A DNA stretch of 50,859 bases, taken from the NCBI GenBank assembly GCA_944324175.1, contig CALUVH010000013.1, positions 1 to 50,859 on the forward strand, in the 5' to 3' direction. Below are positions 1-50,859 of this stretch, in pieces; positions within the stretch are counted from its first letter, which is position 1; each line of letters begins with the position of its first letter. The DNA comes from Candidatus Gastranaerophilales bacterium. GTDB taxonomy: Bacteria > Cyanobacteriota > Vampirovibrionia > Gastranaerophilales > Gastranaerophilaceae. The position numbers were made by a program, and so were the translations under genes. The notes under the pieces were generated by a model. It was not told the origin of the DNA. It saw nothing but the letters and a program-made list of their open reading frames with translations, and did not search any database.

Positions 1-42
1 TCTTCAGATTTGATTTTCACTATGAGAAAAAACATTATATAG

Positions 43-394
43 TTTTTTTATTGTCGGATTGGTAAATCCGACCTACAGTAACAGCTGAGCCGATAGGCTC
101 TAAAAAATACCTCTATCAGACTTATTGAGTTTATTATCGTTTTTTTATTGTCGGATTAGTAAATCCCGACCTACATAAACAGCTGAGCCGATAGGCTCTA
201 ATTGCTATCGTTATCCGATTTTATTCATTTATTATCATTTTTTTATCGTCGGATTGGTAAATCCCGACCCACATTAACAGCTGAGCCGGAAGGCTCTAAA
301 AAAACATTATCAGACTTATCCAGTTTATTATCGTTTTTTTATCGTCGGATTAGTAAATCCGACCTACAGTAACAGCTGAGCCGATAGGCTCTAA
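43..394. repeat. 97-bp tandem repeat, four copies, two hairpins each
   Basis: Four imperfect copies have the core GTCGGATTNGTAAATCCGAC (copies 2 and 3 carry an extra C) beginning at 53, 150, 248 and 344, a period of 96-98 bp. Each core has 8-bp arms (GTCGGATT/AATCCGAC) and is followed about 15 bp later by a second small hairpin, GAGCC-GATA-GGCTC. The linkers are also related (cttat..gtttattatcgttttttt). The array lies 3' of the pilin-like gene and beyond its terminator. The rest of bases 1-489 holds no gene that I can support. Confidence 0.85.
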
Positions 395-401
395 TTCTAG
401 G

Positions 402-432
402 TAATACAAAACAGGTGCCGATTAGGCACCTG
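402..432 (-). terminator. Rho-independent terminator of the pilin-like gene
   Basis: A perfect 8-bp stem, CAGGTGCC/GGCACCTG (412-432), has a 5-nt loop. On the minus strand it is followed by TTTTGTATT (402-411). It sits 58 bp past the stop codon of the minus-strand pilin-like gene. Confidence 0.8.
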
Positions 433-489
433 CATGTTGTGATTTCAAAACATTATTTGCATTATGCACACTGCATAAGCACATCGTCG

Positions 490-1599
490 CTATTTACTAA
501 AACATCTAGCACGAGTGTTTGAAGAGTTCACATTGTTTCCATCCCAAAGACTATATAAAGAGTCGAAATAGCGTCGATATGCATCGTTGCTATCGTAGGG
601 CTCACTCGACCAGAACCAACCGTTAGTGGACCAATTGAGTTCCGCTACTCGAGATGCATCCGAGGTTATGTTGTCTCTGGCTTCTTGCGCTTCTATCGGG
701 TTGTCTTGTTTGTATATGTATGTCGCTACGTCTGCCAATTCTTGCATCGTTGGTAATCTCATATCATCGCCACATGCTTTCTTTGCTCCTGCCCAATGGT
801 TTGTTGCACAATAACTGTGGTTGCCACTGTCATCGTATTCTTCATTGCCGTTTCCTATGCACGTATTTATTGCTGTTGTTGGATAGATATCGCTTGCTGC
901 TATACATTTGTCTTGGAATTTCATATCGCAATCAGAAATTGTTGCATTCTTTAATTGTATATCATCGCCCACTCTATTTGGACCTTTCTTTCCGTTTACA
1001 TCTATCAACATGCTCATGCAACCTACCTGACCGCTTTGACCTTCTTGGCTAAATGGGTCGACGCTACTACAATTCGGATTGTATGCCATTACTACTGTTG
1101 TACCGTCTGCTATTACAAATCCCATTGTATTTGTATTCCATTCTTTTTGACCTAAACTGTTTGCGGTTGTTAAGCTGCTTACTTCTACTTCTGTTTCTTT
1201 ATCACCCGTTTGCACAAACTTCGGTGCGTAACAGTTTTCTAGTTTATCGTTTTCGCAGGTTTTGATTACTTTTACATATTTCTTAAAATAATTCATGTAA
1301 TCTTCTGTACTGCTTGCTACTCCTGTCATTACGCCGTCGATATTCATTTGACGTGTTGCTTCGACAAGTTTCTTATCCCACAGGTCTTTGGCAGTTTTCC
1401 AAGCTTTGTTATTATGGTTTTCTATCATGCTTGGAATTGTTAGTGCTGCAACTATTCCAATTATGCTCAACGTGATTAGCACTTCAGCTAAAGTAAAAGC
1501 ACTTTTATGTTGACACAGGTTCAAAAGTGGTCTTCGACCACCTTCTGCTAATGTAAATGTACTTTTTGTTAAGTAGTTCTTTTTTTCTGCTTTTGTCAT
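490..1599 (-). CDS. Type IV pilin-like protein with duplicated leader motif and lectin-like C-terminal domain
   Basis: This 369-residue protein carries the class III prepilin signature FTLAEVLITLSIIGIVAALTIP (FTLAEVLITL followed by a hydrophobic helix) near residues 36-57. Prepilin peptidase would cut just before the Phe. It was probably exported and displayed as a pseudopilin or pilus subunit. Unusually, FTLAE occurs twice: KSTFTLAE near residue 12 and KSAFTLAE near residue 33, separated by a GGRRPLLNLCQH insert whose DNA holds a palindrome. The C-terminal part (about 260-369) has NHWAGAKKACGDDMRLPTM, FWSSEPYD and a final RARCF. These resemble DUF1566/FISUMP-type C-type-lectin-like domains, so adhesion is a reasonable inference. 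AAAGGAG lies 6 nt before the ATG. A terminator follows at 412-432. The ligand is unknown. Confidence 0.8.
   Translation of the reverse strand: MTKAEKKNYLTKSTFTLAEGGRRPLLNLCQHKSAFTLAEVLITLSIIGIVAALTIPSMIENHNNKAWKTAKDLWDKKLVEATRQMNIDGVMTGVASSTEDYMNYFKKYVKVIKTCENDKLENCYAPKFVQTGDKETEVEVSSLTTANSLGQKEWNTNTMGFVIADGTTVVMAYNPNCSSVDPFSQEGQSGQVGCMSMLIDVNGKKGPNRVGDDIQLKNATISDCDMKFQDKCIAASDIYPTTAINTCIGNGNEEYDDSGNHSYCATNHWAGAKKACGDDMRLPTMQELADVATYIYKQDNPIEAQEARDNITSDASRVAELNWSTNGWFWSSEPYDSNDAYRRYFDSLYSLWDGNNVNSSNTRARCFSK
1527..1541. repeat. Palindrome inside the pilin leader duplication
   Basis: GTGGTC-TTC-GACCAC is a perfect 6-bp inverted repeat within the coding region. It lies between two 24-nt direct repeats coding KSTFTLAE and KSAFTLAE, which match at 20 of 24 positions. 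Confidence 0.7.
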
Positions 1600-1693
1600 T
1601 TTGGACTCCTTTATTTTTATTATTCTAGCTATTAATTCCTTTTATTAAATAATTCTACCTTTTAAGTTGATTTATTGCTCTTTATACACATCA

Positions 1694-1721
1694 ACACAAG
1701 TTCACTAACTTGTGTCTTTTT
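1694..1721 (+). terminator. Possible plus-strand hairpin terminator
   Basis: The stem ACACAAGTT/AACTTGTGT (9 bp, 4-nt loop CACT) is followed by CTTTTTTA on the plus strand. No plus-strand gene lies upstream, so it may insulate the pilin promoter from antisense transcription or belong to an unrecognised RNA. Confidence 0.35.
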
Positions 1722-1763
1722 TATCATCCGCGTGAAACGCTTTTGCTGAGCCTTTAGAAATTG

Positions 1764-1774
1764 CCCCCCCCCCC
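1764..1774. repeat. Homopolymeric C tract (11 C)
   Basis: Eleven consecutive C residues occur in otherwise strongly AT-rich DNA, about 165 bp upstream of the pilin-like start codon. Tracts of this kind can slip during replication, so length variation is possible. It could also be a sequencing or assembly weak point. Confidence 0.75.
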
Positions 1775-2004
1775 GTGAAAACCTGTGTAACAAGGCTTTT
1801 CAGGTATTAACCCCATGCCTGCATATTCTTCCAACCTGATTGTATTTCTAAACGTAATACTCATATTTCGATTATAACGTATTTTTCGCTGCTCTGCAAG
1901 GGGGGAATGAAAATTTCATTCATCCACAGGAGAAAAAGCCAAGTTTCTCAACACTGCAAGGCTTTAATTTTCGTTACAATTGTTTTTTTTGCAACAAAAA
2001 TAAC

Positions 2005-2919
2005 TTATGCACGCGGATGAGTTTCATTGTAGACTTCTTTAAGGTGCTGAGTTGAAACATGGGTATAGATTTGCGTATTTGAAATACTTGCATGCCCGAG
2101 CAACTCTTGAACGACTCTTAAGTCAGCTCCGTTTTCTATTAAATGCGTTGCAAAGCTGTGTCTAAACACGTGAGGGGTTACATGTTTTGGCAAATTTATC
2201 TTTTCTACCGTTTCATTTATAACATTTCTTATGGTCCTTGTCTGGAGGCGGTAGCCCGTGTTGTTTATGAACACCGGTGAGTTTTCATCGCAAGATGGGG
2301 GATTATAACCCTTTGCAACAAGTGGTCTTGCGGTTTGGATATAGCGCTCGAGGTATGACTTTGCTCTATCTGTTACTAAAATTATACGCTCTTTTGAACC
2401 TTTTCCAAATACTCTTATCTCATTATTACGTAAGTTTAAATCACCAAAATTTAGTCCTGAAAGCTCTGAGACACGCATGCCTGTCGCCCATAGTAATTCT
2501 AATATCGCACGATTACGATAGCCTGCCGGAGTTTCTATCTTAATATTATTTAATATTTTTTCAACCTCCTCAGGCGTCAAAAACTTCGGTAGTGATTTCG
2601 CTCGCTTCGGAGTCGTTAAATTCATCGCAGGATTTGTTTCTACTTTTTTTTCACGATATAAATATTTATAAAATGTCCGCAATGAAGCAATTTTTCGAGC
2701 TACTGTCGTTTTTTTATAGTTAAATTTTTGTATGAAATATAAATATTCCTTGACTTTGGAAAAGTTTACATTTGCACAATCTTCATCTTTCAACCAGATT
2801 ATAAAACTCAAAATATCCGAACAATAAGCTTTTGCTGTATGCTCAGAAAAATTACGCTCTACCAAAATATATGCTTTGAAATCTTCAAGATCTTGCTTTG
2901 AATTAATATTTAAACTCAT
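2005..2919 (-). CDS. xerC: Tyrosine site-specific recombinase XerC
   Basis: A tyrosine recombinase of 304 residues, the normal Xer length. XerC and XerD together resolve chromosome dimers at dif during division. The N-terminal SAM-like domain contains VERNFSEHTAKAYCSDI. The catalytic domain shows TGMRVSEL (first Arg), GKGSKER (Lys), HVFRHSFATHL (His250, Arg253), LLGH (His276) and the nucleophile Tyr285 in QIYTHV. Its ERN-x-S-x-HT N-terminus looks more like XerC than the second homologue at 40486-41340, which looks like XerD. That split is inference from short motifs. AAGG lies about 6 nt before the ATG. No phage genes adjoin it, so a prophage integrase is unlikely. Confidence 0.88.
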   Translation of the reverse strand: MSLNINSKQDLEDFKAYILVERNFSEHTAKAYCSDILSFIIWLKDEDCANVNFSKVKEYLYFIQKFNYKKTTVARKIASLRTFYKYLYREKKVETNPAMNLTTPKRAKSLPKFLTPEEVEKILNNIKIETPAGYRNRAILELLWATGMRVSELSGLNFGDLNLRNNEIRVFGKGSKERIILVTDRAKSYLERYIQTARPLVAKGYNPPSCDENSPVFINNTGYRLQTRTIRNVINETVEKINLPKHVTPHVFRHSFATHLIENGADLRVVQELLGHASISNTQIYTHVSTQHLKEVYNETHPRA

Positions 2920-3000
2920 TTTTTACCTTGTTGCTTTTTTACAAAATGTATTATACAATACAATTAGCAAGAGGTGAATAATTTAATAGCAGGAGAAAAA

Positions 3001-4866
3001 ATGAATTATAAAAAACTTTTATTATCATCAGTAATCGTAGCTGGAATCCTTTTAGTTTCTTCACAAACTTATGCAGCTGAATTACAAGCGGGTGTTGCAA
3101 AAAGTCAAGCTAACAAAGCTCAAATTCAAAAACAAGCTGCAAGTAGAAAATATGCTGATATAGAAAAATTAATTGAATATAACCATTACAAAGAAGCTGA
3201 GCAAAAACTTGAGTATATCCTTGAACGTAATCAAAATGACGTTGATGCACTAGCTTTGAGGGCAGTGTCTTGGGCAAAACAGCACAAGCTCGAACCGGCT
3301 CAAAAAGAAATTGACAAATTGATAAAAGCAAATCCTAATAATGCGAAGTTGCACTATGCTCAAGGTATTGTCTATATGAATAGACAAACGACTTCTGATG
3401 TAGACTATATCAAAGCTATTAGAGATTTGAATAATTCTGCAATTAAAGAGTTTGTAACAGCCGTAAACCTCGATAATTCTTACTATGCAGCATATAACGC
3501 TATGGGTGTTGCAACTTTAAAACTTGGAAATAAAGCCGACGCCAAAGATTTATTCAACATCGCCGTTGACATTAATCCTCAATATGCAACAGCTTATGAC
3601 AATCTTGGTGTGCTTGAGATGATGAACAATAACCTCGATGGCGCTGAGCAATATTTCTTGAAATCAATGAAATACAATACAACTAACCCAACTTCTATGT
3701 ATCATATGGGACAAGTTGAAGCAAGACGCGGCAACTACTCTAAAGCTCTTACTTGGATTAATCACTCAGTACATATCAATCCAAATTCTGCTCCTGCACT
3801 AAATCTACAAGGTGAGTTATATCTGAAACAAGGTAACCAGCCTGCTGCATTGAATGCATTCAATAAAGCTGTTCTCGTTAAACCTGAGCATTCAGCATCT
3901 TACCTGAATCTTGCTAATGTGTATGAAAAAAGAGTCGATAATGAGTTGGCGATTGAAAAGTTAAAGACCTTAATCGCAATTAATCCAAACTACCAAGAAG
4001 GTAAATTGAAAATCGCTAACCTTTCTTTAACAGAAAGAAAATATGAACAGGCTCTTGATTACTATTCAAAATTACTCGGAGATGAAAAATATAACGATGA
4101 TGCAATAATCGGTTTAGCTAATACTTATTATGAAATGTCAAAAGATCATGCTGACAGCTCAGAAATAACGACCAATAAAGAATTGTATATCGCTTATGAT
4201 TACATCAATAAAGCTATAGAAAAATGTCCGGATGATTTAGAATTACACCTTGCAAAATTAAAAATTTCACAGCTTGTCCACATGGAAGATATGCCTAAGG
4301 AAAGCCTTGATTACATTATCAAGGCCGCAGGAAACAACATGATGGATTCTGTTATCAAGGGTGAGGCTTATCTCGCACTTGGTCGTGAAGCTGATGCTGT
4401 GTATACATTCGAAAACGCAATTAATTTTGCTCAGGATGTTGATGATTGCTTATATCTGGGTGAAATTCTCGTTCATCACAAACAATTCAAAACGGCAAGA
4501 ACTGCTTTGAAAAAAGCATTGATGAAGGACCCTGATAATATCATCGCTAAAAACGGTATCGGATATATCGACTTGTGTGAAATTAAATCAAATGAATTTT
4601 TCGAAGTTGCAAAACATCAATTTAAAGAAGAAAACTACGCCTCAACTATAGAATATTGTAACAGAGCTATTGACTTCTATCATAACAATGCTGACATTGC
4701 AAAATTAAAAGCTCAATCATATGAAAAGGAATTGAATTACAGAGGTGCTGTAAAATATTACACTCAATATTTAGCATTCAATCCTAATGCATCTGATAAA
4801 GATGCCGTTACAAGAAAAATCGAAAAATATAAACGTAAAGCACTTAAACAAAATACACAAAAATAA
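3001..4866 (+). CDS. Secreted tetratricopeptide-repeat protein
   Basis: A 621-residue protein that starts with a clear signal peptide (MNYKKLLLSSVIVAGILLVS, cleavage likely after QTYAA). The rest is almost entirely tandem TPR units, for example PQYATAYDNLGVLEMMNNNL and PNSAPALNLQGELYLKQGN, giving an alpha-solenoid scaffold for protein contacts. It probably works in the periplasm or at the envelope. I chose the ATG at 3001 because CAGGAG lies 5-6 nt upstream and the signal peptide begins there. A GTG at 2974 is in frame but would add nine residues before the signal peptide. The partner is unknown. It is followed on the same strand by an 85-residue unknown and engB, with gaps of only 12 and 8 bp. 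Confidence 0.85.
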   Translation: MNYKKLLLSSVIVAGILLVSSQTYAAELQAGVAKSQANKAQIQKQAASRKYADIEKLIEYNHYKEAEQKLEYILERNQNDVDALALRAVSWAKQHKLEPAQKEIDKLIKANPNNAKLHYAQGIVYMNRQTTSDVDYIKAIRDLNNSAIKEFVTAVNLDNSYYAAYNAMGVATLKLGNKADAKDLFNIAVDINPQYATAYDNLGVLEMMNNNLDGAEQYFLKSMKYNTTNPTSMYHMGQVEARRGNYSKALTWINHSVHINPNSAPALNLQGELYLKQGNQPAALNAFNKAVLVKPEHSASYLNLANVYEKRVDNELAIEKLKTLIAINPNYQEGKLKIANLSLTERKYEQALDYYSKLLGDEKYNDDAIIGLANTYYEMSKDHADSSEITTNKELYIAYDYINKAIEKCPDDLELHLAKLKISQLVHMEDMPKESLDYIIKAAGNNMMDSVIKGEAYLALGREADAVYTFENAINFAQDVDDCLYLGEILVHHKQFKTARTALKKALMKDPDNIIAKNGIGYIDLCEIKSNEFFEVAKHQFKEENYASTIEYCNRAIDFYHNNADIAKLKAQSYEKELNYRGAVKYYTQYLAFNPNASDKDAVTRKIEKYKRKALKQNTQK

Positions 4867-4878
4867 TAAATAGCAATT

Positions 4879-5136
4879 ATGAAAAAATTTGATATTCGCA
4901 AATCTTTTGAAGATTTTTGGAAGGAACCCTTGAGCATTTTGACCGAGGGTTTGTTCCAATTAGTAAATATTCAATCAAATATTTTCAGCCAAAAACCCTC
5001 TGTTACCGTTGAAATGGTTAATAAAAAAGCACAAATTACCGTTGTAAATAACGAAAAAATGTATAACCTTTTTCAGACTGTACTTTATAAAAAACGTTTA
5101 AAAGAGCAACAAGAAAAAGCGCTATCAGGAAAGTAG
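4879..5136 (+). CDS. Small conserved-looking hypothetical protein
   Basis: An 85-residue cytoplasmic protein with no signal or membrane segment and no family I recognise. It begins MKKFDIRKSFEDFWKEPLS, has a beta-like middle (PSVTVEMVNKKAQITVVNN) and a basic, Gln/Glu-rich helical end. It is packed between the TPR gene and engB (12-bp and 8-bp gaps), so co-transcription is likely. There is no strong Shine-Dalgarno sequence. Confidence 0.65.
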   Translation: MKKFDIRKSFEDFWKEPLSILTEGLFQLVNIQSNIFSQKPSVTVEMVNKKAQITVVNNEKMYNLFQTVLYKKRLKEQQEKALSGK

Positions 5137-5144
5137 GCAAAATT

Positions 5145-5717
5145 ATGGCAAATCTAAAATCTATGAATGCAAAATTTTTGATAAGTGCTGAAAAACTTTC
5201 ACAGTGTCCTGATTATACATTGCCTGAATTTCCATTAATCGGGCGTTCAAATGTCGGCAAATCTTCATTTATCAACGGACTTGCTAACAACAAAAAACTT
5301 GCAAAGACCTCTAATACCCCAGGAAAAACCCGTTTAATCAACTTTTTTAACTTTTCTGATAAGTTTATGATAGCAGACCTCCCAGGATATGGATATGCAA
5401 AAGTTTCAAAAGAGGCACAAAATCGCTGGCAAAAATATTTGGAAGAATACTTACTAGAAAGAAAACAAATAAAATCCTTAATACAGCTTATTGACGGAAG
5501 ACATGACATTCAAAAAAATGATTATCAAATGCGCGAATGGGTAGAAGCTTATAATTTGCCTATTATGACTGTAATCACCAAAATGGATTATGTCCCAAAA
5601 TCCAAAGCTTTAAACGTCATTAACTATGTAAAAAAAGAATTCGGAGGCGAAGTCTTACCATTTAGTGCCATTGATAATAGATACAATGAAAAAATCCTTG
5701 AAATTTTAAAAAATTAG
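5145..5717 (+). CDS. engB: Ribosome-biogenesis GTPase EngB (YsxC/YihA)
   Basis: A 190-residue TRAFAC GTPase of the EngB family, which assists assembly of the 50S ribosomal subunit. Visible motifs are G1 GRSNVGKSS (residues 33-41), the switch I Thr in SNTPGKTRLINFF, G3 DLPGYGYAKV, G4 TKMD and G5-like FSAID. The short length and single GTPase domain match the family. It ends the TPR - unknown - engB run and is convergent with the next gene, with only 6 bp between them. Confidence 0.95.
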   Translation: MANLKSMNAKFLISAEKLSQCPDYTLPEFPLIGRSNVGKSSFINGLANNKKLAKTSNTPGKTRLINFFNFSDKFMIADLPGYGYAKVSKEAQNRWQKYLEEYLLERKQIKSLIQLIDGRHDIQKNDYQMREWVEAYNLPIMTVITKMDYVPKSKALNVINYVKKEFGGEVLPFSAIDNRYNEKILEILKN

Positions 5718-5723
5718 ATAAAG

Positions 5724-6248
5724 TTATTTTTCCATATCTTTCGGGTAAAGTACTCTGCAATAACCTGTTGCTGCCATGTTTCTGTACCACATCCAATTGT
5801 CTTGAGTCCCATCCATAAAATACTCACCCGTTTTAGTATTTATTTTAATATTGCGTATATGATGTCTTATAGACCACTCCCACAAAGGATCATATAAACT
5901 AAGCGTTTTGTGATCACTTAACAATCTTGCACGATCAACCTTTTTAAACTTATCAGCTTTATTTGGTTTGTATACTTTATGCATTGTGTTTGAATATATA
6001 TGACCATTTTCCATGATGAAATAATCATTGTATTCTGAAAAATCATCTACGCTTCCATCAACTTTTTTGGCATAACATTCAATTATTGCACCTTCCGGTA
6101 ATGGATATGAAAAAGCTTCACCTTGAGTCAATACTGTAAGACCCTTTTTATTTAGTATAATATCTTTACGTGAGGCGTCTGACCCTGCAAATACAGCACT
6201 ACTAACGCATAATAAACTCAAAAATGCTGTTAAAATAATTCTTTTCAT
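5724..6248 (-). CDS. Secreted protein of unknown function
   Basis: A 174-residue protein with a signal peptide (MKRIILTAFLSLLCVSSAVF, cleaved about AFA-GSD). The mature part has no motif I recognise. It is rich in aromatic residues, including DNWMWYRNMAATGYCRVLYP near the C-terminus. The start at 6248 is preferred over the upstream in-frame start at 6299 because GGGAG lies 8-9 nt before it and the signal peptide begins there. It is convergent with engB and divergent from the gene at 6352. Confidence 0.7.
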   Translation of the reverse strand: MKRIILTAFLSLLCVSSAVFAGSDASRKDIILNKKGLTVLTQGEAFSYPLPEGAIIECYAKKVDGSVDDFSEYNDYFIMENGHIYSNTMHKVYKPNKADKFKKVDRARLLSDHKTLSLYDPLWEWSIRHHIRNIKINTKTGEYFMDGTQDNWMWYRNMAATGYCRVLYPKDMEK

Positions 6249-6315
6249 AATTTTACTCCCTTTCATACAACACTGAAAATTATTATAGTATAATTTCACA
6301 CTTTTGCAAAATTTG

Positions 6316-6344
6316 TTAACAAATATTTTAAACTATGTTATAAT
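6316..6344 (+). promoter_or_regulatory. Sigma-70 promoter with extended -10
   Basis: TTAACA (6316-6321), a 17-nt spacer and TATAAT (6339-6344) preceded by TGT, forming an extended -10. The ATG at 6352 begins 7 nt after the -10, so the transcript should be leaderless. Confidence 0.65.
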
Positions 6345-6351
6345 TTGATCG

Positions 6352-6861
6352 ATGTACGAGATAAAAAAACAAATTTATTTATACTTAACTAAAAATCAAA
6401 AAGCTTCACTATGCAGATTTTTACGTGCACTTGTAAAAAAAAGCCCTGAATTGTCATGTGATGAAATTTATGAAAAATTTATTGAGGATGAAAAATATTA
6501 TTTAGAAATTGACAATTCAAGATTTGAGTTCATAGCTGACTACATTGAAGACAACTCTTTTATAAAAGATAGTAAGCTTTTTATACAAGAATGCATAAAA
6601 TACTACAATTATAAAAAAAAACAAGAACCGATAATTCAAGCCCAAAAAGAATTTGAAAAACAAAAGCGAAAATTTCTCCAAGAAGTAAAAATGAGTAAAG
6701 ATGCACCAACCAAAAAACAATTATATTACTACGAAAAACTGTGTAAAAAATATAACCTCGAAAAAAAAGAATTATCTTCAAAGCTTGAAGCACGTAACGA
6801 AATTGATAAAATTATACAAGAACACTCACAAATTGGGATTATACAACAGGATTTAATTTGA
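6352..6861 (+). CDS. Helical protein of unknown function preceding prmC
   Basis: A 169-residue, lysine-rich, predicted helical cytoplasmic protein. Residues about 118-155 (APTKKQLYYYEKLCKKYNLE...) resemble the short PTxKQxxYxxxLC module seen at the ends of various phage and bacterial proteins, whose role is unclear. No catalytic motif is visible. It starts immediately after a strong promoter without a ribosome binding site, and its stop codon overlaps or adjoins the start of prmC, so the two are probably co-transcribed and translationally coupled. Confidence 0.65.
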   Translation: MYEIKKQIYLYLTKNQKASLCRFLRALVKKSPELSCDEIYEKFIEDEKYYLEIDNSRFEFIADYIEDNSFIKDSKLFIQECIKYYNYKKKQEPIIQAQKEFEKQKRKFLQEVKMSKDAPTKKQLYYYEKLCKKYNLEKKELSSKLEARNEIDKIIQEHSQIGIIQQDLI

Positions 6862-6881
6862 ATAGAAAAAAGAGAAAAATA

Positions 6882-7715
6882 ATGAGCATACAAGAAATTT
6901 TAAAAATATTGATTGATAGTGGCATCGAACCAAGTGAAGCAAATGTCGAAGTAAAATTACTTATTGAACATTTTTGTAAATATTCACGTAATGATATTCT
7001 TATGGGGAAAAAATTAACCGATGATATGCTCAATATTGTTAAAGAAAAAGCTGAACTTAGAGCAAAAACACGTCAGCCCATTCAGCATATAATCGGTTAT
7101 GCTGATTTTATGGGTGAAAAATTTATCGTTAATCCAAATGTTCTTATACCAAGAGATGAAACTGAATTTTTGGTTAGAAAAGCTGTCAACATAATTAATT
7201 CGAATAAATTTAAAATGGCTCTTGATGTAGGCACAGGTTCAGGAATTATCGCTTGTATGGTCGCAAAGCTTACAGAATGTCAAATTATCGGACTTGATAT
7301 TTCTAATGATGCCTTAAATACCGCACTCGATAACGCTTCCAGGTTAAATCTTTTCAATAAAGCTATTTTTAGGAAATCGGATATTTTTTCAAATGTTAAA
7401 CCCAATGAAAGTTTTGACATTATTATCTCTAATCCGCCTTATATTCCTATTAGGGAAAAAGAAGAAATACAAAAGGAAGTAACTTTTGATCCTGAAATCG
7501 CACTTTTTACATCGGATGAAAAAGGTCTGGAATTTTATGAAAAAATCATTAAACAAGCTCCAAATATCTTGAATAAAGGAGGTTATTTGTTGTTTGAAAT
7601 GGGTTATGGTCAATCTCCATACATAAAAAAACTTATGGAAAATGCAAATTTCAAAGAAATAGAAATCATTAAAGATTTAGCAAATATAGATAGAGTTATT
7701 TCGGCTCATCTTTAG
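6882..7715 (+). CDS. prmC: Release-factor glutamine methyltransferase PrmC (HemK)
   Basis: A 277-residue S-adenosylmethionine-dependent methyltransferase that methylates the Gln of the GGQ motif in peptide release factors. The SAM loop ALDVGTGSGIIACMVAKL, the acidic GLDIS end of the second strand and the diagnostic NPPY (residues 184-187) are present. The N-terminal helical domain and the linker FVNPNVLIPRDETEFLV also fit the family. The start at 6882 is chosen from the family-like N-terminus. A TTG at 6858 with AGGA upstream is an in-frame alternative that would overlap the previous gene by 4 nt. The 3' end overlaps the convergent histidine kinase gene by 20 bp. Confidence 0.93.
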   Translation: MSIQEILKILIDSGIEPSEANVEVKLLIEHFCKYSRNDILMGKKLTDDMLNIVKEKAELRAKTRQPIQHIIGYADFMGEKFIVNPNVLIPRDETEFLVRKAVNIINSNKFKMALDVGTGSGIIACMVAKLTECQIIGLDISNDALNTALDNASRLNLFNKAIFRKSDIFSNVKPNESFDIIISNPPYIPIREKEEIQKEVTFDPEIALFTSDEKGLEFYEKIIKQAPNILNKGGYLLFEMGYGQSPYIKKLMENANFKEIEIIKDLANIDRVISAHL

Positions 7716-9108
7716 GAATTATAAATGTAAATGTAGTGATATTTCCCTTATCACTACTTACAAAAATTTTTCCTTTGTGTGCATCTATGATCTTTTTGGC
7801 AATATATAAACCCAGACCTGTACTTACACTTTTACTTTTTTGTGCAAAACTTTCGCATTTTTCAAAAATAATATTTGGATTCTCTAAATGAAGACCTAAA
7901 CCTTTGTTTGAAATTGAAAAATAGAACCCCTCCGCTTTTTCATATAAATTTATTGTAATTATTGATTTTTTGTCACTGTATTCAATTGCATTTATCAGCA
8001 AATTATGAATTACTCGCTTTATTTCAAGACAATCAAAGTAAGACTCTATATGTTTTAATTTAGAATTGATTTTTATTTCAAGTTGCTTATCTAAAAGAAG
8101 ATATTTTATTTCTTCTACACATTGAATTGTCAGCATTTCTAGTGAAAAAAATGTTTTACGAAGAATTTGTTTACCATTTTCACATTTGTATTTTTGTAAA
8201 ATATTATCTACAAGATTTTTCATATATTTTGCAGCACCTAAAATATCTCCAATTACCTCATTTTGAAAACCATCCAGTGAAGAAGCTTTATTGTTAAGTA
8301 GCAATTCTAACGCACAAATCTCTGCATTCACAGGAGATTTTAAATCATGAGTTACCATCGCTAAAAAAGTTTCCTTTTTATCCATTATTGCATCCTGCAA
8401 CATTTTCGTTTTGAGTGTATTAAATATTTGAGACCGGACGACATTGATATTAAAAGGCTTTTCGATATACGCACAAGATCCTAAATTATATCCAAGAATT
8501 TTATTTTCAGGATCTGAAAGCGCTGAAATAAACATAATTGGCGTATTTACATTTATATTTGTATTTTTTATGATTTTAGCTAAGTCAAATCCCGACATTT
8601 CAGGCATCATAATGTCAAGCAAAAAAAGATCATATTTTTCTAAATTAACAATCTTACTTGCCTCAATAGGTTTGATAAACGTAGACAGTTCTAAACCAAG
8701 TGGAGAAAGCGTTTCAACCAACAAATCAATATTCATTTGATTATCATCAACAATCATTACCTTCAAACCTTTTAAAAAATTGGTTGAAAAATCTTGATTA
8801 GAATATTGATTTTTATTTTTTTCCTTAAAAAAATCCTGCACCAATCTTGCATCTACAGGATATGAAATAACATTTTTAACACCGCAAGAATTTGCAGTCA
8901 AAATGTTTTTTCTGGATATATCCTCAGAAGCTAACCACACTTCAAGATTTGGATTTTCTTTACAAATCTTTTTTATAATATTTGTATCCGAAAAATCAGT
9001 TTTAATAATACAAAGAGACTTTTCCGACAAATCAACATTTTGAAGATTTTTTACGCTTTCTACAAATATTAAACTGTCATTCTCTATTCTACTGGATAAT
9101 TCGTACAT
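7696..9108 (-). CDS. Soluble receiver-histidine kinase hybrid
   Basis: A 470-residue signalling protein with no membrane segment. In order: a degenerate receiver-like region (about 10-105) with no clear phosphorylatable Asp, a canonical receiver (about 112-235) with the phospho-acceptor Asp165 in LLDIMMPEMSG and the Lys of EKPFN, a HisKA dimerisation helix with His254 in MVTHDLKSPVN, and a HATPase domain with NLLINAIEYSD and GLGLYIAKKIID. Receivers N-terminal to a kinase are common in cyanobacteria, and a pseudo-receiver is found in CikA. It is probably an intracellular relay kinase. No cognate response regulator is adjacent. TACAAT sits 6 nt before the ATG and there is no Shine-Dalgarno sequence. 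Confidence 0.85.
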   Translation of the reverse strand: MYELSSRIENDSLIFVESVKNLQNVDLSEKSLCIIKTDFSDTNIIKKICKENPNLEVWLASEDISRKNILTANSCGVKNVISYPVDARLVQDFFKEKNKNQYSNQDFSTNFLKGLKVMIVDDNQMNIDLLVETLSPLGLELSTFIKPIEASKIVNLEKYDLFLLDIMMPEMSGFDLAKIIKNTNINVNTPIMFISALSDPENKILGYNLGSCAYIEKPFNINVVRSQIFNTLKTKMLQDAIMDKKETFLAMVTHDLKSPVNAEICALELLLNNKASSLDGFQNEVIGDILGAAKYMKNLVDNILQKYKCENGKQILRKTFFSLEMLTIQCVEEIKYLLLDKQLEIKINSKLKHIESYFDCLEIKRVIHNLLINAIEYSDKKSIITINLYEKAEGFYFSISNKGLGLHLENPNIIFEKCESFAQKSKSVSTGLGLYIAKKIIDAHKGKIFVSSDKGNITTFTFIIPKDEPK

Positions 9109-9143
9109 ACCATAATTGTAGTAAAGAATAAAATTATTACTAT

Positions 9144-9158
9144 TAGCCTAGTAGGCTA
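9144..9158. promoter_or_regulatory. Operator-like palindrome upstream of the kinase gene
   Basis: TAGCCTA-G-TAGGCTA is a perfect 7+1+7 inverted repeat between tdk and the kinase gene, 36-50 bp upstream of the kinase start. Its spacing fits a dimeric-regulator site just upstream of the -35 region. The one-base centre argues against a simple terminator. Confidence 0.4.
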
Positions 9159-9180
9159 CTTTTATTATCTAATTTAACAT

Positions 9181-9807
9181 TTAATGTTCAAAATTTAAAA
9201 GTTTTAATCCCCGTTTTTGTTTTTCATGCTGAATATCAGGTAATTCATAACATTTAACACAACGAGCTTCATAGGTTTCATCTCCACCTATCATTATTAA
9301 AGGTGAATTCTTATCCGCCGGTTTACCATCAATAAGTCTTTGAGTTCTTGTTGCATGATCACAACCACATTTCATACATACTGCATGCAATTTATCAACT
9401 TTAGTTGCGATACACATAAGTTCTGGCATACTTCCAAAAGGTTCACATTTAAAGTCCAGCTCTAAACCTGTTCCTATTACCCGTTTTCCTTCCTCCATTA
9501 GTTTTGATATAACTTTTACAATATTACTATCGAAAAATTGCAACTCATCTATAGCCACAACTTCATCATCCGGTCTTACGATGCTCATTATTTGAATTGA
9601 ATGCCTTACCTTAATTGCATCAAGCCATAACCCATTTCTTGACTCAATATAGTCACCTTTTGCACGTGTATCAATATCAGGAGATATAACTTTTACCTTT
9701 TTTTTAGCTATAATACAACGTCTAATCCGCCTTAATAATTCTTCTGTTTTTCCACAACTCATAGGACCTGTTATTAATTCAAAAGTGTAGCCCTGCATTT
9801 TATACAT
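9181..9807 (-). CDS. tdk: Thymidine kinase (type II)
   Basis: A 208-residue type II thymidine kinase that phosphorylates thymidine in nucleotide salvage. Visible features are the P-loop GPMSCGKT (residues 14-21), the Walker-B-like AIDELQFF, a zinc ribbon (CMKCGC and CVKC) and the lasso region LIDGKPADKNSPLIMIGGDETYEARC. Length and order match the family. An alternative start at 9798 (MQGYTFELITG) has AGGGG 9 nt upstream. The region before 9807 offers a GGGA at similar spacing, so the start is uncertain by three residues. Confidence 0.95.
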   Translation of the reverse strand: MYKMQGYTFELITGPMSCGKTEELLRRIRRCIIAKKKVKVISPDIDTRAKGDYIESRNGLWLDAIKVRHSIQIMSIVRPDDEVVAIDELQFFDSNIVKVISKLMEEGKRVIGTGLELDFKCEPFGSMPELMCIATKVDKLHAVCMKCGCDHATRTQRLIDGKPADKNSPLIMIGGDETYEARCVKCYELPDIQHEKQKRGLKLLNFEH

Positions 9808-9886
9808 CCCCTATTTTCCCAAGTTTCAATCTCCAAAGATTATTATAAACCCACAAAAAAAATTTGAAAAGTAAAATTTTATTAAC

Positions 9887-10681
9887 CTACAAAATTTTAT
9901 CTTTTAATTTTTTGAGTCCATGACCATAAAAATAACGTAATTGTTCAGGGAAATTATCTTCAATATCTATCAAAAACATATTATTTACGATATATGACTT
10001 TATTAAAAATACAATTTCAGGATTTTTTGTCCAAATCATCGGAATATCTTCATTTTTATGCCCAGACGAAATCTTGCCAAAAAGTCCCTCTTTATCATCT
10101 ATAGTTAAGAAAAGAAATCTTTTACCTCTGTTATATTCAAGAATAGCGGTATTTGTATGGTTAAAGACCAAACCAAAAGGGGTCGAAAAATTATCATAAC
10201 CCACAATTTTTATTTCTAATCCCTTATTATATGCTTCCATTAAATATGATTCTATTGGCTTATAATCTTGTGACCATATTTCTAAATATATCTTTTCTTT
10301 TGCATTTTTGATGAGTTCGATAATTTTTTCATTTATTCTGTAATGACCTGAGACTGTAAGTATTGGTTCTAGGTAATCTTCTTTTACATTTGGCAATTTT
10401 TTATCTAAAAAATCAATAGTAGAATCAATTTTTCTTTTAAAACGTTTGGTAAGTTCTTTAGGTTTTATTGGTGTATAAGTAATGGGTTTATTTTTTGAAG
10501 AAATAACTATTTGCGCATTTTCTAAAGCTTTTAAGGTATCATATGCTCGCGCTTGAGGAATATCAGCCAACTTACTTATTTCATAACCTGTTGCTGGATA
10601 TTTTTTTAAAAGTGCAATGTACACTTTCGCTTCATAACTGTTTAATCCAATTTCTTTAAGTTTTTCTATTATATCATCCAT
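9887..10681 (-). CDS. TrmB-family transcriptional regulator
   Basis: A 264-residue regulator. The N-terminal winged helix (MDDIIEKLKEIGLNSYEAKV ... GYEISKLADIPQARAYDTLK) is diagnostic of TrmB. It is followed by a short coiled coil and the C-terminal sugar-binding-like domain (AKEKIYLEIWSQDYKPIESY...), which has a PLD-like fold in known members. In archaea and some bacteria TrmB proteins sense sugars; the ligand here is unknown. The start at 10681 is supported by a promoter whose -10 lies 7 nt upstream. A TTG at 10720 is in frame but lies inside that promoter. It is divergent from dnaG. An AT-only 9-bp stem (9871-9898) overlaps its stop codon. Confidence 0.85.
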   Translation of the reverse strand: MDDIIEKLKEIGLNSYEAKVYIALLKKYPATGYEISKLADIPQARAYDTLKALENAQIVISSKNKPITYTPIKPKELTKRFKRKIDSTIDFLDKKLPNVKEDYLEPILTVSGHYRINEKIIELIKNAKEKIYLEIWSQDYKPIESYLMEAYNKGLEIKIVGYDNFSTPFGLVFNHTNTAILEYNRGKRFLFLTIDDKEGLFGKISSGHKNEDIPMIWTKNPEIVFLIKSYIVNNMFLIDIEDNFPEQLRYFYGHGLKKLKDKIL

Positions 10682-10688
10682 GACAAGA

Positions 10689-10717
10689 ATTATATCAGTA
10701 TTTCTAAATCCTTGCAA
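10689..10717 (-). promoter_or_regulatory. Promoter of the TrmB-family gene
   Basis: On the minus strand, TTGCAA (10712-10717), a 17-nt spacer and TATAAT (10689-10694) preceded by TGA. The start codon follows 7 nt later, implying a leaderless mRNA. Confidence 0.7.
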
Positions 10718-10736
10718 CAAATAAATAAAATCTTAA

Positions 10737-10765
10737 TTGTAAGCCTTTTTATTTCATGTTAAAAT
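10737..10765 (+). promoter_or_regulatory. Promoter of dnaG-rpoD
   Basis: TTGTAA (10737-10742), a 17-nt spacer and TAAAAT (10760-10765) preceded by TGT. The dnaG ATG is 6 nt downstream with no ribosome binding site. It is back-to-back with the TrmB promoter. Confidence 0.7.
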
Positions 10766-10771
10766 ATTATT

Positions 10772-12664
10772 ATGGCAAAGACAATAGAAGAACTTGTTCA
10801 ACAAATAAAAGAAAAACTTAATATAATTGATGTTGTATCAGAAAAAGTTATTCTGAAAAAAAATGGCAACAGTTATTGGGGATTATGTCCGTTTCATAAA
10901 GAAAAAACACCTTCTTTTTGTGTAAACCCACGATTAGGCATATATAAATGTTTTGGTTGCGGTGAAGGTGGAGATGCATTAGCTTTTATTATGAAAACCG
11001 AAAATCGGGATTTTATGGATGTTGCATCAGAATTAGCTGACAGATTTGGTCTTGAAATGCCAATTTCCCATAAAAATAAGGCATCCAAAGAATTAAAAGA
11101 TCAAATGATTGATGCCTGTCAAAAAGCAGCAGAATATTACAACACCTACCTTCTACAAGATAAAAGCACAGACACTTTAAAGGTTATGGAATATTTAAGC
11201 AATAGGGGTATCACCAAAGATATTATCAAAACATACTGTATTGGACTTGCTTCAAAAGCTCCTAAAAATCTTTATGACTTGCTGCGTGCAAAATTTTCAG
11301 ATGAAATTTTAAAAAAAGCAGGATTGATAATACCGTCAAAAGTCGCTCAAGGATACATTGATCGTTTTAGACATAGAATTATTATTCCAATAATTAATGA
11401 ATTTGGAGAATATGTTGCATTTGGCGCACGCGCAATTGACCCTGATCAATCTCCTAAATATCTGAATTCGTCTGATTCTTTAATATACAACAAAAGTAAA
11501 CTATTATTTGGACTGTATAATGCTAAAGACACTATTAAACAAGAAGATAGTGTAATTTTAATGGAAGGTTATTTCGATGTAATATCAGCACAAGCACATG
11601 GCATTAAAAATGCTGTAGCAACTTGTGGTACTTCACTTACACCAGATCATATTAAGTTATTGTCAAGATATTGTAAATCAAGAAAAATATACTTATCTTT
11701 TGATACAGACTCTGCCGGTCAAAAAGCAACGAATCGTAATGCAGAACTAATAAAAGAAGCGTTTCAAGGTCTAGGTAATATAAAACAATTTGATGAAAGT
11801 TATATTTCAACATCAGAAGATAGATATTCTTGTGAAATAAGGGTAATCGCGCCCCCTGAAGGCAAAGATCCCGACGAATTTATACGTTCGGTTGGTGCCG
11901 AAAGTTACAAAAAATACATGGAGCATGCTCCTCTTTTAATTGACTTTCAAATAAACAGCCTACTTAGACATAAAAATGAAATTAAAACTCCAACCGATAA
12001 AACACGTTTTGTAAAAGAATTAATTCCTGTTCTCCAAGAAATTAATAACGAAATTATCCAATCAGAATATATAAAAATGGTCGCAGAATCATTAAATATT
12101 AATGAAAACGCTTTATACAATGAAGTTAAAAAAGCGCGTAAAATGAATAACACTATATCTGAAAATCAAGTAAATAAAATTGTAAAGAAAAATGTATCTG
12201 TTTCAGAAAAAGCGCAAAAAAATTTGTTGAGTGTTTTTTTAGTTACCGATAGTCACTTTTCTTTTCAACAAATCAATGAAATGATTGGTGATACCCCATT
12301 TACGGATGAAATGTTAATAATTGTAAAATCTACAATTGACAAATCAATCAACTCCGTAAATAATGTTAGAGAATTGATAGAAAAACTATATACTGTTTTT
12401 CTTGAAAATCAAGAAATACAAAGCCTTATAACAGATTTGATAAGCATTTCAGAAGCATTTAATCATCTGGATGACAGAGATTTTAAAAACGTCATTCAAG
12501 AAAATATAAATAAAATAATACAGTGTCAGAAGGATGAAGAAAAAGAAGAAATGCGTCATTTATATAAAAAGGCGAATGATAACGAAACAGAAGCCCTAAA
12601 AATTCAAATGCAACTAAGAGATAAAATAAATAAAAGATTGAAATTGGAGAAAATGAATGACTAA
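10772..12664 (+). CDS. dnaG: DNA primase DnaG
   Basis: A 630-residue bacterial primase that lays RNA primers at the replication fork. The N-terminal zinc-binding domain has Cys39, His42, Cys60 and Cys63. The central TOPRIM domain has Glu265 in MEGYFDV and Asp311/Asp313 in FDTDSAG. The C-terminal helical region would bind the DnaB helicase and is less conserved. It overlaps rpoD by 8 bp, the classical macromolecular synthesis arrangement, here without rpsU. Translation of rpoD is probably coupled to dnaG. Confidence 0.97.
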
Positions 12665-13757
12665 AAAAAGACAACCAGGATCTTCTATCGTAAGTATTAT
12701 GGAAGAAGAAAACCTTGACCTCCACGATCTTGATGAAGAAGCAGGAATTGCTTCAGGACGTGATGGTGTCAATTACATGAATGTAGATATTAGTACTGAT
12801 AATATTGAAGATATCGTTACAGCAAAAATGGAAACCAAAGTTAATCTTGAAGATATTTACATGATTCATTCTCAAGATAATCAAGAGCAATCTGACTTTG
12901 ATATTCCCAAAGGTGTGGCTGTCGATGATCCTGTAAGACTTTATTTAAGAGAAATTGGCAGAATAAAATTACTTTCTGCTAATGAAGAAATTGAATTAGC
13001 AAGAAAAATCCTGGAAGGTGGTACACCTGGTGCGATTGCAAAAAGAAAGTTAGTACAGGCAAATTTACGTTTGGTTGTAAGTATTGCTAAAAAATATGTT
13101 GGACGTGGCATGTTATTTTTAGATCTTATCCAAGAAGGAAACTTAGGTTTGATTCGTGCTGCTGAAAAATTCGACCATGAAAGAGGATTTAAGTTCTCAA
13201 CATATGCAACATGGTGGATTAGACAAGCCATCACAAGGGCTATAGCAGACCAAGCAAGAACAATTCGTATACCAGTTCATATGGTAGAAACTATCAACAA
13301 ACTTAAAAAAGTAACTCGACGCCTTGCTCAAGAGCTTTCAAGAAAACCAACTGAGGATGAGTTAGCTATAGAAATGAATGTTTCTATTCCGAAGCTTCGT
13401 GAAATAATAAAGATAGCACAAGAACCGTTATCTTTGGAAACACCTATAGGAAAAGAAGAAGATTCCAGATTAGGTGACTTTATTGAAGATAAAGAAGCAG
13501 ATGCCCCAATTAAGACAGTTGCATCTGAATTACTTAGGGAAGATTTAGCAGAAGTATTATGCACACTTTCTCCTCGCGAACGTGATGTTTTGAGATTACG
13601 TTTTGGTATGGATGACGGTCGTCAAAGAACATTAGAAGAAGTAGGTCAATTATTTGGGGTTACTCGTGAACGTATTAGACAAATCGAAGCAAAAGCCTTG
13701 AGAAAATTACGTCATCCGAACCGCAGTAAAAGACTCAGAGAATACGTTGAGACATAA
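12657..13757 (+). CDS. rpoD: Primary RNA polymerase sigma factor RpoD (sigma-70)
   Basis: A 366-residue group 1-type sigma factor. Region 1.2 is [19 protein letters not shown], region 2 is [17 protein letters not shown] through [19 protein letters not shown] (promoter melting and -10 recognition), region 3 follows, and region 4.2 is [20 protein letters not shown] (-35 recognition). The roughly 85-residue acidic N-terminus is short and unlike region 1.1 of E. coli but similar in scale to cyanobacterial sigma factors. It starts inside the dnaG 3' end and is followed by a strong terminator. Its -10 specificity fits the TATAAT promoters seen in this window. Confidence 0.97.
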
Positions 13758-13764
13758 ATATTAA

Positions 13765-13800
13765 CAAAAGTCCGAATAATTTTCGGACTTTTGTTTTTGT
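13765..13800 (+). terminator. Rho-independent terminator after rpoD
   Basis: An 11-bp perfect stem, CAAAAGTCCGA/TCGGACTTTTG, with a 7-nt loop is followed by TTTTTGT. Confidence 0.92.
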
Positions 13801-13818
13801 ATAAGGTAGAATAGTTTT

Positions 13819-14595
13819 ATGACAATTAAATTTCTATTAATCATTTTGTTATTAATAATTTTATGGTCATGGTTATTGGAACCAAATCTTCTTACAATAA
13901 AAAAAATTAAGTTAAAAAATTCTCAATTAAAAGGCAAAAAGATTGTCTTTATTTCAGATCTTCACATAAAACCGCATGAAAGACATCGTATTTGTAAAAT
14001 TGTAAAAAAAATAAATAATTTAAATCCTGATATAGTTTTATTCGGAGGGGATTATGTAAATGGTCATAAAAAAGGTTATTCCATGTCAATAGAAGATATT
14101 GCTTTTGAATTATCAAAAATAAAATCTCCTAAAATTGGTATAATAGGTAATCATGATGGCTGGCAAGGCAAAAATGAGATTAAATCAGCACTTGAAAAAC
14201 ATTTTATTAAAATTCTCATAAATGACAATGTAAAAGTTGATAATCTCTGTATAATCGGATTAGATGATATTCAAACCGGTGATCCAGACATTAAAAAAGC
14301 ATTCCAAAAGTCACAATCTCCACGAATTTTACTTACACATTCTCCGGATGTTTTCCCTCTTGTGACAGAAGAAATAACTCTTGCCTTGGCCGGACACACC
14401 CATGGTGGACAAATCGTTTTTCCTTTCAACATTCCGATTATTGTGCCTTCGAAATACGGAAAAAAATATGCTAAAGGACTTATTTGTGAAAATAATAAAA
14501 AGATTTTTATAACCAAAGGTCTTGGTACAAGCATTTTACCATTGAGATTTTGCTGTATTCCTGAAATTGTACTAATTGATTTTTGTGATAATTAA
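13819..14595 (+). CDS. Membrane-anchored metallophosphoesterase
   Basis: A 258-residue calcineurin-like phosphoesterase with an N-terminal membrane helix (about residues 3-18). All metal motifs are present: ISDLHIKPH, FGGDYV, GNHDGW, TH (in LLTHSPD) and AGHTHGGQ. The arrangement is that of the YkuE/YaeI/LpxG group, some of which hydrolyse UDP-2,3-diacylglucosamine in lipid A synthesis. Which substrate applies here cannot be told from the sequence. TAGAAT lies 6 nt before the ATG with no Shine-Dalgarno sequence, though no good -35 is visible because the rpoD terminator occupies that position. Confidence 0.88.
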   Translation: MTIKFLLIILLLIILWSWLLEPNLLTIKKIKLKNSQLKGKKIVFISDLHIKPHERHRICKIVKKINNLNPDIVLFGGDYVNGHKKGYSMSIEDIAFELSKIKSPKIGIIGNHDGWQGKNEIKSALEKHFIKILINDNVKVDNLCIIGLDDIQTGDPDIKKAFQKSQSPRILLTHSPDVFPLVTEEITLALAGHTHGGQIVFPFNIPIIVPSKYGKKYAKGLICENNKKIFITKGLGTSILPLRFCCIPEIVLIDFCDN

Positions 14596-14743
14596 CAAAT
14601 TTTATATATTGTGATATAATTTAATAAGAAAACTTTTTATATTTTCACAAAATTTTGGAAACTTTTTTAACAAAAAGACATCTTATAATCTATGAATGTT
14701 TAAAAACTTGTGAGAATTAAGAGTTTTTGGAGGAAAAAAGAAG

Positions 14744-15994
14744 ATGAGAAATTTTATGAAAAAAAGTTTTATATCACTGGGAGCATTTATTCTTTTATTT
14801 GGGTGTGTTGTAAAAAATAATGTGTTTGCATATACTCCGGTTGAATTATATGATCAAGTTTGGAGATTAATTAATGCAAAATATGTTGATCAAACAAATA
14901 ATGCTCAAGATTGGAACAAGTGGAGACATAAGTATGATAAGCAGATTTTAACAAATGAAGATGCTTATGTTGCGATAAATACAATGGTTGCAAGTTTAAA
15001 TGATCCATATACGAGATTTTTGGATCCTAAAGAATTTGCTGATGAAACAAGTTCAATAAAAGGATCTTTAAAAGGTATAGGAATTCAAATAGGTGTAAAA
15101 GACGGTAAATTGATGGTAATTGCGCCTATTGAAGATACTCCTGCTGAAAAAGCCGGTCTAAAAGCTGATGATGAGATTTTAGAAATTAATGGTGAAAGTA
15201 CAAAAGGAATTACTGTTGATAAAGCTGCCGATAAAATTCGAGGCGAAAAAGGTACCACAGTTACTCTACTTGTAAAACGTAAAGATGTGGAACCTAAAAT
15301 TTATAAAATTGTTCGTGATGAAATTGAATTAAAATCTATTTCTCAAAAATTACCTGTCGAAATGAAAATTCCTGATGACATTTGTTATATCAGACTAACT
15401 TCATTTATTAGCAGAAATGCAACAAAAGAATTTGGTGATATTTTAAACAACACTAGTAATAAAAAAGGTTATATTATTGACTTACGTTCTAATCCTGGAG
15501 GACTTTTAAGCAACGCTATATACATATCTGATATGTTTTTAGAGGGTGGCGATATAGTAAGTACAGTAGATCGTGACGGATATAAAGAAACTCAAAGAGC
15601 CAGTAGGACAGTATATACTAAAAAACCTGTTGTAATTCTTATAAATAAAGGATCTGCTTCTGCCAGTGAAATTTTTTCAGGAGCAATGAAGGACAACGGT
15701 AGAGCTGTAATTGTAGGTGAACAATCTTTTGGAAAAGGTCTGGTACAAGAAATTAATAACTTGCCTTATCAATCAGGTTTACACATCACAATACAAAAAT
15801 ATCTGACTCCAAATGGAACAGACATAAATAAAAAAGGTATTACTCCTGACATTGTCGTCGAATTAACAGAAGAAGATGTAAAAAATAAAAACGACGTACA
15901 GTTAAAAAAAGCAATAGAAGTTTTGAATAAAATGACTTATACAAATACTTTTGCAAAACAAGATTACGGATACATTCAAAGAGCTCCCCAATAA
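14744..15994 (+). CDS. ctpA: C-terminal processing peptidase (S41 family)
   Basis: A 416-residue periplasmic or membrane-anchored serine protease. The N-terminal export signal contains LLFGC, which could be a lipobox, so lipid anchoring is possible. A PDZ domain (about residues 110-185: GIGIQIGVKDGKLMVIAPIE, DEILEINGES) precedes the protease core, with the Ser in GSASASEIFSGAMKDNGR and the Lys in GEQSFGKGLVQ. Such enzymes trim C-termini of exported proteins; in photosynthetic relatives CtpA matures D1, a substrate absent in non-photosynthetic lineages. GGAGG lies 9-10 nt before the ATG. A terminator begins inside the last codons. Confidence 0.93.
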   Translation: MRNFMKKSFISLGAFILLFGCVVKNNVFAYTPVELYDQVWRLINAKYVDQTNNAQDWNKWRHKYDKQILTNEDAYVAINTMVASLNDPYTRFLDPKEFADETSSIKGSLKGIGIQIGVKDGKLMVIAPIEDTPAEKAGLKADDEILEINGESTKGITVDKAADKIRGEKGTTVTLLVKRKDVEPKIYKIVRDEIELKSISQKLPVEMKIPDDICYIRLTSFISRNATKEFGDILNNTSNKKGYIIDLRSNPGGLLSNAIYISDMFLEGGDIVSTVDRDGYKETQRASRTVYTKKPVVILINKGSASASEIFSGAMKDNGRAVIVGEQSFGKGLVQEINNLPYQSGLHITIQKYLTPNGTDINKKGITPDIVVELTEEDVKNKNDVQLKKAIEVLNKMTYTNTFAKQDYGYIQRAPQ

Positions 15995-16005
15995 GGAGCT
16001 TTTTT
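15982..16005 (+). terminator. Terminator overlapping the ctpA stop codon
   Basis: The stem AGCTCC/GGAGCT is followed by TTTTT. The TAA stop of ctpA (15992-15994) lies in the loop, and the aroK -35 starts at 16003, so the terminator and next promoter are fused. Confidence 0.75.
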
Positions 16006-16031
16006 ACAAAGCTAATTTTTTATAGTAAAAT
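16003..16031 (+). promoter_or_regulatory. Promoter of aroKB
   Basis: TTTACA (16003-16008), a 17-nt spacer and TAAAAT (16026-16031). The ATG at 16039 is 7 nt after the -10, which favours this start over the ATG at 16030 that lies inside the -10. Confidence 0.6.
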
Positions 16032-16038
16032 GATTAAC

Positions 16039-16557
16039 ATGGAAAAGAAAAATATAACTTTCATAGGAATGATGGGGTGCGGCAAAACAACTATAGGAAA
16101 AGAATTGAGTAAAGTTTTACCTGATTTTTCTTTCATTGATGTTGATGAAGAAATTGAAAAATCCACCGGTAAAAAAATTTCAGAAATTTTTTTAAAGTAT
16201 GGAGAACCTCATTTTAGGCTTTTAGAGACAGAAAAAATAAAAAAAATTTGCGAAGGGAAAAAACAAATAATTTCCTTAGGCGGAGGAGCTTTTGAAAATC
16301 CTGAAACAAGAAAACTGCTAGAGGATACCAGTTTAACAATTTACTTAAAAGCTTCTCCGCAAGAAATTTACAATCGTATTAAACAAGAAATTCACAGACC
16401 TCTTTTAAGAAAAAATTTTTCTGTAGAAAAAATAGATGAAATTCTTAAAAAAAGAAAAATCAACTATGAAAAGGCATCTAAAGTAATTGACACTACAGGA
16501 AAATCCCCTGAAAATATTGTAAAAGAACTTTTGGAGGTTATAAATGATAAATCTTAA
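16039..16557 (+). CDS. aroK: Shikimate kinase
   Basis: A 172-residue kinase that phosphorylates shikimate at the 3-OH in chorismate synthesis. The P-loop GMMGCGKTT, the shikimate-binding DVDEEIE and FRLLETE, the GGGAF loop and the LID HRPLL with its essential Arg are all visible. The start at 16039 fits the promoter spacing; three more residues are possible from 16030. It overlaps aroB by 14 bp, so the two pathway enzymes are co-expressed. Confidence 0.95.
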   Translation: MEKKNITFIGMMGCGKTTIGKELSKVLPDFSFIDVDEEIEKSTGKKISEIFLKYGEPHFRLLETEKIKKICEGKKQIISLGGGAFENPETRKLLEDTSLTIYLKASPQEIYNRIKQEIHRPLLRKNFSVEKIDEILKKRKINYEKASKVIDTTGKSPENIVKELLEVINDKS

Positions 16558-17617
16558 TGTAAATATAAATTCAAAAGAAAAAACTTATCCTATATACATT
16601 GATAATGAATCTATTGACTCTTTTTGCGAAAAAATAAAAATATCTATAAATAAAAAAAATTTTCTTGTGGTAATTTCTGAAAAAGTTTATCGTCTGTATG
16701 GAAAAGCCTTCAATTTTCCTTCAAAAAATTTGTTCGTTTTAAAAGATGGAGAACGAGAAAAAAACATTAAAAACTATAAAAAAATTCTTGATCGTGCATT
16801 TAAGTTAAATTTAACAAGGTCAGATATGATGATAGCTATTGGTGGAGGCGTTGTCGGAGATCTTGTGGGTTTTGTTGCATCAACTTACATGCGCGGTATT
16901 GATTTTATTCAAATACCTACAACTTTGCTTGCTTGTGTAGACAGTTCCGTTGGAGGTAAAACAGGTATTGACAATGCTTTTGGTAAAAATCTTGTTGGTA
17001 CTTTTTACCAACCTAAAGCTGTTTTTATAAACACAAATTTTCTAACAACTTTGGATGAAAGACAATTTAAAACAGGACTTGGAGAAGTTGTTAAATATGC
17101 TTTTATTGAAAAAAGCTGCAAATGTCAGGAATTTAATCTTACTAATTTTTTAAATGAACATTTTGACAAAATTTTTTCAAAAAATACAAAAATTTTGAAT
17201 GAATTAATAAAAATATGCATAAGCTTAAAAATTTCAGTTGTAGAAAAAGATGAAAAAGAAGGTAATCTTCGGAAAATATTAAACTTCGGTCATACATACG
17301 GACATGTAATAGAAAAGCTTACACATTATAAAAAATATACTCACGGTGAAGCAATTATAGAAGGAATGCGACTTGCGTTTCATATATCTGTTAAAAAAGG
17401 GTTTATTGATAAAAACTACGAATTTTATGCTGAAGATATTTTCAAAAAATACAAATTTAAACAAATACCTTCATTCAGTAGTGACAAAATCCTTGATACA
17501 ATGAAACTTGATAAAAAAGCTTCTAAAGAAAAAATCACATTTATTTTACCAACGGATTATTCAAAGGTCGAAATATTCGAATTTACGGAGCCGGAGTTGG
17601 CGGATTTGATTTCTTAA
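16544..17617 (+). CDS. aroB: 3-dehydroquinate synthase
   Basis: A 357-residue NAD- and metal-dependent enzyme for the second step of the shikimate pathway. NAD-binding GGGVVGDLVGFVAS, the active-site stretch PTTLLACVDSSVGGKTGID, KNLVGTFYQP and the metal ligands in FGHTYGHVIEK and HGEAI are present. GGAGG lies 7 nt before the ATG within the end of aroK. The last 35 bp overlap a convergent small gene on the other strand. Confidence 0.96.
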   Translation: MINLNVNINSKEKTYPIYIDNESIDSFCEKIKISINKKNFLVVISEKVYRLYGKAFNFPSKNLFVLKDGEREKNIKNYKKILDRAFKLNLTRSDMMIAIGGGVVGDLVGFVASTYMRGIDFIQIPTTLLACVDSSVGGKTGIDNAFGKNLVGTFYQPKAVFINTNFLTTLDERQFKTGLGEVVKYAFIEKSCKCQEFNLTNFLNEHFDKIFSKNTKILNELIKICISLKISVVEKDEKEGNLRKILNFGHTYGHVIEKLTHYKKYTHGEAIIEGMRLAFHISVKKGFIDKNYEFYAEDIFKKYKFKQIPSFSSDKILDTMKLDKKASKEKITFILPTDYSKVEIFEFTEPELADLIS

Positions 17618-17948
17618 ATAAATTTAATACAAAATTTTTGCACTTTTGCCATCCGGACGAAATGTATGGCAATATTTTCGATTGAAATTTATACCCTCCA
17701 TAAGCAATACCGCCTATTGCTAGTGCTGAAAACAAAACTTTTTTCCATAGTGGAGTTTTGATGACAGTCAAGCTATCATCTTCCTTTACCATTTCATCTT
17801 TTTGAGGTTGAGATTTTAAAGGCGGCACATCTGGATAAATAGGATTATTGAAAACCGGAACTTGTCCTGTAACTTGCATGCCTGTATCAAAACCTATAAC
17901 CCCTTCATTTACAAGATTATTTACTATCGAATTTACTGCATAAGTCAT
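17583..17948 (-). CDS. Small membrane protein of unknown function
   Basis: A 121-residue protein not matched to a known family. It has a Pro-rich middle (about residues 30-48), one membrane helix (about 70-90: KVLFSALAIGGIAYGGYKF) and a basic, Pro-ending tail. A strong AGGTAGGTAG motif precedes the ATG. Its 3' end overlaps aroB by 35 bp in convergent orientation. The N-terminus (MTYAVNSIVNNLVNEGVIGF) may form an amphipathic helix. Confidence 0.65.
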   Translation of the reverse strand: MTYAVNSIVNNLVNEGVIGFDTGMQVTGQVPVFNNPIYPDVPPLKSQPQKDEMVKEDDSLTVIKTPLWKKVLFSALAIGGIAYGGYKFQSKILPYISSGWQKCKNFVLNLFKKSNPPTPAP

Positions 17949-18023
17949 AAAACTACCTACCTAAATATATAAAGTAACTTTTTGTCACATAATTGCCTGA
18001 TAAATAAATTTTTGTTACATTTT

Positions 18024-19676
18024 ATGAATATGATAAAAGCTTTTTTGAAAGAAAATTTATATTTACTTATTTTATGGGCACTTTGTTTAATAGGTCTGCA
18101 TTTTTTTGTAGGACACTATTCAAATATCCTGCTGGATGTGGGACGTGAAGTGTATTACCCTCAAAGAATTCTTGAGGGTAAGGTGTTGTACAAAGATTTA
18201 TTTAACATATATGGGCCTTTTTCTTATCTTTTTAATGCCGGATTATTTAAAATTTTTGGAGTAAACCTAAAAACATTTTATATTGCAGGCTATATCTGTG
18301 CTTTTTTCATTGTTACTGCTGTTTTTTTAATTGCAAAAAATTTCTTATCAAAATTTTTGAGTTTTGCAATGGGAATATTTACTATAGCAACAGGGATTTG
18401 CACTGTTCATTTATTTAATTATACATTTCCATACAGCTGGGGAATGTTGTATGGAACTGTTTTTAGCCTTTATTCTCTTTTTTTTCTAATTAAATTTTGC
18501 AAGGAAGATAAAAAAGTATTATATCTTTATCTTTCTTCTTTTTTGGGTGGATGTGCTGTTTGTAATAAATATGACTTTATACTTTTCACCGTAATAATTC
18601 TTGCGATTACTTTAGGGACCAAAAACATTAAAACGATTATTATTTCTCTTTTTTCCTTTGTATTAATTCCTGTACTTTGTTTCAGTTTCTTATTTTTTCA
18701 AGGATTAACAATTGGTCATCTTCTTATTAATTCAAAAATTATAACTGATATGATAAATACAGATTCCTTAAAATATTTTTACCAACATTCTGGAGTCTAC
18801 TTTTCATTTCCAATCCTAATTTACTGGATAATAAATTTTATCAAGTCCGCGCTTTGTTTATTTACAATAGCATTTGGACTAAAGTATTACAAAAAGAACA
18901 ATGAACTTTGCTTTTTTATTGTTTTACTTGGCATTTTTCTAACATATTTTCTTGCTAATCCTGCTATTTTTTCTTTTTTAATAGGGATTACTGTTATACT
19001 CTTTGTAATTTGTTTTAAAACAATAAAAAGCACTAAAGCTACTATTGTACTTATTTTAAGTACAATAGCACTAAGCTTGAAATCTTTTTGGGGATTAACT
19101 CCGTTAAACTATGGTAACTATTATTGCGTGATGGTTTTAATCGCATTTTGTACTCTTTTTACACATGGGTTAAAAAAAGATTATCAAAATACTTTCAGTA
19201 TATTTCTACTCGTTATTTCACTTTGGTTTGGAATTTTAGGAGGAAAGCAACTTTCTTCACTTAACTATTGCATTGAAACAAAAAAAGGGGAAATTTTTAC
19301 ATCTGAGTATTTTGGAAAACCTATAAATGAAACCATTAAATATTTCAAAAACAATAAAGCAGAAAGTTTCGTTATTTTTCCAGAAGGATTAATTATAAAT
19401 TTTCTCTGTGAGAAAACATCTATTGGGGATGATTTTTACAATTCACTTTTACCTTTGTATGTAGAAACTTTTGGTGAAAAACAAATTATAGAACACTTTG
19501 AAAAAAACAAACCTTACTTTATTGTATTTAATAATCTTAATATGCAAGATTACAATAAAGGCTTCATATGCAAGGATTATGCACTAGATTTTTGTGGTTA
19601 TATTTATAAAAATTATTTACCGGATAAATCTATCGGGGATGATTTTGGCTTTTACATCTTTAAAAAAGCGCCTTAA
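18024..19676 (+). CDS. GT-C type membrane glycosyltransferase
   Basis: A 550-residue polytopic membrane protein with about 11-12 hydrophobic helices. The first periplasmic loop has the DVGREVYYPQRILEGKVLYK signature followed by NIYGPFSYLFN, typical of GT39/ArnT-like polyprenyl-phosphate-dependent glycosyltransferases; the acidic Asp of that loop is the likely catalytic residue. The soluble C-terminal part is short. The substrate cannot be read from sequence. The start at 18024 is chosen because the in-frame TTG at 17982 has no support; no Shine-Dalgarno sequence is clear at either. metG follows 48 bp later. Confidence 0.75.
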   Translation: MNMIKAFLKENLYLLILWALCLIGLHFFVGHYSNILLDVGREVYYPQRILEGKVLYKDLFNIYGPFSYLFNAGLFKIFGVNLKTFYIAGYICAFFIVTAVFLIAKNFLSKFLSFAMGIFTIATGICTVHLFNYTFPYSWGMLYGTVFSLYSLFFLIKFCKEDKKVLYLYLSSFLGGCAVCNKYDFILFTVIILAITLGTKNIKTIIISLFSFVLIPVLCFSFLFFQGLTIGHLLINSKIITDMINTDSLKYFYQHSGVYFSFPILIYWIINFIKSALCLFTIAFGLKYYKKNNELCFFIVLLGIFLTYFLANPAIFSFLIGITVILFVICFKTIKSTKATIVLILSTIALSLKSFWGLTPLNYGNYYCVMVLIAFCTLFTHGLKKDYQNTFSIFLLVISLWFGILGGKQLSSLNYCIETKKGEIFTSEYFGKPINETIKYFKNNKAESFVIFPEGLIINFLCEKTSIGDDFYNSLLPLYVETFGEKQIIEHFEKNKPYFIVFNNLNMQDYNKGFICKDYALDFCGYIYKNYLPDKSIGDDFGFYIFKKAP

Positions 19677-19724
19677 ATCTTTTTTATGATACAATTATGC
19701 TTGGAAAATAAGGATTGATATAGA

Positions 19725-21311
19725 ATGGATAAGTTTTATTTAACAACAGCGATAGACTATGTAAATGGAGCCCCTCACATTGGTCACGCATATGAAAAAA
19801 TTATTACTGATGTAATTGCCAGACACTTTAAGCAAAGATGTGATGATGTATATTTTTTGACAGGAACTGATGAGCATGGAATAAAAATTCAAAAAACTGC
19901 TGCTTCTGCAGGTATTACACCTAAGGAATTATGTGATGAAAACGCTCAAAAGTTTAAAGATGCTTGGAAGGCTTTAGATATAGATTACACTCGATTTATA
20001 AGAACAACCGATGAAGATCATGTAAAAATTGTTCAAAGAATTTTTCAAAAATTGGTTAAAAATGGTGATATATACAAAAATTCGTACGAAGGCTTGTACT
20101 GCAGTGGCTGTGAATGCTTTTTAAATCCGAAAGATTTAACAGAAGATGGACTGTGTCCTGATCACTTGAAAAAACCCGAAATCGTAAAAGAAGAAAACTA
20201 TTTCTTTAAACTCACAAAATATAAAGACGCAATAATCAAGCATATCAAAGAAAATCCTGACTTCATTATTCCGCAGTTTCGCGCAAATGAAGTACTTAAT
20301 CAGCTTGAAGATATTCAAGATATATCAGTATCAAGGGCAAAAAGTAATGTCCAATGGGGAATTGATGTATTAGACGATGATGAGCAGTCAATATATGTCT
20401 GGATTGATGCACTATCAAATTACATCACTGCATTAGGATACGATGTTGACACGCCTTCGGATAAATTTAAAAAATATTGGCCGGCAGATGTTCAGGTAAT
20501 TGGTAAAGATATTTTAAAATTCCATAGTATATATTGGCTTGCTATTTTAATGGCTTTGGATCTTCCATTACCAAAACATATTTTAGCCCACGGTTGGATT
20601 ACAATAGATCAGGCTAAAATGTCAAAATCTATAGGAAATGTAATTTCTCCAACATCTGTTCTAGAAAGTTTTGAGTTAGAATATCCTGATGCCTTTAGAT
20701 ATTACATGGCAACTGCTGCACCTTGCGGTAAAGATGGTAACTACTCTGATGAAGATTTTAAAGAAAAAGTTAACGCTCATCTTGCAAACAGTATGGGAAA
20801 TCTTTTAAATCGTACTCTTTCAATGTTGGTTAAATACTTTGACGGTGAGATAAAAGAAGAATTTTTTGCTGTTAAAAATAATGAGTTAGTTGGAGGTTCA
20901 ATTAGTCTTTTAAAAACAGCTTTAAATAAAGTGGATCTCGTAAAAAATAATTTTGACAACTTTGCAATTGCAGAGGCCGGACTTGAAATTGTCAATCTTG
21001 TTGATATTACCAACAAATATGTTACCGATAATGCTCCATGGACACTAGCTAAAGAAGGTAAAATGATTGAATGCGGGCAGGTTCTAACCACTGTACTTGA
21101 AATTATGTGCATAATTTCTGCTTTGATCTATCCTTTCTGTCCTAATATTGCTGAAAGTATGGCTAAGCAATTATCATTTGATTTAAGCAAAAAATTAGAC
21201 GATTTGACGTATGAAAACATTAAAACAGGTGTTTTGATATCAAAAGAAAATATTAAGCCTGTATTTTTGCGAGTAGACAGCGAATTAGCTGATAAAAGTA
21301 AATCAAAATAG
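19725..21311 (+). CDS. metG: Methionyl-tRNA synthetase
   Basis: A 528-residue class I aminoacyl-tRNA synthetase. The HIGH-type motif is PHIGHAYEKI, the zinc/knuckle insertion has CSGCECF and CPDH, and the KMSKS motif is in AKMSKSIGN. The anticodon-binding helical domain follows. The C-terminal tRNA-binding EMAP-like domain seen in longer MetRS is absent; the length matches the short bacterial form. A strong terminator follows. Confidence 0.97.
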   Translation: MDKFYLTTAIDYVNGAPHIGHAYEKIITDVIARHFKQRCDDVYFLTGTDEHGIKIQKTAASAGITPKELCDENAQKFKDAWKALDIDYTRFIRTTDEDHVKIVQRIFQKLVKNGDIYKNSYEGLYCSGCECFLNPKDLTEDGLCPDHLKKPEIVKEENYFFKLTKYKDAIIKHIKENPDFIIPQFRANEVLNQLEDIQDISVSRAKSNVQWGIDVLDDDEQSIYVWIDALSNYITALGYDVDTPSDKFKKYWPADVQVIGKDILKFHSIYWLAILMALDLPLPKHILAHGWITIDQAKMSKSIGNVISPTSVLESFELEYPDAFRYYMATAAPCGKDGNYSDEDFKEKVNAHLANSMGNLLNRTLSMLVKYFDGEIKEEFFAVKNNELVGGSISLLKTALNKVDLVKNNFDNFAIAEAGLEIVNLVDITNKYVTDNAPWTLAKEGKMIECGQVLTTVLEIMCIISALIYPFCPNIAESMAKQLSFDLSKKLDDLTYENIKTGVLISKENIKPVFLRVDSELADKSKSK

Positions 21312-21330
21312 AAAATAAAAAACTTTTTTA

Positions 21331-21366
21331 AGAGAAGGTAAATTTATCATACCTTCTCTTTTTGTT
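21331..21366 (+). terminator. Rho-independent terminator after metG
   Basis: A 10-bp perfect stem, AGAGAAGGTA/TACCTTCTCT, with a 9-nt loop is followed by TTTTTG. Confidence 0.92.
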
Positions 21367-21455
21367 TTTTACAGTCTATAAAACTTGTAAACTACAATGA
21401 AATTAAATAATAAATAATCCGTATACAAATTTAAAAATTGCTTTTACTCTAACAA

Positions 21456-21491
21456 AAACACCGCTTTTAATATATTTTAAAAACGGTGTTT
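21456..21491 (-). terminator. Terminator of the 116-residue minus-strand gene
   Basis: The stem AAACACCG/CGGTGTTT continues inward with TTTTAA/TTAAAA. On the minus strand it is followed by TTTTTGTT. It lies just beyond the stop of the gene at 21505-21855. Confidence 0.8.
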
Positions 21492-21504
21492 ACAATCTCT
21501 TTTT

Positions 21505-21855
21505 TTAACCTGCCAATGCATCACATATATATTCTGACATTTGATCAAACATATCATGTAGCGGTTTTGAGATGTCTAGTGCTATTTCTTTATTAATATC
21601 TGCTAATTTATCTTCAATAGATAATACTTTTGCTTTTTTAGGTTCAACAACAGTAAATTTATTTTGCTCAATTTGTTTTAGTAGATTTATCGAAAATTCT
21701 TGCATTGAATCAATTTCTCGTAAATTTTTATTGGCCGACGTCATAAGTACATCACCTAGTTCTTCACCATACTTGTACTCTTTTAGAACCTCCTCACAAA
21801 TTAAATTTGCCATCAAATTTGCGTCGAGATCCGTCTTTACTGCTTTTGAACCCAT
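21505..21855 (-). CDS. Small acidic protein of unknown function
   Basis: A 116-residue soluble, predicted helical protein with no family that I recognise. It lacks a signal or membrane segment. The start at 21855 (MGSKAVKTDLDANLMANLI) has GGAGG about 7-8 nt upstream; an in-frame ATG five codons earlier would leave that motif downstream. It lies between metG and the candidate origin, with its own terminator. Confidence 0.7.
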   Translation of the reverse strand: MGSKAVKTDLDANLMANLICEEVLKEYKYGEELGDVLMTSANKNLREIDSMQEFSINLLKQIEQNKFTVVEPKKAKVLSIEDKLADINKEIALDISKPLHDMFDQMSEYICDALAG

Positions 21856-22116
21856 TATCATTACCTCCAAAATCTATTGTATCGGTAACATATTTATCGG
21901 AGAGCATGGTGACAAACTTTAACAAAACAGATCTTTTTGTTAACAATAATTTACAATAAACTTAACTTTTCCAGAAAAAGAAAGTCTCGCCATTTGACAA
22001 GACTTATAAATATACATTTACCCCACACTTTTTATAACATAAAACTGCTTTTTTGTCAACCATTAAAATATATTAATTTTTTGACTTTCTTTTATAAAAA
22101 ATTTTTAGACCTCCTT

Positions 22117-22362
22117 TGTAGAAAACCCCATGTTTTTTTGTAGAAAAAACATGAGTTTTCTACATTAACTACTTTTATTTTATTTTTTCACCTGTTTTCT
22201 ACTTTTTATTTACAACTTTTCTACTTTTTTTTCTACAATGAAACCACTGTCATTTCAAAGCTTTCAATAACTTTTCTACAAATATTGACCGCTTACTACT
22301 ACTATTAATTATATAAATAATTAATATATATAATATTTAATAATTAAAAAAACGGTAGAAAA
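22117..22362. other. Candidate replication origin (oriC) with DnaA-box-like repeats
   Basis: The gap 21871-22461 contains no credible gene. It has eight copies of TTTTCTAC-N: minus strand at 22117-22125, 22139-22147 and 22354-22362; plus strand at 22156-22164, 22195-22203, 22217-22225, 22229-22237 and 22272-22280. Five end in A, giving TTTTCTACA, one base from the cyanobacterial-type DnaA box TTTTCCACA. An almost pure A/T stretch (22301-22350) could be the unwinding element. dnaN begins 100 bp further on; cyanobacterial origins are often next to dnaN. No dnaA gene is in the window. The role is inferred. Confidence 0.65.
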
Positions 22363-22398
22363 TCTAATACCAATAAAGGTTACAATTTGTTTAGTTTA

Positions 22399-22428
22399 TT
22401 GGTTATCATTTGTTTTTTATAATATAAT
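22399..22428 (+). promoter_or_regulatory. Probable dnaN promoter
   Basis: TTGGTT (22399-22404), an 18-nt spacer and TATAAT (22423-22428). An overlapping TATAAT lies at 22418-22423. The transcript would have a leader of about 27 nt containing AAAGGAG. Confidence 0.5.
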
Positions 22429-22461
22429 TTTGCTAAAGAATGAGTGTAAAAGGAGTATGTA

Positions 22462-23583
22462 ATGAAATTTATAGTAAAAAAAGAAGATTTATATAATGGT
22501 ATAAAAATCGTTGAACGGGCAACAAGTGTGAAAGCTTTGCAACCAGTGCTTTTAAATATATTTATAGAAACAATAGATAATGCAACTATAAAACTTGTAG
22601 CTACCGATCTTGATTTGACTGTAATTGCCTATGTTAACGCACAAGTGGAAGAAGAAGGTAAAATTACATTACCTTCAAAAACTCTCAATGAGATAGTTTC
22701 CAAACTTGGAGATAAGTTAATCTCATTTGAAATGAAAAATGATGAAACAACCGTAAATATAACATGTCAAAATTCCAAATTTGATATAATTGGTATTTCG
22801 GCAAATGAATTTCCTCCTGAATTTGCGAATGTAGAAGTAAATGAAGAAGATGGTTTTGAAATAGCTATAAAACCCTTTGTAAAAGCTGTTCGTCAAGCAG
22901 GTTTTGCCGCAGCTAGTTATGAAACAAGTAATCTTTTATCAGGTATTGTATGTGATATAAATGGAAATACATTAGAAATAGCTTCTACTGATGGAAACAG
23001 ATTGGCAAGAGTTAGAGAAAAAATTGATAATAAGGAAAATAGAAACAGCCAATTAATAATACCTTCTAAGACATTGAATGAATTTATAAAAATGAGTGCG
23101 TTCATAGAGGAAGATACAATTAAGATATATACAGAAAAAACAAAGTTGATAATAAAGTCAGCTACAACAACAACAGTTTCAAGACTTTTAGAAGGTCAGT
23201 TTCCTAAATATAATCAATTAATACCTTCTGAGAGTCCAAAAACAGCAATAATAAATGTAGCTCAAATGATTTCAGCGCTGGATCGTGTATCAATTATGGT
23301 TAATGATAAGACAAGTATAGTAAAATTAGATTTTAGCGAAAATAATTTGAAATTGACAGCTGATACTCCAGATTCAGGTAAATCTGAAGAAAGTCTTGAC
23401 ATAGACTACACAGCGGAAGATCTTGCTATCGCATTTAATTATAAGTATGTATTAGAGGCGTTAAAAAATATAGAGGCAGATGAAGTTAAATTTGGATTGA
23501 ATACAAGTCTTTCTGCTACTGTATTAAAACCAAACAGTGAAGAAGATTTTGTTTGTTTAATTATGCCGGTACAAATAAGATAA
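22462..23583 (+). CDS. dnaN: DNA polymerase III beta subunit (sliding clamp)
   Basis: A 373-residue clamp protein that forms a dimeric ring and tethers replicative polymerase to DNA. The three-fold repeated clamp domains are recognisable, with conserved LVATDLDLTV, SGIVCDINGNTLEIASTDGNRLA and the C-terminal CLIMPVQIR that forms part of the peptide-binding pocket. AAAGGAG precedes the ATG. It heads a likely operon with the next three genes (18-bp gap, then overlaps) and lies beside the candidate origin. Confidence 0.97.
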   Translation: MKFIVKKEDLYNGIKIVERATSVKALQPVLLNIFIETIDNATIKLVATDLDLTVIAYVNAQVEEEGKITLPSKTLNEIVSKLGDKLISFEMKNDETTVNITCQNSKFDIIGISANEFPPEFANVEVNEEDGFEIAIKPFVKAVRQAGFAAASYETSNLLSGIVCDINGNTLEIASTDGNRLARVREKIDNKENRNSQLIIPSKTLNEFIKMSAFIEEDTIKIYTEKTKLIIKSATTTTVSRLLEGQFPKYNQLIPSESPKTAIINVAQMISALDRVSIMVNDKTSIVKLDFSENNLKLTADTPDSGKSEESLDIDYTAEDLAIAFNYKYVLEALKNIEADEVKFGLNTSLSATVLKPNSEEDFVCLIMPVQIR

Positions 23584-23601
23584 ACTTGATAGGACAGAGT
23601 A

Positions 23602-23997
23602 ATGAAAGATAAAGCTGTAGGTTATTATAAAAACGGATACTCGTGTTCTGAAAGCATTGTAAATGCAGCAATAGACTGTGGTTTATGTGATAGTGCGCTA
23701 AGAGCTTGTGCTACTCCATTTTGTGCTGGTATGTCATCTGGTTGTTTGTGTGGTACAATAGCAGGTGCACAAATGGTTTTAGGGTATAATTTTGGAAAAG
23801 GGAATAGTAAAAATAATCCAGAATGTGCAAGAGAAAAAGCCAGGGAATTTGTAGAAGAATTCAAGAAACGTCATAATGTGACCTGTTGCAGAGTGTTGAC
23901 TAAAGGTTTGGAAGGTGCATCAAGAAAAGAGCATTGTATAAAGTTAGTTGCGGACAGTGCTGAAATTTTGGAAAATTTACTGAAGGTGAAAGTATGA
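23602..23997 (+). CDS. C_GCAxxG_C_C family redox-type protein
   Basis: A 131-residue cysteine-rich protein. The family pattern is visible: NGYSCSESIVNAA, then FCAGMSSGCLCGTIAGAQMVLG, then CCRVLTKG and a last HC. Members are thought to be redox-active or metal-binding; the substrate is unknown. It is 18 bp downstream of dnaN and overlaps crcB by 4 bp, so it is co-transcribed with both. Confidence 0.85.
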   Translation: MKDKAVGYYKNGYSCSESIVNAAIDCGLCDSALRACATPFCAGMSSGCLCGTIAGAQMVLGYNFGKGNSKNNPECAREKAREFVEEFKKRHNVTCCRVLTKGLEGASRKEHCIKLVADSAEILENLLKVKV

Positions 23998-24344
23998 TAA
24001 ATCTTATAGCCGTTTTTATAGGAGGGGGCATTGGTTCTATTTTACGATATATTGCAGGAATTTGCCTTCCTTTCCCAACATTGATTGTTAATGTTCTTGG
24101 CAGTATTTTATTGGGATTTTTGTTTGCATTTTTAATGCAAAAGCCAGAAATTAGTCAAAGTTTAAAACTTGCTTTAACTGTAGGTTTTTGTGGAGGATTA
24201 ACTACATTTAGTACTTTTTCTTTCCAAATATTTGAGATGATAGAGCTTGGTCATTGGATAAATGGTCTATTATATGCTATAGTAAGTTTATTTTTGGGTG
24301 TGGTATCAGTTTTTGTAGGAGTGTATTTTGCAAAATTTGTATAA
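23994..24344 (+). CDS. crcB: Fluoride ion channel CrcB/FluC
   Basis: A 116-residue four-helix membrane protein that exports fluoride. Signature elements GGGIGSILRY, NVLGSILLGF and GFCGGLTTFSTFSFQ (the Phe box and Na+-site region) are all present. It is an ordinary single-gene homodimer type. No fluoride riboswitch is visible upstream; it appears to be expressed from the dnaN operon. It overlaps both neighbours. Confidence 0.95.
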   Translation: MINLIAVFIGGGIGSILRYIAGICLPFPTLIVNVLGSILLGFLFAFLMQKPEISQSLKLALTVGFCGGLTTFSTFSFQIFEMIELGHWINGLLYAIVSLFLGVVSVFVGVYFAKFV

Positions 24345-25176
24345 TTTTGAAAGGTTAAATTTTGTAACTGCAGGAATGCCGTTACAGACTGGAAAAAGCG
24401 GTTATAAAAAAGCTTTTGATATTATAAAAGATTTGGGTCTTGATGGAATGGAACTTGAGTTTGTACATGGCGTCAGGATGAATGAAGATATTAAATCTTT
24501 GGTAAAAGAAAAATCAAAAGAAAAAAATCTTTATTTGACAGCACACGGTCCTTTTTACATAAATTTGAACTCAAAAGAAGAAGATAAAAAAAAGGCAAGT
24601 GTAAAAAGGATTATAGAAACTGCAGTTGTTGCTTTTGAGACGGGTGCTTACAGTATAACATACCATGCAGCTTTTTATCAGGGAGATAGTCCTGCTGACG
24701 TTTTTAAAACTGTTGTTAAACAAACAAGAAAAATAATTAGGCATCTGGAAAAAAAAGAGATAAATGTGTGGATTAGGCCGGAAACTACTGGAAAATTAAC
24801 ACAGTGGGGAGATCTGGATGAAGTTATAGCTTTGTCAAAAGAATTTGAACAAGTTTTGCCTTGCATAGATTTTTCTCACTTACATGCAAGATATAATGGA
24901 ATATACAACACTTATGATGAATTTTGTTATATATTAGAAAAAGTAGGAAAAGAATTAGGAGATTTTGCTCTAAAAAATTTCCATGGACATCTTGCAGGTA
25001 TTGATTACGGTCCAAAGGGAGAAAAAAAGCATTTGATTATTGAAAATTCAGATATGAATTATAAAGATTTACTAAAAGCAATGAAAGAATTTGATGTACG
25101 GGGGATTTTGGTGTGCGAAAGTCCCAATATAGAAGAAGATTGTAAATTGTTTAAAGATTATTACATGTCATTATAA
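24328..25176 (+). CDS. Endonuclease IV-like TIM-barrel protein
   Basis: A 282-residue protein with the AP endonuclease 2 / xylose isomerase-like TIM barrel. Metal-site counterparts of endonuclease IV can be traced: TAHGPFYINL, TYHAAFYQG, RPETTGK, CIDFSHLHAR, FHGHLAGI, KKHL and VCESP. It may cut at abasic DNA sites, or be a sugar-phosphate isomerase of the same fold. Several residues differ from classical Nfo, so the activity is not certain. It begins with TTG at 24328, with GGAG 7-8 nt upstream, inside the 3' end of crcB. Confidence 0.75.
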   Translation: MQNLYNFERLNFVTAGMPLQTGKSGYKKAFDIIKDLGLDGMELEFVHGVRMNEDIKSLVKEKSKEKNLYLTAHGPFYINLNSKEEDKKKASVKRIIETAVVAFETGAYSITYHAAFYQGDSPADVFKTVVKQTRKIIRHLEKKEINVWIRPETTGKLTQWGDLDEVIALSKEFEQVLPCIDFSHLHARYNGIYNTYDEFCYILEKVGKELGDFALKNFHGHLAGIDYGPKGEKKHLIIENSDMNYKDLLKAMKEFDVRGILVCESPNIEEDCKLFKDYYMSL

Positions 25177-25262
25177 TCAATTATATGTAGTATATTTTTA
25201 AAGATTTGTTAACAAAATGCCGTAAAATATAAAACAATTTATGTAATTGTGAGGCATCCTAT

Positions 25263-25628
25263 ATGTTTAATTCTGTAAATAATCCTTTTAATAGACCAAT
25301 AGAGTCTTCTACTTCTTCAGATAAAAATAAACAACAAAATCAACAAAACCAAAAGGAAAAAGAAAAAAAATACTTAGAACAAGAGGAACAAGATGAGGTA
25401 AGACTAGGAGGTTTGCCAATATTGGAAGAAGATGAGATTGCTTCTATGGTCAGAGGATACATTGCAAATTTAAAACAAGAATATGAAGAAAATGAAAAAA
25501 TCATAAAAAAATTAGATAAATATTTGGAAAAATTTGATATTAAAAAATTTATGAAAAAAAATCCAAATCTTACAAGTTCTGATTTCTATATGGTTATGTA
25601 TAACGAAACAGAAGGACTTGTAAAATAA
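25263..25628 (+). CDS. Small charged protein, paralogue of the next gene
   Basis: A 121-residue protein with a Gln/Lys/Glu-rich disordered N-terminal half and a compact C-terminal helical module (about residues 60-120). This module, with GYIANLKQEY and LEKFDIKKFMKKNPNLTSSD, aligns with NYVANIIANP and MATFDAARFIKMYGPFTSTA in the neighbour at 25702. It has no signal peptide and no known family. It may be a lineage-specific adaptor. Confidence 0.65.
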   Translation: MFNSVNNPFNRPIESSTSSDKNKQQNQQNQKEKEKKYLEQEEQDEVRLGGLPILEEDEIASMVRGYIANLKQEYEENEKIIKKLDKYLEKFDIKKFMKKNPNLTSSDFYMVMYNETEGLVK

Positions 25629-25701
25629 CTTAATATTAATTAAAGTTTTTTGAAAAAATTCCGTCCCACCATGTGAATACTTAAAATGAAAGGATGGACA
25701 A

Positions 25702-26082
25702 ATGGAAATTAGTAATGTATCAGGAGCTTACACTTCATCAAAAATTGTAGAAACGGATGATGAAAAAGAAACAAAAAAAACAGAAGAAGAAGAAGCTAAA
25801 GAACAAAAAGTAACAGAAAAAGAAGAAAAAGATTCCGTTGAAATTTCTTCTGATGACTTTGATGAAGAAAGTGTTGAGGATAAGGCAAGCAACTATGTTG
25901 CAAATATTATTGCAAATCCAAAATTAACAGAAGAGTCAAAGGCACTAATTCAGCAGTACATGGCAACTTTTGATGCTGCAAGGTTTATCAAAATGTATGG
26001 ACCATTTACATCTACTGCAGAAATTTCTGCAGCAATGTATGCCGTTACTTCTCATATGATAAAGTATCAGCAAGATGAATAA
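25702..26082 (+). CDS. Small acidic protein, paralogue of the previous gene
   Basis: A 126-residue protein with a very acidic, low-complexity first 60 residues and a folded C-terminal module shared with the upstream gene (YVANI ... YMATFDAARFIKMYGPFTS ... AAMYAVTSHMIK). AAAGGATGG upstream may serve as ribosome binding site. A strong terminator follows at 26111. The function is unknown. Confidence 0.65.
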   Translation: MEISNVSGAYTSSKIVETDDEKETKKTEEEEAKEQKVTEKEEKDSVEISSDDFDEESVEDKASNYVANIIANPKLTEESKALIQQYMATFDAARFIKMYGPFTSTAEISAAMYAVTSHMIKYQQDE

Positions 26083-26110
26083 AAAAGAGAAAAATTAGAA
26101 AAACAAGAAA

Positions 26111-26142
26111 AAAGACCGGTTTTTCGCCGGTCTTTGATTTTT
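26111..26142 (+). terminator. Rho-independent terminator
   Basis: The 9-bp stem AAAGACCGG/CCGGTCTTT with a 7-nt loop is followed by GATTTTT. It ends the small charged-protein gene pair. Confidence 0.9.
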
Positions 26143-26197
26143 AAAACAAAAATTTGTAATAAAATCGACAAAGTAAGAAATTAAATATATACAATAC

Positions 26198-26209
26198 GGA
26201 ATATATTCC
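26198..26209. promoter_or_regulatory. Operator-like palindrome before the XRE gene
   Basis: GGAATATATTCC is a perfect 12-bp palindrome 59-70 bp upstream of the small HTH gene. It is a plausible self-regulatory site. Confidence 0.4.
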
Positions 26210-26267
26210 ATATTATACCTAATATAGCATGTGTTATTATTAAAGTCAATAGTTTAAAATTATTCAT

Positions 26268-26483
26268 ATGGAAATGAATAAATATTATAAACAGTTAGCA
26301 CAAAACATACGAATGCAAAGAGCAAAGGTCAAAATATCTCAATTGAAGCTAGCGGAAAAAGCGGATGTTTCAATAGATACAATAAGTATGATAGAAAGAG
26401 AACAGGGAAATCCAACACTATCAACAATAGTATCAATAGCGAAAGCATTAGGCGTTGATTTAAATACTCTATTACCGCTGTAA
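26268..26483 (+). CDS. XRE-family helix-turn-helix regulator
   Basis: A 71-residue protein that is nearly all a Cro/C1-type HTH: NIRMQRAKVKISQLKLAEKA, then DVSIDTISMIEREQGNPTLS and a final VDLNTLLPL. There is no sensor domain and no partner toxin gene beside it. TAAAAT (26255-26260) lies 7 nt before the ATG, with no Shine-Dalgarno sequence, pointing to a leaderless mRNA. A start two codons later (26274) is also possible. Confidence 0.85.
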   Translation: MEMNKYYKQLAQNIRMQRAKVKISQLKLAEKADVSIDTISMIEREQGNPTLSTIVSIAKALGVDLNTLLPL

Positions 26484-26488
26484 AAAAT

Positions 26489-27823
26489 CTATTTTTTGTT
26501 TTTTTCACTGCGTTCTCTAATAGAGAGTTTTATTGGAGTGCCAAAAAATCCAAAAGCTTCTCTCAGTTTATTTTCTATGTATTTTTTATAATGATCTTTC
26601 ATAAGGTCAGCATTATTAGCAAATAAAACAATATGTGGCGGTTGAATACCGGTTTGAGTTACATATAAAAGTTTTAATCTTTTTCCTTTTGAAGACTGAG
26701 GGGGATTGAGCATATAAGCTTCTTTTATTACTTTGTTTAACAGACCGGTGGATACACGCTTTGTGCATTCTGCGTATATTTCTTCAGCTTTATCAAAAAT
26801 AGAGTTAATTCTTTGCTTAGTAAGAGCACTGATAAATATTTTAGGTGCGAATTCCAAAAATGGAATTTCTTTGGTAATTTTTTTGCTAAATTCATTTATT
26901 GTATTTGATTTTTTATTCTCTATTAAATCCCATTTATTAATTGCAATGATTAATCCTTTACCAGATTCAATAATTATTGATGCAATTTTTTTATCTTGAT
27001 CAGAAATGCCTTCAGTAGCATCAATTACCAAAAGAGCAACATCACAATCCCGAATAGAGCGAATTGCACGGTCTACCGCAAATTTTTCAACACCATAATC
27101 TACTTTTGCTTTTTTTCTTATTCCGGCGGTGTCAATAATTATAAAATCTTTATTATTATAAGTAACTTTGCTGTCAATGCTATCTCTAGTTGTACCAGAC
27201 ACATCAGATACAATAACACGATTTTCATTTAATACAGCATTTACAATGGAAGATTTTCCAGCGTTAGGTCGTCCTACAATTGCAATTTTAATGATTTTTT
27301 CTTCTTCTAAATCATTTAAAATTTCAAAATCTTCAGTAAGTACTTCAAGTAAATCGCCAACGCCACCACTACCGTGAAGAGCAGAAATACCTATTGGCTC
27401 ACCCAAAGCAAGTCCATAAAAATCATTTATCATCATTAAAGAGGAAGGGTTATCAATTTTGTTTACAGCAAGAAAAACAGGTTTTCCAGATTGCCTTAAA
27501 ATATTAGCGATATCAAAATCAACAGGGTTGGAACCTTCTTTACCATCTACAAGGAAAATTATTTTGTCAGCTTCTTCACAAGCGATTTTGGCTTGGTCAA
27601 ATATAGAAAGCATAATTTCATCTTCATCACCAGGGATAATACCACCAGTGTCAATCACGGTGAATTGTTTATTTTGCCACTCCACGTCAAAATAAATTCT
27701 GTCTCTTGTAACTCCCGGTAAATCATCCACAATAGAGTTTCGTGATCCGACAAGTCTGTTCACGAATGTTGATTTGCCCACATTTGGACGTCCTACAATT
27801 GCTACAACTGGTTTCCTTTTCAT
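26489..27823 (-). CDS. der: Ribosome-assembly GTPase Der (EngA)
   Basis: A 444-residue protein with two tandem GTPase domains and a C-terminal KH-like domain, required for 50S maturation. Domain 1 shows GRPNVGKST, DTGG and NKID; domain 2 shows GRPNAGKSS, DTAGIRKK and NKWD. The end (LKLLYVTQTGIQPPHIVLFA) is the KH-like part. The start at 27823 (MKRKPVVAIVGRPN) fits the family. It lies 13 bp after recJ on the same strand. Confidence 0.96.
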   Translation of the reverse strand: MKRKPVVAIVGRPNVGKSTFVNRLVGSRNSIVDDLPGVTRDRIYFDVEWQNKQFTVIDTGGIIPGDEDEIMLSIFDQAKIACEEADKIIFLVDGKEGSNPVDFDIANILRQSGKPVFLAVNKIDNPSSLMMINDFYGLALGEPIGISALHGSGGVGDLLEVLTEDFEILNDLEEEKIIKIAIVGRPNAGKSSIVNAVLNENRVIVSDVSGTTRDSIDSKVTYNNKDFIIIDTAGIRKKAKVDYGVEKFAVDRAIRSIRDCDVALLVIDATEGISDQDKKIASIIIESGKGLIIAINKWDLIENKKSNTINEFSKKITKEIPFLEFAPKIFISALTKQRINSIFDKAEEIYAECTKRVSTGLLNKVIKEAYMLNPPQSSKGKRLKLLYVTQTGIQPPHIVLFANNADLMKDHYKKYIENKLREAFGFFGTPIKLSIRERSEKNKK

Positions 27824-27836
27824 AAAATTTATATTA

Positions 27837-30203
27837 TCACAAAAATACACCGATATCTAAAGAATTCAAATCATCTTCTAAAAGACTTTTTTGAAAAGCT
27901 TCACATTCGTCAATTAAATCGAGTAATTTTGCATATTTTGTACTGTGTAAAACCTTTGTTAAATCAGTATTTTCAAAAAAATCAAATATGTAATATGTAG
28001 TAGTTTTTTCTTTTATTTTAATTAAGGAAATTTCTTCAAAAATATCAAAAAGTAATTCTAAAACAGCAAAGGATTTACCTAAAAAGCTTGCAAATCTTTG
28101 TAATTCAACTTTTCCGCCATTGTTGTGGGCTGCAAATTTTAACATTCCGTAAACAGTTTTTAAAAAGTCTTTTTCTTCAAAATATTTTATATCATAGTTC
28201 ATAAAATGAATAGCTTTTGGAGAGGTTTGTTTTAATATATAATCAAAAGTTTGTTTGTCAGCGGGATAGTCAAAGAACATTAACCCGTCACAACATTGGG
28301 GATTATTACGAGAAAATGTGTTTGAAAAAAGGCTTGAAAAAGGTCTTAGTTTATCAAGTACAGATTTACTTTCTGCAAAAATTTTGATATTTCCTTTTGA
28401 GTTTTTCACATAATCATTTACAAGAGGCAAAATATCTGTTTTTTTTCTGTGATCATAAATTTTTATTTTATCAATAATATTTTCATTTTCTTCTTTTAAA
28501 AATTCAGAATGAATATCATCAACGATGAGTTGAATGCTAGTATTACCGTTAAATTCATTCTTTTGAGGGTGAAAAGCTACATCAAAAGTATCTCCATTTA
28601 CAAGAGAGATGTCACCCTTTTGCCACCAAATACAGTTAAATTCGGACGTGCCGTTTATAACACCGGTAAGTCTTAAGTGATCTTTATTTTCACCCATAAG
28701 TCTTTTTTCTTTGATTTTTAAATTTTTCAAAGAAAAAATAGGGCTTGGATTTGAAGCACCAAAAGGTTCAAGCATTGAAATTTCTTCAACAAGTTCCAAA
28801 TCAATATCTTCAGGTCGCAAATCAAGATCTATATTAATAAAAGGTTTTAGTTCTTTACCATTTAGACACTCTTTTATAGTTTTATTTAAGGCAGTTTTTA
28901 CAAGTTCAAAAGAAGTCTTTTCGGGAGAAAAAGCTAAACCGGCTGCTAAACTGTGTCCGCCAAACCCATCAAACAACTCAGCATTTGCATTTATAACATC
29001 ATATAAGTGAACACCTTCTATACTACGCGCAGAACATCGAATTTGCTTTGTTTCTTCAGAGTATGTCATCAAAAATGTAGGTTTGTAATATTTTTCAACA
29101 AGCTTAGATGCAACAATCCCAACAATTCCAACGTGCCAATCTGGTTTAAAAAGAATAATAGCAGGTTGTCTTGTATTTTCTGCTTGAAACATGGCATCAG
29201 CTTCCATGAAAGTTTCTTGACAAAGCGTTTGACGAATTTTATTAAAATTTTCAAGTTCAGTTATGGCCATTTGAATTTCTTGTTTATTATCAGAAATTAA
29301 AACTTTTAAAGCAGCATCAACAGAATCAAGCCTTCCTGAAGCATTAATTCTAGGCGCAATACCAAAAGCTATTTGTTCGGAGGTTATCCCATTAGAAGGT
29401 TTATATCCTGCACTTTCCAAAAGTTTTGTTAGTCCCCAATGTTTTCCATTAGAAATTAATTCAAGTCCTTTAGTTACAAAATAGCGGTTTTCTCCGACTA
29501 AAGGGACAACATCTGCAACCGTTCCAACAGCGACAAAAGGAAGAATTTCAAAGACAAATTCTGTTTTTCCATATTTTTCAAGTAAAGCTTGAGCAACTTT
29601 AAAAGCAACGCCAACACCAGCAAGGGATGAAAGACCAATTATTTGTTTTGTGCTAAGAGTTTCATCTAAAGCATTTGGTGCTTTCGGATTGATTATTGCA
29701 AAGGCATTAGGAAGAACTTCCGGTGCTTCGTGGTGATCTGTGATAATTACATCTATTTTAAAACTATTTAAGAAATTTACAGCATCAATATCACTAATTC
29801 CACAGTCACAGGAAATTATGACTTTTGGTTTTATTGATGTCATTATTTTTACCAAAGCTTTTGTATCAAATCCGTGACCTTCTTTTTCTCTATCAGGAAT
29901 AAAATAATTTACATCAGCTCCAAGATATTTAAAAGTCTTATATAACAAAGAGGTGGATGTTACACCATCGGCATCAAAATCACCATGAATAACAATTTTT
30001 TCTTGGTTATCAATGGCTTTTGAAAGTCTTTCTACAGCTTTTGTCATATCTGTGAATACATTTGGATGAGTTAGTTTCATTTCTAAAGGATTTAAAAATT
30101 CTTGAATATCTTCATCTTTTTCTATTCCACGTGCGCATAAAAGTCTGTCAATTAAAGACTTTTTGTTACTTGCTATGTTGTTATATCTCCACTCTTTTTT
30201 CAT
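27837..30203 (-). CDS. recJ: Single-stranded-DNA exonuclease RecJ
   Basis: A 788-residue 5'-3' ssDNA exonuclease of the DHH superfamily, used in recombination and mismatch repair. Motifs include GDFDADGVTSTSLLY, CDCGISD, ITDHHEAP and DHHA1-domain GGHSLAAGLAF. The OB-like region and an additional C-terminal domain of about 240 residues make it the long form seen in Firmicutes rather than the 577-residue E. coli form. The start at 30203 (MKKEWRYNNI) is typical; an in-frame extension to 30254 looks non-coding. It is followed by der. Confidence 0.93.
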   Translation of the reverse strand: MKKEWRYNNIASNKKSLIDRLLCARGIEKDEDIQEFLNPLEMKLTHPNVFTDMTKAVERLSKAIDNQEKIVIHGDFDADGVTSTSLLYKTFKYLGADVNYFIPDREKEGHGFDTKALVKIMTSIKPKVIISCDCGISDIDAVNFLNSFKIDVIITDHHEAPEVLPNAFAIINPKAPNALDETLSTKQIIGLSSLAGVGVAFKVAQALLEKYGKTEFVFEILPFVAVGTVADVVPLVGENRYFVTKGLELISNGKHWGLTKLLESAGYKPSNGITSEQIAFGIAPRINASGRLDSVDAALKVLISDNKQEIQMAITELENFNKIRQTLCQETFMEADAMFQAENTRQPAIILFKPDWHVGIVGIVASKLVEKYYKPTFLMTYSEETKQIRCSARSIEGVHLYDVINANAELFDGFGGHSLAAGLAFSPEKTSFELVKTALNKTIKECLNGKELKPFINIDLDLRPEDIDLELVEEISMLEPFGASNPSPIFSLKNLKIKEKRLMGENKDHLRLTGVINGTSEFNCIWWQKGDISLVNGDTFDVAFHPQKNEFNGNTSIQLIVDDIHSEFLKEENENIIDKIKIYDHRKKTDILPLVNDYVKNSKGNIKIFAESKSVLDKLRPFSSLFSNTFSRNNPQCCDGLMFFDYPADKQTFDYILKQTSPKAIHFMNYDIKYFEEKDFLKTVYGMLKFAAHNNGGKVELQRFASFLGKSFAVLELLFDIFEEISLIKIKEKTTTYYIFDFFENTDLTKVLHSTKYAKLLDLIDECEAFQKSLLEDDLNSLDIGVFL

Positions 30204-30265
30204 AATCGTCCCAATTTTATTATAACAAATAATCAAGGCAAAGTGAACTATCAAAATAAAAAGCT

Positions 30266-31321
30266 TTATTTTTGATAGTTTCTGATAATCTCTTCAAAAT
30301 TATCGCCACCAAATTTTAAAAGTATTTCATTAGCTAAAACACAAGCAATACGTGCTTCTGCAACAACAGCACAAGCTTCCACAGCGCAAGTGTCAGATCT
30401 TTCAAAATGAGCTTCTGTTTCTTGCATTTTTATACAATCAACGGTATTTAAAGGTTTTTTTAATGTTGGAATAGGTTTCATAACGGCTTTTATAACAAGG
30501 TTTTCTCCGTTTGTCATGCCGCCTTCTATTCCGCCTGCATGATTAGTTTTTCTAACAATTTTACCATTATCTAAAAACATTTGATCATGATATTCACTAC
30601 CTTTGTATCCAAGAGGATTTTCTCCTATTTCGACAACTTTAACAGCAGGAATGCTCATAATAGCTTGAGCAATACGACCGTCTAATTTTCTGTCCCAATG
30701 AACAAAAGAGCCCAGACCAATCGGTAAATTTGAAAAAACAACTTCAAATTTTCCACCTAATGTATCTCCAAATTCTTTTGCTTTGTCTATTTCAGAGTGA
30801 AAATCTTTTTTATCAGCACAATTACCGATTTGAATAATTTCGGAATAACAAGAAATTGAAAATTTGTTTAAAATTTGTTTTGCAACAGCACCAACAGCGA
30901 CTTCTATAGCTGTTTTTCTTGCACTAGAGCGCTCAAGTATGTTTCTTAAATCTTTTTGATTGTATTTTTCACTACCAGCAAAATCAGCATGTCCCGGGCG
31001 ATATTTTGAAAAAGATTTTTCTTCGGTAAAATCCTCCATTTTGGTACTCATTATCTTTTCCCAATTTTTAAAATCTTTATTTTCTATAAATAAAGTAACA
31101 GGAGAACCGAGTGTTTTTCCAAAACGAACACCCGATAAAATTTCCACATTATCTTTTTCGATTTGCATTCTTCCGCCACGTCCATAACCCGATTGACGTC
31201 TTTGCAAATCTTTGTTTATCTCATTAATATCTATCTCAAAACCCGCAGGAATTCCTTCTATTATTGCGGTTAAACCTTTTCCATGACTTTCGCCGGATGT
31301 TAAAAATCTAAATTTTTCCAT
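30266..31321 (-). CDS. aroC: Chorismate synthase
   Basis: A 351-residue FMN-dependent enzyme making chorismate from EPSP, the last shikimate step. Signatures are TSGESHGKGLTAIIEGIPAG near the N-terminus, RPGHADFAG, LERSSARKTAIEVAVGAVAK and GGIEGGMTNGE. It lies 14 kb from aroK-aroB. It sits 9 bp after the secreted NTF2-like gene on the same strand and 62 bp before recJ, so the minus-strand genes 31810 to 26489 may form one long transcript. Confidence 0.97.
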   Translation of the reverse strand: MEKFRFLTSGESHGKGLTAIIEGIPAGFEIDINEINKDLQRRQSGYGRGGRMQIEKDNVEILSGVRFGKTLGSPVTLFIENKDFKNWEKIMSTKMEDFTEEKSFSKYRPGHADFAGSEKYNQKDLRNILERSSARKTAIEVAVGAVAKQILNKFSISCYSEIIQIGNCADKKDFHSEIDKAKEFGDTLGGKFEVVFSNLPIGLGSFVHWDRKLDGRIAQAIMSIPAVKVVEIGENPLGYKGSEYHDQMFLDNGKIVRKTNHAGGIEGGMTNGENLVIKAVMKPIPTLKKPLNTVDCIKMQETEAHFERSDTCAVEACAVVAEARIACVLANEILLKFGGDNFEEIIRNYQK

Positions 31322-31330
31322 TTTTACCTG

Positions 31331-31810
31331 TTATTTTGCATACTTAAGAAATGTTTGTACTTTTGTTTGCATCATTTCTTCTGTTATTAACCATTTTCCG
31401 TTAGGTTGTTTTTTAACAATCATATAAGTTTTTAGTTTGTAAGTTTCACCAGATGGTTGTCTTAGGGAACTGACTTTATAAGTATCATTTCCTAAAGATG
31501 TGACATTAATATTTGTGTATGTGTTTTTATAACCTCTTAATTTTGCACCGGCTTGTCCAAGTCTCATTTGTTTTAAATAAGTTGCAGTATCTGTTGTAAC
31601 ATTAACAAGTGTTCCGTCAGGTTTCACAACTTGTCTAATTATCTTGGCACTTGGTGAGTACATTGTACCAACTTCAGTACTATAACTGTTTGCTGCTTTT
31701 ACATAGTTATTAAAAAAGTTTAAAGCATCTTGTGCTCCATCAGCAATGGCTTTTATACCCACACTGAATAATATTGCAAATAATGATACTATAGATAAAA
31801 TTTTTTTCAT
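31331..31810 (-). CDS. Secreted NTF2-like protein of unknown function
   Basis: A 159-residue protein with a signal peptide (MKKILSIVSLFAILFSVGIK, cleaved about AIA-DGA). The mature part (NFFNNYVKAANSYSTEV ... GKWLITEEMMQTKVQTFL) has the helix-then-curved-sheet pattern of small NTF2/SnoaL-like domains; this is a fold guess, not a function. GGAGAG lies before the ATG at 31810, which removes a 20-residue upstream extension. Confidence 0.7.
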   Translation of the reverse strand: MKKILSIVSLFAILFSVGIKAIADGAQDALNFFNNYVKAANSYSTEVGTMYSPSAKIIRQVVKPDGTLVNVTTDTATYLKQMRLGQAGAKLRGYKNTYTNINVTSLGNDTYKVSSLRQPSGETYKLKTYMIVKKQPNGKWLITEEMMQTKVQTFLKYAK

Positions 31811-31941
31811 AATCTCTCCTTTTCTCCTGGTTATATAACGACAAAAAATTAATTTTTGTTCATTTGACAAAATAATTATATCATAGAATATTATACAATT
31901 TAATTATATTTGAAAAAATACACAATAGACAATAATTTTTA

Positions 31942-31950
31942 TGTTATAAT
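31942..31950 (+). promoter_or_regulatory. Extended -10 promoter of lepA
   Basis: TGT-TATAAT (TG at 31942-31943, TATAAT at 31945-31950). The lepA ATG begins 7 nt later, implying a leaderless mRNA. No strong -35 is seen. Confidence 0.55.
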
Positions 31951-31957
31951 CAGAATT

Positions 31958-33760
31958 ATGAAATATAGAGATAACGTAAGAAACTTTTGTATAATTGCTC
32001 ATATTGATCATGGTAAATCAACACTGGCAGATAGATTACTAGAATTTACCGGTACTGTTGCTCAGCGTGATATGCAAGACCAAATTCTTGATTCTATGGA
32101 TATAGAAAGAGAAAGAGGTATTACAATCAAGTTGAATGCTGCAAGGATGAACTATAAAGGAAAAGATGGCAAAGATTACATCTTGAACCTTATTGATACT
32201 CCAGGACACGTTGATTTTTCTTATGAAGTTTCAAGATCTCTTGCTGCTTGTGAAGGAGCATTGTTAATTGTTGATTCAACACAGGGTGTTGAAGCTCAGA
32301 CTCTGGCTAATGTCTATTTGGCGGCAGAACAAAATTTGGAAATTATACCTGTAATTAATAAGATAGACTTACCTTCAGCAGATGTCGAGCGCGTTCGTAG
32401 TGAGATTGAAGAAGTACTCGGCATTGACGCATCCATGGCAATTCCTGTAAGTGCAAAAGCAGGAATAGGAATTGAGGAAGTACTTGATGCAGTAGTCGAT
32501 TTTATACCTCCTCCTATAGATACAACAGAAAAACCATTACGTGCGTTAGTTTTTGATAGTGCTTATGACCAGTATCTCGGTACTCTTTGTTTTTTCAAAA
32601 TAATTGATGGAAAAATGAAACTCGGAGATAAAGTTAAATTTATGGCGTCTGGTAAGGAATATGAAGTTGTTGAATTAGGTTATCTTACACCAAACAGAGT
32701 TCAGGTAAACGAGCTTGTATGCGGCGATGTAGGTTATTTTGCGGGATCAATAAAAGAATTAACTCGTTTTGTAGGTGATACAATAACCACAATTGAAAAT
32801 AGTGCATCTGAACCATTACCAGGATACAAAGAAGCTTTGCCAATGGTGTTTTCTGGTATGTATCCTGTAGACAATGATGACTATCATAACTTGAAAGAGG
32901 CTTTAGAAAAGTTAAAACTAAACGATAGCAGTATAACGTTTGAACCGGAAACTTCTAGTGCTTTGGGTTTCGGTTTTCGTTGCGGTTTTTTGGGAATGCT
33001 GCATATGGAAATTGCTCAAGAGCGATTGGAAAGGGAATATAACCTGTCTCTTGTTACAACAGCTCCTTCTGTTGTCTACAAAGTATACAAAACAAATGGA
33101 GAGATGGTTGAAATTGACAATCCTGCAAATCTTCCTCCCGCTCAAGTTCGCGATTATATTGAAGAACCATACGTAAAAGTTCAAATAATTACTCCAAATG
33201 ATTTTGTAGGAACATTAATGGATTTGGCTCAGACCAAACGTGGTATTTTCAAAAATATGTCTTATCTTGATAAAATTCGCGCAAGCTTAGAATATGAAAT
33301 TCCTCTTAGTGAAGTGATTACTGATTTTTATGATCAACTAAAGTCACGTTCTAAAGGTTATGCAAGTATGGATTATGAATTTCATGATTATAAGCGTTCA
33401 AATCTTGTAAAATTGGATATTTTACTTGCCAATGAAGTTGTAGATGCTCTATCTGTTATTTGTCATGCGGATAGTGCTTTTTATATTGGTCAAAAATTAA
33501 CGGCAAAATTAAAAGATATTATTCCAAGACAACTTTTTGAAGTTCCTATCCAAGCCGCAGTGGGAGGAAGAGTTATAGCTCGTACAAACATTAAAGCTTT
33601 GCGCAAAAATGTCTTGGATAAGTGTTATGGCGGTGATATTTCTCGAAAACGTAAACTTCTGGAGAAACAGAAAAAAGGTAAAAAACGTATGAAATCTGTT
33701 GGTCGTGTAGAAGTTCCTCAGGAAGCATTTATGGCTGTTTTGAGTCTTGATGATGAGTAG
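31958..33760 (+). CDS. lepA: Elongation factor 4 (LepA)
   Basis: A 600-residue translational GTPase related to EF-G that acts in initiation or back-translocation. G1 is [10 protein letters not shown]2 is RERGITIK, G3 is [13 protein letters not shown]4 is NKIDLP. The family-specific C-terminus ends [19 protein letters not shown]. The start at 31958 ([19 protein letters not shown]) matches usual EF4 length. Its 3' end overlaps a convergent LuxR-type gene by 32 bp. Confidence 0.97.
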
Positions 33761-33968
33761 AATTACGCATTTCTAAACCTATTCTCGCTGCTGCAGTTCT
33801 TGATTTGACCCCAAATTTGTGCAAAATGGAGCTCACATGTGCTTTTGATGTGTGGTGGGTTATGGTTAATTTTTCTGCTATTTCTTTGTTATTTAATCCC
33901 TCAATTATATAGTCCAAAACTTCATCTTCTCTTTTTGTTAATTCTTTATTGAGATTGTCATCGTTCAT
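33729..33968 (-). CDS. Stand-alone LuxR-type HTH protein
   Basis: A 79-residue protein made up almost only of a GerE/LuxR C-terminal DNA-binding domain: [40 protein letters not shown] and [16 protein letters not shown]. It has no receiver or ligand-binding domain. The start at 33968 has GGAAG about 7 nt upstream; a TTG at 33983 is in frame. The gene overlaps the end of lepA by 32 bp, so its 3' part is antisense to lepA. Targets are unknown. Confidence 0.85.
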
Positions 33969-33983
33969 TTCTGACTTCCACAA

Positions 33984-34289
33984 CTCCTTTCAATACTTCA
34001 ACCGCATTCTATCAAGAATTTATCTTGTTGAAAATTAGCCAAGGGTCTAATATTTTATAAATAGTGTGTAAAGATTTGTTAAATATTCAATACAAAATAT
34101 ATACAATGTACGCAATTTTTAAATACAAAAATACTTTATATAAATATGGAAATCAAATTTTGATATAGGAATTAAAAGGATTAAAAATGTAAATTATTGT
34201 AAAGAATACTGATAATTTTTGGAAAATCATTAAAGAAATTAAGAAAAAGTACGATTAAGAGAATGTGAGTAAATAAAGGAGAACCGATA
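33984..34289. other. Intergenic region
   Basis: About 306 bp of AT-rich sequence between the LuxR-type gene and the divergent small gene at 34290. It must carry both promoters. I see no hairpin, RNA gene or repeat that I can support. AAAGGAG stands before the gene at 34290. Confidence 0.5.
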
Positions 34290-34721
34290 ATGGGTATCGA
34301 AGATTTAAGATTTAGATTAGCAAGTCAATATGTACAGTCAAATAACGGCGCTAAAACTGAAGATACACAAGCTAAAAAACAGGAAAAAGCAGAAGAAGTT
34401 AAAAAACCTCAAACCAAAGAGGTTGGTGAAAAATTATTAACAGATGATCCTAAAATGGCTGTAATGAAAGATTTAGGTTTTATCAAAGCAGGTGGAATTA
34501 AAACAACCCCAGAAGCTGTTATTGGTAGAGCGCAGACATATTTTGAGACAGCACCAGAGATGGCAGCTTTAAACGAAATGTTCGGAATTGAAACAGCTAG
34601 ACCATACAGTGTCAAAGGTGTTGATAATGACAAATTAGACAAATATTTAGCAAGAGGACTTTCTGAAGAATCAACTAGTGGATTCTTGGATTATGCAGAT
34701 AAACTTGTCGCTTTAGGTTAA
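34290..34721 (+). CDS. Small protein of unknown function
   Basis: A 143-residue soluble protein. The first 50 residues are Lys/Glu/Gln-rich and probably disordered (residues 20-50). The rest (DDPKMAVMKDLGFIKAGGIK ... LSEESTSGFLDYADKLVALG) looks like a small helical domain. It has the general plan of the pair at 25263 and 25702 but no clear sequence match to them. AAAGGAG lies 8-9 nt before the ATG. A terminator follows. Confidence 0.65.
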   Translation: MGIEDLRFRLASQYVQSNNGAKTEDTQAKKQEKAEEVKKPQTKEVGEKLLTDDPKMAVMKDLGFIKAGGIKTTPEAVIGRAQTYFETAPEMAALNEMFGIETARPYSVKGVDNDKLDKYLARGLSEESTSGFLDYADKLVALG

Positions 34722-34760
34722 GCGAACTTATAAAATACATTTACTCACACATTTTAAAGT

Positions 34761-34789
34761 GGCTGATGATGTTTTCATCAGCCCTTTTT
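34761..34789 (+). terminator. Rho-independent terminator
   Basis: The 9-bp stem GGCTGATGA/TCATCAGCC with a 5-nt loop is followed by CTTTTT. Confidence 0.9.
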
Positions 34790-34808
34790 ATGATATATTG
34801 TCAATATT

Positions 34809-35465
34809 ATGATAGATACAGTAATTTTTGATTTAGATGGAACATTATTATTTACATTGGAAGATTTAAAAAACAGTACAAATTTTGCACTTTGTCAGTT
34901 TAATTTTCCTCCGCGAACATTGGAAGAGGTCAGAACTTTTGTGGGAAATGGTGTTAAAAAGCTTATAGAAAGGGCTGTTCCAGAGAATACGGATTTTTCT
35001 ACAATAGAAAAAGTTTTAGAAGTTTTTAAACAAAACTATTCACAAAATATGTATAATTGTACTAAACCCTACAATAGTATCGAAAAGTTACTTAAAGAGT
35101 TAAGGCAAAAAAAGTTTAAAATAGCTGTTGTATCAAATAAATTTGATTCTGCTGTAAAGGAGCTTTGTAAAAAGTATTTTAATGAATTGATAGATGTAGC
35201 AATAGGTCAACGAGATAATGTTCCCAAAAAACCGGCACCTAATGGTGTTTTTCAAGCAATAAAAGAATTAAAATCAGATATAAAAAATTGTATTTATGTA
35301 GGCGATAGTGATGTGGATGTACAAACTGCAAAAAATGCAAGTATTCCTTGTATTGGAGTTACTTGGGGATATCGAGATGAAGAACTTTTAAAATCAAAAG
35401 GAGTCGATTACATTGCAAACGACCCCTTAGAAATTCTTAATCTAGTAGATAAAATTAACCGATGA
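34809..35465 (+). CDS. gph: HAD-family phosphoglycolate phosphatase-like hydrolase
   Basis: A 218-residue HAD hydrolase. The nucleophile motif FDLDGTLLFT, motif II VVSNK, the conserved Lys before PAPNG and motif IV YVGDSDVDVQTAKNA are present, with an alpha-helical cap between motifs I and II. This is the subfamily that includes Gph; related members act on pyrophosphate or other sugar phosphates, so the substrate is not fixed by sequence. A TGA-TATATT extended -10 (34791-34799) is 9 nt upstream. The 3' end overlaps the convergent ferritin gene by 11 bp. Confidence 0.85.
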   Translation: MIDTVIFDLDGTLLFTLEDLKNSTNFALCQFNFPPRTLEEVRTFVGNGVKKLIERAVPENTDFSTIEKVLEVFKQNYSQNMYNCTKPYNSIEKLLKELRQKKFKIAVVSNKFDSAVKELCKKYFNELIDVAIGQRDNVPKKPAPNGVFQAIKELKSDIKNCIYVGDSDVDVQTAKNASIPCIGVTWGYRDEELLKSKGVDYIANDPLEILNLVDKINR

Positions 35466-35964
35466 CCGGAGCAACGAATGTTCTGGTTGCAAGTTCTTTA
35501 TCTAATAGTAACAAAGCATTTGCGTCATTACCGATAAGTTTTAATGTTGCAAGCACTCCACCTACGTTAGCTTCTTCTTCAACTTGTTCTTTCAAATACC
35601 AATCTAAAAATGATAATGCAGCTCGGTCTTTAACTTCATCAGCGACATCCATTAAGGCATTAATTCTTGATGTAACAAATTCTTCATGTTTAAGTACCTG
35701 TTCAAAACAAGCTAAAGGTGATTCCCAATCTGTTTCCGGTTTGTCGATAGCATCTAATTCTACTTTTCCACCACGTTCGTGTACATAATTAAATATACCC
35801 AATGCATGAGCATGTTCTTCTTGTACTTGTACTGTAAACCAGTTTACAAATCCTTTAAGGTTTAATCTTTCAAAATAGGCTTGCATTGATAAATAAAGGT
35901 ATTCAGAATATAACTCTTTATTTATTTGATCATTAAAAGCTTTTTCCATTTTTTCATGTAACAT
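35455..35964 (-). CDS. ftnA: Non-haem ferritin
   Basis: A 169-residue iron-storage ferritin forming a 24-mer shell. All expected ferroxidase ligands are at E. coli FtnA positions: Glu17, Glu50, His53, Glu94, Gln127, and the third-site Glu49 and Glu130. The length is normal. AAAGGAG precedes the ATG. The mRNA leader contains the small inverted repeat ACTCT-CGATA-AGAGT (35983-35997), which might be a stem or an operator. No obvious Fur box was recognised. Confidence 0.95.
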   Translation of the reverse strand: MLHEKMEKAFNDQINKELYSEYLYLSMQAYFERLNLKGFVNWFTVQVQEEHAHALGIFNYVHERGGKVELDAIDKPETDWESPLACFEQVLKHEEFVTSRINALMDVADEVKDRAALSFLDWYLKEQVEEEANVGGVLATLKLIGNDANALLLLDKELATRTFVAPVIG

Positions 35965-36077
35965 ATCTAATCTCCTTTTATTACTCTCGATAAGAGTGTA
36001 GCACGAAAAAACAGAAATAAAATCCTTTACATTTCTTCATAATGTTTGTTATACAGGCAATAAATAATTTTGTCTAT

Positions 36078-36086
36078 TGTTATTAT
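36078..36086 (+). promoter_or_regulatory. Extended -10 promoter
   Basis: TGT-TATTAT (36078-36086) sits 7 nt before the ATG at 36094, where no Shine-Dalgarno sequence is present. The -35 is weak. Confidence 0.45.
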
Positions 36087-36093
36087 TGCTACT

Positions 36094-36717
36094 ATGAATA
36101 TTAATACAATTACTCCAAATTTTTTGTTAAATCAGCCGAATACTTTCAGTAAAAAAGTTATATCAACACCATCATTTAATGGTAACGGTATTCAACGTCT
36201 AACTCATATGAATATCGGAATGATGCCTAAAGGTTACATCGGCGATGTTATTTTGTTTAATAAAAAACTTAATAAAGATGTATTTATCAATGTCTTTAAA
36301 GATTTTGATTGTGGTGATGAAAAATATTTACTAAAAGATGATAACAGTCAGATATTAGGTGAAATAGGTTTACGAATAAAAAAATTCTTTAATTATGATT
36401 CGTTTATGTATAAAGAAGATCCAAGCCATGTTTTTGTATCAGATTTATACAATTATTCAAGGCAAGACACTCCATTTGCAAATAAGCGTGTTGATGAATA
36501 TAGTCAAATTGGAGTAAGACTATTACAAATAGCGCAAAGAAGAAGTGATGAGGCGCAATGTGTAGGGAATATTAAATTGATATCAATGCCTGAGGCAGAG
36601 TTTTTTTATCGCAATAAAATAGGAATGTTAAGTGATCCGAATGCTTTTAATAAAAATGCGCTATATTTACCTCCTGACAAAAAAGAACCGCTGTCTAAAA
36701 TGTATGGCGGATTATAA
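36094..36717 (+). CDS. Unknown protein with GNAT-like C-terminal half
   Basis: A 207-residue soluble protein. The first 35 residues (MNINTITPNFLLNQPNTFSK ... PSFNG) look disordered and have the style of N-termini common in this lineage. The C-terminal half has QIGVRLLQIAQRRSDEAQCV followed by LISMPEAEFFYRNKIGM, which resembles motif A and the FY-x-K-x-G end of GNAT acetyltransferases. The acetyl-CoA loop is not canonical, so activity is doubtful. The start at 36094 is chosen from the -10 spacing; eight more residues are possible. Confidence 0.6.
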   Translation: MNINTITPNFLLNQPNTFSKKVISTPSFNGNGIQRLTHMNIGMMPKGYIGDVILFNKKLNKDVFINVFKDFDCGDEKYLLKDDNSQILGEIGLRIKKFFNYDSFMYKEDPSHVFVSDLYNYSRQDTPFANKRVDEYSQIGVRLLQIAQRRSDEAQCVGNIKLISMPEAEFFYRNKIGMLSDPNAFNKNALYLPPDKKEPLSKMYGGL

Positions 36718-36814
36718 TACAAGATGTTGTAATTAATTCAGGTAATGAAAAAAAACATTTATTGAGTCATGTATTAAGTATGTAAATTTATGGTTATTAA
36801 TAGGAGGGGGAAAT

Positions 36815-37108
36815 ATGTTAAAAAAAACGTTAAAAATTATATCAATACTCGGTATAGGAGCTATAGCTGTAACTGCTTTAATAAGGAGTAATTTGCTTCC
36901 TGATATAAAAGGAAAATTTCATGAATATGATATAGAATTTGAAAAAAAAAATTGCATAAAAAGACGTTTGCGTATTATCGCAGATATTATGCAAAAAAGA
37001 ATTACAGAGACAGAGTGTCGATTAATGGAAGAAAATCGTCAAAAAAAACAAGAAGAATACGACAAAATGAATTGGGATGATGAAAAAATTTCCAGAAAAG
37101 ATTTGTAA
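36815..37108 (+). CDS. Small single-pass membrane protein
   Basis: A 97-residue protein with one N-terminal membrane helix (about residues 6-25: LKIISILGIGAIAVTALI) and a charged helical tail rich in Lys, Glu and Arg. AGGAGGGGG lies 5 nt before the ATG, an unusually strong ribosome binding site here. No family is recognised. It is convergent with the carbonic anhydrase gene, 11 bp away. Confidence 0.65.
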   Translation: MLKKTLKIISILGIGAIAVTALIRSNLLPDIKGKFHEYDIEFEKKNCIKRRLRIIADIMQKRITETECRLMEENRQKKQEEYDKMNWDDEKISRKDL

Positions 37109-37119
37109 AATAAAAACAG

Positions 37120-37725
37120 TTATATTAAATTAACCAAACCTGTTGAATGATCAAAATGACATTTTGCAATGTATAACTCATTTTTGGCAACTGCATTTTT
37201 AATTATAGAAGATTTTTCCAGTAAGACGTTTTCTACCCAAATTGTATGTTGTTGTGCAAAATAATTATGACAAGTAATATCTTCCTTTTGCTTAAGTACG
37301 GGATAGACGCATTTTAAAATGGATGAAAAATTTCCATCACATTCAGGATAATGTGCTTTTGCATACTTCATTACGCCACAATCATCGTGTCCAAGTAATA
37401 TTAAAAGAGGGATTTGTAATTTTTTAACTCCATATTCAATACTTTCAATAATATTTGGTCCCGCTGTAATTCCTGCAACTCTTACAACAAAAAGCTCTCC
37501 AATACCGCAATCGAAAATTATTTCAGGTACTACTCTTGAATCAGAGCAACTCAATACCAAAGCATAAGGTTCTTGATGAAACGCATATTTTTGGAGCGTT
37601 TCCAATGTCATATTTTTGGCAGTAGGTTTCCCTGCGACAAAATTTTTGTTACCTTCGAGTAATTTTATCAATTCATTTTTTGCTTTTTCAGGAATATTAT
37701 CCAAGTGACTATATTTATTTTCCAT
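37120..37725 (-). CDS. Beta-class carbonic anhydrase
   Basis: A 201-residue zinc enzyme that interconverts CO2 and bicarbonate. The zinc ligands are in LSCSDSRVVPE (Cys, with the Asp/Arg dyad) and GHDDCGVMKYA (His and Cys). FVVRVAGITAGPNIIESIEY is also typical. The length is normal for the class. It has no signal peptide, so it is cytoplasmic. It has no carboxysome or bicarbonate-transporter neighbours. Its promoter places the start codon 7 nt after the -10. Confidence 0.95.
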   Translation of the reverse strand: MENKYSHLDNIPEKAKNELIKLLEGNKNFVAGKPTAKNMTLETLQKYAFHQEPYALVLSCSDSRVVPEIIFDCGIGELFVVRVAGITAGPNIIESIEYGVKKLQIPLLILLGHDDCGVMKYAKAHYPECDGNFSSILKCVYPVLKQKEDITCHNYFAQQHTIWVENVLLEKSSIIKNAVAKNELYIAKCHFDHSTGLVNLI

Positions 37726-37732
37726 AACATTT

Positions 37733-37762
37733 ATTTTACCACGAATTTATTGTAACTAACAA
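37733..37762 (-). promoter_or_regulatory. Promoter of the carbonic anhydrase gene
   Basis: On the minus strand, TTGTTA (37757-37762), an 18-nt spacer and TAAAAT (37733-37738) preceded by TGG. The ATG is 7 nt downstream and no Shine-Dalgarno sequence is present. Confidence 0.6.
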
Positions 37763-37820
37763 AAAATTAACAATAGCGTGATACGATTTTTCTGTTGAAT
37801 GTAAATTTTGGAAGGAAAAA

Positions 37821-39503
37821 ATGAATTTTACTCAAGTAAAGAAATTTGTAAAAGCTCACTCAGATTGGTTTACAGTTGTAGGTTTGTGTATTTTATTCTA
37901 TTTTATTTTTTTTCATAATATAGGTAATTATGCACTAATGGATGTAGATGAAACAAGATATGTTGCAATGTCCAGAGACATGTTTCATTCGAAGGATTTT
38001 TTGACTTTGTACCTAAACGGTGATTATTTTTTTGAAAAGCCTCCATTATATTTTTGGGGTGAATGTCTTTCATTTTTTCTTTTTGGTAAAGTAAACGAGT
38101 TTACTGCACGTTTTCCTGTTGCGCTATATGGGATGATGTCTTGCTTTTTGCTTTATTTTACAGGTAAAAAAATAATATCCAGAAGATTTGGGATTATATC
38201 ATCATTGATACTTGCAACAAGTATGGAATTTACCATTTTGGCGAAATTTGCAATACTTGATATTGTAGTGTCAACTTGTGTAGCCTTTGCGGTGATGTTC
38301 GGTTTTATAACATATTTTTGTCGAGAGAGTCACAGAAAATATTATTGGTGGCTTTTTTATATTTTTTCAGGATTAGCCGTTATGGCAAAAGGAATACCGG
38401 GATTTGTACTTCCATTTGGAACAATGTTTTTTATTGGATTAGCTACAAAAAAATTGAAAGCTTATTTTAAACCGCAATACTTTCTTGTTGGAATGGGTTT
38501 ATTCTTACTGGTAGTGATTCCTTGGCATTTGGTTATGTTCAAAATTCACGATCCTTTATTTTTTCAAGAATATATTGTGAAACACCATATAAACAGATTT
38601 TTCTCTTCTTCTGAAATTCATCGTGAAGCACCATTTTATTTTTATATTTTAACTCTTTTGTGGGGACTAATTCCTTGGATATTTTCAGCTATTGCTGTTG
38701 CTATAGCAAAACTCAAGTCTGTTAAAAAATTCAGTTATGAAAATCTCACTTTGCAACAAAAATATTTATTGTTTAATTGGATTGGATTTATAGTAACATT
38801 TATATTTTTCTCAGTTTCTAAAACAAAGTTAATAACTTATATTTTACCTATATACTTTTTTACGGCCAATATTTTAGGACATGTTTGGAGCGAATACATA
38901 ACTAATGGTAAGCATAAAATTGCAATTAACCGTTCGGTATATGTTTGGAGTGGAATAATGGTATTTTTAGGTATAGCTGCAATGTTTACTCAGTACTTTT
39001 TACCACCTCAATTATATCAAGATATTTTGAATGCGAAATGGTTATGTATTTCTTTAGTAATAATATTTGGGGCATCAAGTATTGTTTGTGTAAACAAAGA
39101 TTACAGATATGGAGTATTTTATTCATATGTCTTATTTATGACCTTTTTATCAGCATATGGTACGAAAGAATTGTACAATATAGATTATAAATTTGGGCAG
39201 AATGATATTATGGAATATGCTGAGTATGCAAAAAATAATGGTAATGATGTTGTAATATTCGGTTATGGACGAAAATACTCTCTTCTGTATTATTATGGAG
39301 GTCATGTAACATTTGAAACCACAAATAATTACCCGTATTTAGATAAGGCATTAAAAAATCATAATACACTTTTCATTATCAGAAAAGATGAATATAAAGA
39401 TATAGCTCAAAATGAAGACGATTTTGAAATACTCAAAACCGGTAGAAAATATCTATTAATACGTGGTAAAGAAGATGGTCAAAAAGGATTATTTTCTAAA
39501 TAA
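37821..39503 (+). CDS. ArnT-like GT-C glycosyltransferase
   Basis: A 560-residue polytopic membrane enzyme of the PMT/ArnT (GT39/GT83-like) group that moves a sugar from a polyprenyl-phosphate donor to an envelope acceptor. The loop after helix 1 has the hallmark MDVDETRYVAMSRDM, and GDYFFEKPPLYFWG follows as in ArnT. About 11-12 membrane helices precede a soluble C-terminal part (about 460-560). GGAAGG lies about 8 nt before the ATG. The sugar and acceptor are unknown. Its 3' end overlaps a 57-residue gene on the other strand by 15 bp. Confidence 0.85.
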   Translation: MNFTQVKKFVKAHSDWFTVVGLCILFYFIFFHNIGNYALMDVDETRYVAMSRDMFHSKDFLTLYLNGDYFFEKPPLYFWGECLSFFLFGKVNEFTARFPVALYGMMSCFLLYFTGKKIISRRFGIISSLILATSMEFTILAKFAILDIVVSTCVAFAVMFGFITYFCRESHRKYYWWLFYIFSGLAVMAKGIPGFVLPFGTMFFIGLATKKLKAYFKPQYFLVGMGLFLLVVIPWHLVMFKIHDPLFFQEYIVKHHINRFFSSSEIHREAPFYFYILTLLWGLIPWIFSAIAVAIAKLKSVKKFSYENLTLQQKYLLFNWIGFIVTFIFFSVSKTKLITYILPIYFFTANILGHVWSEYITNGKHKIAINRSVYVWSGIMVFLGIAAMFTQYFLPPQLYQDILNAKWLCISLVIIFGASSIVCVNKDYRYGVFYSYVLFMTFLSAYGTKELYNIDYKFGQNDIMEYAEYAKNNGNDVVIFGYGRKYSLLYYYGGHVTFETTNNYPYLDKALKNHNTLFIIRKDEYKDIAQNEDDFEILKTGRKYLLIRGKEDGQKGLFSK

Positions 39504-39662
39504 ATCCTTTACACTAAACTTTCCAATTTTTTCCTGATGAAATTCCAACGCCTTTTTCATAATCGGATTTGTATGGCGAATAGCAGATGAATTGAATGAC
39601 TTTTCAATTTCTTCTGTTTTCGTTTTTTCAATTATTGTCAATTTTGTTTCTTTTTTGTCCAT
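39489..39662 (-). CDS. 57-residue small protein
   Basis: An open frame of 57 codons starting with ATG at 39662 and ending with TAA at 39489. GAGG lies 8 nt upstream of the ATG, a well-placed ribosome binding site. The product is hydrophilic: MDKKETKLTIIEKTKTEEIE opens it, SAIRHTNPIMKKALEFHQEK follows, and it ends SVKDLFRK. It has no signal or membrane segment and no family that I know. It overlaps the end of the glycosyltransferase gene by 15 bp. A TAACAT-T-ATGTTA palindrome lies 77-89 bp upstream. Confidence 0.6.
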   Translation of the reverse strand: MDKKETKLTIIEKTKTEEIEKSFNSSAIRHTNPIMKKALEFHQEKIGKFSVKDLFRK

Positions 39663-39755
39663 ACAAAAGCCTCTATATTTATATTAAAAAAATTATCTTG
39701 TAAAAATTGTCAGTTTAATATATAAAAAGTATATAATTTAACATTATGTTACAAA

Positions 39756-40475
39756 TTAACTATTAAGTTTGGCAATTTTGACATTAAAAGTTTTTTCAAT
39801 ATCAATATCAGAAAGTACATTAGCAATTAAATCATTAGGATTGACGTTTTGAATGTTTTCGATATGTCTAAAAGTTCCAAGTACACATGTATCAGTATAT
39901 GTTTTAATAAGATTAGGCATATTTTTCACTTCAGCAGGACAATTTAATTCATCATAATCATTTATAATTACACCTCGGATGTCGAGACCTTCTATTTGTG
40001 CATGATTGATTGTCATAAGGGTTGATGTTACTGCTGAAGATGTTGGTTTTATGATAAATATAACAGGTAGATGAAGTTCTTTAATAAGGTCTTTTTCAGA
40101 GAAATTCGGTGCAAAAGGGGTATTTATGCCGACTGTACCGTCAGTTATAATGCATTCATAACTTTTCATTATACTTTCATAATCTTTAAGAATGAGTTCT
40201 TTGTCTATTATGATATTTTCTTCTGCGGCAGAGACAAATGGAGTAGAATTACCTTTTAGCAGGTAGCTGAAATAAGTTTGAATGTAAGTATCTACAAGTT
40301 TAACAAAAACTAAATCAGGGGATTGTAAATATCCACAATTTTCGACAGCACCTGTTTGTATAGGTTTGTATACAGTGGTATAATAACCGAGTCCTTGCAT
40401 AGTAGCAGCAAGTGCAGCAGTTATATAAATTTTATCAGAATTTGGTTCTATTTCTGTGATAAATAATTCTAACAT
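39756..40475 (-). CDS. BioD-like protein with degenerate P-loop
   Basis: A 239-residue member of the dethiobiotin synthetase family by overall pattern: LFIT at the start, YKPIQTGA (donor-side Lys), an IITDGTVGINTPF stretch matching the EGAGG region, LPVIFIIKP and GVIINDY. The nucleotide loop is wrecked, however: where BioD has GTDTxVGKT this protein has EIEPNSDKI, losing both glycines and the Thr. ATP binding in the usual manner is doubtful. No other biotin genes are in the window. It is 10 bp downstream of xerD on the same strand. It may be a decayed BioD or a repurposed relative. Confidence 0.75.
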   Translation of the reverse strand: MLELFITEIEPNSDKIYITAALAATMQGLGYYTTVYKPIQTGAVENCGYLQSPDLVFVKLVDTYIQTYFSYLLKGNSTPFVSAAEENIIIDKELILKDYESIMKSYECIITDGTVGINTPFAPNFSEKDLIKELHLPVIFIIKPTSSAVTSTLMTINHAQIEGLDIRGVIINDYDELNCPAEVKNMPNLIKTYTDTCVLGTFRHIENIQNVNPNDLIANVLSDIDIEKTFNVKIAKLNS

Positions 40476-40485
40476 TTTTAACCTT

Positions 40486-41340
40486 TTACGAATTTATAGC
40501 AAAGTAGACTTCTTTTAACCTTTTTTTGCTAATGTGTGTATAAAGTTGTGTTGTTGAGACATCGCTATGTCCAAGAAGTTCTTGAACGATACGTAAATCA
40601 GCACCATTTTCAAGTAGGTGTGTTGCAAAACTATGTCTCAGTGTGTGAGGAGAAATATGTTTATGTATTTTTTTCCCTTGTTCACTAATAAAGTTATAAA
40701 TATCTTGTCTTGTGACTAATCTACCATTTTCATTAATTAGTAATTGTTTACTATTAATGTGAAATTTAATGATAAGATAATCTCTTTGTGGAAGATAATT
40801 TTTTAAAGCACTAATTGCTTTTTTCCCTAGTGGTACAATTCTTTCTTTTGAGCCTTTTCCAAGGCATTGAAGATATTTTGCGTTTATATCAATGTTGCTT
40901 ATTTCAAGATTTGCAAGCTCTGAGACTCTAAGTCCACAACCATATAACAATTCAACAATTACTTTTTGTTCTATTGTTAAATTTTGATTGAGAATACTTT
41001 CAATTTCTTCAATAGTCATAACTTTAGGTAATTTTTGAGGTAGTTTAGGTTGTTCAAGAGTAAGTGTTGGATTGGATGTACAAATTTCATTTGCACAAAG
41101 CCATTTGTAAAAACCGCGTAATGAAGCAATTTTTCTTGCAACACTTGTAGGAGAATATTTTTTTTCTCGTAATTTAAATATATAAGAGTTAAGATGAGAA
41201 CGACTAACCAAGTTAAGTTCGCAGTTGCAAAACTCTAAAAAATCACTCAAATCTCTCCTATAAGCATTCACTGTGTTTGTGGAAAGACCCTTTTCTATTT
41301 CTAAATATTCTAAGTATTCTGATAAAATTTGTACACTCAT
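40486..41340 (-). CDS. xerD: Tyrosine site-specific recombinase XerD
   Basis: A 284-residue Xer recombinase, about 38 kb from xerC. The N-terminus IEKGLSTNTVNAYRRDLSDF is XerD-like. Catalytic residues are Arg in YGCGLRVSEL, Lys in GKGSKER, His232/Arg235 in HTLRHSFATHL, His258 in LLGH and Tyr267 in QLYTHI. With XerC it would resolve chromosome dimers. TATAAT lies 6 nt before the ATG at 41340, which supports this start; an in-frame start at 41358 would overlap the -10. The bioD-like gene follows 10 bp later. Confidence 0.88.
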   Translation of the reverse strand: MSVQILSEYLEYLEIEKGLSTNTVNAYRRDLSDFLEFCNCELNLVSRSHLNSYIFKLREKKYSPTSVARKIASLRGFYKWLCANEICTSNPTLTLEQPKLPQKLPKVMTIEEIESILNQNLTIEQKVIVELLYGCGLRVSELANLEISNIDINAKYLQCLGKGSKERIVPLGKKAISALKNYLPQRDYLIIKFHINSKQLLINENGRLVTRQDIYNFISEQGKKIHKHISPHTLRHSFATHLLENGADLRIVQELLGHSDVSTTQLYTHISKKRLKEVYFAINS

Positions 41341-41404
41341 ACAAGCATTATAAAACATTTTATTGTTAATAGAATGCTGTATTTATACGAATTTTTAAAA
41401 TATA

Positions 41405-41908
41405 CTAGCTATACCAGTGAACTTTTTCAGGATCGTATTTGTCGACAAATTTATTTTCATCAAAAGAATACCCAAGGACTACTATTGAAAAAGGTTCAAT
41501 GTATTCAGGTAATTTGAAATATTCTTTCACATTTTTTACGTTGTTTTCATTTGGATATGTTCCAATCCAGCATCCCCCAAGTCCTTCTTCTGCGATTTGC
41601 AAAAGAATATTTTCAGTACAAGCTGCCATGTCTTGTTGAATAAACAAGTTATTTTCAAAATCTCCTGTTTTTTTATTCATCAAAGTAATGATTACAGCTC
41701 CTGCATGTGCTGCCATACCACTGTAAGGTGTCATTTTCCCTACTGCTAACTTTGTCGCATCATCAGTAATTACCAAGAATTCCCAAGGCTGCCTGTTGTG
41801 AGCAGATGGTGCTTGCATGCCGGCTTTAACTATTCTTTCCAGTATTTCCCTGTCAATAGGTTTGTTTTTAAATTTTCTGATAGAACGTCTTTTAAATATA
41901 GTATTCAT
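41405..41908 (-). CDS. Nitroreductase-family flavoprotein
   Basis: A 167-residue FMN-binding oxidoreductase. The typical start RRSIRKFKNKPIDREILERI, APSAHNRQPWEF, and the late EEGLGGCWIGTYPNE are present. Such proteins reduce nitro compounds, quinones or flavins with NAD(P)H; the substrate here is unknown. The small size suggests the compact, ferredoxin-free class. GGAGGGG lies about 5 nt before the ATG at 41908, which removes an 11-residue extension. Confidence 0.9.
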   Translation of the reverse strand: MNTIFKRRSIRKFKNKPIDREILERIVKAGMQAPSAHNRQPWEFLVITDDATKLAVGKMTPYSGMAAHAGAVIITLMNKKTGDFENNLFIQQDMAACTENILLQIAEEGLGGCWIGTYPNENNVKNVKEYFKLPEYIEPFSIVVLGYSFDENKFVDKYDPEKVHWYS

Positions 41909-41975
41909 ATTACCCCTCCATACTTTGGTTTTATTATACAATATTTACTTTAAAAAAAATAGACCATTTTATGTA

Positions 41976-42003
41976 CTTACAAAAATAAAAATTCTGCTAT
42001 AAT
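41976..42003 (+). promoter_or_regulatory. Extended -10 promoter
   Basis: CTTACA (41976-41981), a 16-nt spacer and TGC-TATAAT (TATAAT 41998-42003). The ATG at 42010 lies 6 nt downstream with no ribosome binding site. Confidence 0.6.
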
Positions 42004-42009
42004 GTAAAA

Positions 42010-43884
42010 ATGGATTTTAGAGAACAAAATGAAATAGATCGTGAATACTATAAGCAAGATTTCAAACCAATGAATGAATTATTGGTAAGAATAAGGCAAG
42101 CTCTGCGAACCGGGAAACCTATGGAGACAAAGGGCTTAAATTTAAAAGGGATTTATGATTTTGATCCTGAGCTTTCATTCACATACATAACGCTTTTTCA
42201 AGAAGGGTTAACCCCTATTCGATACGGTAGTAGAAGAAAGACAATGGGCATAACTCTAAATCGTGATATAGAAAAAATCAGAGAAAATAAAAATTTTTCA
42301 AAGTTTGAGGTTGGAAATTTTAATAAGTGTAGGATAATGATTGAGTTTGTAATTGAAAGGCATTCAACAGATTTAGACAGACTCAATAGCAGTAACTTTA
42401 ACAGAAACAGATTTGAGCCCGGTATTACAGGGCTTGAGTTAAAGGATGATAAGGCTTCGTATTACTATATGCCTACAGATGCTGTCGTACAAAGTCAAAT
42501 GGGACTTCGTGGAGCTTTGGAAACTCTTGCGAAAAGATCACCTATCGGTAAAATGACAAATAAAATTTCTGAGCGGATGCGTATTTTACATGGCTCACCT
42601 AGATTGCATTTTTTTCTTTTTAAAACCAGAGCTTTTGTAACATACAAAAACAGTTGTGTACCATTGTATCGTGGAAATATTTTATATAATGGTTTCGATT
42701 ATCGGACTCTTTTAAGTCAATTTATAAAATCTGCAGATTGGCTAATTGCCAATATGCTTGAAGACGGAAGGTTTTTGTATTACTACGATTGCAAAGAAGA
42801 TAATTACAAAGATCATGAGCATCCTAATCGTCCCGAAAATGATTTATACTATAACGATTTACGTCACAGTGGTGGTACGATTACTTTGGTGCGAGCATAT
42901 TCGCAAACAAAAAACAGAAAATATATTGATGCAGCTAAAAGGTCTTTAGATTTTACGGTATCTATAACCAAAGATCAAGATGTAAAAGGACAAAAAGGTT
43001 ATTATACTTTTTATAATAAAAAAGCAAAACTTGGAGGCACAGGGTTGGCGCTAATTGCTTTTATGCAGTATAGAATAGCTACCGGTGATAAAAGTTATGA
43101 TGAATATATTAAAGGTTATGCCCGTCATTTGTTAAGTAGGATGCATAAAAGTGGTGAATTTTACGGATATTACATTCATCCTCTGTATAATGACGGTAAT
43201 CCGCTTTTGAAGTTGGATGAAATTCAAAGACGCGAAACATTTTCATTCTACTATCCAGGTGAAGCTCTTTTAGGACTTGCTTTGTTTGCTAATCATTTTG
43301 AAGATGATGAAATACTAGTAGCAAAAGTAAGAAAAAATTCTAAAAAAGCACTGGATTGGATAGTTGATGACCGACCTAATTTTTATAAGGATTTATTCAC
43401 TGCACTACCTTCGGATGCTTGGCTTATGCAGGCTATCGAGGAGTGGTGTAATGATAAAGACTTTATAAAAGATAATTATTTGAAATTTGTCTTTGATGAT
43501 GCGAAGACAATGATTGAAAAAACATATTTACGTGATGACAGTCCATATATTGATTTTGAAGGTGGGTACTACTATGATTACGGTGATCATTACTACCCGG
43601 ATGGTGCGCGTTCAGAAGGACTTGTTGCAGCATATTATTTAGCGAAAAAACTCGGGAATAAAGAATTTGCATCAGAATTATTGCAGGCATGTAAAAATGT
43701 TGCAACTTGTCAATTCCAATTGTTTAATGCACCTGAAATGACATACGCACATAAAAATCCTACTCGTTCAGAAGGTGGTATAAGATTTAAAGCAACTCGT
43801 CAATGGGTTCGTGTTGATTCAATACAGCACGTTGCCTGCTTTTTCATAAGACTTTATTGGGCTGAAAACCCTCCACAAGATTAA
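42010..43884 (+). CDS. Large protein with six-hairpin (alpha/alpha) toroid domain
   Basis: A 624-residue protein with no signal peptide. Residues about 240-620 have a repeating helical-hairpin pattern (SADWLIANMLEDGRFLYYYD, SGGTITLVRAYSQTKNRKYI, GGTGLALIAFMQYRIATGDK, FYYPGEALLGLALFANHF, ARSEGLVAAYYLAKKLGN) typical of the (alpha/alpha)6 toroid of glycoside hydrolases, epimerases and lanthionine-synthase-like proteins. Acidic residues in conserved loops suggest a hydrolase, but none can be named as catalytic. Residues 1-240 form a separate, mixed domain; EPGITGLELKDDKASYYYMP recalls AMMECR1-like domains weakly. The substrate is unknown. The gene is preceded by an extended -10 promoter that makes it leaderless. 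Confidence 0.7.
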   Translation: MDFREQNEIDREYYKQDFKPMNELLVRIRQALRTGKPMETKGLNLKGIYDFDPELSFTYITLFQEGLTPIRYGSRRKTMGITLNRDIEKIRENKNFSKFEVGNFNKCRIMIEFVIERHSTDLDRLNSSNFNRNRFEPGITGLELKDDKASYYYMPTDAVVQSQMGLRGALETLAKRSPIGKMTNKISERMRILHGSPRLHFFLFKTRAFVTYKNSCVPLYRGNILYNGFDYRTLLSQFIKSADWLIANMLEDGRFLYYYDCKEDNYKDHEHPNRPENDLYYNDLRHSGGTITLVRAYSQTKNRKYIDAAKRSLDFTVSITKDQDVKGQKGYYTFYNKKAKLGGTGLALIAFMQYRIATGDKSYDEYIKGYARHLLSRMHKSGEFYGYYIHPLYNDGNPLLKLDEIQRRETFSFYYPGEALLGLALFANHFEDDEILVAKVRKNSKKALDWIVDDRPNFYKDLFTALPSDAWLMQAIEEWCNDKDFIKDNYLKFVFDDAKTMIEKTYLRDDSPYIDFEGGYYYDYGDHYYPDGARSEGLVAAYYLAKKLGNKEFASELLQACKNVATCQFQLFNAPEMTYAHKNPTRSEGGIRFKATRQWVRVDSIQHVACFFIRLYWAENPPQD

Positions 43885-43920
43885 GATAGTTATTACACAA
43901 TTATATTATTCTTTCAGTGA

Positions 43921-44676
43921 ATGGGAAAAATTATAAAATTCATACATTCTTTTAGTATGAAAAATTTATTTATTATTTTAACCATAATTTTAATAGGAAC
44001 TCAAGTTTTAGCAGATGATTGTGAGCAAGTAATTGCACGCGAGCACATATTCAAAGAAAAAGGTGCTTTGACAGATCAGGTTGTAATAACAAATCAGCGA
44101 AATATAATTTGTCAAGGAAATGCTTTTAAAATCCTTTTTGAATGTAAGTTTTGGTCTGATTGTGCAAAAGCCGGTGACAGAGTAAATTTTGATATTCCTG
44201 AAAGTATATACACTCAAGAAGGAACTTTGCTTATTCCGGCATGTTCAAAAATCGTTGCAACAGTCATAAAAATAGAAAAACAGAGGGTTCCCAATAAAAA
44301 TGCGAGAGTATATTTAAACTTTGAATGTTTGATATTACCGGATGGAACAACGATTGCTATGTCAGCAAAACCTTGTACAAAAGATGGTTCTTTAAAAGAA
44401 GGTCCGTGGATGACTACAGGTAAATTGTTTGCATATACTCTAGGTTTGGGTATTGTAGGAGCAGGAGCAGGTACAGGCTTTGCTTTTATTCCTAATCCGG
44501 CAAAATTAGGGGCTGGTTTTGCGATAGGTATTCCTATCGGTACAACCGTAGGACTCATTACGGGCCTTATAACTCCCGGATTGAAGTATCATGCAAAGGC
44601 AGGAGAGGCTGTTACAATTATCTTGTGCGAAAATTTGGGATTGTGTAAACAGCCTGTTTGCCCTTGTGGAAATTAA
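43921..44676 (+). CDS. Exported protein with glycine-rich membrane segment
   Basis: A 251-residue protein. A signal peptide or anchor spans about residues 13-31 (MKNLFIILTIILIGTQVLA). Residues 85-150 form a beta-rich domain (GDRVNFDIPESIYTQEGTLL ... VYLNFECLILPDGTTI) resembling the small beta-barrel modules of VirB10/TrbI-like or outer-membrane-linked proteins, a weak resemblance. A Gly-rich hydrophobic stretch (about 168-220) looks like a glycine zipper able to insert in membrane. The end has a Cys-rich tail (LCKQPVCPCGN). The start at 43921 is uncertain; 43957 would begin exactly at the signal peptide. Confidence 0.65.
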   Translation: MGKIIKFIHSFSMKNLFIILTIILIGTQVLADDCEQVIAREHIFKEKGALTDQVVITNQRNIICQGNAFKILFECKFWSDCAKAGDRVNFDIPESIYTQEGTLLIPACSKIVATVIKIEKQRVPNKNARVYLNFECLILPDGTTIAMSAKPCTKDGSLKEGPWMTTGKLFAYTLGLGIVGAGAGTGFAFIPNPAKLGAGFAIGIPIGTTVGLITGLITPGLKYHAKAGEAVTIILCENLGLCKQPVCPCGN

Positions 44677-44680
44677 TCGA

Positions 44681-44986
44681 TTAAATTTTTATTAGTAAAA
44701 ATTTACTATCGTCAAGTGCAAAGACTTTATGTTCTCGATCTTTTTTGAACATCAAAATTTCGCCTTTTTCTAAATTAAATTTTTCAGCGTCAAAATGCAA
44801 TTCTATTTCGCCTTCAAGGATTAATACAGCAGCATCACTAATTGACGTATGGGTGTCAATGATTTCTCCTTTTTTGATGGCTATTATGGATAAACTGCTG
44901 TCGTTGTTTTCCATAAGAACTTTTCGACTAAATTTTTCTTCCTCTAAATTTACGATTTTCTTTGCTTTTAATACATTGTAAAACAT
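44681..44986 (-). CDS. Small cupin-domain protein
   Basis: A 101-residue single-domain cupin. The second cupin half is clear: AAVLILEGEIELHFDAEKFN with LEKGEILMFKKDREHKVFAL; one His of the metal site (DREHKV) is visible and others are less certain. TSISDAAVLILEGE fits a typical cupin motif 1. AAAAGGAG lies about 9 nt before the ATG. It is convergent with the previous gene, 4 bp apart. A 10-bp AT-only stem (44682-44705) spans its stop codon and may end both transcripts. The ligand is unknown. Confidence 0.8.
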   Translation of the reverse strand: MFYNVLKAKKIVNLEEEKFSRKVLMENNDSSLSIIAIKKGEIIDTHTSISDAAVLILEGEIELHFDAEKFNLEKGEILMFKKDREHKVFALDDSKFLLIKI

Positions 44987-45138
44987 GACTTATTACTCCT
45001 TTTTATTCTAGGACCAATATATCTTAATCAATATTTATGAAATATTTCATTCTCCATAAATAACTCATTTTTGTACAAAAAAATATGTATTAAAAGTTGC
45101 GAAAATATTTTATTTTTTATTTACAAAAATAGTTAAAA

Positions 45139-46743
45139 TTATTTTATTTGATTATACATTGTATTTAGAATTTTTAATTTCTGGGCAATTTCAGGATTAG
45201 ATAAGAAAGTATTTAATTCAGAGCGAATAAAGTCAGTTAATTCATAGCTATAAGCAGCAGATTTTAAATTTCCGTTAACTTCAAGCATTTCACAAATTGA
45301 TTTTGAAACTAATGTCATAAAATCAGTATATTGTAATGTTTTTCTATCAATAAATAATCCATCATATTTTTTATTGTCAATTAAAGCATGAAATGGTGTA
45401 TTGTTACTATTTTTGGCATCAAATATATATTCATACTTACCATTAATATTAGGTAATGTGCCACAGATATCATGTTGAGCAAAAATTTCTAATGCTTCTC
45501 TAAGTAGTCTAAGTTTTTGAATTTCAACATCTGTTGGTTTTAAAGAATGAGGCATATGCTCTAACTTATAGACTTCATCAGCACTTTTCATTCCTATGTT
45601 TTTGCATTCACTATGTGCAAATTTATAACCTTGTGCAGTAAGATACTCTTCAACTTCACTTTTAAGCAAAGAATAATCTCCAAATTTATAACTAGGTACC
45701 CAAACTATTTTAGAGTCCGTAAAATCAATTTTTAAATTTCTATTATTTGCTTCACTTATCAAACCTCTCGCAAATGCCATAGTCTGATCTTTATTATCAT
45801 TGATTAATTTAGGATCATTAATATTTTTTGATGATAAAACAGGTTCCAAAGAAGCTATTGCTTGTACCAATTCTTCATTACTCATTGATTTAGCATAATA
45901 GTTACTTAAAACGTACATTTGATCATAATCTATAGCCATACGATCGCGCCCTGAATCTAGTATTGGATAAGATTTAGCTATTTTTTTCAATTCAGGATCT
46001 TCAATAGAAGTCTTGAACATAACTGTTAAATTGTTTAAACCTCCACTCATTTTACCATCCTGATTTTCATATCTTTGGACATAGTAAATATTGCCTTTGT
46101 AATCATCATTTTCATTAACTTTGAAAGCAAAATACTTATTTTCAAAAGTTGGATTTTGAAAATCTTTATTGTAAGGGTGCCAGAAGTAGTCTTTTGCCTC
46201 TAAAATTGTTGTAATTAAGTTTTTATCTTTTGTTTTAAATTCAATATAATTACCTTGTATTGTTTCTGGATTTTGAGACAATTTTTGAGTCATATCAGCG
46301 GTTTGAATATCATCTGAGGATCTTCCAAAAGTCATTTTCCAATCCCCACAACCGTATTCAACATATGGAGTATCAAGTTTTGATAAAAGATTTACGGCAA
46401 CAATACGAGTTCCTTCTCCGAATGCACCGGCATTTTTACTATTTCCATCTTTTGTACTGTCACCTAAAGATTCAAGATGTGAGTAGTCGTAATGACCATC
46501 ACCGGTTATTCTAACTTTATAAGAGCCGTCAGCTTCCGGGATAATTTCTACTCCGACTCCTTCCATTGTATGTCCGTTGCCATCATAAAAGTTTTGCATG
46601 ATGTCACGTGCAATTTTGTTATTACTCCAGTTGGTCTTAGCTCCGTATCGAATTTTAATACGTGCATTTTCAATTTTATCCAATTTAGGGATGTCATTTT
46701 CATGAATTATTGGTGTTTCAGTTCTTGTAGGATTTAATCCACC
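45139..46743 (-). repeat. Module 2 of the giant protein (ATPase plus decayed HExxH)
   Basis: Begins at GGLNPTRTETPIIH and ends at KILNTMYNQIK at the C-terminus. The ATPase motifs are kept, but the position of WIHEISH is LVSKSICE, so the putative zinc ligands are lost. Boundaries are approximate. Confidence 0.8.
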
Positions 46744-49700
46744 TGTGTCAGGGATTTTAAATTTTATAGTCTTACCTTCATCAAATAAAACTCTAGAATA
46801 ATCTTGTGCGGAAGGTAAAGAAAGTCCTTGTACAGGTGTTTGATTTGCAGGTAATTTTTCATATTTATATTCGGTAAAGCTTTTTGAGGTTTGTCTCAGA
46901 CTTTTTTGAGTTAAGGATTTAATTTTACTAATAAATTCTTTTAAGATTACTTTAGGTGTCCTGTGTGCAATAAGATTACTAAATTGTTTATTTGCTTTAA
47001 AATCGGCAATTGTAGATTTTATGGTACGTGTTGCTTTTGAAGAAGGTGTATTTGTATTTGAGTCTTGTATTTTTTCAACATATTCTTTATATTCAAAAGG
47101 TGAGTTCATCTTTTGTTTTATTTCATTGCTATATTCACTTTCAACGAAATTACTTTTACCATCTGTTTTTTTGTTGTTGTATAAATCAGCTAATACTTGC
47201 ATTTTTTGTAGTGTTTCCGGACTATAAGTAAGTAATTCCATAATATATTTTTGAATATCAGCAAGTCGCATACTAAATGATGTAGAAGTATCTCCACCTG
47301 TTTTGTGAGAAATTTCATGAATCCATGTAGCTAAATTCTGAACATAATCTCCTAAAATTAATGAACTCGATTTTGTCCAGTGTCCGAGATATTGACCAGT
47401 ACTTGACAAAATTGCTTCTGCAGCTTCATTTGGACAACCGCCTTCATCAAAGACCAATGTCGGTTTTTGGACATCTGTTTTAGTAATAAAATCTTTACTA
47501 TCGAGGTCTGCATTTTCTTGAAGTAATTTTATGCCTTCATCTAAAAGATAAATTCTTCTTTCTGCTTCTGCTGAAAGTTTAATCGGTTTTTTTGCACCTT
47601 CGCTGAAGTTATTGAATGATTGCATTCCAACTTTTTTCATGCAAGGCTGAGCAATTTTATATCCCATTAGACGAGCCATTTCTCTATCTTCAAAAGAAGC
47701 TTTATCATCAAGCCATACATATTTTTGAGAAGTAAAATCAATGCCAATTTTTCGTTTCTGACATTCAGTTAAAAATGCATCAAGAATTATAGTGTTTTGC
47801 TTATTCACTTTTTGATCAGGTTTTATGCTCCACAAATGTTCCAATGATGCAACTGTCTGCGTAAGTTCTTTATCAGACATAGTTTGCAAATACCGGCTTA
47901 AAAGCCCGTAAATTTGATATTGACTTAGTTTTACTCTATCTCTACCGGTGTTTAGATTATATTCTTCACCGTCGTTAATTTTTACAAGTTCAGGATCATT
48001 AGGCATTTTTTTGAAAACAAGACTTAATCCAGGGACTCCATTATCAATTTGCCCATCTACTTCGTATCTTTGTACAATATATAAATTACCCTTTTCACCA
48101 TCAGGTAAAGTTTTAAAGCCAAAAAATTCATTTTCATAGTCAAAATTTCTAAAATCTTCATTTTTAGGTTGATAGAAAAAGTCTTTCGAATTAAGAATTT
48201 CTTTTACAAGGCTCTCATTACTTGTTTCAAATTCAATGTAATTACCTTTAACAGTTTGTGAATTTTTAGAAAGAGTTTGTGTCATATCAGCAGTTTTGAT
48301 ATCGTCACTTGACTTACCGAATTTCATGGACCAATCCCCACAAGCGTAGGTGATGGATGGTGTATTTTTAGCAAGCAAGTTAACGGCTACAATTCTTGTA
48401 CCTTCTCCGAATGCACCCGCATTAGTACTGTCACCGTTTTTGGTACTATCGCCAAGTGATTCAAGATGTGAGTAATCGTAGTGCCCTTCGCCACTTATTT
48501 TAACTTTATAATTTCCATTATCAGTTTTTACAACATCGATTTTAACGCCTTCTAAAGTATGTCCGTTTCCATCATAGAAATTTTGCATAATATCTCGGGC
48601 AATTTTTACATCACTCCAATTTGTCTTAGCACCATATTTAATTTTTATATGCGCATTTTCTACAACGTCAAGACGTTCAAAATCCTCAGGATGAATTATT
48701 GGTTTTTCAGAACGAGTAGGATTTAATCCCCCTTCATTTTCAATAAATAATGAGACTTTCTTTTCTTTTTTTAGTTGTTTCATTAATTCGCTTGTAGAAG
48801 GCAATTTTTCAAATTCTATGCTTTCTTTTTTGGGAAATTTGCTAAAAGGTAAAACAGTTTGAGGTTTATAAGAGCCGATGTTGCCCATTGTCCGCATAAG
48901 TTCACGAGTATTAGTTGCACTTAATGCTTCTTGTATGTCAGATTCTTTATATTTTAATGGTTGTGATGATTCAGCTTTTATTTTTTCGCGGTATGCGTTA
49001 ATATCAACTGTTGTGCTGGTTCTTTCTTTAATAGGGGTAGTCATTTTTTGATATTCGACCTCTGGCATATCAAGAAGTTCTTTCCAAGAGTTGAAATTTA
49101 AAAATTTCACATTGTATGCTCTTAAAGCGGCTCTGGAATTAAAAATTTCTTTTTTCTTGAAAAACTCTTCATCACTGCATAATAAAAATTCAGAAATTAT
49201 GTCACAACGATCTTTTAAATTATCCCCAACTAAGTCAAGAATATGTCTTTTTGATAAAAGAGAATAGTCAAATTTTACAGTATCAGCTGCTTTTTCTTTA
49301 GATGAATTTTGAACAATAATATTTCTGACGATATTTAATTCTTGGATTGATAGTTTAGGAGCAATATTTTTTTCAAAATTGTCCATTATTGTATTGATAT
49401 TAATAGCATCATCATTTAGTTGGTTGTTACTTTTTGCACAGTCAATTACCCAACGAATATCACTTATTGCTCTATTTTTTTCGTCGCAGTTAATTTTAAT
49501 AATGCTTTGAGCCTGTCTTAAAAGGTTGCTATTTTCGGAATATTTATCACTTTTGTGAAAGTTAAAAATTTTATATTTTTCAATAAATGAATTTAATACA
49601 GCTTTTTCTTGTTCAGTTAAATTGACATCTTTATCAATACGAATGAATTGAATAATTTCGTCCTCATTATCAGCCCATTTTTTTATTTGTTCAATTTCTT

Positions 49701-50859
49701 CTTTAGGCATTTTTGAAAGAATTATGTCTTGTATATTTTTTGCTTGTCTTAAATATTTTTCTTCTTCTGATATAGAATATTCACCTGATTTAACTTTTTG
49801 TAAGATTTCCGATTTATTTTCTTCAGATACTGATTTTAATACTTTTGATATTTCATTTTCAGGGAAATAAGGATCTTCTTGTATAGCTTTTCCTACATCA
49901 AAATTAGTTTCATTGATTTGATATAAAATTCTCCAATCTAGGTTTTTCAACTCATCTAAATTCTTTTGTAGGAATTCTTTGCTAACTTTTTGAGAATTTC
50001 CTTTTTCATTGAGTTTTATTAATAAAGAATGAATGGTAGGTATTGGGATTTTTTTGTCCAATAATTCATATGCAAAGTCTAGATTTTCTTTTGTTACATT
50101 TTGCAGAAGGCTTGTTACATTTTCTTTTGGTAAAGAATTTTTTACAAAATGATTATACATTTCAATTTTAGCCGGTACATCTTGATTTTTTATATCGGTA
50201 AATAAAAAAGCACTAAATTCATTTTCATTGATTAATTCTTTATCATGTTTTAGCGCATTATATAATTTTTTTATACCATCTACGTCACTTCTAGCTACAT
50301 TTACAACAATTTTAGCAATATATTCATCATTCAAATCTTTTTCTTTACTGAAAAAGTCTAATAAATCTTTCATTTTATCAATATTTTGAGCATCTATTTT
50401 GCTCATTACATCGCCAATGCCGTAGCCTCCAAGTTTTTCAGGATTTTCAGAAAACAGTTTGTATACTTCCATTTTAGCTTGAAGTTCTTTGTAGTCAGAA
50501 ATGTCTTTGAAAGCATCTATATAATATTTTAAGTCGTTTTTATAGTCAGGTGAATTTTCTAGAATTTCTATAAATTCATTTTTCATCTGTTCAAATTTTT
50601 CAGGTGAAATAGTTTCATTATTGGAAGAATTATTTTTTGATATGTTTGTATCAGTTTCTTTTAATATAATATTTTCATTATCGGATGATACTTTTGCAGG
50701 TGACGGCATTTCTGTATCGGTAGAATTATCAGTAGTTAGCCTATCGTTAGGTATAACTTCATTATTTGTATTATTTTTGTTATTTTTAACTCTGATTTTA
50801 CCCTCAGAGATATCATCCATAGTTTTAAGAATATTTTGAGCCTGCTCGCGTGTAACGCC
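45139..50859 (-). CDS. Giant tandem GHKL-ATPase / HExxH-motif protein (5' end outside window)
   Basis: The open frame runs off the right edge: the 13 codons before the Met at 50820 are open and no ribosome binding site precedes that Met. At least 1906 residues are visible. Numbering from the Met: about 1-50 is a disordered Asn/Ser/Thr-rich part, 50-640 is helical, perhaps repeated. Module 1 has a GHKL ATPase (N-box ARDIMQNFYDG near 741, ISGEGHYDY near 774, LGDSTK near 787, GAFGEGTRIVAV near 801) and then a region with WIHEISHKTGGD (His1168, Glu1169, His1172). Module 2 repeats this order (ATPase near 1403-1473), but the peptidase-like motif has become SKSICEML near 1840. This may be an ATP-driven clamp joined to a metallopeptidase. 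There is no visible export signal and no recognised partner gene. Confidence 0.85.
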   Translation of the reverse strand, partial: GVTREQAQNILKTMDDISEGKIRVKNNKNNTNNEVIPNDRLTTDNSTDTEMPSPAKVSSDNENIILKETDTNISKNNSSNNETISPEKFEQMKNEFIEILENSPDYKNDLKYYIDAFKDISDYKELQAKMEVYKLFSENPEKLGGYGIGDVMSKIDAQNIDKMKDLLDFFSKEKDLNDEYIAKIVVNVARSDVDGIKKLYNALKHDKELINENEFSAFLFTDIKNQDVPAKIEMYNHFVKNSLPKENVTSLLQNVTKENLDFAYELLDKKIPIPTIHSLLIKLNEKGNSQKVSKEFLQKNLDELKNLDWRILYQINETNFDVGKAIQEDPYFPENEISKVLKSVSEENKSEILQKVKSGEYSISEEEKYLRQAKNIQDIILSKMPKEEIEQIKKWADNEDEIIQFIRIDKDVNLTEQEKAVLNSFIEKYKIFNFHKSDKYSENSNLLRQAQSIIKINCDEKNRAISDIRWVIDCAKSNNQLNDDAININTIMDNFEKNIAPKLSIQELNIVRNIIVQNSSKEKAADTVKFDYSLLSKRHILDLVGDNLKDRCDIISEFLLCSDEEFFKKKEIFNSRAALRAYNVKFLNFNSWKELLDMPEVEYQKMTTPIKERTSTTVDINAYREKIKAESSQPLKYKESDIQEALSATNTRELMRTMGNIGSYKPQTVLPFSKFPKKESIEFEKLPSTSELMKQLKKEKKVSLFIENEGGLNPTRSEKPIIHPEDFERLDVVENAHIKIKYGAKTNWSDVKIARDIMQNFYDGNGHTLEGVKIDVVKTDNGNYKVKISGEGHYDYSHLESLGDSTKNGDSTNAGAFGEGTRIVAVNLLAKNTPSITYACGDWSMKFGKSSDDIKTADMTQTLSKNSQTVKGNYIEFETSNESLVKEILNSKDFFYQPKNEDFRNFDYENEFFGFKTLPDGEKGNLYIVQRYEVDGQIDNGVPGLSLVFKKMPNDPELVKINDGEEYNLNTGRDRVKLSQYQIYGLLSRYLQTMSDKELTQTVASLEHLWSIKPDQKVNKQNTIILDAFLTECQKRKIGIDFTSQKYVWLDDKASFEDREMARLMGYKIAQPCMKKVGMQSFNNFSEGAKKPIKLSAEAERRIYLLDEGIKLLQENADLDSKDFITKTDVQKPTLVFDEGGCPNEAAEAILSSTGQYLGHWTKSSSLILGDYVQNLATWIHEISHKTGGDTSTSFSMRLADIQKYIMELLTYSPETLQKMQVLADLYNNKKTDGKSNFVESEYSNEIKQKMNSPFEYKEYVEKIQDSNTNTPSSKATRTIKSTIADFKANKQFSNLIAHRTPKVILKEFISKIKSLTQKSLRQTSKSFTEYKYEKLPANQTPVQGLSLPSAQDYSRVLFDEGKTIKFKIPDTGGLNPTRTETPIIHENDIPKLDKIENARIKIRYGAKTNWSNNKIARDIMQNFYDGNGHTMEGVGVEIIPEADGSYKVRITGDGHYDYSHLESLGDSTKDGNSKNAGAFGEGTRIVAVNLLSKLDTPYVEYGCGDWKMTFGRSSDDIQTADMTQKLSQNPETIQGNYIEFKTKDKNLITTILEAKDYFWHPYNKDFQNPTFENKYFAFKVNENDDYKGNIYYVQRYENQDGKMSGGLNNLTVMFKTSIEDPELKKIAKSYPILDSGRDRMAIDYDQMYVLSNYYAKSMSNEELVQAIASLEPVLSSKNINDPKLINDNKDQTMAFARGLISEANNRNLKIDFTDSKIVWVPSYKFGDYSLLKSEVEEYLTAQGYKFAHSECKNIGMKSADEVYKLEHMPHSLKPTDVEIQKLRLLREALEIFAQHDICGTLPNINGKYEYIFDAKNSNNTPFHALIDNKKYDGLFIDRKTLQYTDFMTLVSKSICEMLEVNGNLKSAAYSYELTDFIRSELNTFLSNPEIAQKLKILNTMYNQIK
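47175..48733 (-). repeat. Module 1 of the giant protein (ATPase plus intact HExxH)
   Basis: Begins at GGLNPTRSEKPIIH and ends at QVLADLYNNK. It aligns throughout with module 2, including DNA stretches such as CCTTCTCCGAATGCACC, which is identical in both. Boundaries are approximate. Confidence 0.8.

What the first reader, a model, noticed from the sequence alone, without database searches (positions are those of the whole stretch)
45139..50859. Giant protein with two GHKL-ATPase modules, one joined to an intact HExxH motif
One open frame of more than 1900 residues carries a long helical N-terminal part, then two copies of a Bergerat-type ATPase (ARDIMQNFYDG, LGDSTK, GAFGEGTR) each followed by a metallopeptidase-like segment. 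The STK and GEGTR boxes recall Hsp90, MutL and MORC ATPases, which act as ATP-gated clamps. A clamp duplicated in one chain could dimerise with itself, and the HEISHKTGG segment could cleave whatever is held. I know of no characterised bacterial system with this exact tandem order. It is the best candidate in this window for an undescribed machine, such as an effector, chaperone-protease or conflict system. The function is inference.
Basis: partly seen in the sequence, partly recalled or inferred. Interest (0 to 1): 0.85.

Follow-up and report, generated by a model that had tools for sequence, protein, structure and literature searches.

The report
Swappable giant protein with ATP-clamp protease
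A gut bacterium related to cyanobacteria carries the tail end of a giant mosaic protein whose swappable last part is a pair of ATP-driven clamps, one joined to an intact metal-dependent protein cutter and the other to a dead copy, which points to an undescribed family of interchangeable bacterial effectors.

Summary
An open frame of 1906 residues (45139-50859, minus strand) runs off its contig, so the start is missing. It carries two related modules (44% identical), each a GHKL ATPase with transducer domain followed by a metallopeptidase-like tail. In all 17 tandem proteins compared, the first tail keeps HExxH...D and the second has lost it. Both modules are under strong purifying selection. 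The predicted structure matches Hsp90/TRAP1, topoisomerase VI and gyrase B. The same GHKL-plus-HExxH pairing occurs in small phage proteins of unknown function, so the module itself is not unique. Relatives lie in gut Gastranaerophilales, as membrane-anchored single-module proteins and as tandem giants up to 4355 residues.

The main new point lies outside the coordinates. The missing N-terminal header is duplicated in this genome: contig ends share exactly 77 identical bases in pairs, and a second giant continues from the same header into a different C-terminus with an HD domain. Similar headers in other genomes carry other payloads (HD; related giants RelA/SpoT-like, GNAT), often followed by one conserved ~143-residue gene. 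Best reading: a polymorphic giant effector whose payload is a single-chain ATP-gated clamp protease. The architecture is shown; the function is inferred.

The parts
45139..50859 (-). giant protein gene, 1906 codons present, 5' end cut by the contig end
50783..50859 (-). 77 bases identical to the left end of contig C26 (second giant); the tail of the duplicated N-terminal header
48748..50859 (-). N-terminal part as present: end of header, low-complexity linker, then a helical-looking region (residues 1-704); less conserved (dN/dS 0.24)
47593..48747 (-). module 1 GHKL ATPase + transducer (residues 705-1089); N-box RDIMQNFYDG, G2 box GAFGEGT, transducer motif GRDR
   Evidence: dN/dS 0.06
48568..48594 (-). 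module 1 N-box DIMQNFYDG (residues 756-764)
47173..47592 (-). module 1 metallopeptidase-like tail, intact motif (residues 1090-1229)
47290..47319 (-). HEISHKTGGD: HExxH plus invariant Asp (residues 1181-1190)
46759..47172 (-). linker between modules (residues 1230-1367), dN/dS 0.28, low predicted confidence
45559..46758 (-). module 2 GHKL ATPase + transducer (residues 1368-1767)
   Evidence: dN/dS 0.075
46579..46605 (-). module 2 N-box DIMQNFYDG (residues 1419-1427)
45142..45558 (-). module 2 pseudo-peptidase tail (residues 1768-1906): HExxH lost, still under selection (dN/dS 0.12)

Best explanation
This is the C-terminal three quarters of a giant mosaic protein from a gut Gastranaerophilales bacterium. 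Such proteins join a shared N-terminal header (a short N-terminal region and a moderately hydrophobic Ala/Gly-rich segment) and a helical middle to an exchangeable C-terminal payload, in the manner of polymorphic effectors. Here the payload is a tandem of two GHKL ATPases. I propose that the two ATPases pair within one chain as an Hsp90- or topoisomerase-like ATP-gated clamp. The first carries a zincin-type protease that cuts what the clamp holds; the second carries a catalytically dead copy that serves as a structural or substrate-binding half. Shown: gene structure, homology, module boundaries, motif retention and loss, selection, fold prediction of the ATPase part, and header/payload exchange. 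Inferred: zinc binding and proteolysis, ATP hydrolysis, cis pairing, export, and the conflict or effector role.
For: GHKL fold: AlphaFold2 model pLDDT 84.5, with PDB matches to TRAP1 (E 1.8e-7), topoisomerase VI-B and GyrB, and VIA-align Z about 11 over residues 39-320. phrog_6077 hits both window modules (E 1.2e-6 and 3.2e-4), and a phage-contig member hits HATPase_c at E 0.002. Motifs: the N-box D and N, GxxGEG and the second Arg of RDR are conserved in M1, M2 and single-module proteins; HExxH plus Asp is 17/17 in M1, 0/17 in M2 and 10/11 in single rows, the exception being an M2-like fragment. One origin of the dead tail: the peptidase-half tree separates M2 (99/93) from M1 plus single-module proteins. 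The ATPase halves of the same proteins intermingle and are 29-57% identical within a protein against 18-28% for the tails, which suggests concerted evolution of the two clamps. Payload exchange: contig ends C13/C26 and C3/C24 each share exactly 77 bases, and C26 continues into a different C-terminus with an HD domain. Full-length headers 62-85% identical carry GHKL-free payloads in G025, G179, G049, G065 and G036. Related giants carry RelA/SpoT-like and GNAT domains. L045 and L046 share N- and C-termini but differ in the middle. A conserved ~143-aa gene follows 28-63 bp downstream of a dozen giants with different payloads. Purifying selection: dN/dS 0.06-0.12.
Against: No delivery system was identified: no VirB4-type protein, no tail sheath in this genome, only an isolated FHIPEP-like protein, and no strong transmembrane helix in most giants. 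No immunity gene was identified; the window's giant lacks the ~143-aa downstream gene. The G1 Asp of GHKL ATPases is missing in the whole family and the usual Glu general-base position is Asp, so ATP use may be altered. The peptidase tail has no family or PDB sequence match. Membrane-anchored single-module relatives suggest the module also has an ordinary intracellular role.
Confidence: 0.5

Rival explanations
1. Intracellular defence or counter-defence protein: the GHKL clamp senses phage infection or foreign molecules and switches on the attached protease, as GHKL is proposed to control the nuclease in the Shedu-type VcSduA.
For: Closest small homologues are phage proteins (phrog_6077) and the structure search lists many RIIA proteins; T4 RIIA orthologues are counted as counter-defence ATPases with variable C-termini (PMC7824862). 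A GHKL-nuclease fusion defends against phage (PMC12137116). The distribution is patchy, 59 of 286 genomes.
Against: No PADLOC match. No defence genes were noticed beside the giants listed. The shared header with HD, RelA/SpoT-like and GNAT payloads looks more like a polymorphic effector system.
Confidence: 0.22
2. Housekeeping or stress membrane protease: the single-module proteins act as a GHKL counterpart of FtsH (membrane anchor + ATPase + HExxH), and the giants are elaborations with the same quality-control role.
For: 8 of 9 complete single-module proteins of the order that were checked have a predicted membrane segment near the N-terminus, and such proteins occur in many genomes of the family.
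Against: Most genomes of the order lack it, unlike a housekeeping protease. Giants swap payloads and lack the N-terminal anchor.
Confidence: 0.15
3. Polyvalent protein of a mobile element: a multidomain protein injected with phage or conjugative DNA to protect it.
For: Multidomain proteins with 2 to 15 domains are typical of that class (abstract of PMC5512222; not read in full). One relative lies on a contig classed as viral (L061).
Against: No phage or conjugation genes were noticed near the window's giant or the relatives listed. L061 looks like an assembly join between a sheath gene and an HD payload. No match for a single-module member in 50,697 phage records.
Confidence: 0.08
4. Decayed gene or chance motifs.
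For: The second HExxH is lost, and the N-terminus is cut.
Against: dN/dS 0.06-0.12 in both modules, no internal stops, many homologues; the cut is a contig end that looks caused by a repeat.
Confidence: 0.02

Closest known systems
phrog_6077 phage 'histidine kinase-like ATPase' / 'RIIA lysis inhibitor' proteins (about 355-450 aa, function unknown)
   Same: GHKL ATPase with an RDR-type motif; in the IMG/VR and Moorella phage members a C-terminal HExxH(K) tail
   Different: single short module, no header, no tandem; several members lack HExxH; low identity, 23% for the one phage-contig match
T4 RIIA and its orthologues
   Same: N-terminal GHKL ATPase fused to a variable C-terminus (PMC7824862); structural matches
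   Different: no HExxH-bearing tandem shown; homology beyond the GHKL domain not shown
Hsp90/TRAP1, topoisomerase VI-B, GyrB, MORC ATPases
   Same: GHKL + transducer fold, Z about 10-11
   Different: about 10% identity; G1 Asp absent; peptidase tail; two copies in one chain
FtsH (membrane-anchored AAA+ HExxH protease)
   Same: analogous plan in the single-module relatives: membrane anchor, ATPase, HExxH
   Different: GHKL rather than AAA+; no homology claimed; comparison from general knowledge
Polymorphic toxin systems (PMC3482391)
   Same: shared N-terminal part joined to exchangeable enzymatic C-termini, downstream small gene
   Different: the small gene is conserved across payloads, so it looks more like a chaperone or adaptor than an immunity protein; delivery route unknown; header matches no known one
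VcSduA (Shedu with GHKL N-terminus, PMC12137116)
   Same: GHKL ATPase proposed to control a C-terminal effector enzyme
   Different: nuclease instead of a zincin-like tail; one ATPase per chain, modelled as a dimer

Membership tests
GHKL ATPase superfamily | Bergerat fold with transducer domain | tested here: met
   AF2 pLDDT 84.5; TRAP1 E 1.8e-7; Z about 11
GHKL ATPase superfamily | N-box Asn | tested here: met
   N in 45/45 module rows
GHKL ATPase superfamily | G1 box DxGxG with adenine-contacting Asp | tested here: not met
   I, V or L at that place in all 45 rows; several phage relatives carry N or S there too. Fold, N-box and G2 box still place it in the superfamily as a divergent branch.
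GHKL ATPase superfamily | G2 glycine-rich lid box | tested here: met
   GxxGEG invariant
GHKL ATPase superfamily | ATP binding and hydrolysis | not testable with these tools
   needs purified protein
phrog_6077 phage ATPases | profile match | tested here: met
   window modules E 1.2e-6 and 3.2e-4 over profile positions 14-109 only; Caenarcanales relative E 4.7e-7
T4 RIIA | sequence homology over the full RIIA protein | tested here: inconclusive
   fold matches only, about 9-15% identity
Zincin metallopeptidase | HExxH on a helix with a further conserved ligand candidate | tested here: met
   HExxH falls in helix 474-489 of the model; H, E, H and D invariant in M1
Zincin metallopeptidase | match to a known peptidase family or fold | tested here: inconclusive
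   no Pfam, NCBIfam or PDB sequence match above threshold; the peptidase part was not folded alone
Zincin metallopeptidase | proteolytic activity | not testable with these tools
   needs purified protein
Polymorphic toxin/effector | common N-terminus with different C-terminal payloads | tested here: met
Polymorphic toxin/effector | payload-specific immunity gene | tested here: inconclusive
   a ~143-aa gene follows a dozen giants but is conserved across payloads and absent beside the window's gene
Polymorphic toxin/effector | known export route | tested here: inconclusive
   no VirB4, no tail sheath, lone FHIPEP-like protein in this genome; other systems not searched
PADLOC defence systems | profile match | tested here: not met
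   only DpdC at E 0.15

The most novel reading that the evidence does not exclude
Gastranaerophilales possess an undescribed class of giant polymorphic effectors, one of whose payloads is a new machine: a single-chain, internally paired GHKL clamp with one live and one dead zincin tail, an ATP-gated protease unrelated to AAA+ proteases.
Probability: 0.35. Interest if true: 0.85.

Novelty: new variant of a known kind. Interest (0 to 1): 0.64.

Why it matters
If true, it would show ATP-driven proteolysis built on a GHKL clamp rather than an AAA+ ring, with an asymmetric live/dead protease pair fixed in one chain. It would also reveal a family of very large exchangeable effectors in a common but poorly studied lineage of animal-gut bacteria, with a downstream partner gene that can be tested. 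And it offers a function to test for the unexplained GHKL-HExxH proteins of phages.

Tried and rejected
Pfam, NCBIfam, PADLOC and PDB sequence searches of the whole window protein: nothing significant. tblastn of a single-module member against 50,697 phage records: none. An N-terminal F-x-G motif that seemed to recur in these genomes was not clearly enriched (48 of 933 proteins at residues 6-55 against 36 at 61-110), so it was dropped. Delivery by a phage-tail-like system: the sheath family is in 10 of 78 family genomes but not in this one, and the one giant next to a sheath gene (L061) looks like an assembly join. A type III export apparatus: the FHIPEP hit is an isolated 491-aa protein without neighbouring export genes. 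Cis pairing from the tandem model: no inter-domain error or coordinates available. No metallopeptidase fold was listed among the structure matches, which lie mostly in the ATPase part, so this says nothing for or against the peptidase fold. Papers on giant toxins or effectors of this lineage: none found among the titles and abstracts of the searches run.

Full report
Observation. The reverse-strand frame 45139-50859 is open for 1906 codons and runs to the window's edge. The window is the complete contig C13 of its genome, so the protein is cut by the assembly. Relatives with named records are mostly Candidatus Gastranaerophilales (Melainabacteria) from animal guts, and the window's genome belongs to the same family group. 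The two modules are 44% identical to each other.

What the modules are. The whole protein has no significant match in Pfam, NCBIfam, PADLOC or the PDB by sequence. A model of module 1 built on 31 relatives has pLDDT 84.5. It matches TRAP1, topoisomerase VI-B and GyrB by Foldseek, with VIA-align Z about 11 over the ATPase and transducer. The viral library gives a 437-aa protein first (E 3.8e-15) and then many RIIA proteins. By sequence, a Caenarcanales relative hits phage family phrog_6077 (E 4.7e-7), and that family hits both window modules (E 1.2e-6 and 3.2e-4). A phage-contig member (435 aa) hits HATPase_c (E 0.002) and ends in a tail with HEYSHKVGGD. A Moorella phage protein has HETLHKYSGARDCTREFE. 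GHKL plus C-terminal HExxH is therefore an existing, uncharacterised pairing.

Residues. Across 17 M1, 17 M2 and 11 rows labelled single-module, the N-box Asn, an Asp at the usual Glu general-base position, GxxGEG and the second Arg of RDR are kept throughout. The usual G1 Asp is I, V or L everywhere. HExxH and the following Asp are kept in 17/17 M1, 0/17 M2 and 10/11 single rows; the exception, L030, groups with M2 sequences in the tree and is probably a fragment of a tandem protein. The assignment of these motif positions to Hsp90 roles is mine, from general knowledge of the superfamily.

Evolution. The tree of the peptidase half puts all M2 tails on one side of a branch (99/93) and M1 with the single-module proteins on the other, so the dead tail most likely arose once. 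The tree of the ATPase half mixes M1 and M2 of the same proteins, and the ATPase halves are more alike within a protein (29-57%) than the tails (18-28%). This fits gene conversion or co-adaptation of the two ATPases and indirectly favours pairing in one chain; unequal rates could contribute. Between the window and its closest relative, dN/dS is 0.06 and 0.07 in module 1, 0.075 and 0.12 in module 2, 0.28 in the linker and 0.24 in the N-terminal part.

Distribution. Matches occur in 59 of 286 genomes of the order and thin out in the class. Single-module proteins of about 700-890 aa usually have a predicted membrane segment near the N-terminus. Tandem giants run to 4355 aa. A genome of another family in the class has a 1060-aa protein with two GHKL-like parts and a C-terminal EEKAHQLSGASDATRE.

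The header and payload exchange. Searching this genome with the first 673 residues of the closest complete relative finds its start on contig ends C3 and C24 and its end on contig ends C13 (the window) and C26. C13 and C26 share exactly 77 bases at their ends, and so do C3 and C24. This is the pattern of a two-copy repeat that a k-mer assembler could not resolve (my interpretation). C26 continues into a 2069-aa frame without GHKL modules that holds an HD domain. Full-length headers 62-85% identical occur in five other genomes on giants of 2136-2361 aa whose genomes gave no GHKL match. More distant headers are joined to RelA/SpoT-like, GNAT and other C-termini. L045 and L046 share ends but differ in the middle. 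A ~143-aa gene lies 28-63 bp downstream of a dozen giants with unlike payloads, including three GHKL giants (L040, L041, L117), but not beside the window's gene. A separate short N-terminal motif marks many giants; the profile was built from some of those sequences, but it also found others, always at the N-terminus.

Mechanism. I propose that ATP closes the paired GHKL domains on a substrate, presenting it to the live zincin-type tail while the dead tail supports or binds. Precedents are RIIA (GHKL plus variable C-terminus, counter-defence; PMC7824862) and VcSduA (GHKL proposed to control an effector nuclease; PMC12137116). The effector role rests on the header and payload exchange. No export route was found, and this is the weakest step.

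Verdict. The module type is not unique, but the tandem live/dead arrangement and its place in a mosaic family of giants were not described in any paper the searches brought up.

Noticed in passing
L157:1-6210 (contig C26 of the window's genome): A second giant sharing the header continues into a different C-terminus with an HD domain and a region that looks kinase-like by eye.
   Followed up: partly
L160:3827-6676 (contig C7 of the window's genome): A 949-aa protein with a related header and a C-terminus that looks RelA/SpoT-like by eye (no Pfam match for this copy; relatives L204 and L205 do match weakly).
   Followed up: partly
L040:14194-14625, L194:1846-2286, L195:4236-4667, L205:2117-2548 and others: A conserved ~143-aa family immediately downstream of giants with different payloads; a candidate chaperone or adaptor.
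   Followed up: partly
L213:12663-14138 (contig C3 of the window's genome): An isolated 491-aa protein matching only the second half of FHIPEP (FlhA/SctV), with no export genes around it.
   Followed up: partly
L141:6752-9934: A 1060-aa protein with two GHKL-like parts and a C-terminal HExxH-like remnant (EEKAHQLSGASDATRE), in another family of the class.
   Followed up: no
L061:304-2479: A tail-sheath frame overlaps an HD-payload frame on a contig classed as viral; probably an assembly join.
   Followed up: partly
L045:4378-14052 and L046:3368-13279: Two giants with near-identical N- and C-termini but a GNAT-like domain in one and an HEFVH peptidase-like motif in the other at the same place.
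   Followed up: partly
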